This document shows positions 1-64,000 of a DNA stretch of 64,000 bases, piece by piece; position 1 is the stretch's first letter, and each line of letters begins with the position of its first letter. Both the position numbers and the translations under genes were made by a program. The DNA is from Streptosporangiales bacterium. Lineage in GTDB: Bacteria > Actinomycetota > Actinomycetes > Streptosporangiales > WHST01. Location of the stretch: assembly GCA_009379955.1 (NCBI GenBank), contig WHST01000001.1:89700-153699 (forward strand), in the 5' to 3' direction. Below the pieces are notes generated by a model. The model was not told the origin of the DNA. It worked only from the letters and a program-made list of their open reading frames with translations, and did not search any database.

Positions 1-388
1 GCAGGATGAACCGGTTGCCGCGGAAGTCGGTTCGCGTGTAGACCCACGCGGCGGGCACGCTGATCGCCAGCATCACGACGAGCGTGCCGAGCGAGATACG
101 CAGGGTGTTGAGCGCGGTCCTGACGAACGTCGGATCGGTGAGGATCCGGCGGTAGTGGTCGAGGGTGTATCCCTCTCCGGTCATGAGGGATCCACGGTGG
201 AACGACCCTGCGATCAGAATCACGAACTTCAGCAGGATCAGCGCGAGCGCGACCAGGACGACCACGAGGACGCCGACGAGGATCCAGTCGCGTCTGCCGG
301 ACCGGGCGAATCCCGGGCGCGCCCGCGGCGCGCGCTCGCGAGCGTCGCGGGCCGGTGCGGCGTCGAGTGGTTCGGTCGTCCTGGTCAT
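1..388 (-). CDS. ABC transporter permease, N-terminal part (runs off the window edge)
   Basis: Only the first 129 codons are in the window. The reading frame starts at the ATG at 386-388 and is open to the edge. After a basic, Ala/Arg-rich cytoplasmic head of about 32 residues there is one long hydrophobic segment (about residues 35-57). A periplasmic-type stretch follows (GYTLDHYRRILTDPTF), then the start of a second membrane segment, the usual N-terminal layout of a binding-protein-dependent permease. It lies 48 bases after the binding-protein gene on the same strand, so it is read here as the permease of that importer. The EAA loop that would confirm the family lies outside the window. Substrate is unknown; the iron-type binding protein next door hints at ferric iron, or a phosphonate or organic anion. 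Confidence 0.8.
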   Translation of the reverse strand, partial: MTRTTEPLDAAPARDARERAPRARPGFARSGRRDWILVGVLVVVLVALALILLKFVILIAGSFHRGSLMTGEGYTLDHYRRILTDPTFVRTALNTLRISLGTLVVMLAISVPAAWVYTRTDFRGNRFIL

Positions 389-436
389 CGAAGCCCGAGC
401 CCTTCGTGCGGTGGGTCGAGGAACCTGCGTGACCGG

Positions 437-1525
437 CTACTGCTTCAGCAGCTTCTGGAACTCTTCCTCGAGCTTCACGGCGTCGTTGACCTGCCAGTCG
501 TAGGGCGGGATCGTGCCGCGTCCCTCGCCGTAGAGATCCCAGGACGCGCTGCCCTCGACGTCACCGCGCGAATAGCCCATGACCTCGAACATGACCTTCT
601 GCCCGGCCCGCGTCTGGGAGAGGAAGTAGACGAGCGCGGCCGCGGCGTTCGGGTGGGGTGCGTCCTTCAGCAGGGCCACGTTGTTGGGGATTGGGACGTT
701 CTTCGCGTCGAGCTGAAGGTAGTCCAGCGGTTCCTTGCGCGCGATGTTCCGCTCGATGGGGGCGGCGATGCCGATGGAGTACTGACCGTTGGACACCGCC
801 GCGGGGATCGCGGTGATCGTCGACAGGGTCGCCATCTGCTGCTTCTGCACGAGGTCGCGCAACAGCTTGCGCGTCCGCTCCTCGCCCAGCGAGTAGCTGA
901 TCGTGCTCCAGATCGACGGTGTGGTCGCCGTGACGCTCTTGCCCTTCCACTTCGGATCGAGCAGGTCGTCCCAGGTCTTCGGCCGGTCTGCCTCGCTGAC
1001 CAGCTTCGTGTTGTAGAACGGCGTACGCACCTGGTCGAACAGGTACACCGCCTGCGGCATGTCGGCCGACACGTAGTCGCGCGGGATGCCGACGTCCTTC
1101 CAGTCCGTCTGGGTGAGGTTCTTCGAGTCACGGAGCACCCTGAGGGTGCTGTAGCCCGCGTTGACGAGGTCGATCGTCGGGGGGACTCCCGCGGCGCTCT
1201 CCTCGACGAGCTTGCTGAACTCCGCGGAGATGGCGCCCCTCCCGTTGAGGGTGACCTCGAGGGGGAACCCGTACTCCTTCTCGAACGCCTCGCCGACCTT
1301 CTTCTGCTGCTCGGCCGTGTACTTCTGCGATCCGATGAACCAGGTGACCTTTCCTTCCTTCTTCGCGGCGGCGAGGACCTTCTTGATTCCACCGGTGGCG
1401 GGGCCGGAGCCGCCGCCTTCGTCGGCTCCCGAGCCGCCTCCGCCGCAGGCGGCGAGACAGACGCTGAGCGCGGACACCGTGCCGGCCATCGCCAGCGCCC
1501 GAACGAGACCGCTTGTGCGCATCAT
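437..1525 (-). CDS. ABC transporter extracellular substrate-binding lipoprotein (iron-type, AfuA-like)
   Basis: 362 residues. The start (first of two adjacent ATGs) is set by a strong GGAGGT ribosome-binding site 8 bases upstream. A lipoprotein signal peptide ends in a lipobox L24-A-A-C27 followed by a Gly/Ser linker, so the protein should be anchored to the outer face of the membrane. The mature part begins with an AAKKEGKVTWFIG-type segment and an AFEKEYG segment, typical of the binding-protein cluster that holds ferric iron, 2-aminoethylphosphonate and some organic-anion proteins. The order on this strand is M24 protein, binding protein, permease, with 14 and 48 base gaps, so they are probably co-transcribed. 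The ligand cannot be read from sequence. No ATPase gene of the system is in the window. Confidence 0.85.
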   Translation of the reverse strand: MMRTSGLVRALAMAGTVSALSVCLAACGGGGSGADEGGGSGPATGGIKKVLAAAKKEGKVTWFIGSQKYTAEQQKKVGEAFEKEYGFPLEVTLNGRGAISAEFSKLVEESAAGVPPTIDLVNAGYSTLRVLRDSKNLTQTDWKDVGIPRDYVSADMPQAVYLFDQVRTPFYNTKLVSEADRPKTWDDLLDPKWKGKSVTATTPSIWSTISYSLGEERTRKLLRDLVQKQQMATLSTITAIPAAVSNGQYSIGIAAPIERNIARKEPLDYLQLDAKNVPIPNNVALLKDAPHPNAAAALVYFLSQTRAGQKVMFEVMGYSRGDVEGSASWDLYGEGRGTIPPYDWQVNDAVKLEEEFQKLLKQ

Positions 1526-1539
1526 GAGTTCGCACCTCC

Positions 1540-2802
1540 TCAGGCGGGGACGACGTTGACCTGGTTGGCGAGCCGGTTCAGGACCAACGGCTCGCCGTCG
1601 GTCGCCACGACCGTGCCGCCGATGTTGATCCTGGCGCTGCCGAACAGGGCGTTCGGCTCGAAGGCGAAGCACATGCCCGGCCTGATGGTGAGCCCGGCGT
1701 GGGCGTCGGACATCCGCACACCGGTGACGTTCCTGTACCGGTCGATGCCCGGCAGGTGATCCTCGATGCCGATCGCCGCGTTGCCCGTGTAGTAGAGGGG
1801 ATTGACGGTGTGGATCATCGGCGTGATGCTCCACGCGCCCTCCGTCTCCCTGATCGGACGCTCCATGGCGTCCACCAGCTGTCCGAAGGTCGCGCCAGCG
1901 GTGCGCAGGACGTCAAGACCCGCCGCACTCGAAGCGAGGCAGAGCTCCTCGAGGCGCTTGTGCTCGGGCGAGAGCTCACCGACGGCGATGCTCATCTGCT
2001 GTTGGGTCTCGATCATCCCGATGACCGGGAAGAGCTCGGCCATCACGACGTCGCCCACCTGGACGACGTAGGGCTCCTGGGACCGGTAGAGGTAGTTGGG
2101 TGGGCCCCAGGCCGGATTCCTGCTGCCGCACTGAAGGATCGTGGTGCGCATCGCGAGATAGCCGCCCTCCCGAAGGATGGCGGCGTTCGCCGCGGCGTAG
2201 ATCTCGTGCTCACCCACGCCGGGTCGCGTGACGTCCATCATCGCCTGGCTGGCGATCTCACCGACCTCCGCGGAGCGCCTGACGAGTGCGAGCTCCTCGT
2301 CGCTCTTCATCGCCAGGAGGGGATAGAGATCCTCCTCCATGCTGTGGAACTCGACGTCGGGGAGCGCCGTGACGATCCCGTGCCACCTCTTGTAGGGGAC
2401 CCGTCCGTCCGCCTCCTTGTTGTTCGCCGCGCCGACGCCGAGCACGCCGAGCCGGCCCTTGGCGAGGTGCTTCTCCTTGAGGACCTCGACGATGGCGGCG
2501 CCCCCCATGCCGCGTCGCATGTCGGTCACCCAGGAGTCCTCACCGCGCTCCGTGGCGAGGATGTGTGCGGCGATGACCTGGGTCGACCAGACCAGGCACG
2601 TCATCTCCCCGTCCCTGGGGAAGACGACCACGCTGCCTGTCCTGTCGTTGGTCAGCCAGTTGTCGATCGGGTTCCTGTCGTCGCCGAACACCAGGAGCCC
2701 GTCCAGGTCGAGGCGCCCGAGCAGGTCACGCACGAGGGTGTGGCGGCGCTCTCGCTCAGCGGGGGAGAGCCCGGGGAAACGGGGGGAGGAATGAACGGTC
2801 AT
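1540..2802 (-). CDS. M24 (creatinase/aminopeptidase P-like) family protein with altered metal ligands
   Basis: 420 residues. The ATG at 2802 is preferred over one 8 codons upstream because AGGAG lies about 8 bases before it. An N-terminal creatinase-type domain (about 1-165) is followed by a C-terminal pita-bread domain (about 170-420). In metal-dependent members the ligands are Asp, Asp, His, Glu and Glu. Here the first Asp position is E256 (in AEL), the residue 11 further on is Q267, a His is present at 331, the FEP glutamate is kept (E382), and the last Glu position is occupied by glycine (G395/G396). This argues against a normal dimetal Xaa-Pro aminopeptidase. A metal-free hydrolase like creatinase or a lyase-like activity is more likely. 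It heads an ABC importer operon, so it probably processes the imported compound, which is not identified. Confidence 0.8.
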   Translation of the reverse strand: MTVHSSPRFPGLSPAERERRHTLVRDLLGRLDLDGLLVFGDDRNPIDNWLTNDRTGSVVVFPRDGEMTCLVWSTQVIAAHILATERGEDSWVTDMRRGMGGAAIVEVLKEKHLAKGRLGVLGVGAANNKEADGRVPYKRWHGIVTALPDVEFHSMEEDLYPLLAMKSDEELALVRRSAEVGEIASQAMMDVTRPGVGEHEIYAAANAAILREGGYLAMRTTILQCGSRNPAWGPPNYLYRSQEPYVVQVGDVVMAELFPVIGMIETQQQMSIAVGELSPEHKRLEELCLASSAAGLDVLRTAGATFGQLVDAMERPIRETEGAWSITPMIHTVNPLYYTGNAAIGIEDHLPGIDRYRNVTGVRMSDAHAGLTIRPGMCFAFEPNALFGSARINIGGTVVATDGEPLVLNRLANQVNVVPA

Positions 2803-2835
2803 GTGCCAACTCCTGACATGGCCCAAGGTCTGGAT

Positions 2836-2865
2836 AAGTTACCTCTGTCAAGGAGATACCGTCAA
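2836..2865 (-). promoter_or_regulatory. Predicted promoter of the M24/ABC importer operon
   Basis: On the minus strand a TTGACG -35 (2860-2865) is followed after 18 bases by TAACTT (2836-2841), which fits the actinobacterial TANNNT -10. This gives a leader of about 27 bases to the ATG at 2802. A second TTGAC lies inside the spacer, making a short direct repeat that could be a regulator site. Confidence 0.5.
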
Positions 2866-2954
2866 GACACTGTCTCACCAGCAACGGGGCGTGCAGGGGC
2901 GGCGCCGGGCGCGCACGGCTCATGACGGTGGACGTGCCCTGCGGTGGTGGTCGG

Positions 2955-3662
2955 TCAGATCCAGCCGGGGATGGCGGGGAGGTCGCCCGGGGGGTCGACG
3001 GTGAGGTCGGTGCCGGGGGACCGACCGGTGAGCCAGGCGGCGAGGGCCGTCGGCGAGCCGGAGACCACGGGGCGCGGTGCGTCGGCGGGAGGCGCCGACC
3101 GGTCGGTGCGGTGCACGGTCAGGGACCGGCCGCCGAGGCGGTCGGGCAGCCCGGCGCCGACCTCGTCGAGGAGACGGTCGGTGAACGGCTGCGACCAGTC
3201 GGCGTGGTCGTAGCCCGCGCCGAGGTCGAGGTGGTGCACCTCGACCTCGACGAGCCGCTTCCACGGCACGTCGGACGTCGGGAGCTGCCGGCGGCCGCGG
3301 AGCTCGACGACGACGTCCCAGCCCTCGTCGGGGACGGCGTCGAGGGCCTCGGCGAAGCGTTCGGCCGAGGCGCGGACGTCGGCGAGGAGCTGCTCGGCCG
3401 ACCGCGCGGCACCGGCCTCGATATCACGGTCCCTGGCCTCGTTGCTCTCGTACATCGGCACCCGCTGGCCGTGGCACCAGCCGAGCAGGTTGACCAGGCC
3501 GTCGGCGTTCCTGGCGAGATGGGTGAGGACGTGCCCGCGGCTCCAGTCGGGCAGCCGTGACGGCGCACGCACGTCGGTGTCGTCGAGCGCGGTGACGGTC
3601 TCGATCAGGCGGCGCGTAGCGGCTTCGACGTCCCGTGCCAGGTCGCGCGGCTCAATTCCCAT
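2955..3662 (-). CDS. Maleylpyruvate isomerase family mycothiol-dependent enzyme (DinB/MDMPI fold)
   Basis: 235 residues. The N-terminal half is the MDMPI four-helix metal-binding domain: the LPDWSRGHVLTHLARNADG motif around residues 37-55 carries H48, and a later E139-x3-H143 in VEVEVHHLDLG completes the zinc triad pattern known from the corynebacterial mycothiol-dependent maleylpyruvate isomerase. The C-terminal part is the usual SCP-2-like MDMPI C domain. Most genomic paralogs of this family have unknown substrates, so only a mycothiol S-transferase or isomerase type of role is proposed. There are no aromatic-catabolism genes nearby, which argues against a true maleylpyruvate isomerase. It is divergent from argS with a 46-base gap and appears to have a leaderless start. 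Confidence 0.85.
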   Translation of the reverse strand: MGIEPRDLARDVEAATRRLIETVTALDDTDVRAPSRLPDWSRGHVLTHLARNADGLVNLLGWCHGQRVPMYESNEARDRDIEAGAARSAEQLLADVRASAERFAEALDAVPDEGWDVVVELRGRRQLPTSDVPWKRLVEVEVHHLDLGAGYDHADWSQPFTDRLLDEVGAGLPDRLGGRSLTVHRTDRSAPPADAPRPVVSGSPTALAAWLTGRSPGTDLTVDPPGDLPAIPGWI

Positions 3663-3668
3663 ACGATG

Positions 3669-3674
3669 ACCGTA
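3669..3674 (-). promoter_or_regulatory. Leaderless -10 box of the MDMPI-family gene
   Basis: TACGGT on the minus strand ends exactly six bases before the ATG at 3662, and no Shine-Dalgarno sequence is present. This matches the TANNNT-N6-start layout of leaderless actinobacterial transcripts and supports the chosen start. Confidence 0.5.
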
Positions 3675-3708
3675 TCGACAGTTGCCATCCGCACTGTGAG
3701 GGACATCC

Positions 3709-5439
3709 ATGACGGATCTGGTCAGCCTGCTCGAAGCACGTCTCGGCGCAGCCTTCGCGGCGATCGCCGGTGAGCCGGTGGACCCAGCCGTCCGACGTTC
3801 CGACCGCGCCGACTTCCAGGCCGACGGCGCGCTCGCGCTGGCGAAGCCGCTGCGGCGCAGCCCGCGCGACATCGCCGCCGACATCGTCGCCAAGGCCGAG
3901 CTCGACGACCTCTGCGAGCGGGTCGAGGTCGCGGGTCCCGGCTTCATCAACCTCACCGTCAGCTCCGGGGCCGTGTCGCGGCTGGTAGCGGAGATGGCCG
4001 CCGACCCGCGCGAGGGCGTCCCGTTCGCGGAGAGCCAGGAGAAGGTCGTGATCGACTACTCCTCGCCCAACGTGGCGAAGGAGATGCACGTCGGCCACCT
4101 GCGGTCGACCGTGATCGGCGACGCGGCCGCACGCACCCTCGAGTGGCTCGGTCACGCCGTCGTACGGCAGAACCATGTCGGCGACTGGGGCACGCCGTTC
4201 GGCATGCTCATCGAGCACCTGGTCGACCTCGGCGAAGACGAGGCCGCGCAGGAGCTCTCACTCGGCGAGCTCGGCGTCTTCTACCAGGCGGCACGGGTGA
4301 AGTTCGACGGCGACCCGGCGTTCCAGGACCGGTCGCGGCGGCGGGTCGTGATGCTGCAGGGCGGCGACGCCGAGACGCTGCGGCTGTGGCGGGTGCTCGT
4401 CGACCAGTCCGCCAGGTACTTCCAGCAGGTGTACGACCGCATGGAGGTCACGCTGACCCGAGACGACCTCGCGGGGGAGAGCAGCTACAACGACCAGCTG
4501 GACGACGTCGTCGCCGAGCTCGACCGCCTCGGCCTGCTGCGGGAGAGCGACGGCGCGCGCTGCGTGTTCCCCGAGGGCTTCACCGGGCGCGACGGCGGGC
4601 CGCTGCCGGTCATCGTGGTCAAGAGCGACGGCGGCTACGGCTACAGCGCCACCGACCTGGCCGCGATCAGGCACTGGATCCGCGAGGTCGGTGCGAGCCG
4701 CATCCTGTACGTCGTGGGCAGCCCGCAGTCTCACCACTTCGCGATGCTGTTCCAGGTCGCCAGGGAGGCCGGCTGGCTGACGGACGCCGAGCACGCGGAG
4801 CACGTCGGGTTCGGCTCGATCCTCGGCCCCGACCACAAGATGCTGCGCACCAGGGCGGGTGACAACGTCAAGCTCGGCGACCTCCTCGATGACGCGGTCG
4901 CGCGGGCGACCGCCGCCGTGGCGGAGAAGAACGCCGACCTCGCCGGCGAGGAGCGGACGAGGGTCGCGCGCGCGGTCGGCATCGGCGCACTGAAGTACGC
5001 CGACCTGTCGAACGACCGGATCAAGGACTACGTGTTCGACTGGGACCGCATGCTGTCGTTCGACGGCAACACGTCCCCGTACCTCCAGTACGCGCACGCC
5101 AGGATCCGGTCGATCTTCCGGCGCGGCGACTACCGTCCAGAGGATCTGCACAACGTGTCGCTCTCGTTGCGGCAGCAGCAGGAGCGCGCCCTCGGCATCC
5201 ACCTGCTCGGGTTCGCCCGCGTGGTGGAGCGATCGGCGGGCGCCGTGGAGTTCCACCGGCTGTGCGGCTACCTGTACGAGCTCGCCGCCGCGTTCACCAG
5301 GTTCTACGAGCACTGTCCCGTTCTCAAGGCGGACGACGAGGAGACGCGCCTGAGCAGGCTCCGGCTGTGCGACCTCACCGCGCGGGTCCTCGCTCGCGGG
5401 CTCGGCCTGCTCGGCATCACCGCCCCGGACCGGATGTAG
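3709..5439 (+). CDS. argS: Arginyl-tRNA synthetase
   Basis: 576 residues, normal for a bacterial ArgRS. Attaches arginine to tRNA-Arg in the cytoplasm using ATP. The N-terminal Arg-tRNA synthetase domain (about 1-85) is followed by the class I catalytic core with the HIGH-type motif HVGH at 127-130 (context SSPNVAKEMHVGHLRS). A degenerate KMSKS-type loop lies at about 376-382 (HKMLRTR), as often seen in this enzyme. The C-terminal DALR anticodon-binding domain contains the expected YLQYAHARI segment (about 463-471). The ATG is preceded by GAGGGA with suitable spacing. The essential housekeeping gene stands alone here, divergent from the MDMPI-family gene. Confidence 0.97.
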   Translation: MTDLVSLLEARLGAAFAAIAGEPVDPAVRRSDRADFQADGALALAKPLRRSPRDIAADIVAKAELDDLCERVEVAGPGFINLTVSSGAVSRLVAEMAADPREGVPFAESQEKVVIDYSSPNVAKEMHVGHLRSTVIGDAAARTLEWLGHAVVRQNHVGDWGTPFGMLIEHLVDLGEDEAAQELSLGELGVFYQAARVKFDGDPAFQDRSRRRVVMLQGGDAETLRLWRVLVDQSARYFQQVYDRMEVTLTRDDLAGESSYNDQLDDVVAELDRLGLLRESDGARCVFPEGFTGRDGGPLPVIVVKSDGGYGYSATDLAAIRHWIREVGASRILYVVGSPQSHHFAMLFQVAREAGWLTDAEHAEHVGFGSILGPDHKMLRTRAGDNVKLGDLLDDAVARATAAVAEKNADLAGEERTRVARAVGIGALKYADLSNDRIKDYVFDWDRMLSFDGNTSPYLQYAHARIRSIFRRGDYRPEDLHNVSLSLRQQQERALGIHLLGFARVVERSAGAVEFHRLCGYLYELAAAFTRFYEHCPVLKADDEETRLSRLRLCDLTARVLARGLGLLGITAPDRM

Positions 5440-5626
5440 CCGACGGCGGCGCCCGACGTGGGACGAACGCCGCGCCGCGCAGTGCGTTCGTTCGATCACC
5501 TGCTGTGATGCGGGTCATCGTTACTCATTCGATACTGGTTCTCGCTTGCGAACGTCCCGCCCCCTGATAATCCTTTTCCGATCGGGCCCAATGCCCTGAC
5601 ATGGATTTTCAGGTGAGGGGAGACCG

Positions 5627-6577
5627 GTGGAGGCGATCGCACGCGATGTGGTGGCAGCAGCGCCGATCGGCGTCCGGGAGCGCATCCTCGCGAAGACCTC
5701 GCAGATGTCCGCTGCCATGACCAAGGTCGCCGACGTACTGCTGCGCAACCCCGCGGGTCCGCTCGAGCTCTCCATCACCGAGCTCGCCGAGGAGGCGCGG
5801 GTCTCCCCGGCCACGGTCACCAGGTTCTGCCGGACGCTCGGATACTCCGGGTACGTCTCGTTCCGGGTCGGCGTCGCGTCCGACATCGGGCGCGGTGACG
5901 CCCAGGAGTCCTGGCGAGCGGACATCGGCCGGGCGTTCAACCCGGACGACAAGCCGGCCGAGGTGATGCGCTCGCTGTTGCGCGCGCACGCGGTGTCGCT
6001 CAGCGCGACGGCGGACCAGATCGACCTCGACCAGGTCCACGACCTGGCCAGGCGCATCGCGAGCTGCCGGCACCTGGACATCTACGGCATCGGCGGCAGC
6101 GGCGGGATGGCCGAGGAGCTCGCCGCGCGCATGTACCGGATCGGCATCGACGCCCACGCCTGGCAGGAGGTGCACGCCGCCCTGACCAGCGCCGCCCTGC
6201 AGGACGAGCGGTGCGTCGCCCTGGCCGTCTCCAACACCGGGCGCACCGAGGAGACGATCCAAATGCTCGCGCAGGCGCGCTCGTCCGGCGCGTACACGGT
6301 CGCGCTCACCAGCAGCGCCTCCTCGCCGTTGGCGGCCATCGCGGACGTCCACGTGACGACGTTCGCGCCCGACGGCTACCTGCAGCCGGACGACCTGTCC
6401 GCGAAGCACGCGCAACTGTTCGTGCTCGACCTGCTCTACCTGCTGATCGCCCAGCAGAACTTCAGCCAGACGATTACGATGCTCGCCGCGTCGGCGATGG
6501 CCGTGTCCGATCACCGGCGGACCGTCGGCCAACCGCGGCGAGGGTCGCACGCCAACCGCTCCGGCAGGGGACCCTGA
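5627..6577 (+). CDS. MurR/RpiR family transcriptional regulator
   Basis: 316 residues with a GTG start and a good GAGGGGAG ribosome-binding site. Residues about 15-90 form the RpiR-type HTH domain (MTKVADVLLRNP, EEARVSPATVTRFCRTLGYSG). Residues about 135-270 form a SIS phosphosugar-binding domain (DIYGIGGSGGMAEELAARM, then SNTGRTEETIQMLAQAR). Such regulators bind DNA near sugar-uptake genes and respond to a phosphosugar. The gene lies 77 bases upstream of an NgcE-like binding-protein gene on the same strand, so it probably regulates that amino-sugar importer and may sense GlcNAc-6-phosphate or MurNAc-6-phosphate. The 187-base gap upstream holds a -10-like TGATAAT at 5565-5571 without a convincing -35. 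Confidence 0.9.
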   Translation: MEAIARDVVAAAPIGVRERILAKTSQMSAAMTKVADVLLRNPAGPLELSITELAEEARVSPATVTRFCRTLGYSGYVSFRVGVASDIGRGDAQESWRADIGRAFNPDDKPAEVMRSLLRAHAVSLSATADQIDLDQVHDLARRIASCRHLDIYGIGGSGGMAEELAARMYRIGIDAHAWQEVHAALTSAALQDERCVALAVSNTGRTEETIQMLAQARSSGAYTVALTSSASSPLAAIADVHVTTFAPDGYLQPDDLSAKHAQLFVLDLLYLLIAQQNFSQTITMLAASAMAVSDHRRTVGQPRRGSHANRSGRGP

Positions 6578-6654
6578 CGCCCGACCATCCTGGCGCCGTC
6601 GCTCCAGGGACACCGAAACCCGACCACACACGACACGGAAGGTCACACCAGACG

Positions 6655-8067
6655 ATGGACATGAACACCAGGTCGATGACTCGGCGGCGCCTTCTCCAGG
6701 GTTCGCTCGCCGCGGCAGGTCTCGCTTCGTTCGGCGGGGCGCTGTCCGCCTGCGCGACGGGCGGCGGCGACTCGGGATCCGACAAGGAGACGGGAGACAC
6801 GTCGTCGAACAACCCGTTCGGCGTCGCGGAGAGCTCCGCCATCGAGGCGGTCATCTTCAACGGCGGCTACGCGTACGACTACGTGACGTTCGCCTCCGAC
6901 CTCGTCGACAAGAAGTTCAAGACCAAGTCGAAGATCACCGCGGCGACGCAGATCGCCCAGCAGCTCCAGCCGCGCTTCGTCGGCGGCACGCCGCCCGACC
7001 TGGTCGACAACTCCGGCGCCAACCAGATCGGCTTCAACACCATCCTCGACAGCCTGGAGAAGCTCGACGAGGTCTTCGAGGCGAACAACTACGAGGGCAA
7101 GAAGATCGCCGACACGTTGTACCCCAACGTGAAGCAGCCCGGCACCTTCGACGACAAGTTCATCGCGATCAACTACGTCATGACGGTCTACGGCGTCTGG
7201 TACTCGAAGACGCTGTTCGAGGAGAACAGCTGGACCCCGCCGAAGACCTGGGACGAGGCGATCGACCTGGGTGCGAAGGCGAAGGCCAAGGACAAGTACC
7301 TGTTCGTGTGGGGCAAGGAGGCCGCGACCTACTACCTGACCCTCGCCGTGGACTCGGCGATCAAGGAGGGCGGCCCCGAGGTCAGGCTCGCCCTGGAGAA
7401 CCTCGAGCCCAAGTGCTGGTCGCACCCGCAGATCCAGGGTGTGTTCAAGGCGATGGAGACCTGCGTCAAGCAGGGCTACTTCATCCCCGGTGGCGCGGGC
7501 ACCCAGTTCACCGCCGCCCAGGCGAAGTGGAGCAAGGACCAACAGGCGATCCTGTACCCGTCCGGTGGCTGGATCGAGAACGAGATGAAGAAGGCCACCA
7601 AGAAGGGCTTCGAGATGAGCGGCTTCCCCGAGATGACGCTCACCGACAGCCCGCAGATGCCGTACGACTCGCTGCGCAGCGCGGCGGGTGAGCCGTTCAT
7701 CGTGCCGACCAAGGGCAAGAACCCCGCCGGCGGCAAGGAGATCCTGCGGGCGATGCTGTCCGAGGACGCGGCGACGAACTTCAGCAAGACCAGGCTCGCG
7801 CCGACCATCGTCAAGGGTCTGGTGCCCGCCGACGGCTTCGGTTCCACCGCGCTGGCCGCGCAGACCAGCATGCTCGACGCCGCGAAGGCGAACGTCTTCA
7901 ACTACCAGTTCGTCGTCTACTACGGGATGAACCAGGACCAGCTGGTCGTGTGGAACTCGTTCCTCTCCGGCAAGATCGACGCGAGCCGGCTGACCAAGGG
8001 ACTGCAGGAGATCACCGACAAGATCGCGAAGGACGACTCGGTCAAGAAGATCAAGGTGACTGAGTGA
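6655..8067 (+). CDS. ngcE: N-acetylglucosamine/diacetylchitobiose ABC transporter binding lipoprotein (NgcE-like)
   Basis: 470 residues. The signal peptide has a twin-arginine motif (R10-R11-R12) and a lipobox L30-S-A-C33, so it is probably a Tat-exported lipoprotein. The mature part matches the NgcE subfamily of family-1 sugar-binding proteins by memory of its landmarks: NNPFGV just after the linker, QQLQPRFVGGTPPDLVDNSG around residues 101-120, and MPYDSLRSAAGEPFIVPTKGKNPAGG in the C-terminal half. NgcE binds GlcNAc and chitobiose released from chitin. GGAAGG lies about 10 bases before the ATG at 6655. It is followed by two permease genes with 4-base overlaps. No dedicated ATPase is encoded, as is normal for Ngc systems, which use a shared MsiK-type ATPase. 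Confidence 0.88.
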   Translation: MDMNTRSMTRRRLLQGSLAAAGLASFGGALSACATGGGDSGSDKETGDTSSNNPFGVAESSAIEAVIFNGGYAYDYVTFASDLVDKKFKTKSKITAATQIAQQLQPRFVGGTPPDLVDNSGANQIGFNTILDSLEKLDEVFEANNYEGKKIADTLYPNVKQPGTFDDKFIAINYVMTVYGVWYSKTLFEENSWTPPKTWDEAIDLGAKAKAKDKYLFVWGKEAATYYLTLAVDSAIKEGGPEVRLALENLEPKCWSHPQIQGVFKAMETCVKQGYFIPGGAGTQFTAAQAKWSKDQQAILYPSGGWIENEMKKATKKGFEMSGFPEMTLTDSPQMPYDSLRSAAGEPFIVPTKGKNPAGGKEILRAMLSEDAATNFSKTRLAPTIVKGLVPADGFGSTALAAQTSMLDAAKANVFNYQFVVYYGMNQDQLVVWNSFLSGKIDASRLTKGLQEITDKIAKDDSVKKIKVTE

Positions 8068-9062
8068 CAGTGCAGGACACGATCACCGTGGCCGGCCGGC
8101 CGTCGCGGCCGGCCGGCCCCGGGCGCAGAAGGCCACTCACGTTCGACCGGGTGAGCTTCTTCGCGGTGTGCCTGGGCCTCCCGCTGCTGATCTTCGTGGT
8201 CTTCGTGATCTCGCCGTTCGCCCAGGCGTTGTACTACTCGGTCACCGACTGGAGCGGGTTCAGCGCGTCGATGAACTTCGTCGGCGTCGAGAACTACGTG
8301 AAGCTCTTCCAGGACGACGTCTTCATGAAGTCGATGCGCAACAGCATCGTGCTCGGCCTCATCGTGCCGCTCGTGACGATCGTCCTGGCGCTGATCCTCG
8401 CCACGCTGGTGACGGTGGGCGGCAGCGGCACCGGTGCGGTCAGCGGTCTGAAGAACTCCAACCTCTACCGGGTGGTGTCGTTCTTCCCCTACACCGTCCC
8501 CGGCATCGTGATCGGCATCATCTGGGCGCAGATCTACGACCCGAGCCGCGGCATCCTGAACGCGGTGCTCACCAGCGTCGGGCTCGGCGGGTTCACCGAC
8601 TACCCATGGCTGGGTGACGCCAGGACCGCCATGGCGGCGTCGATCTTCGTGATCGTGTGGAGCTTCGTCGGGTTCTACATGGTGCTGTTCGTGGCCGCCA
8701 TCAGGGGGATCGACCCCGACCTCTTCGAGGCCGCCCGCATCGACGGTGCGGGCAGGTTCCGCATCGCCGTGTCGATCACCGTCCCGTTGATCAGGGACAA
8801 CATCCAGACGGCCTACATCTATCTCGGCATGGCCGCGCTGGACTCGTTCGCCTACATGGCCGCGTTGAACGCCGGTGGCGGGCCGCAGAACTCCACGCTG
8901 GTGATGTCGCAGGAGCTGTTCGTCACCGCCTTCACCAAGGGTCAGTTCGGGTACGCGACCTCGATGGGCGTGATGCTCGCGGTCGTCACCATGGTGTTCG
9001 CGGTGCTGGTGTTCACGGTCAACCGCCTCACCGGAGGCCGGGACAAGGAGGCGCGGCGATGA
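8064..9062 (+). CDS. ngcF: Sugar ABC transporter permease, NgcF-like
   Basis: 332 residues, about six transmembrane segments. The start is a GTG that overlaps the ngcE stop by 4 bases (GTGA), indicating translational coupling. The cytoplasmic EAA loop that contacts the ATPase is visible as DPDLFEAARIDGAGRFR around residues 218-234. The first membrane segment (about 33-55) is followed by a large extracytoplasmic loop with YYSVTDWSG, typical of MalF-type sugar permeases. It would form the membrane channel with the next gene product for import of GlcNAc or chitobiose. Confidence 0.88.
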   Translation: MTVQDTITVAGRPSRPAGPGRRRPLTFDRVSFFAVCLGLPLLIFVVFVISPFAQALYYSVTDWSGFSASMNFVGVENYVKLFQDDVFMKSMRNSIVLGLIVPLVTIVLALILATLVTVGGSGTGAVSGLKNSNLYRVVSFFPYTVPGIVIGIIWAQIYDPSRGILNAVLTSVGLGGFTDYPWLGDARTAMAASIFVIVWSFVGFYMVLFVAAIRGIDPDLFEAARIDGAGRFRIAVSITVPLIRDNIQTAYIYLGMAALDSFAYMAALNAGGGPQNSTLVMSQELFVTAFTKGQFGYATSMGVMLAVVTMVFAVLVFTVNRLTGGRDKEARR

Positions 9063-9958
9063 GCCAGGTCACCGTGGCCGATCGACCCGGGACGAAGGCA
9101 CCCGCGCCCGGCTCAGGCCGCGTCGCCGGCGACCGCTCCGCGGGCTTCGACGCGGTCGCCCACATCCTGCTGATCCTATGGTCGCTGCTCGTCGTGCTGC
9201 CGCTGTTGTGGGTGCTGGTCTCGTCGTTCAAGACGACCGACGAGGTGCTCGGCAACCCGCTGACACCGCCCGGTGGCTTCGAGTGGCAGAACTACGTCAC
9301 CGCCTGGACCGACTCGGGCGTGGGCAGGTACTTCGGCAACACCGTCATCGTGGTGGGCAGTGCGCTCGTCATCGTGATGATCCTCGGCGCGATGTGCGCG
9401 TACGTGCTGGCACGGTTCAAGTTCTTCGGCAACAGGTTCATCTACTACCTCATGCTCGGCGGCCTGGCGTTCCCCGTCTTCCTCGCGATCGTGCCGCTGT
9501 TCTTCATCCTGCAGAACCTCGGCCTGCTCAACACGCTGCCGGGGCTGATCGTCACGTACGTGGCCTTCGCGCTGCCGTTCACGGTGTTCTTCCTGCACGC
9601 GTTCTTCAAGACGCTGCCGCACGACATCTACGAGGCGGCACAGGTGGACGGCGCGGGCGAGTGGCGGACCTTCTTCCAGGTGATGCTGCCGATGGCCCGT
9701 CCCGGCATGGCGTCGGTGGCGATCTTCAACTTCCTCGGCCTGTGGAACCAGTTCCTGCTGCCGATCGCCCTGAACACGAGCACCGACAACTTCGTGCTGA
9801 CCCAGGGGATGGCGTCCTTCCAGTCCCAGGCCGGCTACGCCGTCGACTTCGGCGCGCTGTTCGCCGCCGTGGTGATCACGGTGGCGCCGGTGCTCGTGGT
9901 GTACATCATCTTCCAGCGCCAGCTCCGCGGCTCGGTGGTCGCAGGCGCCCTGAAGTAG
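9059..9958 (+). CDS. ngcG: Sugar ABC transporter permease, NgcG-like
   Basis: 299 residues. The ATG overlaps the ngcF stop by 4 bases (ATGA). It has about six membrane segments and a MalG-type EAA loop, HDIYEAAQVDGAGEWR, in the last third. It is the last gene of the importer operon. A perfect 22-base-pair hairpin starts 21 bases after its stop codon and could terminate the transcript. Confidence 0.88.
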   Translation: MSQVTVADRPGTKAPAPGSGRVAGDRSAGFDAVAHILLILWSLLVVLPLLWVLVSSFKTTDEVLGNPLTPPGGFEWQNYVTAWTDSGVGRYFGNTVIVVGSALVIVMILGAMCAYVLARFKFFGNRFIYYLMLGGLAFPVFLAIVPLFFILQNLGLLNTLPGLIVTYVAFALPFTVFFLHAFFKTLPHDIYEAAQVDGAGEWRTFFQVMLPMARPGMASVAIFNFLGLWNQFLLPIALNTSTDNFVLTQGMASFQSQAGYAVDFGALFAAVVITVAPVLVVYIIFQRQLRGSVVAGALK

Positions 9959-9979
9959 CGCGCGCGACCCCCTCTTGCT

Positions 9980-10029
9980 GAGTTGTCAGTGCCTCAGCAG
10001 GCTATGACCTGCTGAGGCACTGACAACTC
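9980..10029. repeat. Perfect palindromic hairpin, copy 1 of a dispersed family (possible terminator)
   Basis: A 22-base arm (9980-10001) is repeated as its exact reverse complement (10008-10029) around a 6-base loop CTATGA. The arm contains the blocks TTGTCAG and CCTCAGCAGG, which recur in copies at 11003-11050, 48171-48219 and 61761-61838. It follows the ngcG stop at 21 bases and precedes the nuclease-like gene. No T-run follows, so termination would be of the actinobacterial U-less kind. The matching copy on the other side of the next gene suggests a mobile or amplified element rather than only a terminator. Confidence 0.9.
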
Positions 10030-10086
10030 GACAGCGGCCTGTGGACGGCGGGCGCGGCGGGCGCCGATGCGGGGCAGGCTCGTGAG

Positions 10087-11082
10087 ATGCGACACGAGGA
10101 TCTCGGTGCTCTCGCGCAGCGGCAGGATGCCGTGGTGCTGCGCTCCCAGCTCGTCGGCTGCGGCGTCTCACGGGCGCACGTCGAGGCGCAGCTCGCCGCC
10201 TGGCGGTGGCAGACACTCGGGCCGCTCCTCGTGGTGATGCACAACGGGCCGCTCAGTGATCGACAGCGGCTGTGGGCGGCGGTCCTGAGCGGCGGGATTC
10301 CGGCCGCGCTGTGCGCGCGGACCGCCGCGGCGGAGGCCGGCCTCGTCGGTTGGGAGGCGGCTGTCGTCGAGATCGTCGTCCCGCGCGGAACGAGGGTCGC
10401 CAGGCCCCCTGGGATCTCGGTCAGGGTCCACGAGTCCCGGCGGTTCACCGCTTCGGACGTCCATCCGACCCGACTGCCCCCGCAGACGTGGCCGGCGCGT
10501 TCGGTGATCGACGCCGCGGTGTGGACCCGACGCCCTCGCAGCGCGTGCGGACTGGTGGCCGCCGCGGTGCAGCAGGGGGTATGCCTCCCCGAGGTTCTGA
10601 CGAACGAGCTGGAGCTCGCCGGCAAGGTGCGGCATCACCGCCTGCTGCGCTCGGCCCTGGTCGACATCGGAGGTGGGGCGCAGGCGCTGTCGGAGATCGA
10701 CTTCGGGCGCCTCTGTGCACGGTTCGGCTTGCCCGCGCCGGAACGGCAGGTGGTCAGGCTCGACGCGTCGGGCAGGCGGCGCTACCTCGACGCGGTGCTG
10801 CGGACGTCCACGGGTCGCTCCGTCGTGATCGAGATCGACGGAGCGGTGCATCTGCTGCCCGAGCGGTACTGGGACGATATGCAGCGTGACAACGAGCTGA
10901 CCATCGCCGGCGACCGCCACCTCCGCTTCCCGACGGTGGCGCTGCACCTGGAACCGGCCAAGGTCGCTGGCCAGATTCGCCGGGCGCTGGGGCTCCCCCC
11001 GGACTTGTCAGAACCTTGGCGGGCTATAGCCCGCCAAGGTTCTGACAAGTCGGATCAGGGGGCGTCCCACCTGCACGTCTGA
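10087..11082 (+). CDS. DUF559/Vsr-like nuclease-fold protein with AbiEi-type N-terminal region
   Basis: 331 residues. The N-terminal part (about 5-60) resembles the winged-helix domain found in AbiEi-type proteins (AQRQDAVVLRSQLVGCGVS). The C-terminal part (about 203-302) fits the DUF559/very-short-patch-repair endonuclease fold: E203, D235 in YLDAVL, the E249-I-D251-G core, H255, D263/D264 and R280 in HLRFPTVAL. This is a PD-(D/E)XK-like arrangement, so a DNase is possible but unproven. The last residues (about 306-322, DLSEPWRAIARQGSDKS) are encoded by a perfect palindrome, and a matching palindrome lies upstream, so the gene is bracketed by hairpins. Its end overlaps the convergent kinase gene by 28 bases. 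No toxin partner gene is present, so a two-gene toxin-antitoxin system is not supported. Confidence 0.8.
   Translation: MRHEDLGALAQRQDAVVLRSQLVGCGVSRAHVEAQLAAWRWQTLGPLLVVMHNGPLSDRQRLWAAVLSGGIPAALCARTAAAEAGLVGWEAAVVEIVVPRGTRVARPPGISVRVHESRRFTASDVHPTRLPPQTWPARSVIDAAVWTRRPRSACGLVAAAVQQGVCLPEVLTNELELAGKVRHHRLLRSALVDIGGGAQALSEIDFGRLCARFGLPAPERQVVRLDASGRRRYLDAVLRTSTGRSVVIEIDGAVHLLPERYWDDMQRDNELTIAGDRHLRFPTVALHLEPAKVAGQIRRALGLPPDLSEPWRAIARQGSDKSDQGASHLHV
11003..11050. repeat. Perfect 48-base palindrome, copy 2 of the dispersed family
   Basis: The whole 48 bases equal their own reverse complement, with centre CTATAG. The outer block CTTGTCAGAACCT is shared with the copy at 48171. It lies inside the 3' end of the nuclease-like gene and supplies its C-terminal codons. 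It ends 4 bases before the stop of the convergent kinase gene, so it may also terminate that transcript. Confidence 0.92.
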
Positions 11083-12014
11083 TCGAGGTGGGTCTCCGCC
11101 GCGCCTACCGCCAGGAGGGCGGCGCCGTCGAGGCCGCCGCCCAGGGGGTTCCTCGGGGACGCCGCGGGGCAGCGCTCCGCCAGGTGCGCCAGCATCGGGG
11201 TGCGGACGACGTCGGTGGCGGTGAGGATGCTGCCCGTCCAGGTGAACGGCACCTCGCCCGGCGCGGCGCCGGGGAAGCCGCGGCGCACGGTGGCCGCCGC
11301 GGTGGCGCAGAGCTCGTCGGCGGCCCGGGCGCAAATCGCCGCGGCGACCTCGTCGCCCTCGCGGGCGCAGGCCAGCACCTCGCGGGCGAACGCGGCGACC
11401 TCGGCGACGAGGGTGGGGGAGACGAGCAGGCGGTGGACGAAGTCGCGCAGGTCGCCGTACCTGTCGACCGCCCGCGCGGTGAGCTTCGTGGCGGCGTGGC
11501 GCCCGTCGTGGCCGTCGAGCGCCGCGCGCAGTCCCTCGCGGCCGAGCCAGGAGCCGCCGCCCGTGTCGCCGAGGAGGTACCCCCAGGCGTCCACCCGGAC
11601 CAGCCGGCCCGACGCGTCGATCCCCGTGCAGACGACGCCGGTGCCCGCGGCGAGGACGACGCCAGGGTGGCCGCCGAGCGCCCCGGCGTGGGTGGTGACG
11701 TCGTCGCCCGCGACGAGCACGCGCCGCGCGTCGAGGCGGGTGCCGAGGGCGACGGCGAGCTCCTGCCCTGGCCTGCTGTCGGCGGACAGCCCGGACAGCC
11801 CGCACGCGATCGTGTCGATCGGCGACGGGGCGCCGAGCTCCCGCCAGGCGCGCAGGATGACGTCGCCCTGGGCCTGCGCCGGGTCGACGCCGGCCCCCCA
11901 GGAGAACCCAGGGACGTCGACCGGCCGCTCGAGCCGCAGGCCCGCGCCGTTGCGGCGCGCGACCGCCATGCGCAGGCCGCTCTGACCCCCGTCGACCGCA
12001 AGATCCACTCCCAC
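11055..12014 (-). CDS. BadF/BadG-type ATPase, probable N-acetylglucosamine kinase
   Basis: 319 residues in the ASKHA fold. The phosphate-1 motif is LAVDGGQSG at the N-terminus (about residues 4-12). The adenosine/phosphate motif VLAAGTGVVCTG and the glycine-rich LLGDTGGGSWLGREGL follow near residues 105-145. This family includes GlcNAc and glucosamine kinases. Position next to an Ngc importer and an RpiR regulator makes GlcNAc to GlcNAc-6-phosphate the best guess. The start chosen is a GTG with TAGTGT seven bases upstream, a leaderless layout; a second GTG two codons on is possible. The reading frame stays open far upstream across uvrA, but that extension is an antisense artefact of high GC. 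Confidence 0.82.
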   Translation of the reverse strand: MGVDLAVDGGQSGLRMAVARRNGAGLRLERPVDVPGFSWGAGVDPAQAQGDVILRAWRELGAPSPIDTIACGLSGLSADSRPGQELAVALGTRLDARRVLVAGDDVTTHAGALGGHPGVVLAAGTGVVCTGIDASGRLVRVDAWGYLLGDTGGGSWLGREGLRAALDGHDGRHAATKLTARAVDRYGDLRDFVHRLLVSPTLVAEVAAFAREVLACAREGDEVAAAICARAADELCATAAATVRRGFPGAAPGEVPFTWTGSILTATDVVRTPMLAHLAERCPAASPRNPLGGGLDGAALLAVGAAETHLDQTCRWDAP

Positions 12015-12021
12015 GTGGGAG

Positions 12022-12027
12022 ACACTA
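12022..12027 (-). promoter_or_regulatory. Leaderless -10 box of the GlcNAc-kinase-like gene
   Basis: TAGTGT on the minus strand ends seven bases before the GTG at 12014, with no Shine-Dalgarno sequence. The layout resembles the other leaderless starts in this window. Confidence 0.4.
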
Positions 12028-12112
12028 GTGGGTGGTGACGGGTCTCGGTCCGAGCATGACTGTCGGTGGCCCTGGTTAGCATGGCCGGCGCCCCGTCCAT
12101 CACGCCGTGCCC

Positions 12113-12138
12113 GACGAACTGAGCCGACGAACTGAGCC
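12113..12138 (+). repeat. 13-base tandem duplication upstream of uvrA
   Basis: The unit GACGAACTGAGCC occurs twice back to back, ending 14 bases before the uvrA GTG. It could be a simple slippage product or a paired protein-binding site. No LexA-type SOS box (TCGAAC-N4-GTTCGA) was seen in the 138-base gap. Confidence 0.7.
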
Positions 12139-12152
12139 GGAAGACGAGCCGA

Positions 12153-15011
<2,859 letters not shown>

Positions 15012-15064
15012 CCCGACCGCGCATCGTCGCGGTCCACGCCGGTTTTCGGCGCGTCCGGGTGCCG

Positions 15065-15095
15065 GCGTACGTACGCTCCCCTGCGACGAGGGGAG
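15065..15095 (+). promoter_or_regulatory. Palindrome plus hairpin that would mask a ribosome-binding site
   Basis: A perfect 12-base palindrome GCGTACGTACGC (15065-15076) runs into CTCCCC (15076-15081), which is the exact complement of GGGGAG (15090-15095). That GGGGAG is the Shine-Dalgarno of the methyltransferase starting at 15101. The hairpin has a 6-base-pair stem and an 8-base loop and would hide the ribosome-binding site. The 12-base palindrome could also be an operator. Confidence 0.5.
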
Positions 15096-15100
15096 TGACC

Positions 15101-15943
15101 ATGAGCGTCATACAGCCGCCGGCCGGCCCGATCCCGGACGGCAACCCGTTCGCGACGGGTCGGCACGGACAGGTGAGCGACCTGCTCGCGCGGTATCTCG
15201 ACGCCGTCGCCCGGCGGCCGGACATGCTGCGGGCCCACGCCGTCGCCACCGCGATGATGCGGCTCGGCCCCGGTGTCCGGGTGCTGGACGCGGGCTGCGG
15301 CACCGGCGCGGCGACGGCCGAGCTGGTCGCGGCGGTGCTGCCCGACGGCTCCGTCGTGGGCGTCGACGTCAGCCCCGACTTCCTCGCGGTCGCGCGGCGA
15401 CGGCTCGACCCGACGCTCCCCCTGCGCTTCCAGGAGGGTGACGTCACGGCGTTGCCGTTCGCCGACGGCGAGTTCGACGTAGTGCGGGCCGAGCGGGTGC
15501 TGCAACATCTCGACGACCCGGCGTCGGCGGTCGCCGAGATGACCCGCGTGCTGGTCCCCGGTGGGCGGTTGTGCGTGCTCGACAGCGAGTGGGCGAGCCT
15601 GGCCGTCGACGTGGGCGAGGAGCACGTCGCCCTCGTCGACCGGGTGATCGGACACTTCCTCGGCGAGTCGTCCCACGCGCGGACCGGCCGGGCCCTGCGG
15701 CGCACGCTGCGCAGGGGCGGTCTGACCGACGTCGACGTGCAGGTCGTGCCGTTCACGTTCACATCGCTGGCGGACGTCGCCGGCATCTTCCCGCAGTTCG
15801 ACGAGACCATCCCCGCCGAGGCGCGGCTGGTACCGGTCGCCGACCGCGACGCCTGGTTCGCGGCGCTGCACACGGCGGACGCCGCCGGGGAGCTGTGGGT
15901 GTGCGCCCTCTCGTACGTCGCCTGCGGGTCCACGCCGGCCTGA
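15101..15943 (+). CDS. Class I SAM-dependent methyltransferase (Methyltransf_11/25 type)
   Basis: 280 residues. Motif I VLDAGCGTGAATAELV (about residues 64-79) binds S-adenosylmethionine. The acidic end of strand 2 is VVGVDVSPDFL. Motif II/III features GDVTALPFADGEFDVVRAERVLQHLDDP and LVPGGRLCVLDSEW follow. The fold resembles ubiquinone/menaquinone and small-molecule methyltransferases; the substrate is unknown. The ATG has a GGGGAG ribosome-binding site that can pair with an upstream CTCCCC. It sits alone between uvrA and uvrC on the same strand and shares no known pathway with them. Confidence 0.85.
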   Translation: MSVIQPPAGPIPDGNPFATGRHGQVSDLLARYLDAVARRPDMLRAHAVATAMMRLGPGVRVLDAGCGTGAATAELVAAVLPDGSVVGVDVSPDFLAVARRRLDPTLPLRFQEGDVTALPFADGEFDVVRAERVLQHLDDPASAVAEMTRVLVPGGRLCVLDSEWASLAVDVGEEHVALVDRVIGHFLGESSHARTGRALRRTLRRGGLTDVDVQVVPFTFTSLADVAGIFPQFDETIPAEARLVPVADRDAWFAALHTADAAGELWVCALSYVACGSTPA

Positions 15944-15981
15944 CCGGCCCCCGGGTCCGTCGGCGTGTCGTTGGCTGTGAC

Positions 15982-15987
15982 TAGGGT
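15982..15987 (+). promoter_or_regulatory. Leaderless -10 box of uvrC
   Basis: TAGGGT ends exactly six bases before the uvrC GTG. No -35 match at 17 bases and no Shine-Dalgarno sequence are visible. Confidence 0.45.
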
Positions 15988-15993
15988 GAAGGC

Positions 15994-17931
15994 GTGGCAG
16001 ATCCCGCGTCGTACCGTCCCGAACCCGGCGCGGTTCCGGACTCTCCCGGGGTCTACCGGTTCCGCGACGCCCACGGCCGGGTGATCTACGTCGGCAAGGC
16101 CAAGGGCCTCCGGTCGCGGCTCAACTCCTACTTCGCCGACGTCCTGCTGCACCCGCGTACGCACCAGATGGTGCGCACCGCCGCGTCGGTCGACTGGGTG
16201 GTCGTCAACACCGAGGTCGAGGCGCTCCAGCTGGAGTACTCCTGGATCAAGGAGTACGACCCCCGCTTCAACGTGAAGTACCGCGACGACAAGAGCTACC
16301 CGTTCCTCGCCGTGACCCTGCACGAGGAGTACCCGCGGCTCCAGGTCTACCGGGGAGCCAAGCGCAAGGGCGTCAGGTACTTCGGCCCCTACTCCCATGC
16401 CTGGGCGATCCGCGAGACGCTCGACCTGATGCTGCGCGTCTTCCCCGCCCGCACGTGCTCGGCGGGGGTCTTCCGCCGTTCGCACCAGATCGGCAGGCCG
16501 TGCCTGCTCGGCTACATCGGCAAGTGCTCGGCGCCGTGCGTCGACCGGGTCACGGCGGACGAGCACCGGCAGATCGTCGACGACTTCTGCGACTTCATGT
16601 CCGGGCGCACGGGACCGTACATCCGCCGGCTGGAGAAGGAGATGCGCGCGGCGTCGGCCGCGCTCGACTACGAGCGGGCGGCGCGGCTGCGCGACGACAT
16701 CGGCACGCTCAACCGCGCGCTCGAGAAGCAGGCGGTCGTCCTGTCCGACGGCACCGACTGCGACGTCGTCGCGCTCGCGCAGGACGACCTCGAGGCCGCC
16801 GTGCAGGTGTTCTACGTGCGCGGCGGACGCGTCCGCGGGCAGCGCGGCTGGGTCGTCGACAAGGTCGAGGACGTCACGACCGGCGACCTCGTCGAGCAGT
16901 TCGTGACCCGCACGTACGGCGACGGCGACGTGCCGCGAGAGCTCCTCGTGCCCGCGCTGCCGGGCGACCTGACGGCCGTGGAGGCGTGGCTGTCCGAGCG
17001 CCGGGGCGGCGGGGTCGCGCTGCGGGTGCCGCAACGCGGCGACAAGCGCATCCTCCTGGAGACGGTCGAGAAGAACGCGCAGCACTCGCTCGCCCTGCAC
17101 AAGACGAGACGCGCGGGCGACCTCACCGCGCGCAGCCTGGCGCTCCAGGAGATCCAGGAGGCGCTGGCCCTCGGCGAGGCGCCGCTGCGCATCGAGTGCG
17201 TCGACGTGTCCAACCTGCAGGGCAGCGACGTCGTGGCGTCGATGGTGGTCTTCGAGGACGGACTGGCCCGCAAGTCCGAGTACCGCAGGTTCACCGTGAA
17301 GGGTCTCGCCGGACAGAACGACGTCGCCTCGATCCACGAGGTCGTGACCCGCCGGTTCCGGCGGTTGCTCGAGAGCCGGCAGCAGACCGGCGAGCTCGAC
17401 GTCATGGGCGCCGAGACCGGCGGTGAGGCGGACGCCGTCGACCACGGCCCGATCGACCCCGAGACCGGCCGGCCGCGCAAGTTCGCCTACCCGCCGAACC
17501 TGTTCGTCGTCGACGGCGGAGCGCCGCAGGTCGCCGCGGCGCAGCGCGCGCTCGACGAGCTCGGCATCGACGACGTCGCCGTCTGCGGGCTCGCGAAGCG
17601 CCTCGAGGAGGTCTGGCAGCCGGGCCAGTCCGACCCCGTGATCCTGCCCCGCACGAGCGAGGGACTGTACCTCCTGCAACGTGTTCGCGACGAAGCGCAC
17701 CGTTTCGCTGTTACGTTTCACCGCCAACGACGATCCAAGGGCATGACGCGTAGCGTGTTGGACACCGTGCCCGGGCTGGGCGACACGCGACGCAAGGCGC
17801 TGCTCCGTCACTTCGGGTCGTTGAAGAAGCTGCGGGAGGCGTCGGTGGACGAGATCACCACCGTGCCCGGGATCGGCCGTCAGACCGCGGAGTCGGTGGT
17901 CGCGGCGTTGGAACGGAGCACCGGGACCTAG
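15994..17931 (+). CDS. uvrC: Excinuclease ABC subunit UvrC
   Basis: 645 residues. Makes the two incisions flanking a DNA lesion. In order: GIY-YIG nuclease domain ([29 protein letters not shown] cut across residues about 13-41), a conserved Cys cluster ([23 protein letters not shown]), UVR motif near 205-240, RNase H-like domain starting with [19 protein letters not shown] near 405, and tandem helix-hairpin-helix motifs at the C-terminus ([18 protein letters not shown] and [13 protein letters not shown]). It starts at a GTG with a leaderless -10 six bases away. rapZ follows after 22 bases, the usual actinobacterial order. Confidence 0.97.
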
Positions 17932-17953
17932 GGTTCCGGTGGGGGGAGAGCTG

Positions 17954-18865
17954 GTGAACACCGACGAGACCGCCATGGGGGGCGTCGACGCGAAGCCGGG
18001 GGGACCGCCCCCGGACATCGTGCTCGTCACGGGCATGTCCGGGGCGGGCCGCAGCACGGCGGCGAACTACCTCGAGGACCTCGACTGGTACGTCGTCGAC
18101 AACCTGCCGCCGGCGCTGATCGGCACGCTCGCCGACCTCGGCGCGCGCACGCAGGGCGCGATCGCGCGCCTCGCGGTGGTCATCGACGTCCGCAGCCGCG
18201 CGTTCACCTCCGACCTGCTGGAGTCCGTGCACGAGCTGCGGAAGCGCGGCGTGCTCACGAAGGTCCTGTTCCTGGAGGCCGCCGACGCCGTCCTCGTGCG
18301 CCGGTACGAGAGCGTCCGCCGGCCGCACCCGCTGCAGAGCGGCGAGGGCATCATCGACGGCATCGCCAAGGAGCGCGAACGACTCGGTGCCGTTAGGGGC
18401 GAGGCCGACCTCGTCATCGACACCAGCGACCTCAACGTCCACGAGCTGCGGCACAAGATCGTGCAGGCGTTCTCCGGGCCCGACGAGCCCCGGCTGCGCG
18501 TGACGGTGATGTCGTTCGGCTACAAGTACGGCCTCCCCGTCGATGCCGACATGGTGGCCGACTGCCGCTTCCTGCCCAACCCGCACTGGGTGCCCGAGCT
18601 GCGCGCGCTGACCGGACAGGATGACCAGGTGCGCGACTACGTCCTCGGCCGGGAGGGCGCCACCGAGTTCGTCGACACCTACGTCGAGCTGCTGTCGATC
18701 GTGGAGCGGGGCTACGTCAACGAGGGAAAGCGGTTCTCGACCTTCGCCGTAGGCTGCACGGGAGGCAAGCACCGGAGCGTCGCCATCGCCGAGGCCCTCG
18801 CCCATCGGCTCGCTGGCAACGGCGTCGACGTGCACGTCCACCACCGGGACCTCGGCCGCGAGTAG
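17954..18865 (+). CDS. rapZ: RapZ/YvcJ family nucleotide-binding protein (RNase adapter homolog)
   Basis: 303 residues. The GTG at 17954 is chosen because GGGGGGAGAG lies 4-5 bases before it; an in-frame GTG five codons upstream has no such site. N-terminal P-loop VTGMSGAGRST followed by the family hallmark VVDNLPPALIGTLADLG. C-terminal hallmark CTGGKHRSVAIAEALAHRL. In enterobacteria RapZ controls glucosamine-6-phosphate synthase mRNA. In Gram-positives the role is less clear, but the gene is nearly always followed by yvcK and whiA as here, suggesting a link to cell-envelope precursor supply. The name follows family membership, not a proven function. Confidence 0.93.
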   Translation: MNTDETAMGGVDAKPGGPPPDIVLVTGMSGAGRSTAANYLEDLDWYVVDNLPPALIGTLADLGARTQGAIARLAVVIDVRSRAFTSDLLESVHELRKRGVLTKVLFLEAADAVLVRRYESVRRPHPLQSGEGIIDGIAKERERLGAVRGEADLVIDTSDLNVHELRHKIVQAFSGPDEPRLRVTVMSFGYKYGLPVDADMVADCRFLPNPHWVPELRALTGQDDQVRDYVLGREGATEFVDTYVELLSIVERGYVNEGKRFSTFAVGCTGGKHRSVAIAEALAHRLAGNGVDVHVHHRDLGRE

Positions 18866-18887
18866 CGACGTGAGAGGGCAGACGCAG

Positions 18888-19910
18888 ATGAGAGCTGGAC
18901 CGCGGGTCGTCGCGCTGGGCGGCGGGCACGGTCTGTATGCGTCGTTGTCCGCGTTGCGTCGTGTGACGAGAAACCTCACCGCGGTCGTCACCGTCGCCGA
19001 CGACGGCGGATCGAGCGGCCGGCTGCGCAAGGAGTTCGGCGGGCTGCCGCCCGGTGACCTGCGCATGGCGCTCGCTGCGCTGTGCCGCAGCGACCAGTGG
19101 GGACAGACGTGGAGCCGCGTGGTCCAGCACCGGTTCGCGAGCGACGGCCCGCTCGACGGGCACGCGCTGGGCAACCTGCTGATCGTGAGCCTGTCGCAGC
19201 AGATGGGTGAGCCGATCGCCGCGCTCGACTGGGTGGGCCGCCTGCTCGGCGCGCAGGGCCGCGTGCTGCCGATGTGCTCCCGGCCGCTCGGCATCCGCGC
19301 GCGGGTGCGCGAGCGCGACGACCACGGACGCACCAGGGTCCGCGTCGTCGACGGGCAGGTCGCCGTGGCGACCGCCACGGGGCAGGTGCTCTCCGTGCAG
19401 ATCGTGCCGGACGACCCGCCGGCGTGCCCCGAGTCGCTGGCGGCGGTCGGCTGCGCCGACTGGGTGGTGCTCGGGCCCGGCTCCTGGTTCACCAGCGTCC
19501 TGCCGCACCTGATGGTGCCGGAGCTCGCCGACGCCCTGGTGTCGACCCCGGCGCGCAAGGTGGTCGCGCTCAACCTCGTCCCGCAACAGGGGGAGACCGA
19601 GGGCTTCTCGCCGGAGAAGCACCTCGCGGTCCTCGCCGAGCACGCACCCGAGCTGCGGATCGACGCCGTCGTCGCCGACGAACGGGTGACCGACGACGAG
19701 AACGGCCTGGCCGAGGCGGCGAAGGAGCTGGGCGCGGAGCTCGTGCTCGCCAAGGTCGGCATGGCCGACGGCACGCCCCGCCACGACCCGCGGCGGCTGG
19801 CGGGCGTCTACCGCGCCCTGTTCGCGAAGCACGACAGTGCCAACGACAGGGCCATCGAGAACGACAGTGTTGGGGCCGATTCGTCGGCCGAGTCGAGAGG
19901 ACGTAGCTGA
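18888..19910 (+). CDS. yvcK: Gluconeogenesis factor YvcK/CofD-like (UDP-sugar-binding) protein
   Basis: 340 residues. The ATG at 18888 has GAGAGGG nine bases upstream and is preferred over a GTG six codons earlier. The N-terminal glycine-rich loop [17 protein letters not shown], the [14 protein letters not shown] motif (about residues 39-52) and HALGNLLI are hallmarks of the CofD/YvcK superfamily. YvcK proteins bind UDP-sugars and are needed for normal cell shape on gluconeogenic carbon sources; in mycobacteria the homolog CuvA is linked to peptidoglycan. The stop codon overlaps the whiA start by one base (TGATG), so translation is coupled. Confidence 0.93.
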
Positions 19911-20887
19911 TGGCGATGACGCCTGCGGTCAAGGACGAGCTCGCACGAGTCTCGGTCACCAAGCCGTGCTGCCGCAAGGCGGAGGTCGCGAGCATGCTCA
20001 GGTTCGCCGGCGGGCTGCACCTGGTCGGCGGCCGGATCGTCGTCGAGGCCGAGCTCGACACCGGCGTCGCCGCACGTCGCCTCCGCAAGGACATCTCGGA
20101 GGTGTACGGCCACACCTCCGAGCTGGCCGTGATCGCGGCCGGCGGGCTGCGCAAGGGGAGCCGCTACATCGTCCGCGTCGACCGCGACGGCGAGCAGCTG
20201 GCCCGGCAGACCGGGCTCGTCGACGGCCGTGGCCGCCCGGTGCGCGGACTGCCGCCGCAGATCGTCTCGGGATCGACCTGCGACTCGGAGGGCGCCTGGC
20301 GCGGTGCGTTCCTCGCCCACGGCTCGCTGACCGAGCCCGGCCGGTCGACCGTGCTCGAGATCACCTGCCCGGGCTCGGAGGCGGCACTCGCGCTCGTCGG
20401 CGCGGCGAGGCGTCTCGGGATCGGCGCCAAGGCACGAGAGGTCCGCGGGGTCGACCGGGTGGTCGTCAAGGACGGCGACGCGATCAGCATGCTGCTCACC
20501 AGGCTCGGTGCCCACGACAGCGTCCTCGCCTGGGAGGAGCGCAGGCTGCGGCGCGAGGTGCGGGCCACGGCCAACCGGCTCGCAAACTTCGACGACGCCA
20601 ACCTGCGCCGGTCGGCCCGTGCGGCGGTCGCGGCGAGTGCGCGGGTGCAGCGCGCCCTGGAGATCCTCGGACCCGACGTGCCGAAGCACCTGAAGGAGGC
20701 CGGCGACCTCCGCGTCGGGCACCAACAGGCGAGCCTGGAGGAGCTCGGTCAGCTGGCCGTGCCGCCGCTCACCAAGGACGCCATCGCCGGCCGGATCAGG
20801 CGGCTGCTCGCGATGGCCGACAAGCGCGCGTCCGACATGGGCATCCCCTCGACCGAGGCCTCGCTGCCCGCCGACGTGATGGGCTGA
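19910..20887 (+). CDS. whiA: Sporulation/cell-division regulator WhiA
   Basis: 325 residues. N-terminal LAGLIDADG-homing-endonuclease-like domain split in two (about 1-105 with [21 protein letters not shown], and 115-215 with [18 protein letters not shown]), then a C-terminal HTH (about 225-310; [13 protein letters not shown]-like [21 protein letters not shown] and [24 protein letters not shown]). WhiA acts with WhiB-family proteins on cell-division and sporulation genes in Streptomyces and is present widely in non-sporulating Gram-positives. It overlaps yvcK and is convergent with the first peptidase gene, leaving only 13 bases between the two stops. Confidence 0.96.
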
Positions 20888-20900
20888 GCGTCCGCACCCC

Positions 20901-22082
20901 TCACCCGACGGAGCTGGCCGGGGCCTTCCAGGTGTTGCAGCCCTTGACGTCGCCAGGCCAGCCATTCGTGGTCCATCGGCGGTTGCTGCTCGAGGAGCCG
21001 TAGAGCCGCTTCTTCGGGTCACCCTTGGTCTTCGGGTTGATCTCGTCGCCGTTCTGGTGGGCGAGGATGCGCTTCTGGTCGAGCTGCATGGTGGTCGCGT
21101 TGGTGCCGAGGAACGCGGCGCCGAGGCACTGCGCCTGCAGCTCCATCCGGCGGTTGAGCAACGTGTACGCGGGCACGTCCTCGGGGTAGCTCTCGTTGTA
21201 CCGCGTGTTGAACGTCGGCCACAGACCGATCAGCGACTGGACGTGGTGCCCGAACTCGTGGGCCGGGATCTGCTTCACGTAGTCCGCGTCCTTGATCTGC
21301 GCCGTGACGCCGAGGGAGAAGTACAGCGTCCGGTTCGTCGGACAGTACAGCGACGGGAGTGTGCCGGCGCCGGCCTTCTCGGCCGCCTCGCTGCACGGGT
21401 TGGAGCCGATGACGCCCTTGCTCACCTCCACCGCCGGCTGCTGGAACGCCATGCCGCCCTTGACCAGCTGGGCCTGCCAGGTCATGACGAGGCAGGGGAG
21501 CACGGCCTTCAGGTAGGCGGCGTACCGCCGCGGGTCGGTGGAGGTGAGCGTGGCCTTGCAGTCGACGCCCGTCAGCGGGCCCGTGCGGTAGAGCAGGTTG
21601 TCCTCGGGCGAACCGCCGCTCTCCAGACCGGACACCGAGCCCGACGGCACTCCTGACCCGGTCAGGAAGTTGCCCGGGGTCGAGGGCAGCGTGGCGCCGG
21701 AGGGCAGGCCGGACGGCAGGTTGCTGGGCAGGGACCCGGACGGCAGGCCGCTGGGCAACGACCCGGACGGCAGCGAGGTCGGCCCGCCGGACGCGATCGG
21801 CTCGGACTCGGAGCCCTTGCTGAGCAGACCGGCGAACACCGCGACGCCGGCGACGAGCAGGACGCAGAGTCCGCCGCCGACGAGGATGGTCGGCAGGCCG
21901 CCCTGCCGTCGTCCCGGACGGCGCGCGCCGGGCGAGGGAGTGCTGAACATCCCGTAGCCGGGCGGCGTGGGACCCCCGGGCGGCGGTACCGGCGGTGGCA
22001 GCGGCGCGTCCATCGTGGGACCGGGCGTCGGCGACGGACGATCGTCCGACGGGAGACGCGGGGGTCCGGGTGTCCCGCTCAT
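20901..22082 (-). CDS. Neutral zinc metallopeptidase, paralog 1 (membrane-anchored, PF04228-type)
   Basis: 393 residues. Pro-rich cytoplasmic head (1-60), one membrane span (about 64-87), then a linker (about 92-150) built of repeated LPSG/SLPSG units, then the YpfJ-like peptidase domain outside the cell. The zinc motif is H275-E-F-G-H279, and the likely third ligand is E314 in ELQAQC. Six cysteines (residues 175, 197, 230, 247, 319 and one in GCNTW near the end) are conserved in all five tandem copies and probably form disulfides. Substrate is unknown. It is the most diverged copy and the last in transcription order. The chosen MSG start mirrors the other copies, although its ribosome-binding site is weak. 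Confidence 0.88.
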   Translation of the reverse strand: MSGTPGPPRLPSDDRPSPTPGPTMDAPLPPPVPPPGGPTPPGYGMFSTPSPGARRPGRRQGGLPTILVGGGLCVLLVAGVAVFAGLLSKGSESEPIASGGPTSLPSGSLPSGLPSGSLPSNLPSGLPSGATLPSTPGNFLTGSGVPSGSVSGLESGGSPEDNLLYRTGPLTGVDCKATLTSTDPRRYAAYLKAVLPCLVMTWQAQLVKGGMAFQQPAVEVSKGVIGSNPCSEAAEKAGAGTLPSLYCPTNRTLYFSLGVTAQIKDADYVKQIPAHEFGHHVQSLIGLWPTFNTRYNESYPEDVPAYTLLNRRMELQAQCLGAAFLGTNATTMQLDQKRILAHQNGDEINPKTKGDPKKRLYGSSSSNRRWTTNGWPGDVKGCNTWKAPASSVG

Positions 22083-22113
22083 CGGCGGTCGCAGCGGTGG
22101 ATCGGCGGCACCG

Positions 22114-23493
22114 TCATGCCACCCGCTTGGCGGAGGCGGACCAGGTGTTGCACCACCCGGCGTTCCGCTGGTTCCAGCCGCGGGTCATCGACCACAGGAA
22201 GTTGTTCCTGCCGTTGCCGTGGGTGCGGTACTCCGGGTGGTTCTTCACCCCGGGAATCGCCTCGTCGCCGTGCCTGTTCTGGGCGGCGATCTGTGACCTA
22301 CTCAGGTTCATCGTGTTGGCGTTGGCGGAGAGGAACGCGCCGTAGAAGCACTGCGCCTGGAGCTCCATGCGCCGCGAGAGCCTCGTGCGGGCCGCGTCGC
22401 TCGAGGCCTTGAAATGGCGCTGGTTGCGCACCTCGCTGATCCCGGTGACCGACTGCACATGGTGGGCGTACTCGTGGGCCGGGGTGCCGAGGGCGAAGTC
22501 CACGCGCTGCGTGGCGGTCTCGGGCAGGTTGTAGTAGATCGTCTCATTGGTCGAGCAGTAGAACGCGGCCGGCACGTAGCCGATGTCGGAACTGGAGCAC
22601 GGCGAGTTACCGCCCTTCTTGCTCCGCGACATCACTGTGCTGGGGGCGCGGTGCTCAATTCCCTGCCGGGCGAGCTGTATCTTGTACGCCTTGTTCAGGC
22701 AGCTGGTGATCCGGCGGACGTACTTGCTGTACGGCCCGGGCGAGGTGGACCGCAGGCGTGCCGTGCAGCGGACGCTCTTCATGGTGCCGGTCTTGTAGAG
22801 CTTGTTGTTCTCCGGGGTGCCGTAGCTGCTGCCCTCTTCCCCCGTCGAGCTCGAGGTGCTGGTCGGGACCGAGGAGAAGCTGAAGGTCGCGCCGGTCGGG
22901 GCCGACGAGGCCGATGTGGTCGAGGTCGAGGTCGAGGAGGAGGACGACGACGTCGGGACGAACCCGGTCGACGTGGCCTGGCTCGTCGGCTCCTCGTCGC
23001 CGGTGGTGGCGACGACGACGGCGATGACGATGATGAGGAGCGCGCAGAAGCCGCCGCCGCCGAGCAGGATCGGCAGCAGCGGTGACTTGCGCCTCGGGGG
23101 CGGCGGTCCGAAGCCGCCGGGTCCGGTCGGTCCGCCGGGCATCCGTGGTGGTCCGGGCGGCGGACCGTACGGTCCGCCGGGTCCGCCGGGTCCTCCGGGT
23201 GGCGGTCCGTAGGGTCCGCCGGGCGGTGGTCCATAGGGCCCGCCAGGCCCGCCGGGTCCGCGTGACCCGGGCGGGGGCATGGGCGGTGGCGCGGGTGGCT
23301 GCACGGGGCGCATCGGGCGTGCCGGCGGCGGCGGTGGTCGTCGGCCCGGGGGCGGTGGTGCCATGCCGGGCACGCCGCCACCGCCCGGGCCGGGAGGTGG
23401 CGGGACCGGTGCGGGTCGGGGAGGACCGGGCTGGGGGAGCGGTGGACCGAGAGGCCCCTGGTGGTGTCCACCGGGCTGCCAGGCGCCGGACAT
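22114..23493 (-). CDS. Neutral zinc metallopeptidase, paralog 2
   Basis: 459 residues. The ATG at 23493 (MSGAWQPGG) has GGAGAGCAGGGA before it and matches the MSG-W-PGG start of paralogs 4 and 5; an ATG 15 codons upstream is less likely. The head of about 160 residues is mostly Pro/Gly repeats (GPPP, PGGP). Next come a Lys/Arg patch (RRKSP), one membrane span, and a Ser/Thr-only linker (TSSSSSSTSTSTTSASS). The peptidase domain has an HEYAHH zinc motif (encoded near 22457-22474) and ELQAQC. All six array cysteines are present. The Pro/Gly head resembles those that recruit or scaffold partners, but this is inference. Confidence 0.88.
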   Translation of the reverse strand: MSGAWQPGGHHQGPLGPPLPQPGPPRPAPVPPPPGPGGGGVPGMAPPPPGRRPPPPPARPMRPVQPPAPPPMPPPGSRGPGGPGGPYGPPPGGPYGPPPGGPGGPGGPYGPPPGPPRMPGGPTGPGGFGPPPPRRKSPLLPILLGGGGFCALLIIVIAVVVATTGDEEPTSQATSTGFVPTSSSSSSTSTSTTSASSAPTGATFSFSSVPTSTSSSTGEEGSSYGTPENNKLYKTGTMKSVRCTARLRSTSPGPYSKYVRRITSCLNKAYKIQLARQGIEHRAPSTVMSRSKKGGNSPCSSSDIGYVPAAFYCSTNETIYYNLPETATQRVDFALGTPAHEYAHHVQSVTGISEVRNQRHFKASSDAARTRLSRRMELQAQCFYGAFLSANANTMNLSRSQIAAQNRHGDEAIPGVKNHPEYRTHGNGRNNFLWSMTRGWNQRNAGWCNTWSASAKRVA

Positions 23494-23610
23494 CGATCCC
23501 TGCTCTCCGTATCGGCACGGGTACGTCGTCGCAGACATTAGCGGATGATCAGGCGAGGAGGTGCCGCTGGACCGCCGTCCGGCAGACCCGGGACGGAATC
23601 TCCCTCCGCC

Positions 23611-24684
23611 TCATGCCACCTGCCGGGCCGGCGAGCGCCAGGTGTTGCACGCGACGACGTCGCGGCGGTCCCAGCCGCGGGCGAGGAACCAGCGCGCGTT
23701 GCTGCGGAAGGTGCCGTGGGTGCGCAGCGACGGGTCGTCGTCGATGCCGTCGACCGCCTCGTCGCCGGTGTGCTCGACGCTGTCCGCCATCGCGGCCCGT
23801 GAGACCCGCATGGTGGGGGCGTTCGCACCGACGAACGTGCCGGCGAGGCACTGGGCCTGCAGCTCCAGCCGCCTGGTGAGGAGCGTGTAGCTCGCCACGT
23901 CGGACGGATAGACGGTGCTGTAGCGGCTGGTGTAGACCTCGCTGATTCCCACGACCTGCTGGATATGGTGCGCGTACTCGTGGGCGGTCGCGGAGACGAG
24001 GTACTCGCGGTTCTTCGGCATGGCGAGCTTCGCCGCTCCCGGCAGGGAGTAGTAGATGGTGCGGTTCGCCGGGCAGTAGAAGGCGATCGGCGTGTACCCG
24101 CTGGCCGCGCTCCGGCACGGCGACGACGGGTTGCCCTCGCGCGCGACCACGAGTCCCGGCTCGGCGTACGCGATCCGTTGCCTGGCCAGCTGCGCCCGCC
24201 AGGCCCGGTTCAGGCAGCCGGTCGACTCCCGGACGAAGGCCTCGTACGGTCCGGGACGCGACGACCTGAGGTCGGCGCCGCAGTCGACGCCGGCCATGCG
24301 ACCGGTGCGGTAGAGCGCGTTGCCCTCCGGCTCGCCGTAGCGGTGCGACTCGCCGGTTGGTGACGACGACGCGCTCGCGGTCGACTGTCCCCGGTGGCTC
24401 GGCCTGGCGGTGGGGTGGTCGCTGCCGACGAGTGCGCCGAGGACGGCGGCGACGATGACGAGGAGCAGGAAGGCACCGCCGCCGGCGAGGAGCAGCAGGG
24501 GAGCGGGTGGATGCGCGTGGTGCCGTTCGGGGAGCGGATGCGTGGGCCACGGCTCGTGAGCGGCCGAACGGCTGACCGCGACCGGCGCCGGTGTCCGCTC
24601 GGCACCGGACTCCGCGCGAGGGGGGACGGCAGGCGGAGGCAACGGCGGGCGCGGGCGACTTGGTGTGCGGTCGCTAGCGGTCAT
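23611..24684 (-). CDS. Neutral zinc metallopeptidase, paralog 3 (short head)
   Basis: 357 residues, the shortest of the five. The start (MTASDRT) has a strong GGAGGTGGGAGGG ribosome-binding site. The head is Pro-rich but lacks the long PGG repeats of copies 2, 4 and 5. One membrane span (LLLLAGGGAFLLLVIVAAVLGALV, about residues 60-85, given here in two parts as a 24-residue hydrophobic run) is followed by a short Ser/Thr linker. The domain carries HEYAHH and ELQAQC and all six conserved cysteines. There is a 117-base gap to paralog 2 downstream and 25 bases from paralog 4 upstream. Confidence 0.87.
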   Translation of the reverse strand: MTASDRTPSRPRPPLPPPAVPPRAESGAERTPAPVAVSRSAAHEPWPTHPLPERHHAHPPAPLLLLAGGGAFLLLVIVAAVLGALVGSDHPTARPSHRGQSTASASSSPTGESHRYGEPEGNALYRTGRMAGVDCGADLRSSRPGPYEAFVRESTGCLNRAWRAQLARQRIAYAEPGLVVAREGNPSSPCRSAASGYTPIAFYCPANRTIYYSLPGAAKLAMPKNREYLVSATAHEYAHHIQQVVGISEVYTSRYSTVYPSDVASYTLLTRRLELQAQCLAGTFVGANAPTMRVSRAAMADSVEHTGDEAVDGIDDDPSLRTHGTFRSNARWFLARGWDRRDVVACNTWRSPARQVA

Positions 24685-24709
24685 CGCCCTCCCACCTCCG
24701 TCGTCGGTC

Positions 24710-26077
24710 TCAGCCCACCTCGTCCTCGGCGGCCGTCCAGGTGTTGCACGCACCGGCGTCCTTCTTGTCCCAGCCCTCGTTCATCAACCAGCGCGTGTTG
24801 TTCACCGGCTTGCCGTGGGTGCGGTTCGCCGGGTCGCTGTCGTCCGGGTCGTCGCCGGTCCGTTTCGCCATCGCCTCGAGCTTCCCCCGGTCGACGTTCA
24901 TCGAGCCGGAGTTGGGTGACAGGAAGATACCGGCGAGGCACTGCGCCTGCAGCTCGCTGCGCCGGGTCAGCAGCGTGGTCGCCGCGGTGTCGCCCTGCTT
25001 CTCGTAGTACCGGTTGTTGTAGGTCTCGTTGATCCCGGTGAGTGTCTGCACGTGGTGGGCGTACTCGTGGGCGGGGGTGCGCAGCACGTGATAGGCGGGG
25101 CTCTCGGTCGCCGCCGGCATGTTGTAGTAGATCGTCTGGTTCGTCGGGCAGTAGAAGGCCGCCGGGACGTAGCTGGCGCCAGAGCTCTGGCACGGCGACG
25201 ACGGGTTGTTCGACTCGGAGTAGACCGCGCTCGGCTTCTGGAACGTGATGCCCTGCTTGGTCAGCTGCGCCTCCCACGCCTGGTCGAGGCACGCCTGGAT
25301 CTTCTCGCCGTACTCCTTGTAGTCCGCGCTCGTGAACGGGTCGGACAGCTGTGCGGAGCAGTTCACACCGTCCATCACGCCGGTCTCGTAGACCTTGTTG
25401 TCCTCCGGCGTGCCGTACTGGCCGCCCACCTCGCTGCCCGAGGTCGTCTCGGTGCTCGTCGCGGTGCCCGTCTCGGTGCTGTAACTGCTGGGTTGGTACG
25501 ACGAGGCCGAGGCCGTCGAGAAGGTATAGGACGACTGCGACGTCGGCTCGTCGTTGCCTCCGCCGATGGCGGCGACGATCGCGATGATGATGATGAGGAA
25601 GGCGAAACCGCCGCCGCCGAGGCCGAGGATGAGCGGCAGGGGCGACTTCTTCCGCGGGGGGCCGCCGTACGGGCCCATCGGGCCGTATGGGCCCGTGGGA
25701 CCCATCGGCCGCCCGGGACCACCTGGTCCCATCGGACCGCCTGGCGGTGGGCCACCGGGACCCATGGGCCCGCCGAAGCCGGGCGGGCCGGGTCGCGGAC
25801 CGACGCCACCGGGCGGTGGTGCGGGCGGTGGTGCCGGCGAGGGCGGCGGACCGAGGGGGCGTTGGTGCGGCGGCGGATAGCCGGGCCCCGGCTGCCTGGG
25901 CGGTGGTGGCGGGTACCCGGGCCCCGGCCGCCTGGGCGGTGGCGGCGGGTACCCGGGCCCCGGGCCCTGCCGCGGCGGTGGCACGGGTGCCGGTTGAGGG
26001 CGCCCCACCGGAGGCAGGTGCGGCGGTCGCTGACCCGGTCCCGGCGGTGGTCCGCCCGGCCCCCAAGGTCCACTCAT
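24710..26077 (-). CDS. Neutral zinc metallopeptidase, paralog 4
   Basis: 455 residues. The ATG at 26077 (MSGPWGPGG) has AGAGGAGAA upstream. The head contains near-identical repeats of the type RRPGPGYPPPPP and then PGG/MGP repeats, ending in a Lys/Arg patch (PPRKKSP). One membrane span (IIIIAIVAAIGG at its core) follows. The linker is rich in Ser, Thr, Tyr and Glu (SSYSTETGTATSTETTSGSE). The peptidase domain has HEYAHH, ELQAQC and the six cysteines. It is closest to paralog 5 in head and membrane span, suggesting a late duplication. Confidence 0.88.
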   Translation of the reverse strand: MSGPWGPGGPPPGPGQRPPHLPPVGRPQPAPVPPPRQGPGPGYPPPPPRRPGPGYPPPPPRQPGPGYPPPHQRPLGPPPSPAPPPAPPPGGVGPRPGPPGFGGPMGPGGPPPGGPMGPGGPGRPMGPTGPYGPMGPYGGPPRKKSPLPLILGLGGGGFAFLIIIIAIVAAIGGGNDEPTSQSSYTFSTASASSYQPSSYSTETGTATSTETTSGSEVGGQYGTPEDNKVYETGVMDGVNCSAQLSDPFTSADYKEYGEKIQACLDQAWEAQLTKQGITFQKPSAVYSESNNPSSPCQSSGASYVPAAFYCPTNQTIYYNMPAATESPAYHVLRTPAHEYAHHVQTLTGINETYNNRYYEKQGDTAATTLLTRRSELQAQCLAGIFLSPNSGSMNVDRGKLEAMAKRTGDDPDDSDPANRTHGKPVNNTRWLMNEGWDKKDAGACNTWTAAEDEVG

Positions 26078-26132
26078 CGACTGTTCTCCTCTGTACAGAT
26101 GGTGCGTGGACGGGCGGTCGGCGATGCCTCGG

Positions 26133-27638
26133 TCAGGCGACTCTCGAGGAGTTCGCCGTCCAGGTGTTGCAGGATCCGGCCTTCGACGTGTTCCACCCAC
26201 GGTTGAACCAGTAGCCGTTGTTGCGGAACTGTCCGTGCGTGCGGTACTTCGGGTTCTGCTTCCAGCCCTCGACCGCGTTGTCACCGGTGTGCGCGGCGCT
26301 GTACTTCTGTTTGCTCGCGGACAGGTTCATCGTCGAGGCGTTGCGTCCCATGAACATCCCGGCCAGGCACTGCGGCTGCAGCTCCATCCTCCGGTTGATC
26401 CGCGTGTACTTGCCGACGTTCGGGTAGGCGGCGTTGTAGCGCTCGCTGTAGACGTCCCACATACCCATCAGGGTCTGGACGTGGTGCCCGTACTCATGGG
26501 CAGCGGTCTCCATCATCCAGTCGCGGTACTCGCCGATGGGGTACTTGCGCACCTGGCTCGTGGAGAAGTACATGGTCTCGTTGGTGGAGCAGTAGAACGC
26601 CATCGGAACGTACCCGGCGTTGCCGCCGCTGCACGGTGAGGTGGGGTTCGACGACACGACGACGCCCGGCTTGCGGTGCTCCATGTTCTGCGAGGCGAGC
26701 ACCGGAGCCCAGGCCTTATCCAGGCATTTCGTGACGGACGTCGCGTACCTCCGGTACGCGCTCGCCGAGTTGGACCTGAGGTTCGCGCGGCACCGGACGC
26801 CCTTCATCGTCTTGGTCTTGTAGATCTTGTTCCGCTCCGGCGAGCCGTAGCCGGTCTCTCCCGGGTCGGTGGTGGAGCTCGACGGCGAGCTGTACGTGGG
26901 GGAGTACGAGGAGTACGAGAAGCTGTAGGTGGACGACGGCGAGTACGACGAGTACGAGTACGTGGGGGAGTACGAGGAATAGCTGTAGCTGTAGGTCGAT
27001 CCCGAGGTGGGCTCGTCGTTGCCGCCGGCGACCGCGGCGACGATCGCGATGATGATGATGAGGAAGATGAACGCGCCGCCACCGCCGAGGAGGATCGGCA
27101 GCAGCGGTGACGACTTCTTCCGCGGCGGCCCGCCGTACGGACCCATCGGCCCCATGGGACCCATCGGCCCACCGGGTCCCCGGGGCGGCCCACCGGGTCC
27201 GCCGGGACCGCCTGGCCCCATCGGCGGTCCGCCGGGCCCGCGGGGTGGCCCGCCCGGGCCCATCGCGCCGGGCGGAGGAGGGGGCGTCGGCCGCGGGCCC
27301 ATGGCTCCCGGCGGCGCGGCGGGCGGTGGTGCGGGTGACCGCGGTGGTCCGAGCGGGCGCGGTGGCGGAGGCGGGGGTCCTGGGCGCCCACCCCGTGGCG
27401 GCGGTGGCGGCGGGTACGCGGGCCCGCCGCCGTGGCGAGGTGGCGGCGGCGGTGCGGCACCGCGGGGAGGCGGTACGGGTGCCGGGCGCGGTGGTCCGGG
27501 CGGCGGCATGCGCGGTGGGCCGGGTGGAGGAGGCGGCTGGCCAGGACCCGGTGGGCGTCCGGGGCCCGGCGGTCGTCCAGGGCCTGGAGGTTGTCCGCCC
27601 GGTCGCGGCCCGCCCGGTCCCCACCCGCTGCCACTCAT
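26133..27638 (-). CDS. Neutral zinc metallopeptidase, paralog 5 (Tyr/Ser-repeat linker)
   Basis: 501 residues, the longest copy and the first in transcription order. MSGSGWGPGG start with a GGGAGGGACAGG ribosome-binding site. The head is about 225 residues of PGG, PPRGG and GPMGPMGP repeats, then PPRKKSSP and one membrane span (IFLIIIIAIVAAVAGG). The linker is an unusual run of Ser-Tyr-Ser/Pro repeats (SYSYSSYSPTYSYSSYSPSS and similar). The peptidase domain has HEYGHH, then ELQPQC and the six cysteines. Homologs of this family are single secreted or membrane proteins with no firmly known substrate. The 252-base gap to the divergent DUF2207 gene should hold the array's main promoter. Confidence 0.88.
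   Translation of the reverse strand: MSGSGWGPGGPRPGGQPPGPGRPPGPGRPPGPGQPPPPPGPPRMPPPGPPRPAPVPPPRGAAPPPPPRHGGGPAYPPPPPPRGGRPGPPPPPPRPLGPPRSPAPPPAAPPGAMGPRPTPPPPPGAMGPGGPPRGPGGPPMGPGGPGGPGGPPRGPGGPMGPMGPMGPYGGPPRKKSSPLLPILLGGGGAFIFLIIIIAIVAAVAGGNDEPTSGSTYSYSYSSYSPTYSYSSYSPSSTYSFSYSSYSPTYSSPSSSTTDPGETGYGSPERNKIYKTKTMKGVRCRANLRSNSASAYRRYATSVTKCLDKAWAPVLASQNMEHRKPGVVVSSNPTSPCSGGNAGYVPMAFYCSTNETMYFSTSQVRKYPIGEYRDWMMETAAHEYGHHVQTLMGMWDVYSERYNAAYPNVGKYTRINRRMELQPQCLAGMFMGRNASTMNLSASKQKYSAAHTGDNAVEGWKQNPKYRTHGQFRNNGYWFNRGWNTSKAGSCNTWTANSSRVA
26875..27003 (-). repeat. Degenerate Tyr/Ser codon repeat encoding the linker of peptidase paralog 5
   Basis: The segment TACGTGGGGGAGTACGAGGA (plus strand) occurs near 26893 and again near 26959, embedded in related Tyr/Ser-coding units. 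It encodes the extracytoplasmic linker between membrane span and peptidase domain and is absent from the other four copies. Replication slippage is the likely origin. Confidence 0.65.
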
Positions 27639-27890
27639 CGACCTGTCCCTCCCGGCTGTCACGTGCGGTCGCATTGGCGACGGCGCGACCACGGTGCAGG
27701 CTAGGTGAGACGGGCCTCCCGGACGCAAGCTGGGACGCCACCAGGCGCACCGTGTGTGCCCGCACGGCCGCAGCCTAGTAGGTTCTCCCTCGCATAGGGT
27801 CGCGACCCGTACTCTCGTTGGAGAGGATCGGGGCGCGGGATGACCCGTGGTTGGACTACCGCTACGCTGCCACCCGTGTTTGGGGATGTG
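27639..27890. promoter_or_regulatory. Divergent intergenic region between the peptidase array and the DUF2207 gene
   Basis: 252 bases without a credible gene. It should hold promoters in both directions. A weak candidate for the DUF2207 side is GATGAC (27840-27845) and TACGCT (27864-27869) 18 bases apart. No clear -35/-10 pair was found for the array side, and no riboswitch or tRNA was recognised. Confidence 0.4.
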
Positions 27891-29648
27891 ATGAGAACCC
27901 GTCGTACCCTCTTCAACCGTCCGGGCGCACACTCGTTCGTGAGTGTGGTCCGGCGCGGTGCCGTCGCGGCTGGCGCCCTCGCGGTCGCCGCCCTCACGGT
28001 GCTTCCCGCGGCGACCGCCAACGCGGCGACCGCGAACGTCGTCCGCCAGGACCTCTCCATGCAGGTCGGTGCCGACGGTTCGACGAAGGTCACCGAGACG
28101 ATCGACTACGACTACGCGTCCGGCAACGCCGGCCTCACGCGGACGTTCCTCACGCGTGCGCGGTACAGCGACACCGAGGACCGCATCTACCGGATCGGGT
28201 CGATCGAGGCCGAGTCCGGCGGTGCCGAGGTGCCGACGAAGGTCAGCGAGCAGGACGGCTCGACGACCGTCGACCTGGATCCCGGCAAGCAGCTCGACGG
28301 CCGCAAGAAGTACACCCTGACCTACGTCGTCGAAGGCCTGCTCGCACCGGCGACCGACGGTATGACCCTGAGCTGGACACCCGTCAGCGGATGGAAGGTC
28401 CCGGTCAAGCAGGTCAACATCAACGTCATCGCGGCGAAGCAGCCGACCCACGTCTCCTGCACCGCGGGTGCGGTGGGCAGCTCGATGCCGTGCACGCTCT
28501 CGCAGGCGGGTGGCGAAGGTGTCACCGGCAGCAAGTTCCTGCAGAACAACCTGCAGGCAGGCGGAGCGATGTCGACCAACGTCGGCTTCCCGACCGGCAC
28601 CGCCGACGGCGGCCCGATCCTGGAGAAGCGGCACACCCTCGCGACGGCGTTCTCCGTGACACCGTTCACGGTCGCCGCGCTCGTCGCCGTCGTGCTGATC
28701 GGCGTCGTCGGTCTCTGGCTGCTCTGGCGGCTGCGTGGTCGCGACTCGCGCTCGGTGGCGGCAGGCTCCGACACCGGTGGCCGCCGTCCGTTCCACGAGC
28801 AGGACGAAGCCGTCGTCTTCAGCCCGCCCGGAGGCCTGCGTCCTGGTCAGGTCGGCACGCTCGTCGACGAGCAGGCCGACGTGGTCGACGTCGTCGCCAC
28901 GATCCTCGACCTGGCGGTGCGCAACTACATCTACGTCGAGGAGCTCGGCGGGGCACGTCCCGACTGGCGGCTGCACAAGCGCAACGAGCCCGGCGACGAG
29001 CTGCTGCCGTACGAGCGCGCGGTGTTCGACGAGCTGTTCGACGACGGCGACACGGTGCTCGTCTCCGACCTGCGCACGGTGCTGGCGAACGACCTGCCGC
29101 GCCTGCGCGACCTCATGTACAGCGACGTGGTCACCCAGGGCTGGTTCGCCGCCCGGCCCGACCGGGTGCGTTCGCGCTGGCTCTGGGGCGGCGTCATCGT
29201 CGCGGTCGTCGGCGTGATCGTCACCGTCCTGCTGGCGCTGTTCACCTTCGACGCGCTCGTCGGCCTCGCGGTGGTGGTCGTGGGTGTCGGGATTGCCGTC
29301 GCCGCGGAGTACATGCCGTCCCGCACGGCACGCGGCAGTGAGGTGCTCGGCCAGATCAACGGCCTGCGCCAGTACCTGCGCGGTGCCGACCCGGCCGACA
29401 TCCCCGCGGAGCAGCAGGAGATCCTGTGCGCCCGGCTCGTGCCGTACGCGGCGCTGTTCGGCGCGGAGGACCGCTGGTCCCACGCGCTGGCCGAGTCCGC
29501 CGACGTGGGCGAGGAGGGCTTCAGCTGGTACGGCGGGCCCGAGGGCTGGCGCCGGGAGGACCTCGACGACTCGGTGTCGAACTTCCTCGTCGACGTGACG
29601 GGTGCGATCTCCACCTCGCGCCCGCTCCGCGGCGTGGTCGGAAGCTGA
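27891..29648 (+). CDS. DUF2207 domain-containing predicted membrane protein
   Basis: 585 residues. The ATG at 27891 (MRTRRTLF) has GGGGATGTG just upstream; an ATG 17 codons earlier would add a non-signal leader. A Sec signal peptide with cleavage near ATANAA (about residue 45) is followed by a beta-rich DUF2207 extracytoplasmic domain (about 50-255, with YDYASGNAGLTRTFLTRARY). One membrane span (about 262-283) follows. A cytoplasmic winged-helix-like part comes next (VVDVVATILDLAVRNYIYVEE, then LLPYERAVFDELF), with a hydrophobic hairpin (about 440-485) inside it. The C-terminal region has WSHALAESADVGEEGFSWYGG. The function of this family is unknown. Its divergent position next to five surface peptidases may mean a shared envelope role. 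Confidence 0.82.
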   Translation: MRTRRTLFNRPGAHSFVSVVRRGAVAAGALAVAALTVLPAATANAATANVVRQDLSMQVGADGSTKVTETIDYDYASGNAGLTRTFLTRARYSDTEDRIYRIGSIEAESGGAEVPTKVSEQDGSTTVDLDPGKQLDGRKKYTLTYVVEGLLAPATDGMTLSWTPVSGWKVPVKQVNINVIAAKQPTHVSCTAGAVGSSMPCTLSQAGGEGVTGSKFLQNNLQAGGAMSTNVGFPTGTADGGPILEKRHTLATAFSVTPFTVAALVAVVLIGVVGLWLLWRLRGRDSRSVAAGSDTGGRRPFHEQDEAVVFSPPGGLRPGQVGTLVDEQADVVDVVATILDLAVRNYIYVEELGGARPDWRLHKRNEPGDELLPYERAVFDELFDDGDTVLVSDLRTVLANDLPRLRDLMYSDVVTQGWFAARPDRVRSRWLWGGVIVAVVGVIVTVLLALFTFDALVGLAVVVVGVGIAVAAEYMPSRTARGSEVLGQINGLRQYLRGADPADIPAEQQEILCARLVPYAALFGAEDRWSHALAESADVGEEGFSWYGGPEGWRREDLDDSVSNFLVDVTGAISTSRPLRGVVGS

Positions 29649-29659
29649 CCTTCAGGTAA

Positions 29660-30796
<1,137 letters not shown>

Positions 30797-30804
30797 GGGC
30801 GGCG

Positions 30805-31992
30805 ATGAGAGGGATCGACGACCTCGACGTCTCGGGCCGGCGGATCCTCGTCCGCTCCGACCTCAACGTCCCGCTCGAAGGCGACCGCATCACCGACGAC
30901 GGGCGGGTGCGGGCGAGCGTGCCCACGATCCGCACGCTCCTCGACCGCGGGGCGCGGGTCGTGGTGTGCGCCCACCTCGGGCGGCCGAAGGGCGAGGTCC
31001 GGCCCGAGCTGTCGCTCGCGCCGGTCGCGCGCCGTCTCGCGGAGCTGCTCGGCACCGAGGTCGCGTTCGCCGGTGACGTCGTCGGCGACGACGCGAAGGC
31101 GAAGGTCAACGGCCTCGGCGACGGCCGGGTCGCCCTGCTGGAGAACCTCAGGTTCGAGGCGGCGGAGACGAGCAAGGACGACGCAGAGCGGGCCGCGTTC
31201 GCCGACCGGCTGGCGGCGTTCGCCGAGGCGTACGTCGGCGACGGCTTCGGTGCCGTGCACCGCAAGCACGCCAGCGTGTACGACGTGCCCGAGCGCCTGC
31301 CGCACGCCGCGGGCGGGCTCGTCCTCGCCGAGGTCGAGGTGCTTCGGCGACTCACGAGCGCGCCCGAGCGACCGTACGTCGTGGTGCTCGGCGGCGCGAA
31401 GGTGTCCGACAAGCTGGGGGTCGTCGAGGGCGTGCTCGACGCGGCCGACCGGCTGATCGTCGGCGGTGGCATGGCATACACCTTCCTGAGGGCACAGGGG
31501 CACGAGGTGGGCAGGAGCCTGCTCGAGGCCGACCAGGTCGACGCCGTGCGCGGATACCTGGAGCTGGCGGAGAAGAAGGGCGTCGAGGTCGTCCTGCCCG
31601 TCGACGTCGTCTCCGTCGAGGAGCTCGCCGAGGGGGCGGAGTCCGCGGTCGTCGCGTCCGACGCGATCCCCGCCGACCGGGAGGGCGTCGACATCGGGCC
31701 GGCGACCGCGCGGCTGTTCGCGGAGAAGCTGGCCGACGCGCGCACCGTCTTCTGGAACGGCCCGATGGGTGTCTTCGAGATCGAGCAGTTCGCCGTCGGC
31801 ACGAAGGCGGTGGCGCAGGCGTTGACGGAGGTCGACGGCCTCACCGTCGTCGGCGGCGGCGACTCGGCCGCGGCCGTCCGCGCGCTCGGGTTCACCGACG
31901 ACCGGTTCGGTCACATCTCCACCGGCGGCGGCGCCAGCCTGGAGTACCTGGAAGGCAAGACCCTTCCCGGTCTTGCCGTATTGGAGAGCTGA
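30805..31992 (+). CDS. pgk: Phosphoglycerate kinase
   Basis: 395 residues. Transfers phosphate from 1,3-bisphosphoglycerate to ADP. The substrate-binding start [22 protein letters not shown] and HLGRPKGE are intact, and the nucleotide-binding [19 protein letters not shown] and [10 protein letters not shown] motifs are clear. [10 protein letters not shown] lies near the end (seen as [15 protein letters not shown]). The ATG lies 8 bases after the gap stop with GAGGGCGG as ribosome-binding site, and the stop overlaps the tpiA start by one base. Confidence 0.97.
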
Positions 31993-32780
31993 TGGCCAAG
32001 CCCGGACGCAAGCCCCTGATGGCCGGCAACTGGAAGATGAACCTCAACCACTTCGAGGCCATCGCCCACGTGCAGAAGCTGGCCTGGTCGCTCGACGACA
32101 AGCACTACGACGCCGTCGACGTGGTCGTGCTGCCGCCGTTCACCGACCTGCGCAGCGTCCAGACCCTCGTCATGGGCGACAAGCTGCTGCTGCAGTACGG
32201 CGGCCAGGACCTCTCGAAGTACGACAACGGCGCGTTCACCGGTGACGTGTCCGGCGCGATGCTGCGCAAGCTCGGGTGCGCCTACGTCGTCGTCGGGCAC
32301 TCCGAGCGGCGTGAGCACCACGACGAGGACGACGCCGAGGTGGGCACGAAGCTGAAGGCCGCCCTGAAGCACGAGCTGTCCCCGATCCTGTGCGTGGGTG
32401 AGCGGCTCGACGTGCGCGAGGCCGGGGAGGCGGAGGCGTTCACGCTGGCGCAGGTCGACGCCGCGCTGGCGGGTGTCGACGCCGCGGCCGCGAGGAACGT
32501 CGTAGTGGCGTACGAGCCGGTGTGGGCGATCGGCACGGGCAAGGCCTGCTCGCCCGAGGACGCCCAGGACGTCTGCGCGGCCATCAGGACCCGCCTCGCC
32601 GAGCTGTACTCCGGCGACGTCGCCGACCAGGTGCGGATCCTGTACGGCGGCTCGGTCAAGGTCGACAACATCAAGGCGATCATGAAGCAGCCGGACGTCG
32701 ACGGCGGACTCGTCGGCGGCGCGAGCCTCGACCCCGAGACCTTCGCCCGCCTGGTGAGGTACCAGGAGATCCCGGTCTAG
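31992..32780 (+). CDS. tpiA: Triosephosphate isomerase
   Basis: 262 residues. Interconverts dihydroxyacetone phosphate and glyceraldehyde-3-phosphate. The active-site residues are in GNWKMN (Asn and Lys, residues 13-16), VVGHSERRE (catalytic His) and [12 protein letters not shown] (catalytic Glu). The phosphate-binding loop is ILYGGSVK near the C-terminus. Translation is coupled to pgk through a TGATG overlap. Confidence 0.97.
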
Positions 32781-32862
32781 GGTTGGGCGGGCTCCCGGTT
32801 CGCCCGGCGGATCGCGTACCCTGTTCCAGCAGCCTGACCACGCCGAAACGGAGTGCCCAGCA

Positions 32863-33108
32863 GTGGATGCCCCATGGATCAAGCTCTCCCTGTCGATCGT
32901 CGTGATCGCCGCGAGCTCGTTGATGATCCTGTTGGTGCTCCTGCACAAGGGCAAGGGCGGGGGATTGTCGGACATGTTCGGCGGCGGGTTCACGTCGTCG
33001 GCCGGCAGCTCGACCGTCGTGGAGCGCAACCTCGACAGGTTCACCGTCGTCGTCGGTGTCGTCTGGTTCGTCAGCCTCATCGCACTCGCCGTGATCACGA
33101 AGACGTGA
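32863..33108 (+). CDS. secG: Preprotein translocase subunit SecG
   Basis: 81 residues with two membrane segments (about 7-26 and 58-77) joined by the conserved LLHKGKGGGLSDMFGGG loop. It is an auxiliary part of the SecYEG channel in the membrane. It starts at a GTG 82 bases after tpiA. The gap-pgk-tpiA-secG order is typical. Confidence 0.93.
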   Translation: MDAPWIKLSLSIVVIAASSLMILLVLLHKGKGGGLSDMFGGGFTSSAGSSTVVERNLDRFTVVVGVVWFVSLIALAVITKT

Positions 33109-33115
33109 GCACGCC

Positions 33116-33158
33116 GGCAGGCGGCCCCCAGGTCACGACCGGCCCCGTCCCGCCTGCC
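33116..33158 (+). terminator. Possible hairpin terminator after secG
   Basis: GGCAGGCGG (33116-33124) pairs with CCGCCTGCC (33150-33158) across a 25-base loop, starting 7 bases after the secG stop. No T-run follows directly, so assignment is tentative. Confidence 0.4.
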
Positions 33159-33251
33159 CAGGGGTTATCCTCTTCTCCGCCCCCCGATCACGGGACCGGT
33201 CACGGACCCTTGGTCGAGAGCACCGTGCAGTGAACGTGAAGGGTGAAATCC

Positions 33252-33596
33252 GTGCCAGGTGGTAACGCGATCCGTGGCAGCCGAGTCGGCGCAGGCCCGA
33301 TGGGTGAGGCCGAGCGTGGCGACGAGGCGCCACGCATCAGGATGTCCTACTGGTGTGCCAACGGTCACGAGAGCGTTCCCTCGTTCGCCAGTGACATCGC
33401 CCTGCCCGAGACGTGGGACTGCCCGCGCTGCGGCTACCCGGCGGGCACCGACAAGGCCAACCCGCCGTCGCCGTCGCGCACCGAGCCCTACAAGACGCAC
33501 CTGGCGTACGTGAAGGAGCGGCGCAGCCCCGAGGACGCCAAGGCGATCCTGCAGGAGGCCGTCGACAAGCTGCGGGCGAGCGGCGTCCGGTTCTAG
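33252..33596 (+). CDS. rbpA: RNA polymerase-binding protein RbpA
   Basis: 114 residues. RbpA binds the housekeeping sigma factor and promoter DNA and stabilises open complexes; it is confined to actinobacteria. The N-terminal tail has GGNAIRGSRVG. The zinc-related core has YWCANGH and WDCPRCGYPAG, and the sigma-interacting C-terminal helix follows THLAYVKERRSPEDAKAILQE (cut here). The GTG at 33252 has GAAGGG upstream; an in-frame GTG three codons earlier is possible. It lies downstream of secG as in many relatives. Confidence 0.92.
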   Translation: MPGGNAIRGSRVGAGPMGEAERGDEAPRIRMSYWCANGHESVPSFASDIALPETWDCPRCGYPAGTDKANPPSPSRTEPYKTHLAYVKERRSPEDAKAILQEAVDKLRASGVRF

Positions 33597-33620
33597 TGTC
33601 CTAGCGGCGGAGGCGCCGGC

Positions 33621-34190
33621 ATGTCCGAGGCTGCGCGGTCAGGTGGTGAGGCCACCGCTCAGCCGACCCTGGTCTCGGGAGACGTCACCCTCCGTCCATG
33701 GCGGCTCGGCGACGAGTCGACGATCGGCCTGAGCCGCGACTCGCCGGTGCTGTCGCGCATGCAGGAGGCCATCCGGCGCTGGCACCAGGGATACGCGGAC
33801 GCCCGCAGCATCGTCAGCTACCTGGTGGTCCGCACCTCCGACCCGGTGCCGCTCGGCACCTGCCAGGTCCGCGACAGCGGCGACGACGTCGGCGAGGTCA
33901 CCTGGACGACGTACGCGCCGTACCGCCGCAAGGGCTACGCCACCGACGCGCTCCTCACGCTGTGCCGCTACGCGTTCGACGAGCTCGGCATGGTGCGGCT
34001 GGAGACCTACCTCGCCGTCGACGACAGGCCGTCGCAGCGCGTGGCGGCACGCAGCGGCTTCGTCCGCGAGGGCCTGCTGCGCGGCAAGCGGTCCGACGGT
34101 GACCGCCGGCGCGACCTGCTGCTCTACGCCCGCCTGGTCAGCGACCCTGTCCCCGTCCTCCGCCTCCCCACCCGCCGCCGCGCCCGCTGA
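33621..34190 (+). CDS. GNAT family N-acetyltransferase (RimJ/RimL-like)
   Basis: 189 residues. The acetyl-CoA binding region reads YAPYRRKGYATDALLTLCRY (about residues 98-117), where the RRKGYA loop contacts the pyrophosphate. ARSGFVREGLLRGKR near 152-166 is the typical end of the RimJ/RimL-type fold. Substrate unknown; ribosomal-protein or small-molecule amines are possible. It lies 24 bases after rbpA and is convergent with pgl, with 11 bases between stops. Confidence 0.85.
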   Translation: MSEAARSGGEATAQPTLVSGDVTLRPWRLGDESTIGLSRDSPVLSRMQEAIRRWHQGYADARSIVSYLVVRTSDPVPLGTCQVRDSGDDVGEVTWTTYAPYRRKGYATDALLTLCRYAFDELGMVRLETYLAVDDRPSQRVAARSGFVREGLLRGKRSDGDRRRDLLLYARLVSDPVPVLRLPTRRRAR

Positions 34191-34201
34191 CAGCGGGGAC
34201 G

Positions 34202-34984
34202 TCAGTGGGCGGAGGTGCGGAGTAGGTCGCCGGGGACCCGGGAGGCCGCGGGGCGGTCGAGGAGGAACAGGGTCTCCGAGCGGCCGCGGGCGCCGGCGGC
34301 CGGCACCTGCACCGGTCCGGCCCCGCTTAGCGCCATGCGGACGGCGTCGGCCTTCTCCGCGCCCGCGGCGAGCACCCAGACCTCGTGGGCCGCCAGGATC
34401 GAGGGCAGGGTCAGCGAGATCCGGATGGGCGGCGGCTTGGGCGCGCCGCGCACGGCGACGACGGGCCGCTCGTCGTACAGCGCGGGCATGCCGGGGAACA
34501 GCGACGCCACGTGGGCGTCGGGCCCGATGCCCAGCATGAGCACGTCGAACTCCGGGACGTCGGAGTGGTCCTCGGGTCGCGTCGACCTGGCGAGGTCCTC
34601 CGCGTACGCCTCGGCCGCCGCCTCGGGGTCGGAGCCGTACGCGCCGCCCGCGGCGGGCATCGGGTGCACGCGGGCAGGGTCGAGCCTGACGTGGTCGAGG
34701 AGCGTGGCGCGGGCGGAGGTCTCGTTGCGGTCGGGGTGACCGTCGGGGAGGAAGCGCTCGTCGCCCCACCAGATCGAGAGGTGCGGCCAGTCGATCGCGT
34801 CGCGGGCGGGGGAGGCGCGCAGGGCGGCGAGCACGGCAGTGCCGATGCCACCGCCGGTCAGCACGACCGACGCGTGTCCGCGGCTCGCCTGCGTGTCGAC
34901 GATCCTGGTGACCAGTCGGGCGGCGACGGTCTGGGCGAGAAGCTCGCTGTCGCGGTGCACGTGGACCGCGGGAGTGGCGCTCAT
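34202..34984 (-). CDS. pgl: 6-phosphogluconolactonase
   Basis: 260 residues. Hydrolyses 6-phosphogluconolactone in the oxidative pentose phosphate path. SVVLTGGGIGTAVLAAL (about residues 40-56), WWGDERFLPDGHPDRNE and the conserved MLGIGPDAHVASLFPG motif identify the family. Last gene of the tkt-tal-pgi-zwf-opcA-pgl operon, 112 bases after opcA, the widest gap within it. GAGGAAG lies 15 bases before the ATG, further than usual. Confidence 0.94.
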   Translation of the reverse strand: MSATPAVHVHRDSELLAQTVAARLVTRIVDTQASRGHASVVLTGGGIGTAVLAALRASPARDAIDWPHLSIWWGDERFLPDGHPDRNETSARATLLDHVRLDPARVHPMPAAGGAYGSDPEAAAEAYAEDLARSTRPEDHSDVPEFDVLMLGIGPDAHVASLFPGMPALYDERPVVAVRGAPKPPPIRISLTLPSILAAHEVWVLAAGAEKADAVRMALSGAGPVQVPAAGARGRSETLFLLDRPAASRVPGDLLRTSAH

Positions 34985-35017
34985 CAGTAGACGCGCCCGC
35001 TTCCTCGTTCGCCTTCG

Positions 35018-35073
35018 GCAGGTACCGCGGCGATGCTATGACCGGTTCCGGAAGTATCGCGATCCCTACCTGC
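35018..35073. repeat. Imperfect inverted repeat between opcA and pgl
   Basis: GCAGGTA (35018-35024) and CGAT (35031-35034) are mirrored by ATCG (35056-35059) and TACCTGC (35067-35073). The spacer contains GCTATGACC, also present in the loop of the hairpin at 9980. It could be an mRNA processing or attenuation structure within the operon; the pairing is interrupted, so this is tentative. Confidence 0.4.
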
Positions 35074-35096
35074 GGCTCGCTCGTCAGCTCCTGCGC

Positions 35097-36044
35097 TCAT
35101 GTCGACCTCTTCTTCACCTTGCGCTGCCCCGAGTTGCCGTTGATCCGCTTCGCGTGCGCGGCGAGGGTCTCGCTGTAGACCTCGTCCGGGTCGAGGCGGC
35201 GGAGCTCCTCGGCGAGCAGCTCGGAGATGTCCCTGCGCGGTAGCGAGACCCGCCGATCCGGGTCGCCAGGCCGGGACAGTGTCGCCAGCCGGCCGTCGGG
35301 TCGGTGCAACGTGATCTCGCCGCCTGGCACGGTCAGGGAGACGCCGGTGATCCCCGGTCCGCGGCTCGCCACGCGTTCGACCTTGACGCGCAGGCGCTGC
35401 TGCAGCCAGCTCACCAGCAGGTCGCCGCTCGGGTTGCCGCGCGCCGCCGACACCCTGCCACCGCGGATCCGACCGGGGTTCTGGTCGATCGCGGCGGCGA
35501 GCAGGGTGCGCCACGGGGTCAGCCGGGTCCAGGCGAAGTCGGTGTCGCCGGGCCGGTACGTCGTCGCGCGCTGCGGCAGGGTGCGTCCGCCGCGGGGGCT
35601 CGACGCGGCGTCGGTGACCCGCCGCTGGGCGATCCTGCCGAGCTCGGTGTCGGCGACGTCGACGGGCGCGCTGCCCGGCCACCACACGACCACCGGGGTG
35701 TCCGGCAGCAGCAGCGGGAGGACCACCGAGTCGGCGTGCTGCCCGAGCCGGCCGGCCAGCCGCAGGACCACGCACTCGACGAGTCCCGTCTCGCTGCCGA
35801 CGGTGACCTCGGCGTCGAGGCGCGCCTTCTCCCGGCCCGAGTGCCTGATGACGGTGAGGATCCGGCAGGGGTGCTCGCGGGCAGCCTCGGTCGCCGCGCG
35901 CAGCGCCTCGTCGTGGTCCGGCTCGGTCGCCACGACCACCAGCGTCAGCACCATGCCGACGGCGGGGCTGCCGCTGTGCCGGCGCGCGTCGAGGAGGGCA
36001 GCCGCGACCGCCGAGCTGTCGGTGTCGGTCAGGTCGATCCGCAT
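35097..36044 (-). CDS. opcA: Glucose-6-phosphate dehydrogenase assembly protein OpcA
   Basis: 315 residues. OpcA supports activity and redox tuning of Zwf in cyanobacteria and actinobacteria. The ATG at 36044 has GGAAGGGAA upstream. The MRIDLTDTDSSAV start, the REHPCRILTVIR segment and LPDTPVVVWWPGSAP (about residues 112-126) are typical, and a basic RKVKKRST tail ends the protein. It follows zwf with a 16-base gap, as expected for partner proteins. Confidence 0.94.
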   Translation of the reverse strand: MRIDLTDTDSSAVAAALLDARRHSGSPAVGMVLTLVVVATEPDHDEALRAATEAAREHPCRILTVIRHSGREKARLDAEVTVGSETGLVECVVLRLAGRLGQHADSVVLPLLLPDTPVVVWWPGSAPVDVADTELGRIAQRRVTDAASSPRGGRTLPQRATTYRPGDTDFAWTRLTPWRTLLAAAIDQNPGRIRGGRVSAARGNPSGDLLVSWLQQRLRVKVERVASRGPGITGVSLTVPGGEITLHRPDGRLATLSRPGDPDRRVSLPRRDISELLAEELRRLDPDEVYSETLAAHAKRINGNSGQRKVKKRST

Positions 36045-36060
36045 CGGGGTGTTCCCTTCC

Positions 36061-37596
36061 TCAGGGCCGGCGCCAGCTGCGGCCGTCGCGCGCGAGCATC
36101 TGGTGGGCCGACTCGGGTCCCCAGCCGCCGGACGGGTACGGATCGGGTCTGGCCCTCGAGGCCCAGTGCTCCTCGATCGGGTCGAGGATCTGCCAGGACA
36201 GCTCGACCTCTTCGTGCCGCGGGAACAGCGGCGGGTCACCGAGCAGCACGTCGAGCAGCAACCGCTCGTACGCCTCGGGGCTCGCCTCGGTGAACGACTC
36301 GCCGTACGCGAAGTCCATGTTGACGTCGCGGACCTCCATCGCCGTGCCCGGCACCTTCGAGCCGAACCTGACGGTGACGCCCTCGTCCGGCTGCACCCGG
36401 ATCACGATCGCGTTGTGGCCGAGCTCCTCGGTGGCGGTCTCGGCGAACGGGAGGTGCGGTGCGCGGTGCAGCTCGAGTGCGATCTCGGTCACCCGGCGGG
36501 CCAGCCGCTTGCCGGTGCGGAGGTAGAACGGCACGCCCGCCCACCGGCGGGTGTCGACCTCGAGGCGCACCGCCGCGTACGTCTCGGTGGTCGAGCTCCG
36601 CGTGATGCCCTCCTCCTGGAGGTAGCCGCCGACCTGCACGCCGCCCTGCCAGCCCGCCGCGTACTGACCCCGCGCGGTGTGCAGGTCGAGGCGCGCCGGC
36701 AGCTTGACCGCGCTGAGCGCCTTCTCCTTCTCCATCCGCAGGTCGCGGGCGTCGAAGGAGATGGGCTCCTCCATCGCGACCAGGGCGAGCAACTGCAGCA
36801 GGTGGTTCTGGATGACGTCGCGCGCGGCGCCGATGCCGTCGTAGTAGCCGGCGCGGCCGCCGATGCCGATGTCCTCGGCCATGGTGATCTGTACGTTGTC
36901 GACGTAGTTGCGGTTCCAGATCGGCTCGAACATCGTGTTGGCGAACCGCAGGGCGAGGATGTTCTGGACGGTCTCCTTGCCCAGGTAGTGGTCGATGCGG
37001 AAGACCGAGTCGGGCGGGAACACGGCGTCGACGGTGCGGTTGAGGTCGCGTGCGGACTCGAGGTCGTGGCCGAACGGCTTCTCGATGACGACGCGCCGCC
37101 AGCCGGTGCCCTGGTCGGCGAGTCCCGACGACTTCAGCTGCTCGACCGTACGCGGGAAGAGCCCGGGCGGCACCGAGAGGTAGAACGCGTGGTTGCCGCG
37201 GGTGCCGCGCTCGCGGTCGAGGTCGTCGACGGTCTCGCGCAACCGCTCGAACGACGGGTCGTCGCCGAGCTCACCCGGCACGAACCGGCAGCCGTCGGCG
37301 AGCTGCTGCCAGACCGTCTCGCGGAACGGGGTGCGGGAGTGTGCCTTGACCGCGTCGTGCACGATCTTGGTGAAGTCCTGACGCTCCCAGTCACGCCTGG
37401 CGAACCCCACCAGCGCGAAGCCCGGCGGCAGCAGGCCGCGGTTGGCCAGGTCGTAGATCGCCGGCATCAGCTTCTTGCGTGACAGGTCGCCGGTGACCCC
37501 GAAGATCACCAGGCCGCAGGGACCCGCGACCTGCGGCAGCCGCCGGTCTCGCTGGTCGCGAAGCGGGTTGGTCCACTGCGTGCGGGCAAGGCTCAC
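36061..37596 (-). CDS. zwf: Glucose-6-phosphate 1-dehydrogenase
   Basis: 511 residues. Oxidises glucose-6-phosphate to 6-phosphogluconolactone, making NADPH. The coenzyme-binding GVTGDLSRKKLMPAIYDL (about residues 33-50), substrate loop VIEKPFGHDLESA and catalytic RIDHYLGKE are intact. Start is a GTG with GGAG upstream; the gap after pgi is 24 bases. It completes the oxidative branch with opcA and pgl downstream. Confidence 0.97.
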   Translation of the reverse strand: MSLARTQWTNPLRDQRDRRLPQVAGPCGLVIFGVTGDLSRKKLMPAIYDLANRGLLPPGFALVGFARRDWERQDFTKIVHDAVKAHSRTPFRETVWQQLADGCRFVPGELGDDPSFERLRETVDDLDRERGTRGNHAFYLSVPPGLFPRTVEQLKSSGLADQGTGWRRVVIEKPFGHDLESARDLNRTVDAVFPPDSVFRIDHYLGKETVQNILALRFANTMFEPIWNRNYVDNVQITMAEDIGIGGRAGYYDGIGAARDVIQNHLLQLLALVAMEEPISFDARDLRMEKEKALSAVKLPARLDLHTARGQYAAGWQGGVQVGGYLQEEGITRSSTTETYAAVRLEVDTRRWAGVPFYLRTGKRLARRVTEIALELHRAPHLPFAETATEELGHNAIVIRVQPDEGVTVRFGSKVPGTAMEVRDVNMDFAYGESFTEASPEAYERLLLDVLLGDPPLFPRHEEVELSWQILDPIEEHWASRARPDPYPSGGWGPESAHQMLARDGRSWRRP

Positions 37597-37620
37597 GAGT
37601 GCTCCGTCTCGGCAGTGTGC

Positions 37621-39240
37621 TCAGCCGATGGCGGCGAGCAGTTGGCGTAGGCCCGTGGTGCGGTAGGTCAGGTGCAACCGGACGACGGGGAATCCCTTGT
37701 CGTGCAGGACGTCGTAGTCGCCGGCCGCCTGCGCGGCGATGAGGCGGCCGAACGTGTACGGCCGGTCGGGCACGTCGAGGTCGGTGTCGACGGCTCCGGT
37801 GATCTCCAGGAACCCGCCGTTCGGGTGACCGCCCTTGTGGTACTGGCCGGTCGAGTGCAGGAAGCGCGGGCCCCAGCCGAACGTGACCTGGACGCCGAGC
37901 CGCTCCGCCAGGGCGACGCGCAGTCGCTCGGCCTCGGCGTCGCCGACCCGGTCGAGGTACGCGAGCACGGCGAGGTAGCCGCGGTCGGGGACCCGGCCGG
38001 CCAGCGCGTCGACCGCCTCGCGCAGGGTGCGTGCACCGGCGAGCAGGTCGGCGTCGGCGTAGACCTCGACGGCGCCGTCGACGAGCGCGGGTGCGGCGGC
38101 GCCGTCCGGCGCGGGTTCGTCGAGCAGCTCGCGTGTCCGCTTCTTCGCCTCCTCGACGTTGGGCTGGTCGAACGGGTCGATGCCGATGACGCGGCCCGCG
38201 ACCACGACCGCGGTCTCCCAGAGCAGCATCAGGGCGCCGAGCGGTCCGGCCGTCGACACGTGGTCGACCCGGGGGACCCTGAGGCCGATCGCGACGGGCG
38301 TGCAGTCGTCGCCGGCGTTGCGCCACCCGGGCCCGGCGACCCCGCCGGCGTCGACGGGCAGGAGCCCGCGTCCCTCCTTGCCGGTGGACTCGGCGACGAG
38401 CTGCTCGGTCCACGCGGCGAAGCCGGGCAGGTCGGAGCCGTGGTCGCCGAGGACGACCTTCTCGCGTCCCGCCTCGTGCGCGCCGCCGAGCACCGCGCCG
38501 AGGACGAGCGCCGGGTTGTCCGCGGAGTCCTCGGCGAGCGTGGCCATCGCGTCCTCGGCGTCGTCGAGGAGCTGCGACACGTCGGCGCCGGCGAGGCCGG
38601 CGGGCACCAGCCCGAAGGCGGTGAGTGCGCTGTACCTGCCGCCGACGTTCGGGTCGGCGAGGAAGGTCCTGCGGTAGCCCTCGCGTTCGGCGAGCTCGGC
38701 GAGTGGCGACCCGGGGTCGGTCACGACGACGATCCTGCTCGCGGCGTCGATGCCGGCCTCGGTGAACGCCTGGACGTATGCGCGGCGCTGGCTGTCGGTC
38801 TCGACGGTGCCGCCGGACTTGCTCGACACCACGACGACGGTGCGGTCGAGCCGCTCCTCCAGCGCGCGCCGGACCACACCGGGGTCGGTGCTGTCGAGGA
38901 CCGTCAGCTCGACGTCGGCCGCCGCCGTGATCACCTCGGGCGCGAGCGAGGACCCGCCCATGCCGCACAGCACGACGCGGTCGATCCCGTCCGCGCGCAG
39001 CGAGGCGCGCAGGGCGTCGATCTCGGCGAGCAGTGGACGGGACGTGCGCGCCAGATCGACCCAGCCGAGCCTGACCGACGCCTCGGACTCGGCCGCCTCG
39101 CCCCACAGTGTGGTGTCCTTCGCGGCGACACGGCTCGCGACCTTGTCGCGCACGAGCCGGTCGAGGACGTCGGCGTACGCCGGGCCCTGGACGGTGACCG
39201 TGAGGCCGGGGTCGGAGGAGACGCCGGGGCTGACGCTCAT
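37621..39240 (-). CDS. pgi: Glucose-6-phosphate isomerase
   Basis: 539 residues. Interconverts glucose-6-phosphate and fructose-6-phosphate. The double SIS-fold motifs [16 protein letters not shown] and [16 protein letters not shown], then [19 protein letters not shown], mark the active site. Sequence style is that of the diverged pgi form often fused or adjacent to transaldolase in actinobacteria. Its ATG overlaps the tal stop by 4 bases (ATGA), so the two are translationally coupled. Confidence 0.93.
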
Positions 39241-40358
39241 GTGGCGGTATCCGGCGCGAGGCGTCGGAGCTCCGCGGTGACGGCGTCGATCAGCTCGTTC
39301 CAGGAGGTGGCGAACTTCTCCACCCCCTCCTCCTCGAGCACCCGGACGACGTCGTCGTAGGAGATGCCGATGTCGTCGAGGGCGCGGAGCGCGGACCTCG
39401 CGTCGTCGTAGTGAGCGCGCACGGAGTCGCCGGTCACCATGCCGTGGTCGGCGGTCGCGTGGATCGTCGCCTCGGGCATCGTGTTGACGACGCCGGGCGC
39501 GATGAGCTCGTCGACGTAGATGGTGTCGGGCATCGACGGGTCCTTGGTGCTCGTCGACGCCCACAGCGGACGCTGCGGACGGGCACCGGCGGCGCCGAGC
39601 GCCTGCCAGCGCTCGCTGCCGAACTTCTGCTCGTACAGCTCGTACGCGAGCCGCGCGTTCGCGATCGCCGCCTTGCCCTTCAGCGCGTTGGCCGCGTCGC
39701 CGCCGATCTTGTCGAGGCGCTTGTCGACCTCGGTGTCGACCCGGCTGACGAAGAACGACGCCACCGAGCCGATGAGCGAGAGATCGCGGCCGACCTTGCG
39801 CGCACGCTCGAGACCCTCGAAGAACGCGTCGATCACGTCGCCGTAGCGGTCGAGCGAGAAGATCAGCGTGACGTTGATGCTGATGCCCTCGGCGAGGCAC
39901 TGGCTGATCGCGGGCAGGCTCTCCACCGTGGCCGGGATCTTGATGAACAGGTTGGGCCGGTCGACCAGCCACCACAGCTGCCGCGCCTCGGCGATGGTGG
40001 CCTCGGTGTCGCCGGCGAGACGGGGGTCGACCTCGATCGAGACCCGGCCGTCGACGCCCGCCGTGGAGTCGTAGACCGGACGCAGCACGTCGCACGCCCA
40101 GCGGATGTCGTACGTCGTGATCATCCGCAGCGCCTCGCCGACGTCGACGCGGCGGGCCGCGAGGTCACGGGTCTGGTCGTCGTACTTGTCGGACCCGGTG
40201 ATCGCCTTCTGGAAGATCGTCGGGTTGCTCGTCACGCCGACGACGTGCTGGTCCTGCACGAGCTCGGCCAGGTTGCCGGAGGCGAGCCGCTCCCGCGAGA
40301 CGTCGTCCAGCCAGATCGCGACGCCCTCCGCGGACAGCCGCGCCAGGATCTCACTCAT
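39237..40358 (-). CDS. tal: Transaldolase
   Basis: 373 residues, the long actinobacterial type. Transfers a dihydroxyacetone unit from sedoheptulose-7-phosphate. The Schiff-base lysine is in [10 protein letters not shown] (about residues 135-144). [14 protein letters not shown] and [15 protein letters not shown] are conserved around the active site. It lies 34 bases after tkt. Confidence 0.96.
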
Positions 40359-40392
40359 CGTCTGCTCCTCCTCGCGGTCGCGGGCACACGCG

Positions 40393-42441
40393 CTAGGCCC
40401 TCGACCTCTCCATGCTGGAATGTGCGGCCGCCACCACGCGCTCGGCGGTGAGGCCGTACTGCTCGTACAGGGTCTGGTAGTCGGCCGACGCGCCGTAGTG
40501 CTCCAGGCTCACACACTCGCCGGTGCCGCCGACGATCTCGTGCCAGCCCTGCGCGACCCCGGCCTCGATCGAGACGCGCGCGCGGACGGCCGGCGGGAAC
40601 ACCGTGTCGCGGTACGCCTGGTCCTGCTCCTTGAACCACTCGACGCAGGGCATCGACACCACCCGGGTGGGCGTGCCCTCGACCTGCAGCCGCTCGCGGG
40701 CCGCCAGCGCGATCTGCACCTCGCTGCCGGTGCCGACGACGACGACCTCGGGCAGGCCGCCCTCGGCGTCGGCGAGCACGTAGCCGCCGCGGGCCACGCC
40801 CTCCGCGGACGCCATGCCCGCGCCGGGGGACCTGTCGAAGACCGGGACGTTCTGCCGGGTGAGCAGGAGACCGGCGGGCCGGTCGGTGTGCTCCAGCACC
40901 GTGCGCCACGCGATCGCGGTCTCGTTGGCGTCGGCCGGCCGGACGACGTCGAGGCCGGGGATCGCGCGCAGCGCGGCGAAGTGCTCGATCGGCTGGTGGG
41001 TCGGGCCGTCCTCGCCGAGACCGACGGAGTCGTGGGTCCAGACGTAGATCGCCGGGATGCCCATCAACGCCGCGAGGCGGACCGAGCCGCGCATGTAGTC
41101 GCTGAAGGTGAGGAAGGTGCCGCCGTAGGGGCGGGTGAGACCGGCCAGGCAGATGCCGCTCAGCGCGGCACCCATCGCATGCTCGCGGACGCCGAAGTGG
41201 ATGTTGCGGCCGTAGGGCGACTCGGGGAGGAACCGCGGCTCGCCCTTGATGTCGGTGTTGTTGGAGCCGGTGAGGTCGGCGGAGCCGCCCCACAACTCGG
41301 GGAGCACCGGGGCGAGCGCGTTGATGACCGCGCCGGACGCCTTGCGCGTCGCGACGGCCTTGCCCGCCTCGAACGTCGGGAGGCTGTCGGTCCAGCCGTT
41401 CGGCAGCCGGCGCGCGACGAGCCGGTCGAGCTCGGCGGCGCGGTCGGCGTCGGCCTCGCGCCAGGCGACGTAGCGCTTGTCCCACTCGGCGCGCAGCTCG
41501 CGACCGCGGTCGGCGACCTGCCTTGCGTGGGCGAGCACGTCGTCGGGCACGTCGAACGTCTTCGCCGGGTCGAAGCCGAGGATCTCCTTGGTCGCCGCGA
41601 CCTCGCCGGCGCCGAGCGCCGAGCCGTGGGCCGGGCCGGTGTTCTGCGCGTTGGGCGCGGGCCACGCGATGATCGACCGCACGCTGATCAGCGACGGACG
41701 CTCGGTCTCGTCGCGGGCGGCGACGAGCGCGTCGTGCACGGCCTGGACGTCGTTGACGTCGTCGAGGGTCTGGGTGTGCCAGCCGTACGCGGCGTACCTG
41801 GCCGCCACGTCCTCGCTGAACGCGACGTCGGTGTTGCCGTCGATGGAGATGTGGTTGTCGTCGTACAGGACCACGAGGTTGCCGAGTCGCTGGTGACCGG
41901 CGAGGCTCGACGCCTCGCTCGCGACGCCCTCCTGCATGTCGCCGTCGGAGGCGAACACCCAGACCGTGTGGTCGAGGATGCCGTCGCCGGCCGCCGCGTC
42001 GGCGTCGAGCATGCCGCGCACGCGACGCGCGCCCATCGCCATGCCGACCGCGGTGCTGATGCCCTGGCCGAGTGGACCCGTGGTGGTCTCGACGCCGGCC
42101 GTGTGGCCGTACTCCGGGTGTCCGGGCGTGAGGCTGCCCCACCGCCGGTACGCCTTGAGGTCATCGAGGGTGAGGCCGTACCCGGAGAGGAAGAGCTGGA
42201 TGTACAGGGTGAGGCTGCTGTGCCCGCACGACAGGACGAACCGGTCGCGGCCGAGCCACTCGGGATCGGACGGGTCGTGCCTGAGGAGTCGCTGGTAGAG
42301 CAGGTAGGCGGCCGGTGCGAGGCTCATCGCCGTGCCCGGGTGGCCGTTGCCGACCTGTTCGACGGCGTCCATCGCCAGGACGCGGACGACATCGACGGCC
42401 CTGGCGTCGAGATCGGTCCACTCCAGCTTCACCTCGGTCAT
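40393..42441 (-). CDS. tkt: Transketolase
   Basis: 682 residues. Thiamine-diphosphate enzyme of the non-oxidative pentose phosphate path. [19 protein letters not shown] near the N-terminus, [13 protein letters not shown] (about 115-127) and the ThDP motif [19 protein letters not shown] (about 164-182) ending in YDDN are clear. The pyrimidine domain has [11 protein letters not shown] and [10 protein letters not shown]. First gene of the operon; the 211-base gap to the divergent ctaB should hold its promoter, though no strong -35/-10 pair was seen. Confidence 0.97.
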
Positions 42442-42652
42442 GCGGCTCCTTCCTCCCGTTCACCACCTCGAGCCTATCCCCGCGCGAGGGGTACGAAGCA
42501 GAACCTTCCCACCCGTGGCCGGCCCATGCTCAGGGGGGTCGCAGCGACTCGCTGACCCTCACCGGGGTGTGGCGGTGACGGAGCACTAGAGTGACCTCGC
42601 CACTGTCCGTCCGAACGTTTGAGGTATGCGTGGTCCGCCCCGAGGCTCACTC

Positions 42653-43597
42653 GTGACCGCTGTCACGAGCCGTCCACCGGCTCTCGACTCCGTCGAACGG
42701 GCGCCCCGGACGTTCGCGACGACGCTTCGTGCGTACGTCGGCCTCACCAAGCCGCGCATCATCGAGCTGCTGCTGATCACCACCGTCCCCGTGATGTTCC
42801 TCGCGGCCCGCGGCGTGCCGCCGCTGTGGCCGGTGGTCGCGACGCTCATCGGCGGCACGCTGTCGGCCGGCAGCGCCAACGCGCTGAACTGCTACATCGA
42901 CCGTGACATCGACATGGCGATGCGCCGCACCAGGCGCCGCCCGCTGCCGTCGGCGTCGGTGACGCCGCGTGAGGCGCTCGTCTTCGGCACGGTGCTCGGC
43001 ATCGTGTCCACGGTCTGGCTGGCGCTGGCGGTCAACCCGCTCTCGGCGTGGCTGGCGCTCGGCGCCAACCTCTTCTACGTCTTCGGCTACTCGCTCCTGC
43101 TCAAGCGGCGCACGTCCGCCAACATCGTCTGGGGCGGGATCGCCGGCTGCTTCCCGACCCTCATCGGCTGGACGGCGATCACCGGTCGGCTCTCGCTCGC
43201 CCCGGTGGCGCTCTTCCTCGTGGTGTTCTTCTGGACCCCGCCGCACACCTGGGCGCTGGCGATCCGTTACCGCGACGACTACGCGACCGCGGGCGTGCCC
43301 ATGCTCCCCGCCGTCGCTCCCGCACGGACCGTCGCCTGGCGCATCCTGGTGTACAGCGTCCTGACCGTGGCAGCCTCGCTGCTGCTCTGGCCGCTGGCGC
43401 ACACCGGTCCCGTCTACGTCATCGCGGCAGCAGTGCTCGGCGTCGTCCTCCTCGTCGAGGCGGGCAACCTGCTGCGCCGGGCGTGGGCGAACGGCGACAA
43501 CGCCGCCCTGCTCAAGCCGATGCGTCTCTTCCACTGGTCGAACATGTACGTCGCGCTGCTCTTCGTCGCGGTGGCGGTCGATGCGCTCCTGCGCTGA
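42653..43597 (+). CDS. ctaB: Protohaem IX farnesyltransferase (haem O synthase)
   Basis: 314 residues with about eight to nine membrane segments. Adds a farnesyl group to haem b, giving haem O. The prenyltransferase aspartate motifs are [21 protein letters not shown] (seen as [15 protein letters not shown] then RRRPLP) and the second DDY region [16 protein letters not shown]. The GTG at 42653 has GAGG about 7 bases upstream; an ATG at 42626 has only one base after GAGG and is less likely. It is divergent from tkt, as is common in actinobacteria. Confidence 0.94.
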
Positions 43598-43675
43598 ACG
43601 AGCTCCCAAGCGGGGACGGCTCGCCGGCGACGGGTGTGGCGCCGCTGCGCCGGGGGAGGGCTAGGCTTCCCAGCC

Positions 43676-45175
43676 ATGACTACGAGCTCATGGGTGAGGG
43701 AGACGCTCGAGGGGCGTGCGGGGCGTCCGCGCAGGCCCGTCCTCGGCGTCCTCGGGTGGTGCGGTGTCGGAGTGTGCGGGCTCCTCGCCCTCGGCTACGT
43801 GTTCCTCGCCGGCGGACCTGGTGGGTTCATCCTCGGGCTGCTCTTCGCCCTGCTGCCGGTGCCGCTGCTGGTCTTCGCGATCCTCAGCCTCGACCGGCTC
43901 GAGCCGGAGCCGACGCGCAACCTGGTGCTCACGTTCGCCTGGGGCGCCGCGGTCTCGATCGCCATCGCGCTCGCGCTCGGCATCCCGCTCAACCTGGTGT
44001 CCGACGCACCGCTGTGGGGCCTGTCGGTCGTCGCGCCGTTCACCGAGGAGCTCGCCAAGGGCGCGATCATCTTCATCATCCTGCACGTGCGGAAGACCGA
44101 GCTCGACGGCCCGACCGACGGGATCATCTACGCCGGCATGGTGGGCCTGGGTTTCGCATTCACCGAGAACATCATGTACTACGGCATGGCGCTCAACGAA
44201 GGAGCGGGCAACCTCGTCGGCACGTTCGTGATGCGCGGGATCTTCTCCCCGCTCGCGCACCCGCTGTTCACCGCCGCGACCGGCATCGCGCTGGGATATG
44301 CGGCGCTCAAGCGCGACACGGCGATGCGCTGGGTGCTGCCGATCGGCGGGCTCATCGTCGCGATGATCCTGCACGGCGCCTGGAACGGTCTCAGCACCCT
44401 GTTCAGCATCTTCGGACTGGCGTTCGTGTACTTCTGCCTCATGGTCCCGATGCTCGTCGCGTGCATCCTCATCGCGTACTTCGACCGCAAGCGGGTACTG
44501 CGCTCGATGACCACCCACCTGCCGGCGTACGTGCCCGCGGGCATCTTCGCCCACGACGAGGTCGGCCTGCTGTCGACGATGAAGTCGCGCCGCAAGATGC
44601 GCCACCTGATGCGCGACTACCAGCAGGCCGCGACCGAGCTGGCGATGCTCGACGACCATGCCGCGCGGGGCACCGCGGGCGCGGAGTACGGCCCGCGGCG
44701 CGAGGCGCTCGTCCGCATCCTGATGATGTGCAAGCGGGCGTTCCCCGGCAACGAGCGGATGGCCCAGAACCTCGCCGAGGTCGAGGGCACCCTGCCGCCG
44801 CCCCCGATGCCCAAGCGCCCGGTCGGAGCGCCGATCCCGCCGCAGCAGGGCCAACGGATGGGGCCGCCCCCCGGATACCCGATGGGCCCGCCCCCGGGTC
44901 AGCTGCAGGGCCCGCCGATGGGCCTACCGCCGGGCGGCCCGCAGGGCCCGCCCCCCGGACCCGGTCCGCAGCCGGGTGGGCCCGGCCCGCAGTACGGCCG
45001 GCCACCGGGACCCCCGCAGGGCCCGCCTCCCGGGTACGGGCAGCAGGGTCCTGTCGGTCCGGGTCCCGGCGGTCCCCAGGGACCGCCCGGTCCCCAGGGA
45101 CCGCCCGGTCCCCAAGGGCCGCCCTCGAGCGAGCCGCCGGGCCAGCAGCCCGACCGGTGGCGGCCGGTCTCCTGA
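43676..45175 (+). CDS. PrsW-family intramembrane metalloprotease with collagen-like C-terminal tail
   Basis: 499 residues. About eight membrane segments in residues 20-285. PrsW signatures: the FTEELAKGAIIF glutamate pair (about residues 121-132), GFAFTENIMYYG, FSPLAHPLFTAATGIALGY and ILHGAWNGLS, giving the Glu/His metal centre of this site-1 protease family. PrsW proteins cleave anti-sigma factors or other membrane proteins. A cytoplasmic helical part (about 290-380) is followed by a tail of about 120 residues rich in GPP, GPQ and PGG repeats, like the heads of the zinc peptidases at 21-27 kb. The substrate is unknown. TAGGCT lies eight bases before the ATG, a possible leaderless -10. Confidence 0.87.
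   Translation: MTTSSWVRETLEGRAGRPRRPVLGVLGWCGVGVCGLLALGYVFLAGGPGGFILGLLFALLPVPLLVFAILSLDRLEPEPTRNLVLTFAWGAAVSIAIALALGIPLNLVSDAPLWGLSVVAPFTEELAKGAIIFIILHVRKTELDGPTDGIIYAGMVGLGFAFTENIMYYGMALNEGAGNLVGTFVMRGIFSPLAHPLFTAATGIALGYAALKRDTAMRWVLPIGGLIVAMILHGAWNGLSTLFSIFGLAFVYFCLMVPMLVACILIAYFDRKRVLRSMTTHLPAYVPAGIFAHDEVGLLSTMKSRRKMRHLMRDYQQAATELAMLDDHAARGTAGAEYGPRREALVRILMMCKRAFPGNERMAQNLAEVEGTLPPPPMPKRPVGAPIPPQQGQRMGPPPGYPMGPPPGQLQGPPMGLPPGGPQGPPPGPGPQPGGPGPQYGRPPGPPQGPPPGYGQQGPVGPGPGGPQGPPGPQGPPGPQGPPSSEPPGQQPDRWRPVS
45071..45124 (+). repeat. Three 18-base tandem repeats in the PrsW tail
   Basis: The unit GGTCCCCAGGGACCGCCC occurs exactly at 45071-45088 and 45089-45106, and with two changes at 45107-45124. 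It encodes Gly-Pro-Gln-Gly-Pro-Pro, a collagen-like triplet pair. Copy number is likely to vary between strains. Confidence 0.85.
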
Positions 45176-45200
45176 CATCCGGCCGTCGAGTGCGGGTCGG

Positions 45201-46409
45201 TCACCGGTCGGCGATGGTGTCGGCGCCCGCGTAGTCGGGGAGCTCGACGTCCGTCGCGAGGGAGTCGCTGCTCGACACGAGCAGCCGGCGGCCCAGCCGG
45301 GTCCGGAACACGGAGTCACGCAGCCACAGCCCGCCGCGGGTGCGCGGGGCGAGGAACGCGCCCGGGTTCGCGCGCTTCTGCCAGCGCCCGGAGTAGCCAC
45401 GCATCCGGCGCTCGTACGCGGCGTAGGCGGTGCGGTGGTCGCCGCCCGCGGCGGCGAGCTCCCCGGCGAGCACGTACGCCCCGACGACGCCGGTGCCCAC
45501 GCCCATGCCGCCGAGGGTGACGCCCCAGCCGGCGTCGCCGAGCAGCACGATCCTGCCGGTGGACCAGTGCGGGACGCTCACGTGGCTGATCGAGTCGAAG
45601 TACAGGTCCTCCGCGCGGGTCAGCGACTCGAGCAGGTGGGGAACGTGCCAGGGCATTCCGGCGAACGCCTCGGTGACGACCTGCTTCTGCCGCTCGACGT
45701 CGCGCCATCCGACGTCCAGCCGCGGCGACGCGAACACGACGAGGGCGCCGGCGCTGGACGGATCGCGGGAGTCGGCGGCGACGCTGGCCATCCGGCCGGG
45801 CTCGTTGTACTGCTGCGCGACGGTGTCCACCCCGAGGTCGTTCGGCAGGTCCCAGCCCGCGAGGTAGTGACCGAGGTGCCGCACGTACCGCGACTCCTCG
45901 CCGAACGCGAGACGCCGAACGGTCGAGTGCAGTCCGTCCGCGCCGACGACGAGGTCGAAGGTCCGTGGCGCGGCGGTGGCGAACTCGACGTGCACGCCGT
46001 CCGCACGCTCGGTCAGGCTCGTGACGGTGTCGCCGAAGAGGAACTCGACGCGCTCGGCGCACCGCTCGCACAGGACCCGGGACAGGTCGCGGCGGTGGAC
46101 CTCGACCTCGCCGCCCGCGAACTCCTCGGGCAACCGGAAGATCTCCCGGCCGTTCTCGTCGACACGGCACATCGCGCCGCCGTGGGTCTGGATCCCGCGG
46201 AGCTCGTCGAGGATGCCCATCCTCTCCAGCACGCCCAGGTGCGTCGGGCCGCGGAAGTCGACGGCGAAGCCGCTCGACCGGAGCGCGGGGGCGATCTCGA
46301 TCACGGTCGTGTCCGCACCGTACCGGGAGAGCCAGGACGCCACCGCGGGCCCGGCGACGCCGGCACCGGAGACGAGGACGCGCGTACCGCGCAGGGGAGT
46401 GGAGTGCAT
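45201..46409 (-). CDS. FAD-dependent monooxygenase (PHBH/TetX-like)
   Basis: 402 residues. FAD-binding GxGxxG as VLVSGAGVAGPAVASWL near the N-terminus (about residues 11-27). The DG motif is DLVVGADGLHSTVRR (about 153-167), and the second FAD-contact motif is RIVLLGDAGWGVTLGGMGVGTG cut near 287-308. These fit class A flavin monooxygenases that hydroxylate aromatic or polyketide compounds, including tetracycline-inactivating TetX. The substrate is unknown. It is divergent from a TetR gene across 94 bases that carry an inverted repeat, so it is probably repressed by that protein. Confidence 0.87.
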   Translation of the reverse strand: MHSTPLRGTRVLVSGAGVAGPAVASWLSRYGADTTVIEIAPALRSSGFAVDFRGPTHLGVLERMGILDELRGIQTHGGAMCRVDENGREIFRLPEEFAGGEVEVHRRDLSRVLCERCAERVEFLFGDTVTSLTERADGVHVEFATAAPRTFDLVVGADGLHSTVRRLAFGEESRYVRHLGHYLAGWDLPNDLGVDTVAQQYNEPGRMASVAADSRDPSSAGALVVFASPRLDVGWRDVERQKQVVTEAFAGMPWHVPHLLESLTRAEDLYFDSISHVSVPHWSTGRIVLLGDAGWGVTLGGMGVGTGVVGAYVLAGELAAAGGDHRTAYAAYERRMRGYSGRWQKRANPGAFLAPRTRGGLWLRDSVFRTRLGRRLLVSSSDSLATDVELPDYAGADTIADR

Positions 46410-46437
46410 GGGTGCCGCTTTTCGATGAGGGTGAGTT

Positions 46438-46474
46438 ACTGTGTCTATCGGATACAGTGGACCTTAGACACAGT
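46438..46474. promoter_or_regulatory. Probable TetR operator between the monooxygenase and TetR genes
   Basis: ACTGTGTCTA (46438-46447) is mirrored exactly by TAGACACAGT (46465-46474) with a 17-base spacer that holds another half-like ATACAGT. The divergent gene pair and shared gap fit control of both genes by the TetR-family product. Confidence 0.65.
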
Positions 46475-46503
46475 TATCCGCCCGTGGCAAGGGAGATGAG
46501 CGG

Positions 46504-47208
46504 ATGAACGTCGTCGAGCTGCTCTGGGACGAGCGACCACCGCCGCGGCGGGGGCCGAGACCCACGCTCACCGTCGAGGCGATCGCCTCGGCCGCGATCG
46601 AGATCGCCGACGCCGAGGGGCTCGCTGGCGTCACCATGGAGCGCACCGCGCGGGCGGTGGGCGTCACCAAGATGGCGGTCTACCGGTACGTCCCCGGCAA
46701 GGTCGAGCTCGTCGCCCTCATGACCGACCTCGCGCTCGGCGACCCCCCGCACCCGGACACGGTCACCCACGGCTGGCGTGCGGGGCTCGACGCGTGGGCC
46801 AGGGAGCTCGGCGTCCGGCTCGCCCGCCATCCGTGGGTGCTCGAGACGACGCTCGGCGCGCGCGTCCTCGGCCCGCGGGAGCTGGGATGGACGGAGCGCG
46901 CTGTCGCCGCGCTCGCCGGCACCGGGCTCGCCGGCGCGGAGATGCTCGACGTGGTCGCGACGGTGGTCGGGCACATCAGGACGATGACCGAGCAGGCGAC
47001 GGCGTCGGCCACCGGCACGCCCGAGCAGGACATGGACACGACGATCACCGCGCTGCTGCGGGGCCGGGAGGACCGCTTCCCCGCACTGGTGGCGGCGCTC
47101 GCGTCGACGGTCGCCGAGTCGCAGGACCAGGCGCTCGACTTCGGCCTCGAGCGCATCCTCGACGGCGTGGAGCTGCTCGTCGCCGCGCGGGCGGGCGGGT
47201 CCCCGTAG
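46504..47208 (+). CDS. TetR family transcriptional regulator
   Basis: 234 residues. The N-terminal HTH (about residues 21-68) reads TVEAIASAAIEIADAEG, then MERTARAVGVTKMAVYRYVPGKVEL. The C-terminal ligand domain resembles the tetracycline-repressor-type C domain. AGGGAG lies about 9 bases before the ATG. It probably controls itself and the divergent FAD monooxygenase through the inverted repeat in the shared gap; the inducer is unknown. Confidence 0.9.
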   Translation: MNVVELLWDERPPPRRGPRPTLTVEAIASAAIEIADAEGLAGVTMERTARAVGVTKMAVYRYVPGKVELVALMTDLALGDPPHPDTVTHGWRAGLDAWARELGVRLARHPWVLETTLGARVLGPRELGWTERAVAALAGTGLAGAEMLDVVATVVGHIRTMTEQATASATGTPEQDMDTTITALLRGREDRFPALVAALASTVAESQDQALDFGLERILDGVELLVAARAGGSP

Positions 47209-47215
47209 GGAGGCG

Positions 47216-48148
47216 TCAGGCGCGGACCCTCATGGCGTAGAGCAGGCGGAGCGCCGCGACCCAGAGGACGCACGCGGCGAGCACGTGCAGGCTGACCAGC
47301 GCGGCGGGCACGCCGGTGAAGTACTGGACGAGCCCGATCGCGGCCTGCGCGACGAGGACGCCGGACAGCTGCAGCAGGCGGGTGAACGCCGGGCCCTCGG
47401 GGCGGGTGCGGCGCAGGGCGACGACGAGGGCGACGACGAGCGCCATCGTGACCCAGACCAGTCCGGAGTGCACCTTCGCGACGTCCTCGAGCTGGAACGG
47501 GTAGCGCACGGAGTCGGCGTCGCCGGCATGCGGACCCGAGCCGGTCACGACCGTGCCGGCGACCATCACCAGCAGCACCGCGACGGTGAGCGCCTGGACG
47601 AGCCGGTGCACCAGCGGCCGCACGACCACCCGCGGCGCTCCGTCGCCCTCGTGGGTGCGGACGTGCAGCGTCACCGTCAGCGCGATCATCACGAGCGTGC
47701 CGAGGAAGTGCGCCGTGACCCAGCCGGGCGTGAGCGCGTACCAGACCGTGAGCCCGCCGATGATGCCCTGCAGCAGCACGCCGGCGGGCAGCAGCGCGGC
47801 GAGGAGGACGACGTCGCGTCGGCGCGGACGCATCCGCAGCGCGACGAGCAGGCAGAACGCGACGGTCGCGAACACGGCGACACCGAGCATCCGGTTGCCG
47901 AACTCGATCGCCATGTTGAGCACGGGGTGGTCGGGGCTGTGCGTCGGCACCAGGCTGTCGCCGGTGCAGCGCGGCCAGTCGGGGCAGCCGAGGCCGGAGC
48001 TGGTGACCCGGACGACCGCACCCGTGAACGCGATGCCGACGTTCGCGACGACCGCCGCGAATGCGGCGCGCCGCATCGCCGCGGGTGACGGCTCCCACGC
48101 GGCCAACGCGCGCAGCGGGTTCGACGGGGCGGGGGAGGACGTCGTCAC
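47216..48148 (-). CDS. ctaA: Haem A synthase (COX15/CtaA)
   Basis: 310 residues with about eight membrane segments. Oxidises haem O to haem A for cytochrome c oxidase. The first half has VRVTSSGLGCPDWPRCTGD, carrying the paired cysteines of Gram-positive CtaA, and histidines follow in HPVLNMAIEFGNR and TAHFLG. The second half repeats the pattern with DVAKVHSGLVW and SLHVLAACVLW. The start is the GTG at 48148, with TACGAT six bases upstream (leaderless); an open frame continues upstream but crosses a palindromic repeat. It is convergent with the TetR gene. Confidence 0.93.
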   Translation of the reverse strand: MTTSSPAPSNPLRALAAWEPSPAAMRRAAFAAVVANVGIAFTGAVVRVTSSGLGCPDWPRCTGDSLVPTHSPDHPVLNMAIEFGNRMLGVAVFATVAFCLLVALRMRPRRRDVVLLAALLPAGVLLQGIIGGLTVWYALTPGWVTAHFLGTLVMIALTVTLHVRTHEGDGAPRVVVRPLVHRLVQALTVAVLLVMVAGTVVTGSGPHAGDADSVRYPFQLEDVAKVHSGLVWVTMALVVALVVALRRTRPEGPAFTRLLQLSGVLVAQAAIGLVQYFTGVPAALVSLHVLAACVLWVAALRLLYAMRVRA

Positions 48149-48154
48149 CCCGTC

Positions 48155-48160
48155 ATCGTA
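48155..48160 (-). promoter_or_regulatory. Leaderless -10 box of ctaA
   Basis: TACGAT on the minus strand ends six bases before the ctaA GTG. The palindromic repeat at 48171-48219 lies just upstream, in the region where a -35 would be. Confidence 0.5.
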
Positions 48161-48170
48161 GGAACCGCGC

Positions 48171-48219
48171 GTTGTCAGAACCTCAGCGGGCCATGGCCTG
48201 CTGTCGAGTCTCATAACTC
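48171..48219. repeat. Diverged palindrome, copy 3 of the dispersed family
   Basis: The left arm GTTGTCAGAACCTCAGCGGG (48171-48190) shares its TTGTCAG-AACCT block with copy 2 and its CCTCAGC-GG block with copy 1. The centre is CCATGG. The right arm starts correctly (CCTGCTG) but then diverges, ending TCATAACTC instead of the expected TGACAACTC. It fills the gap between the ctaA start and the stop of the ABC-2 permease gene, so it could be the terminator of the latter. Confidence 0.75.
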
Positions 48220-48997
48220 ACTCCCAGCGGAACGTCCGCGCCGCCGCGACCAGCGTCACCAGTGCCCAGGCGGCGAGCACGGCCGCGGCGAGGACGGGGA
48301 ACCCGGTGCCGTGCTCGAGGACGTCGCGCAGTCCCTCGGCGAGCGCGGTGGACGGGAGCGCGTGCAGGACGGCCGCGACCCGGTCGGGGAACACCCGGAC
48401 GGGCAGGAGGACGCCGCCGACCGCGAGGAGCACGACGTACACGAGGTTGGCCGCGGCCAGCGTCGCCTCGGCGCGCAGCGTGCCGGCCAGCAGCAGGCCG
48501 AGGCCGCTGAACGCTGCCGTGCCGAGCAGCAGCAGGACCGCCACGGACCCCGGGTCGCCCTGGGGTCGCCAGCCCAGCGCGACGGCGACCAGGCAGAGGA
48601 GCGCCACCTGGCCGAGCTCGATCGCGACGACGGCGAGCGTCTTGCCGACGAGCAGTCCGGTGCGCCCGAGCGGCGTGGCGCCGAGCAGCTTGAGAGCGCC
48701 GTACCGGCGTTCGAAACCGGTGGCGATCGCCTGGCCGGTGAACGCCGTCGACATCACCGCGAGGGCGAGGACCCCCGGAGTGACCGTGTCGACGGGACGC
48801 GGGCCGAGCGGCAGGATCGGCACGTTCGCGAGAAGCACGAGCGCGCCGACCGGGATCACCAGCGTCAGGAGCAGCTGCTCGCCGTTGCGCAGCTGCTGGC
48901 GCAGCTCGTGGACGGCGTACGCGAGGACGCGCCGGACGGCGGGAGCCGCGCCCGGTGCGGGCGACAGGTCGAGCCGACCCGGCGTCGCGGCGGTCAC
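48218..48997 (-). CDS. ABC-2 type transporter permease
   Basis: 259 residues with six predicted membrane segments and a cytoplasmic head of about 25 residues. The layout and motifs (VMSTAFTGQAIATGFERRYGALKLLGATPLGR near the middle, cut here) are typical of ABC-2 exporters of the drug or lipid type. The GTG overlaps the ATPase stop by 4 bases. In many actinobacteria such a pair lies between ctaA and sufR; its substrate is unknown. Confidence 0.88.
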   Translation of the reverse strand: MTAATPGRLDLSPAPGAAPAVRRVLAYAVHELRQQLRNGEQLLLTLVIPVGALVLLANVPILPLGPRPVDTVTPGVLALAVMSTAFTGQAIATGFERRYGALKLLGATPLGRTGLLVGKTLAVVAIELGQVALLCLVAVALGWRPQGDPGSVAVLLLLGTAAFSGLGLLLAGTLRAEATLAAANLVYVVLLAVGGVLLPVRVFPDRVAAVLHALPSTALAEGLRDVLEHGTGFPVLAAAVLAAWALVTLVAAARTFRWE

Positions 48998-49932
48998 GGC
49001 CGGAGCTCCCTGCCGGTGAGCTCGAGGAACACGTCCTCCAGCGTGCGGCGCTCGACGCCGAGGTCGGCCGCGAGGACGTTGCGCTTCGCGCACCAGGACG
49101 TGACGGCCGCGAGTGTCGCCGGGTCGACGGGCCCCGCAGTCCGGTGCAGCAGGTAGTGGCCGGACGGCGCCTCCGTGACCGTGGTGCCCGCGGGCAGGGT
49201 GGCGAGCAGGTCCGTCGTGTCGAGCCCGCCAGGGGCGCGGAATGAGAGCCGGTCGTCCGGCGAACCGGTCAGCTGGTCGGGCGCGCCCGACGCCAGCACG
49301 CGCCCGCGGTCGATGATCACGACGTCGTCGGCGAGGCGTTCCGCCTCCTCCAGGTAGTGGGTGGTGAGCAGCACGCTCGCGCCGGCGTCGCGCAGGCCCG
49401 CGATGACGTCCCAGGTGGCGTGCCTGGCCTGGGGATCGAGGCCCGCGGTCGGCTCGTCGAGGAACGCGACCTCCGGCCGTCCGACGAGCGCGAGCGCGAG
49501 GCCGAGGCGCTGCTGCTCGCCGCCCGAGAGCCTGCGGTAGGGCGTCCGTGCCACCCGGGTGAGTCCCAGCAGCTCGAGCAGCGCGTCCGGGTCGTGGGGT
49601 CGCGCGTGGCACCTGGCGACGGTGCGCAGCAGCTCGCGCGGGCGCGCGGCCGGATAGACGCCGCCCGCCTGCAGCATGACGCCGATCCGAGGTCGCAGGG
49701 CCCGCCCGTCGGCGAGGGGGTCGAGCCCGAGCACCCGCACCGTCCCCGCGTCGGGGCGGCGGAAACCCTCGCAGCACTCCACGGTGGTGGTCTTGCCCGC
49801 CCCGTTGGGTCCGAGCACGGCTGTGACGCTCCCGCGACGGACGGTGAGGCCGACCCCGTCGACGGCCGTGTGCTCGCCGTACCGTTTGGTGAGGTCGTCG
49901 ACCTCGACCGCGGGTGGGGAGCCGGCTGCCAC
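48994..49932 (-). CDS. ABC transporter ATP-binding protein (ABC-2 exporter, DrrA/CcmA-like)
   Basis: 312 residues. Walker A GPNGAGKTTT (about residues 41-50), signature RLSGGEQQRLGLA, Walker B VAFLDEPTAGLDP and H-loop LLTTHYLEEAERLAD are all intact. A C-terminal region of about 90 residues after the nucleotide-binding domain resembles the DUF4162 tail of drug exporters and ends with LEDVFLELTGRELRP. Start is a GTG with a leaderless -10 six bases away. It is coupled to the permease downstream. Confidence 0.92.
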   Translation of the reverse strand: MAAGSPPAVEVDDLTKRYGEHTAVDGVGLTVRRGSVTAVLGPNGAGKTTTVECCEGFRRPDAGTVRVLGLDPLADGRALRPRIGVMLQAGGVYPAARPRELLRTVARCHARPHDPDALLELLGLTRVARTPYRRLSGGEQQRLGLALALVGRPEVAFLDEPTAGLDPQARHATWDVIAGLRDAGASVLLTTHYLEEAERLADDVVIIDRGRVLASGAPDQLTGSPDDRLSFRAPGGLDTTDLLATLPAGTTVTEAPSGHYLLHRTAGPVDPATLAAVTSWCAKRNVLAADLGVERRTLEDVFLELTGRELRP

Positions 49933-49938
49933 ACCAGG

Positions 49939-49944
49939 AGTCTA
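49939..49944 (-). promoter_or_regulatory. Leaderless -10 box of the ABC-2 exporter operon
   Basis: TAGACT on the minus strand ends six bases before the GTG at 49932, with no Shine-Dalgarno sequence. Confidence 0.5.
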
Positions 49945-50037
49945 GGGACGCCGCCGCGCCGGTGAGGTGGCGGAGGGTCCCCGGACAGTGGCGGCATGAC
50001 GAGGGTCACGTGGGGCCGGGTTTGTCACCCGGCAGGA

Positions 50038-50062
50038 TTTACGACAGACTTATGTTGTGAAA
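50038..50062. promoter_or_regulatory. Probable SufR operator overlapping the sufR start
   Basis: TTTACGACA (50038-50046) and TGTTGTGAAA (50053-50062) form an imperfect inverted repeat with a 6-base spacer. The sufR GTG (50057-50059) lies inside the right half. A -10-like TATGTT (50051-50056) touches the start codon. Autorepression of the suf operon by Fe-S-loaded SufR is known in relatives, so this is the natural candidate site. Confidence 0.55.
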
Positions 50063-50812
50063 AGCATCGGATCCGGCTACGAGACCGCGGGCACTGCCGC
50101 CCGTGGTACCCGTGACCGCGTGTTCCGGCTGGTGCTCGAGGTGGGCCCCGTGACCGCCGCCGACCTGGCGGACCGGCTCGAGCTCACCCCGGCGGCCGTC
50201 CGCCGCCATCTCGACGCGCTCGTCGAGCTCGGCTACGTCGCCGATCGCGAGGCGCCGCAGCGCGGCCAGCGCGGACGCGGCCGGCCGGCGCGGGCGTTCA
50301 TGATCACCGACGTGGGCAGAGACGCGTTCTACCAGAGCTACGACGACCTCGCGGCGAGCGCGTTGCGCTACGTCGGCGACATCGCCGGGCCCGACGCCGT
50401 CGCGGAGTTCGCGCGGCACCGGATCGCCGAGCTCGAGCGCAGGTACCACCAGTACCTCGCGGAGGTGCCGCAGGAGCGGCGGGCGGAGGCGCTCGCCGCG
50501 GCGTTGAGCACCGACGGATACGCTGCCTCGGTCGCGCCGACACCGTTCGCCGGGGGCGGCGAGCAGCTGTGCCAGCACCACTGTCCCGTCGCTCACGTGG
50601 CGACGGAGTTCCCGCAGCTCTGCGAGGCGGAGACAGAGGCGTTCGAGCGACTGCTGGGCACCCACGTCCAACGACTCGCGACCATCGCCAAGGGTGATGG
50701 CGTGTGCACGACCCATGTGCCGGGACGGTCCGCGACCCCCTCGCGGCCCGCGCGGCAGGCACCACCACCGAAGAAGAAGACGACGAGATCGTCCGGGAGG
50801 ACGTCGGCATGA
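50057..50812 (+). CDS. sufR: Iron-sulfur cluster-sensing repressor SufR
   Basis: 251 residues. A DeoR/ArsR-like winged helix (about residues 20-80; [28 protein letters not shown]) with a basic [11 protein letters not shown] wing. The Fe-S ligand region C-x3-C-x13-C is [18 protein letters not shown], followed by GDGVCTTH. It represses suf when Fe-S clusters are plentiful. A Lys/Arg/Ser-rich tail ends the protein. Its stop overlaps the sufB ATG by 4 bases. It leads an eight-gene operon. Confidence 0.93.
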
Positions 50813-52221
50813 CGACAACAGCGCATCCCGAACTCGAAGGACTCGGCAACTACCAGTGGGGTTGGCACGACTCCGACGATGCGGGTGCCAAGGCACAGCG
50901 CGGCCTGACCGCGGAGGGCGTCCAGCGCATCTCCGCGATGAAGGACGAGCCCGAGTGGATGCTCAAGACCCGGCTCAAGGGACACAAGCTGTTCCAGACC
51001 AAGCCGATGCCCACCTGGGGTGCGGAGCTCGACACCATCGACTTCGACAACATCAAGTACTTCGTCAGGTCGACCGAGAAGCAGGCGACGTCCTGGGACG
51101 AGCTGCCCGCGGACATCAAGAACACCTACGACAGGCTCGGCATCCCCGAGGCGGAGAAGCAACGCCTGATCGCCGGCGTCGCCGCGCAGTACGAGTCCGA
51201 GGTCGTCTACCACCAGATCCGCGAGGACCTGGAGGAGAAGGGCGTCCTGTTCCTCGACACCGACACGGCGCTGCGGGAGCACCCGGAGCTGTTCCGCGAG
51301 TACTTCGGCACGGTCATCCCGCCGGGCGACAACAAGTTCTCGGCGCTCAACACGGCGGTGTGGTCGGGCGGCTCGTTCATCTACGTGCCGAAGGGCGTGC
51401 AGGTCGACATCCCGCTGCAGGCCTACTTCCGGATCAACACCGAGAACATGGGCCAGTTCGAGCGCACGCTGATCATCGTCGACGAGGACGCCTACGTCCA
51501 CTACGTCGAGGGCTGCACCGCCCCGATCTACTCCAGCGACTCGCTGCACTCCGCCGTCGTCGAGATCGTCGTCAAGAAGGGCGCGCGCTGCCGCTACACG
51601 ACCATCCAGAACTGGTCGAACAACGTCTACAACCTCGTCACCAAGCGGGCGATCGCCCACGAGGGCGCGACGATGGAGTGGATCGACGGCAACATCGGCT
51701 CCAAGGTGACGATGAAGTACCCGGCCGTCTGGCTGATGGGTGCGCATGCGAAGGGCGAGACCCTGTCCGTCGCCTTCGCCGGTGAGGGACAGCACCAGGA
51801 CGCCGGCGCCAAGATGGTCCACGCCGCGCCGCACACCTCGTCGACGATCATCTCGAAGTCGGTGGCGCGCGGCGGCGGTCGCACGTCCTACCGCGGCCTG
51901 GTCCAGGTGCTCGACGGCGCCAACCACTCCGCCTCGACGGTGAAGTGTGACGCGCTGCTCATCGACACCATCAGCCGCTCCGACACCTATCCGTACGTCG
52001 ACGTCCGCGAGGACGACGTGCAGATGGGCCACGAGGCCACCGTGTCGAAGGTGAGCGACGACCAGCTGTTCTACCTGATGAGCCGCGGCCTCAACGAGGA
52101 CGAGGCGATGGCCATGATCGTCCGCGGGTTCATCGAGCCCATCGCCAGAGAGCTGCCGATGGAGTACGCCCTCGAGCTCAACCGCCTGATCGAGCTGCAG
52201 ATGGAAGGAGCCGTGGGTTGA
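50809..52221 (+). CDS. sufB: Fe-S cluster assembly protein SufB
   Basis: 470 residues. Core of the SufBCD scaffold on which Fe-S clusters are built. Conserved blocks: [62 protein letters not shown] (cut), [21 protein letters not shown] and [15 protein letters not shown]. No intein is present, unlike in some mycobacteria. The start ATG (MTTTAHPEL) overlaps the sufR stop. Confidence 0.97.
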
Positions 52222-53393
52222 CAGCCGGTATCGAGATCTCCCCGCATTCCCACGGGGGAGGAGCCGAGGCCGCGGCGGCCGAGGCACAGTCCAAGCTCCA
52301 TGCCACCGCGTCCTTCGATGTCGACGACTTCGCCGTCCCCGGGGCGCGCGACGAGGAGTGGCGGTTCACCCCGCTGAAGCGACTCGGCGGGCTGCACGAC
52401 GGCTCCGCCAAGACCGACGGCGGGGTGACCGTCGAGGCCGACGTCCCCGACCCCGTACGGGCGGAGACGGTGGGGCGTGACGACCCGCGCATCGGTCGGG
52501 CCGGCACGCCGACCGACCGGATCGCGGCGCAGGCGTGGTCGGGCTTCGAGAAGGCGACGGTGGTGACCGTCCCGCGCGAGGCGCGGCCCGAGCGCCCCGC
52601 GTTCGTCTCGGTACGCGGCAACGGCGGCACGAGCTACGGGCACATCGTCATCGACGTCGAGCCTCTCGCGGAGGTCACCGTCGTCCTCGACCACACCGGC
52701 AGTGCCGTCTACGCGGCCAACGTCGAGGTCAACGTCGGCGACGGCGCGCAGCTCACCCTGGTGGCGTTGCAGGACTGGGCCGACGACGCGATCCACGTCT
52801 CGCACCACTACGTACGCCTGGGCCGCGACGCGCGGATCAAGTCCGTGGTGGTCACCTTCGGTGGCGACGTGGTCCGCCTCTACCCGCAGGTGCGCTACAC
52901 CGAGCGTGGCGGCGACTGCGAGATGTACGGGCTGTACTTCGCCGACTCGCCGCAGCACCTGGAGCACCGGCTGTTCGTCGACCACTCGGTTCCTGACTGT
53001 CGCAGCAGGGTCGAGTACAAGGGTGCGCTGCAGGGCACCGACGCGCACACCGTCTGGATCGGCGACGTGCTGATCCGGCCGGACGCCACGGGCACCGACA
53101 CCTACGAGCTCAACCGCAACCTGGTGCTCACCGACGGCGCCCGCGCCGACTCCGTGCCCAACCTGGAGATCCTCACCGGGGAGATCATCGGTGCCGGGCA
53201 CGCGAGCACGACGGGCCGGTTCGACGAGGAGCAGCTGTTCTACCTGCAGTCGCGCGGCATCCCCGAGATCGACGCACGCAGGCTCGTCGTCCGCGGGTTC
53301 TTCGCCGAGGTGATCCAGCAGATCGAGGTCCCCGAGGTACGCGACCGGCTGTTCGAGCGGGTCGAGGAGGAGCTCCAGGCGGTGGGGACCTGA
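52218..53393 (+). CDS. sufD: Fe-S cluster assembly protein SufD
   Basis: 391 residues. Paralog of SufB and partner in the SufBC2D complex. It appears to start at a rare TTG that overlaps the sufB stop (TTGA), supported by GGAAGGAG about 9 bases upstream. C-terminal conserved blocks are [21 protein letters not shown] and [22 protein letters not shown] (cut). The translated N-terminus is poorly conserved, as usual. Confidence 0.95.
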
Positions 53394-53394
53394 G

Positions 53395-53745
53395 ATGGGC
53401 GACACGGCCGGCCGGGACTCGACCATGACCTTTGCACGCGTGTGCGCCGTCTCCGACCTCGCCGAGGGTGACGTCAGGCGGGCCGAGGTCGACGGCGTCC
53501 CCGTCGCGGTGGTCCGCGCGGAGGACGGCATGTTCTACGCCTGCCACGACGTGTGCACGCACGAAGAGGTGCCGCTGTCCGAGGGCGACGTCGAGGGCAC
53601 GACCATCGAGTGCTGGCTGCACGGCTCGCGCTTCGACCTCCTCACCGGACAGCCGACCGGCCTGCCCGCCACCGAGCCGGTCGCCACCTACCCCGTGAAG
53701 ATCGACGGCGACGACGTCCTCGTCGCGACAGACCAGAACCACTGA
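53395..53745 (+). CDS. Rieske-type ferredoxin in the suf operon
   Basis: 116 residues. A single Rieske [2Fe-2S] domain with C-T-H (in DVCTHEEVPLS) and C-W-L-H (in ECWLHGSRFDL) as cluster ligands, about 18 residues apart. It resembles the ferredoxin subunits of non-haem dioxygenases, but no oxygenase is nearby. Location between sufD and sufC is recurrent in actinobacteria, suggesting a role in electron supply or cluster delivery; this is inference. The ATG one base after the sufD stop is used; an ATG ten codons later is possible. Confidence 0.9.
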   Translation: MGDTAGRDSTMTFARVCAVSDLAEGDVRRAEVDGVPVAVVRAEDGMFYACHDVCTHEEVPLSEGDVEGTTIECWLHGSRFDLLTGQPTGLPATEPVATYPVKIDGDDVLVATDQNH

Positions 53746-53764
53746 GACAGGAGTAGCTGGACAC

Positions 53765-54562
53765 ATGGCAACCCTCGAGATCCGCGACCTGCACGTCAGC
53801 GTCGGGGACAAGGAGATCCTCCGCGGGGTCGATCTGACCGTGCGGGCGGGCGAGACCCACGCGATCATGGGCCCCAACGGCTCGGGCAAGTCGACGCTCG
53901 CGTACTCGATCGCCGGCCACCCCAAGTACACGATCACCTCGGGCCAGGTGCTGCTCGACGGCGAGGACGTCCTCGCCATGAAGGTCGACGAACGCGCCCG
54001 TGCCGGCCTGTTCCTCGCGATGCAGTACCCGGTCGAGGTCCCCGGTGTCTCGGTGTCCAACTTCCTCCGCACCTCGGCGACCGCGCTGCGCGGCGAGGCT
54101 CCCAAGCTCCGCACCTGGGTCAAGGAGATGAAGGGGGCGATGGAGCAGCTCAAGTTCGACCCGGCGTTCGCCGAGCGCAATGTCAACGAGGGCTTCTCCG
54201 GCGGCGAGAAGAAGCGGCACGAGATCGTGCAGCTCGAGCTGATGAACCCCGACATCGCGATCCTCGACGAGACCGACTCCGGCCTCGACATCGACGCGCT
54301 CAAGGTCGTGTCGGAGGGCGTCAACCGCTTCGCGGCGGCCGGCGACCGCGGCGTCCTGCTCATCACCCACTACACGCGGATCCTCCGCTACATCACACCG
54401 ACCTTCGTGCACGTCTTCGTCGCCGGCAGGATCGTCGAGGAGGGCGGCCCCGAGCTCGCCGAGCTTCTCGAAGCCGAGGGCTACGAGAAGTACGCCAAGG
54501 GCGCCGGGCCCGCCGCCCCCGAGGCTGCCGAGACGACGCCGGTGGGTGGCGCATCCGCGTGA
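53765..54562 (+). CDS. sufC: Fe-S cluster assembly ATPase SufC
   Basis: 265 residues. ABC-type ATPase that drives conformational change of SufB-SufD. Walker A GPNGSGKSTLAY (about residues 36-47), the SufC-type signature FSGGEKKRHEIVQ, Walker B IAILDETDSGLDIDAL and H-loop LLITHYTRIL. AGGAG lies upstream of the ATG. The Ala-rich tail is a few residues longer than usual. Confidence 0.97.
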   Translation: MATLEIRDLHVSVGDKEILRGVDLTVRAGETHAIMGPNGSGKSTLAYSIAGHPKYTITSGQVLLDGEDVLAMKVDERARAGLFLAMQYPVEVPGVSVSNFLRTSATALRGEAPKLRTWVKEMKGAMEQLKFDPAFAERNVNEGFSGGEKKRHEIVQLELMNPDIAILDETDSGLDIDALKVVSEGVNRFAAAGDRGVLLITHYTRILRYITPTFVHVFVAGRIVEEGGPELAELLEAEGYEKYAKGAGPAAPEAAETTPVGGASA

Positions 54563-55854
54563 GCGCCACCGGTGCCCCGGGCACGTCGAAGCGACCGGCG
54601 TACGACGTCGACCTGGTGCGCAAGGACTTCCCGATCCTCGAGCGCACCGTGCACGACGACCGCCGGCTCGTCTACCTCGACAGTGCGAACACCTCGCAGA
54701 AGCCGCGCACGGTGCTCGACGCGATGGAGGAGTTCCTCTCCAGGCACAACGCCAACATCCACCGCGCCTCGCACGCGCTCGGCGAGGAGGCGACCGAGGC
54801 CTACGAAGGCGCCAGGCTCAAGGTCGCCAGGTTCCTCGGCACCGCCGACGAGACCGAGATCGTGTTCACGAAGAACATCTCCGAGGCCATCAACCTCGTC
54901 GCGTACTCGATGGGGAACGCGTCGGCGACCGCGGGCTCCGACCCGCGCTTCCGGCTCGGCCCGGGCGACGAGATCGTCATCACCGAGATGGAGCACCACT
55001 CCAACATCGTCCCGTGGCAGCTGCTGTGCGAGCGCACCGGCGCCACGCTGCGCTGGTTCGGGGTGACCGACGAGGGACGTCTCGACCTCTCGCGGATCGA
55101 CGAGCTGATCACCGAGCGCACCAAGCTCGTGTCACTCGCCCACCAGTCGAACATGCTGGGCACGATCAACCCGATCCGCGAGGTCACCGCACGCGCGCAC
55201 GCCGCCGGCGCGCTGGTGTTCGTCGACGCCGCGCAGTCGGTGCCGCACTGGACCGTCGACGTCCGCGACCTGGGGGTCGACTTCCTCGGGTTCACCGGAC
55301 ACAAGATGTGCGGTCCGACGGGCATCGGCGTGCTGTGGGGACGCCGTGAGCTGCTCGACGCGATGCCGCCGTTCCTCGGTGGCGGCGAGATGATCGAGAC
55401 CGTCGCGATGGAGCGCTCGACGTTCGCCCCGCCGCCGCACAAGTTCGAGGCCGGCACGATGCCGATCACCGAGGCCGTGGGCCTCGGCGCCGCCGTCGAC
55501 TACCTCACCGAGCTGGGGCGCGACGAGGTGCGGGCACACGACGACATGCTCGTGGCGTACGCCCTCGACCAGCTCGCCGGCGTCGACGGGCTCCGCATCT
55601 TCGGTCCCACCGAGCCGGTCGACCGCGGCGCGGTGCTGTCGTTCGTCCTCGACGACGTCCACCCGCACGACGTCAGCCAGGTGCTCGACGCCGAGGGCGT
55701 CGCCGTCCGCGCGGGGCACCACTGCGCCCGTCCACTGCACACGAGGTTCGGGGTCGCGGCGAGCACGCGCGCGTCGTTCTACCTGTACAACACCAGGAGC
55801 GACGTCGACGCCCTCGTCGCGGGTCTGGCACAGGTGAAGAGGTTCTTCGGCTGA
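54559..55854 (+). CDS. sufS: Cysteine desulfurase SufS
   Basis: 431 residues. PLP enzyme that takes sulfur from cysteine for Fe-S assembly. The PLP lysine is in FTGHKMCGPTGIGVLWG, the HHSNIVPWQ motif lies near residue 150, and the active-site cysteine is in RAGHHCARPLH. The GTG overlaps the sufC stop by 4 bases. A class II desulfurase; SufU follows as its sulfur acceptor. Confidence 0.97.
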   Translation: MSATGAPGTSKRPAYDVDLVRKDFPILERTVHDDRRLVYLDSANTSQKPRTVLDAMEEFLSRHNANIHRASHALGEEATEAYEGARLKVARFLGTADETEIVFTKNISEAINLVAYSMGNASATAGSDPRFRLGPGDEIVITEMEHHSNIVPWQLLCERTGATLRWFGVTDEGRLDLSRIDELITERTKLVSLAHQSNMLGTINPIREVTARAHAAGALVFVDAAQSVPHWTVDVRDLGVDFLGFTGHKMCGPTGIGVLWGRRELLDAMPPFLGGGEMIETVAMERSTFAPPPHKFEAGTMPITEAVGLGAAVDYLTELGRDEVRAHDDMLVAYALDQLAGVDGLRIFGPTEPVDRGAVLSFVLDDVHPHDVSQVLDAEGVAVRAGHHCARPLHTRFGVAASTRASFYLYNTRSDVDALVAGLAQVKRFFG

Positions 55855-56312
55855 TGCATCTCGAGTCGCTGTACCAGGAGATCATCCTGGACCACTACCG
55901 CCACCCGCATCACAAGGGGCTCAAGGAGCCCTTCGACACCGAGGTGCACCACGTGAACCCGACCTGCGGTGACGAGGTCACGCTGCGGGTGCGGCTCGAC
56001 GGTGACACGGTCGCCGACGTCTCGTACGACTCGCTCGGCTGCTCGATCAGCCAGGCGAGCGCGTCGGTGATGACCGACCTCGTCATCGGCCGCACGGTCG
56101 GCGACGCCAAGCGGATCCACGACGAGTTCCTCGCCCTGATGAGGAGCCGAGGCGAGAGCAATCCGGACGAGGACGTCCTCGAGGACGCCGTGGCGTTCGC
56201 CGGGGTGTCACGCTACCCGGCGCGGGTCAAGTGCGCGCTGCTCGGCTGGATGGCCTGGATGGACGCGACCGCACGTAGCATGGACCACGTAGGGGAGGCC
56301 ACATCATCATGA
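55854..56312 (+). CDS. sufU: Sulfur-transfer protein SufU
   Basis: 152 residues. IscU-like fold with zinc-site residues C-x-D in NPTCGDEVTL, C in LGCSISQASASVMTD and C in RVKCALLGW. Gram-positive SufU swaps zinc ligands with SufS to accept persulfide. It contains the SufU-specific insertion between the second and third cysteines. The start overlaps the sufS stop by one base (TGATG). Confidence 0.95.
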   Translation: MHLESLYQEIILDHYRHPHHKGLKEPFDTEVHHVNPTCGDEVTLRVRLDGDTVADVSYDSLGCSISQASASVMTDLVIGRTVGDAKRIHDEFLALMRSRGESNPDEDVLEDAVAFAGVSRYPARVKCALLGWMAWMDATARSMDHVGEATSS

Positions 56313-56671
56313 GCGAGCAGCCGGTACGTGAGCACGCCACACCGACGGGGCACACAGCGTCGGTCGCGACGACCGAGGACGTCGAGGAGGCGATGCGCGA
56401 CGTCGTCGACCCCGAGCTCGGCATCAACGTCGTCGACCTCGGCCTGGTCTACGGCGTGACCGTCGACGAGGCCAACGCGGCGACGATCGACATGACGCTG
56501 ACGAGCGCGGCCTGCCCGCTCACCGACGTCATCGAGGACCAGACGGCGCAGTCGCTGTCCGGCGTCGTCGACGACTTCAGGATCAACTGGGTCTGGATGC
56601 CCCCGTGGGGCCCGGACAAGATCACCGACGAGGGCCGCGAGCAGCTGCGGGCGCTCGGCTTCAACGTCTAG
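56309..56671 (+). CDS. Metal-sulfur cluster assembly factor (DUF59/SufT-like)
   Basis: 120 residues. The MIP18/DUF59 core reads VEEAMRDVVDPELGINVVDLGLVYGV (cut into two) with the reactive cysteine in LTSAACPLTDVI. It probably helps deliver Fe-S clusters to client proteins. Last gene of the suf operon, overlapping sufU by 4 bases. Its stop overlaps the stop region of the convergent dehydrogenase gene. Confidence 0.93.
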   Translation: MSEQPVREHATPTGHTASVATTEDVEEAMRDVVDPELGINVVDLGLVYGVTVDEANAATIDMTLTSAACPLTDVIEDQTAQSLSGVVDDFRINWVWMPPWGPDKITDEGREQLRALGFNV

Positions 56672-57663
56672 TCACGCGCGTCGGCGTTGACCACGACCTT
56701 GCCGCCCTCGCGGGCGTCGGCGACGCGGAACGCCTCGGCCACGTCGGCGAGCGGGTACTCATGCGTGACGATCGTCGTGACGTCGACCAGCTTCTTCGCC
56801 ACGAGCTCGACGGCGCGGGGATAGACGTCGTTCATCCGCCGGGCGACGGCGAGCGTCAGGCCCTTACGGCGGGCGGGCGACGCGGGGAACGACGTGGTGT
56901 CGTCCGACGGGATCCCGGCGAGGACGACCCGGCCGCCCGGCCGCGCGGCGCGCACCGCCAATGCGACCGCGTCGTCAGGCCCCGCGACCTCGAACACGAC
57001 GTCGGCGTCCACCTCGACGGAGTCCTCGGGGGACAGCACCTGGTCGGCGCCGAGCCGGCGGGCCATCTCCCGCCGGTGCGGGAGGCGCTCGACCGCCACG
57101 ACGTTCGTCGCCCCGGCCAGCCGGGCGACCTGGAGCACCAGCAGCCCGACCGGCCCGCAGCCGACCACCGCGACCCGCGAGCCGAGGTGGACGTGCCCGA
57201 GGTCGATCGCGTGGATCGCGACGCCGAGCGGTTCGAGCATCGCGCCGTCCGCCGCAGTGAGGCCGTCGGGCGACGGGACCAGCAGCTCGGTCGGCCACGC
57301 GAGGTACTCCCGCAGCGCGCCGTCGCGCTCGCCCTCGCCGGCGAAGCCCACGGTGGGGCACAGGTTGCGGTACCCGCGCAGGCACGACGGGCAGTGCTCG
57401 CAGGGGACCGCAGGGTCGACCGCGACGGCCCGCCCGTCCAGCTCGCCGCCCTCGACGACGCCCGCGAACTCGTGACCGACCACGAGCGGTCGGTCGAGTC
57501 GCTTGGACCCGATGCCGCCCTCGGCGTACCAGTGCAGGTCGGAGCCGCAGAGACCCACCGCGGTCACGCGGACGAGCGACTCGCCCGGTCCGGGAACCGG
57601 GCGGGGCTCGTCGGCGATCCGCAGGTCGGCGACACCGTGCAGGCGGGCGGTTCTCATGTCCAC
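56668..57663 (-). CDS. Zinc-binding medium-chain dehydrogenase (sorbitol/threonine dehydrogenase-like)
   Basis: 331 residues. Catalytic zinc ligands: Cys in GLCGSDLHWY and His-Glu in VVGHEFAG. Structural zinc site CEHCPSCLRGYRNLC has all four cysteines. NAD-binding VAVVGCGPVGLLVLQ (about residues 160-174) is followed by an acidic VVAVERL, favouring NAD. Polyol or amino-alcohol substrates are plausible. The start is a GTG with AAGGG six bases upstream; an ATG two codons later is equally possible. Convergent with the suf operon. Confidence 0.88.
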   Translation of the reverse strand: MDMRTARLHGVADLRIADEPRPVPGPGESLVRVTAVGLCGSDLHWYAEGGIGSKRLDRPLVVGHEFAGVVEGGELDGRAVAVDPAVPCEHCPSCLRGYRNLCPTVGFAGEGERDGALREYLAWPTELLVPSPDGLTAADGAMLEPLGVAIHAIDLGHVHLGSRVAVVGCGPVGLLVLQVARLAGATNVVAVERLPHRREMARRLGADQVLSPEDSVEVDADVVFEVAGPDDAVALAVRAARPGGRVVLAGIPSDDTTSFPASPARRKGLTLAVARRMNDVYPRAVELVAKKLVDVTTIVTHEYPLADVAEAFRVADAREGGKVVVNADARD

Positions 57664-57823
57664 GGCAATCCCTTCGCAGGTGGGCAACGCCGCCCGCTAC
57701 CATGGGCGGGTGCATCTCACGGTCGATTGACCTCGCCCCGAGGCCGCCACGCAGCCCCATGGGGGCCGACTGGTGGCCGGACGAGCGTCCCCTCAGCCCT
57801 CGAGCCGCGAGAGTCACCCTCCC

Positions 57824-59422
57824 ATGATCGTTGCCACTGACCTGGAGCTGCGCGCCGGCTCCCGCCTCCTGCTCGAGCAGGCGTCGTTCCGCGTCGGCCC
57901 CGGTGACCGTATCGGCCTGGTCGGGCGCAACGGCGCGGGCAAGACGACGCTCGCGAAGGTGCTCGCCGGGGTCGGCCAGCCCGCGCAGGGCACGGTGACG
58001 CGTACCGGATCGGTCGGCTACCTGCCGCAGGACCCGCGCACCGGCGACCTCGACACGCTCGCCCGCGACCGCATCCTGTCCGCGCGCGGCCTCGACGAGG
58101 TCGTCCGCCGGATGCGTCGCGGCGAGGAGCGCATCGCGCAGGCGGCCGGCCGCGCGCAGGACGACGCGATGCGGGCGTACAGCCGGCTGGAGGAGCAGTT
58201 CCTCGCGGTCGGCGGCTACTCCGCCGAGGCGGAGGCGGCGTCGATGGCCGCGAGCCTCGGCCTGCCCGAGCGGGTGCTCGCCCAGCCGATCGGCACGCTG
58301 TCGGGCGGCCAACGCAGGCGGGTCGAGCTGACGCGGATCCTCTTCGGCGACGCCGCGACGCTGCTCTTCGACGAGCCGACCAACCACCTCGACGCCGACT
58401 CGATCGTCTGGCTGCGCGACTACCTGAAGAGCACCAGGAACGGTCTCGTGGTCATCAGCCACGACGTCGGCCTGCTCGAGAACGTGGTCAACAAGGTGTA
58501 CCACCTCGACGCCAACCGCATGGTGCTCGACATCTTCAACGTCGGCTGGAACGCGTACCTCCAGCAGCGCGAGACCGACGAGCGCAGGCGCAAGCGGGAG
58601 CGTGCCAACGCCGAACAGAAGGCGTCGAGCCTGCAGGCGCAGGCCGACCGGATGCGGGCAAAGGCGACCAAGGCCAGGGCCGCGCACGCCATGGACCGGC
58701 GCGCCGCGCGGATGCTCGACGGCCTGGACGACGTCCGCAGGGCGGACAAGGTCGCGAAGCTCCGGCTGCCCCAGCCCGCGTCGTGCGGACGCACGCCGCT
58801 GACGGCGCGGGGGCTGTCGAAGTCGTACGGCTCGCTCGAGGTCTTCACCGACGTCGACCTCGCCATCGACCGCGGCAGCCGGGTGGTCGTCCTCGGTCTC
58901 AACGGCGCGGGCAAGACCACCCTGCTGCGCCTGCTCGGCGGCCTGGAGCAGCCGGACACCGGCGACGTCCTGCCCGGGCACGGTCTCCGGCTCGGGTACT
59001 ACGCGCAGGAGCACGAGACCCTCGATCCCGCCTCGCCGGTGCTGCAGACGATGCGCGACATCGCCCCGGGGATGACCGACACCGAGCTGCGCCGGGTGCT
59101 CGGCTCCTTCCTCTTCTCCGGCGACACCGTGGACCAGCCGACCCGCACCCTGTCCGGGGGCGAGAAGACCAGGCTCGCACTCGCGCGCCTCGTCGTGTCG
59201 CGGGCCAACGTGCTGCTGCTCGACGAGCCGACGAACAACCTCGACCCGGCGAGCCGCGAGGAGGTGCTCGGCGCCATCCGCGGGTACCCGGGGGCCATCG
59301 TGCTCGTCACCCACGACGAGGGCGCGGTCGAGGCGCTGCAGCCGGACCGGGTGCTGCTGCTGCCCGACGCCGACGAGGACCTCTGGAACGACAGCTACGT
59401 CGACCTCGTCGCCCTGAGCTGA
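57824..59422 (+). CDS. ABC-F family ATP-binding protein
   Basis: 532 residues, two ABC domains in tandem and no membrane segments. Walker A GRNGAGKTTLAK and GLNGAGKTTLLR; signatures TLSGGQRRRVELTR and TLSGGEKTRLALAR; Walker B LLFDEPTNHLDADS and LLLDEPTNNLDPAS. Between them lies the charged helical linker (about residues 230-320) with coiled-coil character (ERRRKRERANAEQKASSLQA, cut). Such proteins act on the ribosome, as translation factors or as antibiotic-protection proteins; sequence alone does not separate these. Confidence 0.92.
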   Translation: MIVATDLELRAGSRLLLEQASFRVGPGDRIGLVGRNGAGKTTLAKVLAGVGQPAQGTVTRTGSVGYLPQDPRTGDLDTLARDRILSARGLDEVVRRMRRGEERIAQAAGRAQDDAMRAYSRLEEQFLAVGGYSAEAEAASMAASLGLPERVLAQPIGTLSGGQRRRVELTRILFGDAATLLFDEPTNHLDADSIVWLRDYLKSTRNGLVVISHDVGLLENVVNKVYHLDANRMVLDIFNVGWNAYLQQRETDERRRKRERANAEQKASSLQAQADRMRAKATKARAAHAMDRRAARMLDGLDDVRRADKVAKLRLPQPASCGRTPLTARGLSKSYGSLEVFTDVDLAIDRGSRVVVLGLNGAGKTTLLRLLGGLEQPDTGDVLPGHGLRLGYYAQEHETLDPASPVLQTMRDIAPGMTDTELRRVLGSFLFSGDTVDQPTRTLSGGEKTRLALARLVVSRANVLLLDEPTNNLDPASREEVLGAIRGYPGAIVLVTHDEGAVEALQPDRVLLLPDADEDLWNDSYVDLVALS

Positions 59423-59439
59423 CCGGCGGGTACCCGGTG

Positions 59440-59469
59440 TTGACATCGCCGTGCGTAGGCCGGGAAGGT
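59440..59469 (+). promoter_or_regulatory. Possible promoter for the small HTH gene
   Basis: An exact TTGACA (59440-59445) lies about 18 bases before a weak -10-like GAAGGT. The -10 is poor, so this is tentative. Confidence 0.25.
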
Positions 59470-59555
59470 CACTTTGCCGGAACCGGTGACACGGTGCGGG
59501 CGCGCGCGTGATCATGAGAACGAGGAGTCCACTCGTTCCTGCGGAGGTGGAGAGC

Positions 59556-59771
59556 GTGGCCGACGTGAAGAAGGGCGCGCGGATCAGCGGTGCCGAACGC
59601 GACGAGATGGCGGCAGCGGTGCGGCGGAGGTACGAGGAGGGCTGGCCGATCCGGAGGATCGCGGCCGAGGTCAACCGCTCCTACGGATTCGTCCACCGCG
59701 TCCTGAGCGAGTCGGGAGTCACCTTGCGTGGCCGCGGGGGCGCCACCCGCAAGCGGGCGGGCGTGGGCTGA
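59556..59771 (+). CDS. Small helix-turn-helix protein (conserved actinobacterial)
   Basis: 71 residues. The GTG at 59556 has GGAGGTGGAGAG upstream. A resolvase-type HTH occupies most of the protein: VRRRYEEGWPIRRIAAEVNRSYGFVHRVL (in two parts), then a conserved basic tail SGVTLRGRGGATRKRAG. Similar 65-75 residue proteins ending in RGRGGATR occur across actinobacteria with unknown function. DNA binding is likely from the HTH. It sits alone between the ABC-F gene and the ABC exporter. Confidence 0.85.
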   Translation: MADVKKGARISGAERDEMAAAVRRRYEEGWPIRRIAAEVNRSYGFVHRVLSESGVTLRGRGGATRKRAGVG

Positions 59772-59843
59772 CCCCGGGCACCCGCGGCACCCCGCCGGCG
59801 AGATCGGGGAAGAACGGCACCGCCATCGGTGTTCTCCTGAGCG

Positions 59844-59868
59844 CCGCGCTGTAATCATGTAAGCGCGG
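59844..59868. promoter_or_regulatory. Inverted repeat upstream of the ABC exporter
   Basis: CCGCGCT (59844-59850) is mirrored exactly by AGCGCGG (59862-59868) around GTAATCATGTA, which contains a -10-like TGTAAT. It lies 16 bases before the exporter ATG and could be an operator. Confidence 0.4.
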
Positions 59869-59884
59869 GCGGACGGGAGAGCGG

Positions 59885-61795
59885 ATGTCGATGCAAGGGG
59901 GACCAGGGGTCTGGCAGGGCATGCGTGCGCTGCGCAGCGACCGCTCGGTCACGAAGGAGAAGATCAGCCGCGCCACGATCCGGCGTATCGGCTCCTTCGC
60001 GCGCCCGTACTGGCGTCTGGTGACGGCCCTGGTCGTCGTGCTGGTGACGAGTGCCGCGTTCGGTGCCGCCAACCCGCTGCTGTTCCGCGAGATCATCAAC
60101 AAGGGCATCCTCGGCCGGAACTCCGGTCTCGTCGTCATGTTGGCACTCGTCGTCGCCGGTCTCGCCCTGCTGATGGCGGTCGCGATGATCGTGCAGCGGT
60201 GGCTGTCGTCGCGGATCGGTGAGGGCCTCATCTTCGACATGCGCACCCGGGTCTTCGGCCATGTGCAGCGCATGCCCATCGCGTTCTTCACCAGGACCCA
60301 GACCGGCGCGCTCATCTCGCGCCTCAACAACGACGTGCTCGGCGCGCAACAGGCGTTCACCAGCACGCTCGCCAACGTCGTCAGCAACCTGATCAGCGTG
60401 ACGATCACGCTGGTCGCGATGTTCGTGCTGTCGTGGCAGATCACCCTCGTCGCCCTCGTGCTGCTGCCGCTCTTCCTCGTGCCCGCGCGCTACTTCGGTC
60501 GCCGCCTGCAGGCGATCACCCGTGAGTCGTACGACCTCAACGCGGAGATGAACACGCTGCTCAGCGAGCGGCTCAACGTGGCCGGCGCGACCCTCGTCAA
60601 GCTGTTCGGCCGGCACCGCGACGAGGACCGCGCGTTCGACTCGCGCGCCGGCAGGGTGCGTGACATCGGCGTCACGAGCGCCGTGTACGGCAGCTTCTTC
60701 ATCGCCGCGCTGACTCTCGTCGCGGCACTGGCGACCGCTCTCGTCTACGGGTGGGGCGGCGTCCAGGCCGTCCGCGGCACGCTCGACGTCGGCACCGTGG
60801 TCGCCATGACGGCGTTCCTCGCCCGGCTGTACGGACCGCTGACGGCGCTGACCAATGTCAACGTCGACATCATGACCGCGCTCGTCTCGTTCGAGCGGGT
60901 CTTCGAGGTGCTCGACCTCGAGCCGACCGTGCGCGACAAGCCCGGCGCCGAGCGGCTGGGGCGCGACACGGCCCGGTCGATCGAGTTCGACCACGTCGAC
61001 TTCAGGTACCCGACGGCGAACGAGGTGTCGCTCGCCTCCCTGGAGGCCGTCGCGACGCTCGACAGCCGGCCGGAGCAGCAGGTGCTCTTCGACGTGTCGT
61101 TCCGCGCTGAGCCGGGTCAGCTGATCGCCCTCGTCGGCCCGTCCGGCGCCGGCAAGACGACGATCTCGCAGCTCGTCCCGCGGATGTACGACGTGCAGGC
61201 CGGTTCGGTCCGTGTCGGCGGGGTCGACGTCCGCGACGCCGAGCTCGGGTCGCTGCGCGACGTGGTCGGCGTCGTCACCCAGGACGCCCACATGTTCCAC
61301 GACACGGTGCGCACGAACCTCGACTACGCGCGGCCGGACGCCACCGACGACGAGATGTGGACCGCTCTCGACGCCGCGCACATCGGCGCGCTCATCCGGC
61401 TGATGCCCGACGGGCTCGACACCGTCGTGGGGGAGCGCGGCTACCGCCTGTCGGGCGGGGAGAAGCAGCGGCTCGCGATCGCCCGGCTGCTGCTCAAGGC
61501 GCCGTCGATCGTGGTGCTCGACGAGGCGACCGCGCACCTCGACTCCGAGTCGGAGGCGCTGGTCCAGGAGGCGCTGCGCACGGCGCTCGTCGGGCGCACC
61601 TCGCTCGTGATCGCCCACCGGCTCTCGACGGTGCGGGAGGCCGACCTCATCCTCGTCGTCGACGAGGGACGCATCGTCCAGCGCGGCACCCACGAGGAGC
61701 TCCTCGCGCGCGGCGGCCTGTACGCCGAGCTCTACCGCACCCAGTTCGCCCGGCAAGGGGACCTGTCAGAGGCTCAGCAGGCCCTGACCAGCTGA
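59885..61795 (+). CDS. ABC transporter, fused permease and ATPase (ABCB-type exporter)
   Basis: 636 residues, a half-transporter. Six membrane helices in residues about 40-335 (with FTRTQTGALISRLNNDV near 135) and the nucleotide-binding domain in about 375-620: Walker A GPSGAGKTTIS, signature RLSGGEKQRLAIARLL, Walker B IVVLDEATAHLDSESE and H-loop VIAHRLSTV. GGGAGAG precedes the ATG. It probably works as a homodimer, exporting lipids or drugs. The last codons lie inside a diverged palindromic repeat. Confidence 0.92.
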   Translation: MSMQGGPGVWQGMRALRSDRSVTKEKISRATIRRIGSFARPYWRLVTALVVVLVTSAAFGAANPLLFREIINKGILGRNSGLVVMLALVVAGLALLMAVAMIVQRWLSSRIGEGLIFDMRTRVFGHVQRMPIAFFTRTQTGALISRLNNDVLGAQQAFTSTLANVVSNLISVTITLVAMFVLSWQITLVALVLLPLFLVPARYFGRRLQAITRESYDLNAEMNTLLSERLNVAGATLVKLFGRHRDEDRAFDSRAGRVRDIGVTSAVYGSFFIAALTLVAALATALVYGWGGVQAVRGTLDVGTVVAMTAFLARLYGPLTALTNVNVDIMTALVSFERVFEVLDLEPTVRDKPGAERLGRDTARSIEFDHVDFRYPTANEVSLASLEAVATLDSRPEQQVLFDVSFRAEPGQLIALVGPSGAGKTTISQLVPRMYDVQAGSVRVGGVDVRDAELGSLRDVVGVVTQDAHMFHDTVRTNLDYARPDATDDEMWTALDAAHIGALIRLMPDGLDTVVGERGYRLSGGEKQRLAIARLLLKAPSIVVLDEATAHLDSESEALVQEALRTALVGRTSLVIAHRLSTVREADLILVVDEGRIVQRGTHEELLARGGLYAELYRTQFARQGDLSEAQQALTS

Positions 61796-61838
61796 CGTCA
61801 GTCCGCCGGGGGCGGCCAGCACTGAGGTTCTGGCAGGT
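61761..61838. repeat. Diverged, loop-expanded palindrome, copy 4 of the dispersed family
   Basis: Left arm ACCTGTCAGAGGCTCAGCAG (61761-61780) and right arm (61814-61838, containing CTGAGGTTCTGGCAGGT) are complementary at most positions, with about 33 bases between them. The CTGTCAG and CTCAGCAGG blocks match copy 1, and GAGGTTCTG matches the right arms expected of copies 2 and 3. It overlaps the last 12 codons of the ABC exporter. It is the least conserved copy, so membership is probable rather than certain. Confidence 0.55.
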
Positions 61839-61855
61839 CGCCGGGGCGATGGTCG

Positions 61856-61861
61856 TACAGT
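61856..61861 (+). promoter_or_regulatory. Leaderless -10 box of the DUF5937 regulator gene
   Basis: TACAGT ends exactly six bases before the GTG at 61868; no Shine-Dalgarno sequence is present. Confidence 0.5.
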
Positions 61862-61867
61862 TCTCCT

Positions 61868-62950
61868 GTGCCGATCACCGTGGTGACCTCAGGGGTGTCG
61901 GCCAGTCAGATCCAGGTCTACCTGTCGCCGCTGGCCGAGCTGGGCGCGATGCTGCACGCCATCATCCGCGCCGACCACCACTCCCGCTCGCGGACGATCC
62001 AGCACCGTGCCCACGCCGACAGCGAGCCGGGCCTGGTCGCCATGACCCGCAGGTTCGCGCCGCTGTACGGCGCACTGCGGGCCAGGTTCTTCCTCCCGCT
62101 CGATGTCCCGAGCGGTGGCGAGGGCGACCTGGCGAAGGGCATCGCGCGGATCGGCCGGCTGTCCGTGCCCGAGTTCGTCGCGATGTGCGCGGAGCCGATC
62201 AGCGAGCAGGCACGTGACGTCGATCACGACGCACTGCTCGACGACCCGGCGGCGCGAGCGACGTTCCTCAAGCGGGTGGAGCGGATCTCGATCGCCCGCA
62301 CCGAGGTCGCGCACGACCTGCTCGACGACCCGGAGCGGGTGCGGGCGCAGGTCCAGGAGTTCCTGACGGCCGCGGCCGAACGCTGGCTGACCGACGAGTG
62401 GCGCGAGCACCGTCCGCTCCTCGCCGCGGAGGCGACCCAGCGGCGCGCGGAGCTGTCGAAGTACGGCCTCGACGTGCTCGCCAGGATCTCGCCGACGGCG
62501 CTGCGCTACCGCGACCCCGACCGGGTGGTCTACGACAAGGTCAACCACGGCATCGTCACCGTGCACGACCGGCCGGTCGTCCTCGTGCCGTCGTACCACA
62601 CGAGCATGCACCTCATCATCAAGCACGACGCGGGCTGGCCGATCGTGATCCAGTACGAGGCGGCCGCCCCGCGGCGCACGTCGTACGTCGACGTGACCCG
62701 GCGGATCGCCGCGTTGCAGGATCCCGCCCGGATGCGCATCTGCCGCTTCATCCAGCGCCAGCCGCGGAGCACGTCCGACCTGTCCTTGTCGACCGGGCTC
62801 GCGACGCCTCAGGTCTCCCGGCACCTGCGGGCACTGCGTGAGGCGGGACTCGTGACGGGCGCGAGGCAGGGCAAGGTCGTGTACTACTCGCTCGACGTCG
62901 ACGCCATCCGGCGACTCGGCGACGACATCTTCGTCTCGCTACTGCGGTGA
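61868..62950 (+). CDS. DUF5937 and ArsR-type helix-turn-helix regulator
   Basis: 360 residues. The N-terminal DUF5937 part (about 1-270) starts with a SQIQVYLSPLAELGAMLHAI segment. The C-terminal winged helix (about 275-350) reads LQDPARMRICRFIQRQPRST, then LATPQVSRHLRALREAGLV and QGKVVYYSLD, a clear ArsR-like DNA-binding domain. It is known that this combination occurs in actinobacterial regulators next to transporters; the ligand is unknown. It follows the ABC exporter by 72 bases, but a leaderless promoter suggests separate transcription. Confidence 0.85.
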   Translation: MPITVVTSGVSASQIQVYLSPLAELGAMLHAIIRADHHSRSRTIQHRAHADSEPGLVAMTRRFAPLYGALRARFFLPLDVPSGGEGDLAKGIARIGRLSVPEFVAMCAEPISEQARDVDHDALLDDPAARATFLKRVERISIARTEVAHDLLDDPERVRAQVQEFLTAAAERWLTDEWREHRPLLAAEATQRRAELSKYGLDVLARISPTALRYRDPDRVVYDKVNHGIVTVHDRPVVLVPSYHTSMHLIIKHDAGWPIVIQYEAAAPRRTSYVDVTRRIAALQDPARMRICRFIQRQPRSTSDLSLSTGLATPQVSRHLRALREAGLVTGARQGKVVYYSLDVDAIRRLGDDIFVSLLR

Positions 62951-63087
62951 GCCGGCCCGTCCCCGACCGGTCGTTTGCTGTCTTGGCGTCAATGGTGTTC
63001 TGCACCGTAGACGGCGTAGGTAACATCCCGATTGATTTGAGCTGACGTGTGGTGCGTCGTTCCTGACAAATCTGAAACGGGAGTGGA

Positions 63088-63924
63088 ATGGCTGAGGCGT
63101 CGTCGGCGAAGGTTCGTGACACGAGTAGTTTCTACGCGACGGGTGCCACGAGCGTTTTCGCAGCGCGGATCGACCAGCGTTTCAGCTATTGCCTGTACGT
63201 CCCCGGCCGACGCGACGGTGACCCGGAGCGGTACCCGCTGGTGGTGATCCAGCACGGCACGGGACGCACCGCCGGGCAGTACCGCGACGCGATGGCCGGC
63301 TTCTGCGAGGAGCAGCGCTGCGTCGTGCTCGCGCCACTGTTCCCCGCCGGCATCATCGACCAGGACGACCTCCACAACTTCAAGTTCATCGCCTACCGCG
63401 ACATCAGGTTCGACCACGTGCTGCTCGGCATCGTCGACGAGGTCACCGAGAAGTTCCCCGTCGACGGCTCCACCTTCATGCTGCACGGCTTCTCGGGCGG
63501 CGGGCAGTTCACCCACCGGTTCCTCTACCTGCATCCCGACCGCCTCGCCGCCGCGTCCATCGGCGCACCGGGGAGGCTCACCCTGCTCGACGACAGCCTG
63601 CCGTGGTGGCTCGGTACCGGCGGGTTCGCGGACGAGTTCGGCACGGACATCGACCTCGACGCGATCCGTCGGGTGCCCGTCCAGATGGTGGTCGGCGAGA
63701 ACGACGTGGAGACCTGGGAGATCAACAACCCGGGCGAGTCCAACTGGATGGACGGCGTGGAGCAGACGGGCAGCACCCGCGTCGAGCGGCTGCGGACCCT
63801 GCGCGACAACTTCGAGGCTCATGGCATATCGGTCAGGTTCGATCTCATTCCTGACATGGCGCACAATGGCATGCTCGCGCTTCCTCGCGTCGGCGCTTTC
63901 TTCGCCGACGTGATGAATTCGTAA
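63088..63924 (+). CDS. Alpha/beta hydrolase (esterase-like)
   Basis: 278 residues. Oxyanion/strand region YPLVVIQHGTGRTAGQYRDAM, nucleophile elbow G-F-S-G-G in MLHGFSGGGQFTHRF (serine near residue 134), a likely acid in VGENDVETW and the catalytic His in PDMAHNGMLAL. No signal peptide, so cytoplasmic. The fold resembles PHB-depolymerase-like or dienelactone hydrolase-like esterases; substrate unknown. AACGGGAG precedes the ATG. The 137-base upstream gap is visibly less GC-rich than its surroundings. An ABC-type or secreted protein gene seems to begin just after it. Confidence 0.85.
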   Translation: MAEASSAKVRDTSSFYATGATSVFAARIDQRFSYCLYVPGRRDGDPERYPLVVIQHGTGRTAGQYRDAMAGFCEEQRCVVLAPLFPAGIIDQDDLHNFKFIAYRDIRFDHVLLGIVDEVTEKFPVDGSTFMLHGFSGGGQFTHRFLYLHPDRLAAASIGAPGRLTLLDDSLPWWLGTGGFADEFGTDIDLDAIRRVPVQMVVGENDVETWEINNPGESNWMDGVEQTGSTRVERLRTLRDNFEAHGISVRFDLIPDMAHNGMLALPRVGAFFADVMNS

Positions 63925-63969
63925 CCACGGGGAGTGGCGTCAGGGCAGGTTCGGAAAGGGCAGTGGACG

Positions 63970-64000
63970 ATGAAACTCCGACTGGCTGTTTCGCGTACGG
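63970..64000 (+). CDS. Start of an unidentified gene (cut by the window edge)
   Basis: An ATG with GGAAAGGGCAG upstream opens a frame reading MKLRLAVSRT to the edge, 45 bases after the hydrolase stop. The basic start would suit a signal peptide, but ten codons are too few to identify it. Confidence 0.45.
   Translation, partial: MKLRLAVSRT

Follow-up and report, generated by a model that had tools for sequence, protein, structure and literature searches.

M1 zinc aminopeptidases carry an N-terminal saddle domain beside their HExxH gluzincin domain. Within the PF04228 family, KPN_02809, which shares the NF050010 assignment with Escherichia coli YpfJ, is an active HExxH zinc protease that is inhibited by EDTA, phenanthroline and DTT (PMC3269727). 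A weaker relative, the surface-exposed elastase FP0506 of Flavobacterium psychrophilum, is a gluzincin-type HExxH...ExxA protein with PF04228 as its best Pfam profile, and its description supports the Glu of ExxA as the third zinc ligand (PMC6414381). The literature that we found establishes no natural substrate for the PF04228 peptidases, in agreement with an earlier note on this DNA. DUF2207 proteins occur in many bacteria and their molecular function is not known; in Streptococcus mutans, a deletion mutant of the DUF2207 gene SMU.243 tolerates acid and oxidative stress less well and forms less biofilm (PMC10457818), a phenotype that would be compatible with a surface role and does not identify it.

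In the window analysed here (64,000 nucleotides, G000:C1:89700-153699; draft genome of 6.6 Mb), five tandem genes for predicted membrane-anchored PF04228 peptidases, Z1-Z5, lie next to a DUF2207 gene. We consider it reasonably probable that these genes form the catalytic half of a conserved two-gene actinobacterial module composed of DUF2207 and one or more type-II anchored, gluzincin-type peptidases, a partnership suggested by gene neighbourhood, co-occurrence and a predicted fold match. Both families are already known; what appears to be new is their pairing as a module, and no paper describing such a link was found in the open-access literature searched. The pairing would give DUF2207 a concrete partner and the PF04228 peptidases a testable one.

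The Z proteins have the HExxH domain and the E-x-Q-A-x-C motif in common with KPN_02809 and YpfJ, as well as five of six cysteines at shared positions; they differ in one cysteine that has moved by 8 columns, in their Pro-rich head and Ser/Thr-rich linker, in leaving the N-terminal ~80 positions of the family model unmatched, in a Gln in place of Asp and in the linkage to DUF2207. Whereas FP0506 is a lipoprotein for which the accessible text describes no DUF2207 partner (PMC6414381), the Z proteins are predicted type-II membrane proteins whose array adjoins a DUF2207 gene. SMU.243 is a membrane protein of the same Pfam family as the window's DUF2207, but it adjoins uppP and a peptidase link is not mentioned in the accessible part of that study (PMC10457818), while the window's gene adjoins peptidases. 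The likeness of DUF2207 to M1 zinc aminopeptidases, LTA4 hydrolase and oligosaccharyltransferase (OST) chains is structural, comes from a predicted model and corresponds to about 10% identity; unlike in the M1 enzymes, the saddle-like and HExxH domains would here lie on separate membrane proteins, and DUF2207 itself has no HExxH motif.

A five-gene peptidase array between whiA and gap

The array is flanked by two plus-strand housekeeping genes that lie outside the module, whiA (19910..20887, three WhiA Pfam domains) and gap (29708..30796, Gp_dh_N and Gp_dh_C), so that the gene order reads whiA, five minus-strand peptidases, DUF2207 on the plus strand, and then gap, pgk and tpi. The first gene of the array, Z5 (26133..27638, minus strand, 501 aa, PF04228 E 1e-17), adjoins the DUF2207 gene and is followed on the same strand by Z4 (24710..26077, 455 aa, E 8.3e-15, with HEYAHH and ELQAQC), Z3 (23611..24684, 357 aa, E 6.6e-17, with the shortest head) and Z2 (22114..23493, 459 aa, E 7.5e-14), all predicted membrane-anchored zinc peptidases. 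For Z2, the ATG at 23493 was chosen over the first ATG of the open reading frame at 23538 on the basis of an alignment with the 'MSG' start of Z4 and Z5. The last gene, Z1 (20901..22082, minus strand, 393 aa, E 3.6e-11), a predicted type-II membrane zinc peptidase with HEFGHH, ELQAQC and the six shared cysteines, is the most divergent of the five copies and converges with whiA across a gap of 13 bp.

A tandem array of five such genes is far beyond chance. With likely starts, the genes are spaced by 25-117 bp, gaps that make a single Z5 to Z1 transcription unit plausible; their GC3 (0.86-0.93) is like that of the neighbouring genes, and a search for internal stops in Z1-Z5 found none. The 201-bp divergent region between Z5 and DUF2207 (27639..27839) is, from its position, the presumed site of both promoters. 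A scan of this region for a sigma-70 consensus and a terminator-like site found neither and is uninformative, and GACAC, which we take to be the motif bound by WhiA, occurs in none of the array's intergenic regions, this one included. A plasmid search with whiA returned zero matches.

Architecture and family assignment of the peptidases

All five proteins score above the PF04228 gathering cut-off (43.5-65 bits vs 23.2; E from 3.6e-11 to 1e-17) and are the only matches to this family in the 6.6 Mb genome (n=5). The matches cover only the C-terminal ~205 residues of the 290-position model, beginning at positions 78-87, and are thus not full length. Each protein has one hydrophobic span with Arg, Lys or His at its N side, preceded by a head of 58-175 aa that is rich in Pro (26-47%) and followed by a linker and a protease domain of ~238 aa that contains HExxH and six cysteines common to all copies. 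One extra cysteine, within the membrane span, is present in each of Z1 and Z2. HE[FY][GA]HH and ELQ[AP]QC occur in all five, with Z5 carrying Pro instead of Ala, and in every copy the Glu of this second motif, downstream of HExxH, is the presumed third ligand, leaving the catalytic motifs intact throughout. The Asp of the canonical ELQADC motif is Gln in all five, and the scores against NF050010, the NCBIfam YpfJ/KPN_02809 equivalog, are only 58.8-82.5 bits against a cut-off of 250, which argues for a subfamily distinct from YpfJ/KPN_02809 and related to it at the superfamily level only.

The earlier note, made from the letters of the window, had described five tandem membrane HExxH metallopeptidases at 20901-27638 with six invariant cysteines and a surface-facing protease architecture, and all of this stands: the five PF04228 open reading frames are intact, the motif and cysteines are common to them all, and the predicted topology supports an outward-facing domain. 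Its 'YpfJ-like' label is borne out for the superfamily and fails for the equivalog (59-83 bits vs 250, Asp replaced by Gln). The heads, called Pro/Gly-rich, are Pro-rich in all five copies and Gly-rich in Z2, Z4 and Z5 (26-27%) only, with 15% Gly in Z1 and 2% in Z3, and the graded linker lengths were not recovered, the linkers of Z1 to Z5 measuring 63, 53, 26, 41 and 52 aa without a gradient along the array.

No M1 Pfam match was found in the peptidases, and by sequence they gave only weak collagenase and nanobody matches among solved structures (E at least 0.11). An AlphaFold2 (AF2) model of the Z5 domain (pLDDT 87.8) likewise had no significant PDB match, the best (E of about 0.9) being jannalysin and selecase, which are minigluzincins, so that neither the structure search nor Pfam revealed an M1-type catalytic domain. 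Z2, Z4, Z5 and DUF2207 were also scanned with the PADLOC anti-phage defence models, with no match at E 0.01.

The DUF2207 protein

The DUF2207 gene (27840..29648, plus strand) encodes a membrane protein of 602 aa that scores above the cut-offs of both PF09972 (57.6 bits vs 24.4; E 2.5e-15) and PF20990 (118.2 bits vs 33; E 6.5e-34). Its predicted layout comprises a signal or anchor at 31-52, an ectodomain at 66-263, a span at ~275-300, a cytosolic part and a transmembrane hairpin at ~440-494. By sequence it had no match among solved structures. A Foldseek search of the PDB with the AF2 model (pLDDT 87.3) returned OST complex chains and many M1 zinc aminopeptidases at E 1e-5 to 6e-8; there were 139 structural matches at E <= 0.001, often of 210-230 columns, the size of the ectodomain. 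Because TM-scores over the whole query are low (0.18-0.23) and no alignment coordinates are reported, the aligned length was used to place the M1 match on the ectodomain, which we infer to resemble the N-terminal saddle of the M1 enzymes.

Position and copy number in the window's genus

A sister-species genome of the same genus (G001) has the same order as the window, whiA, two peptidases, DUF2207 and gap. Between the two species whiA is 93% identical and DUF2207 75%, whereas the peptidases, at 50-59%, diverge faster than DUF2207. In a 198-row tree Z1-Z5 group with both sister-species copies in a single clade with support 100 (100/99 in a further tree). The copy at L067:7950-8648 is the orthologue of Z3 (61-62%) and that at L067:9095-9784 the orthologue of Z5, pairings supported at 99/99 and 96/92. 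Z1, Z2 and Z4 branch outside these pairs, which may mean that the array predates the species split and that part of it was lost in the sister species; because the inner branches are weak, a verdict on gain or loss of these three copies was dropped.

No peptidase- or DUF2207-like gene lies between whiA and gap in the 14 other genomes where both genes were seen, the spacing being mostly about 120-700 bp and 1.7-5.8 kb in four. G002, a third member of the genus whose genome is 77% complete, showed neither whiA nor the peptidases and is hence uninformative. The single clade and the absence of these genes from the interval in the 14 genomes support a lineage-specific expansion at whiA-gap, a site that is specific to the window's genus. 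The earlier note had proposed this expansion and had suggested counting paralogues and building a tree of the protease domains; both were done, giving five copies against two within one fully supported clade. It had also named transcriptional silence of most copies, or their inactivation in sister strains, as a sign against its reading. The sister species gives a mixed answer: it has two intact copies at the same site and lacks three. Its treatment of DUF2207 as a bystander did not survive the wider comparison below.

Linkage of the peptidase subfamily with DUF2207

Loci of this subfamily in other genomes of the order lack whiA and gap, yet there too DUF2207 is placed head-to-head with the peptidase. 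A strong match to DUF2207 is present in 28 of 31 chosen genomes, and a peptidase adjoins it in 25 of the 28. Because these genomes had mostly been chosen for having the peptidase, the test was rerun from the DUF2207 side by examining the surroundings of DUF2207 genes in 80 genomes, one per genus or family. Where enough upstream sequence was available, head-to-head linkage was found in 25 of the 38 genera of the order with this DUF2207 type and was missing in about a third (13 genera); two more linked cases lie outside the order, and distant DUF2207 paralogues in the same sample were not linked to a peptidase. Eleven of the 13 unlinked genera have an amide-type peptidase (ELQAQ or ELQAN in place of ELQAD) elsewhere in the genome, and among eight genomes of the order without a DUF2207 match, seven also lack this peptidase and one has it (co-occurrence, Fisher p 5e-6, uncorrected for phylogeny). 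DUF2207 is widespread without these peptidases, so it is not an obligate partner.

The pairing spans Streptosporangiales, Pseudonocardiaceae, Nocardia, Kribbella and Actinopolyspora, and in 74 linked loci all 81 DUF2207 genes are opposite in strand to the peptidase. Another scan, for which the peptidase was the sole criterion, supplied linked pairs from Nocardia, Kribbella, Amycolatopsis, Actinosynnema and Actinopolyspora, in surroundings that differ from those in Streptosporangiales, where DTD, asparaginase or PhoU usually lies on one side and DUF2516, HTH, M56 and BlaI on the other. Neither the other groups nor the whiA-gap site show those neighbours. Linked loci thus recur in several unrelated genomic surroundings: the pair stays together, only the peptidase multiplies (2-5 copies per DUF2207 in expanded lineages), and DUF2207 is the one constant neighbour of the subfamily across many genera and locations.

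M56/BlaI, DTD, DUF2516 and two-component genes were considered as obligate parts of the module and rejected, since these genes are tied to a single Streptosporangiales neighbourhood and do not accompany the module at its other sites. In many Streptosporangiales loci (L068-L101, L103-L138) the pair is often near genes for an M56-type membrane peptidase and a BlaI-type repressor, a possible regulatory neighbour. In G326 and G333, DUF2207 occupies the usual Streptosporangiales place and the peptidase lies elsewhere. Another DUF2207 gene of the window's genome, ~35% identical, has no peptidase (L197, G000:C60, 7193-8995); an acyl-CoA thioesterase-like gene of one type neighbours both this copy and a DUF2207 gene on contig C363 of G002 (L088).

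A residue signature of the linked copies

The Asp of ELQADC is present in 74 of 74 canonical PF04228 proteins, whereas 119 of 120 DUF2207-linked copies with a readable motif have Q, N, S or T there; among unlinked subfamily members, 45 of 58 carry D or E. The ExxxD gluzincins suggest, by analogy, that this position would orient the first zinc histidine. On a tree built with the motif residue masked, linkage requires 11 changes and the residue 5; there are four supported independent residue/linkage pairs, of which one or two are informative, all in the same direction. With so few informative pairs we do not claim independent coevolution of residue and linkage, and the amide marks a clade without proving coevolution. 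It nevertheless provides a simple annotation rule that would split the subfamily from YpfJ-type enzymes. Two acid-type exceptions (ELQADC/EVQADC) lie head-to-head with DUF2207, at L137:7046-7717 and in L235.

Proposed mechanism and alternatives

In the module that we favour, the two components would be encoded head-to-head from a shared intergenic region. The peptidase domains, facing outward and held at the membrane by one helix, would cleave cell-surface or secreted proteins, and DUF2207 would partner them in trans, probably positioning or recruiting the substrate via its M1-saddle-shaped ectodomain. One DUF2207 protein could serve one to five catalytic proteins; we propose that differing substrates drive the copies to multiply and diverge fast, with the partner kept constant. 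In the window's genus the module has been relocated to whiA-gap. In its boldest form, conceivable but unlikely, this would be a split membrane-anchored protease in which the saddle-like DUF2207 ectodomain, as the part that positions the substrate, and the HExxH domain are separate proteins, one DUF2207 having several interchangeable, fast-evolving catalytic partners with an amide in place of the canonical second-shell acid.

Genetic linkage and the predicted outward placement of both proteins on the same membrane would also suit a different relation, in which DUF2207 is the target and the peptidases trim or shed its ectodomain as a membrane signalling switch, with different copies answering different cues. 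The sizeable cytosolic parts of DUF2207 could transmit such a signal, but this reading does not by itself explain why several fast-diverging peptidases accompany one conserved DUF2207, and we regard it as unlikely. Divergent neighbours can, moreover, share a promoter and nothing else. The peptidases might then be a general set for surface and secreted proteins, acting in wall turnover, competition or nutrient release, with the DUF2207 link reflecting a shared promoter or historical synteny; their architecture is that of surface proteases, and tandem arrays of related D/E-type copies occur unlinked in Nonomuraea, among others. This explanation seems to us improbable, as the linkage survives relocation to whiA-gap and several different surroundings, and the co-occurrence holds even where the genes are unlinked.

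Loss of the canonical Asp could also mean weak or no catalysis. If so, the amide-type copies (ELQAD to ELQAQ/N) would be pseudoproteases that bind surface ligands so as to sequester or present them, as the near-complete disappearance of the acid from linked copies might suggest. HExxH and its catalytic Glu are nonetheless retained, as are the putative third ligand and all six cysteines, and the changes in residue and linkage are clade-level, with one or two informative independent pairs, so that we rate this possibility as very improbable and retain the module of DUF2207 and active peptidases as the preferred reading. Lineages with one, two or four to five peptidases per DUF2207 offer natural comparisons for it.

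Two further kinds of locus were recorded alongside. Tandem arrays of acidic-type (ELQA[DE]C) HExxH genes unlinked to DUF2207 are present in Nonomuraea at L144, L146, L154, L168 and L172. At each of the Kribbella loci L176 and L178, a pair of DUF2207 genes is accompanied by four to five linked peptidases that have Ser or Thr at the motif position.
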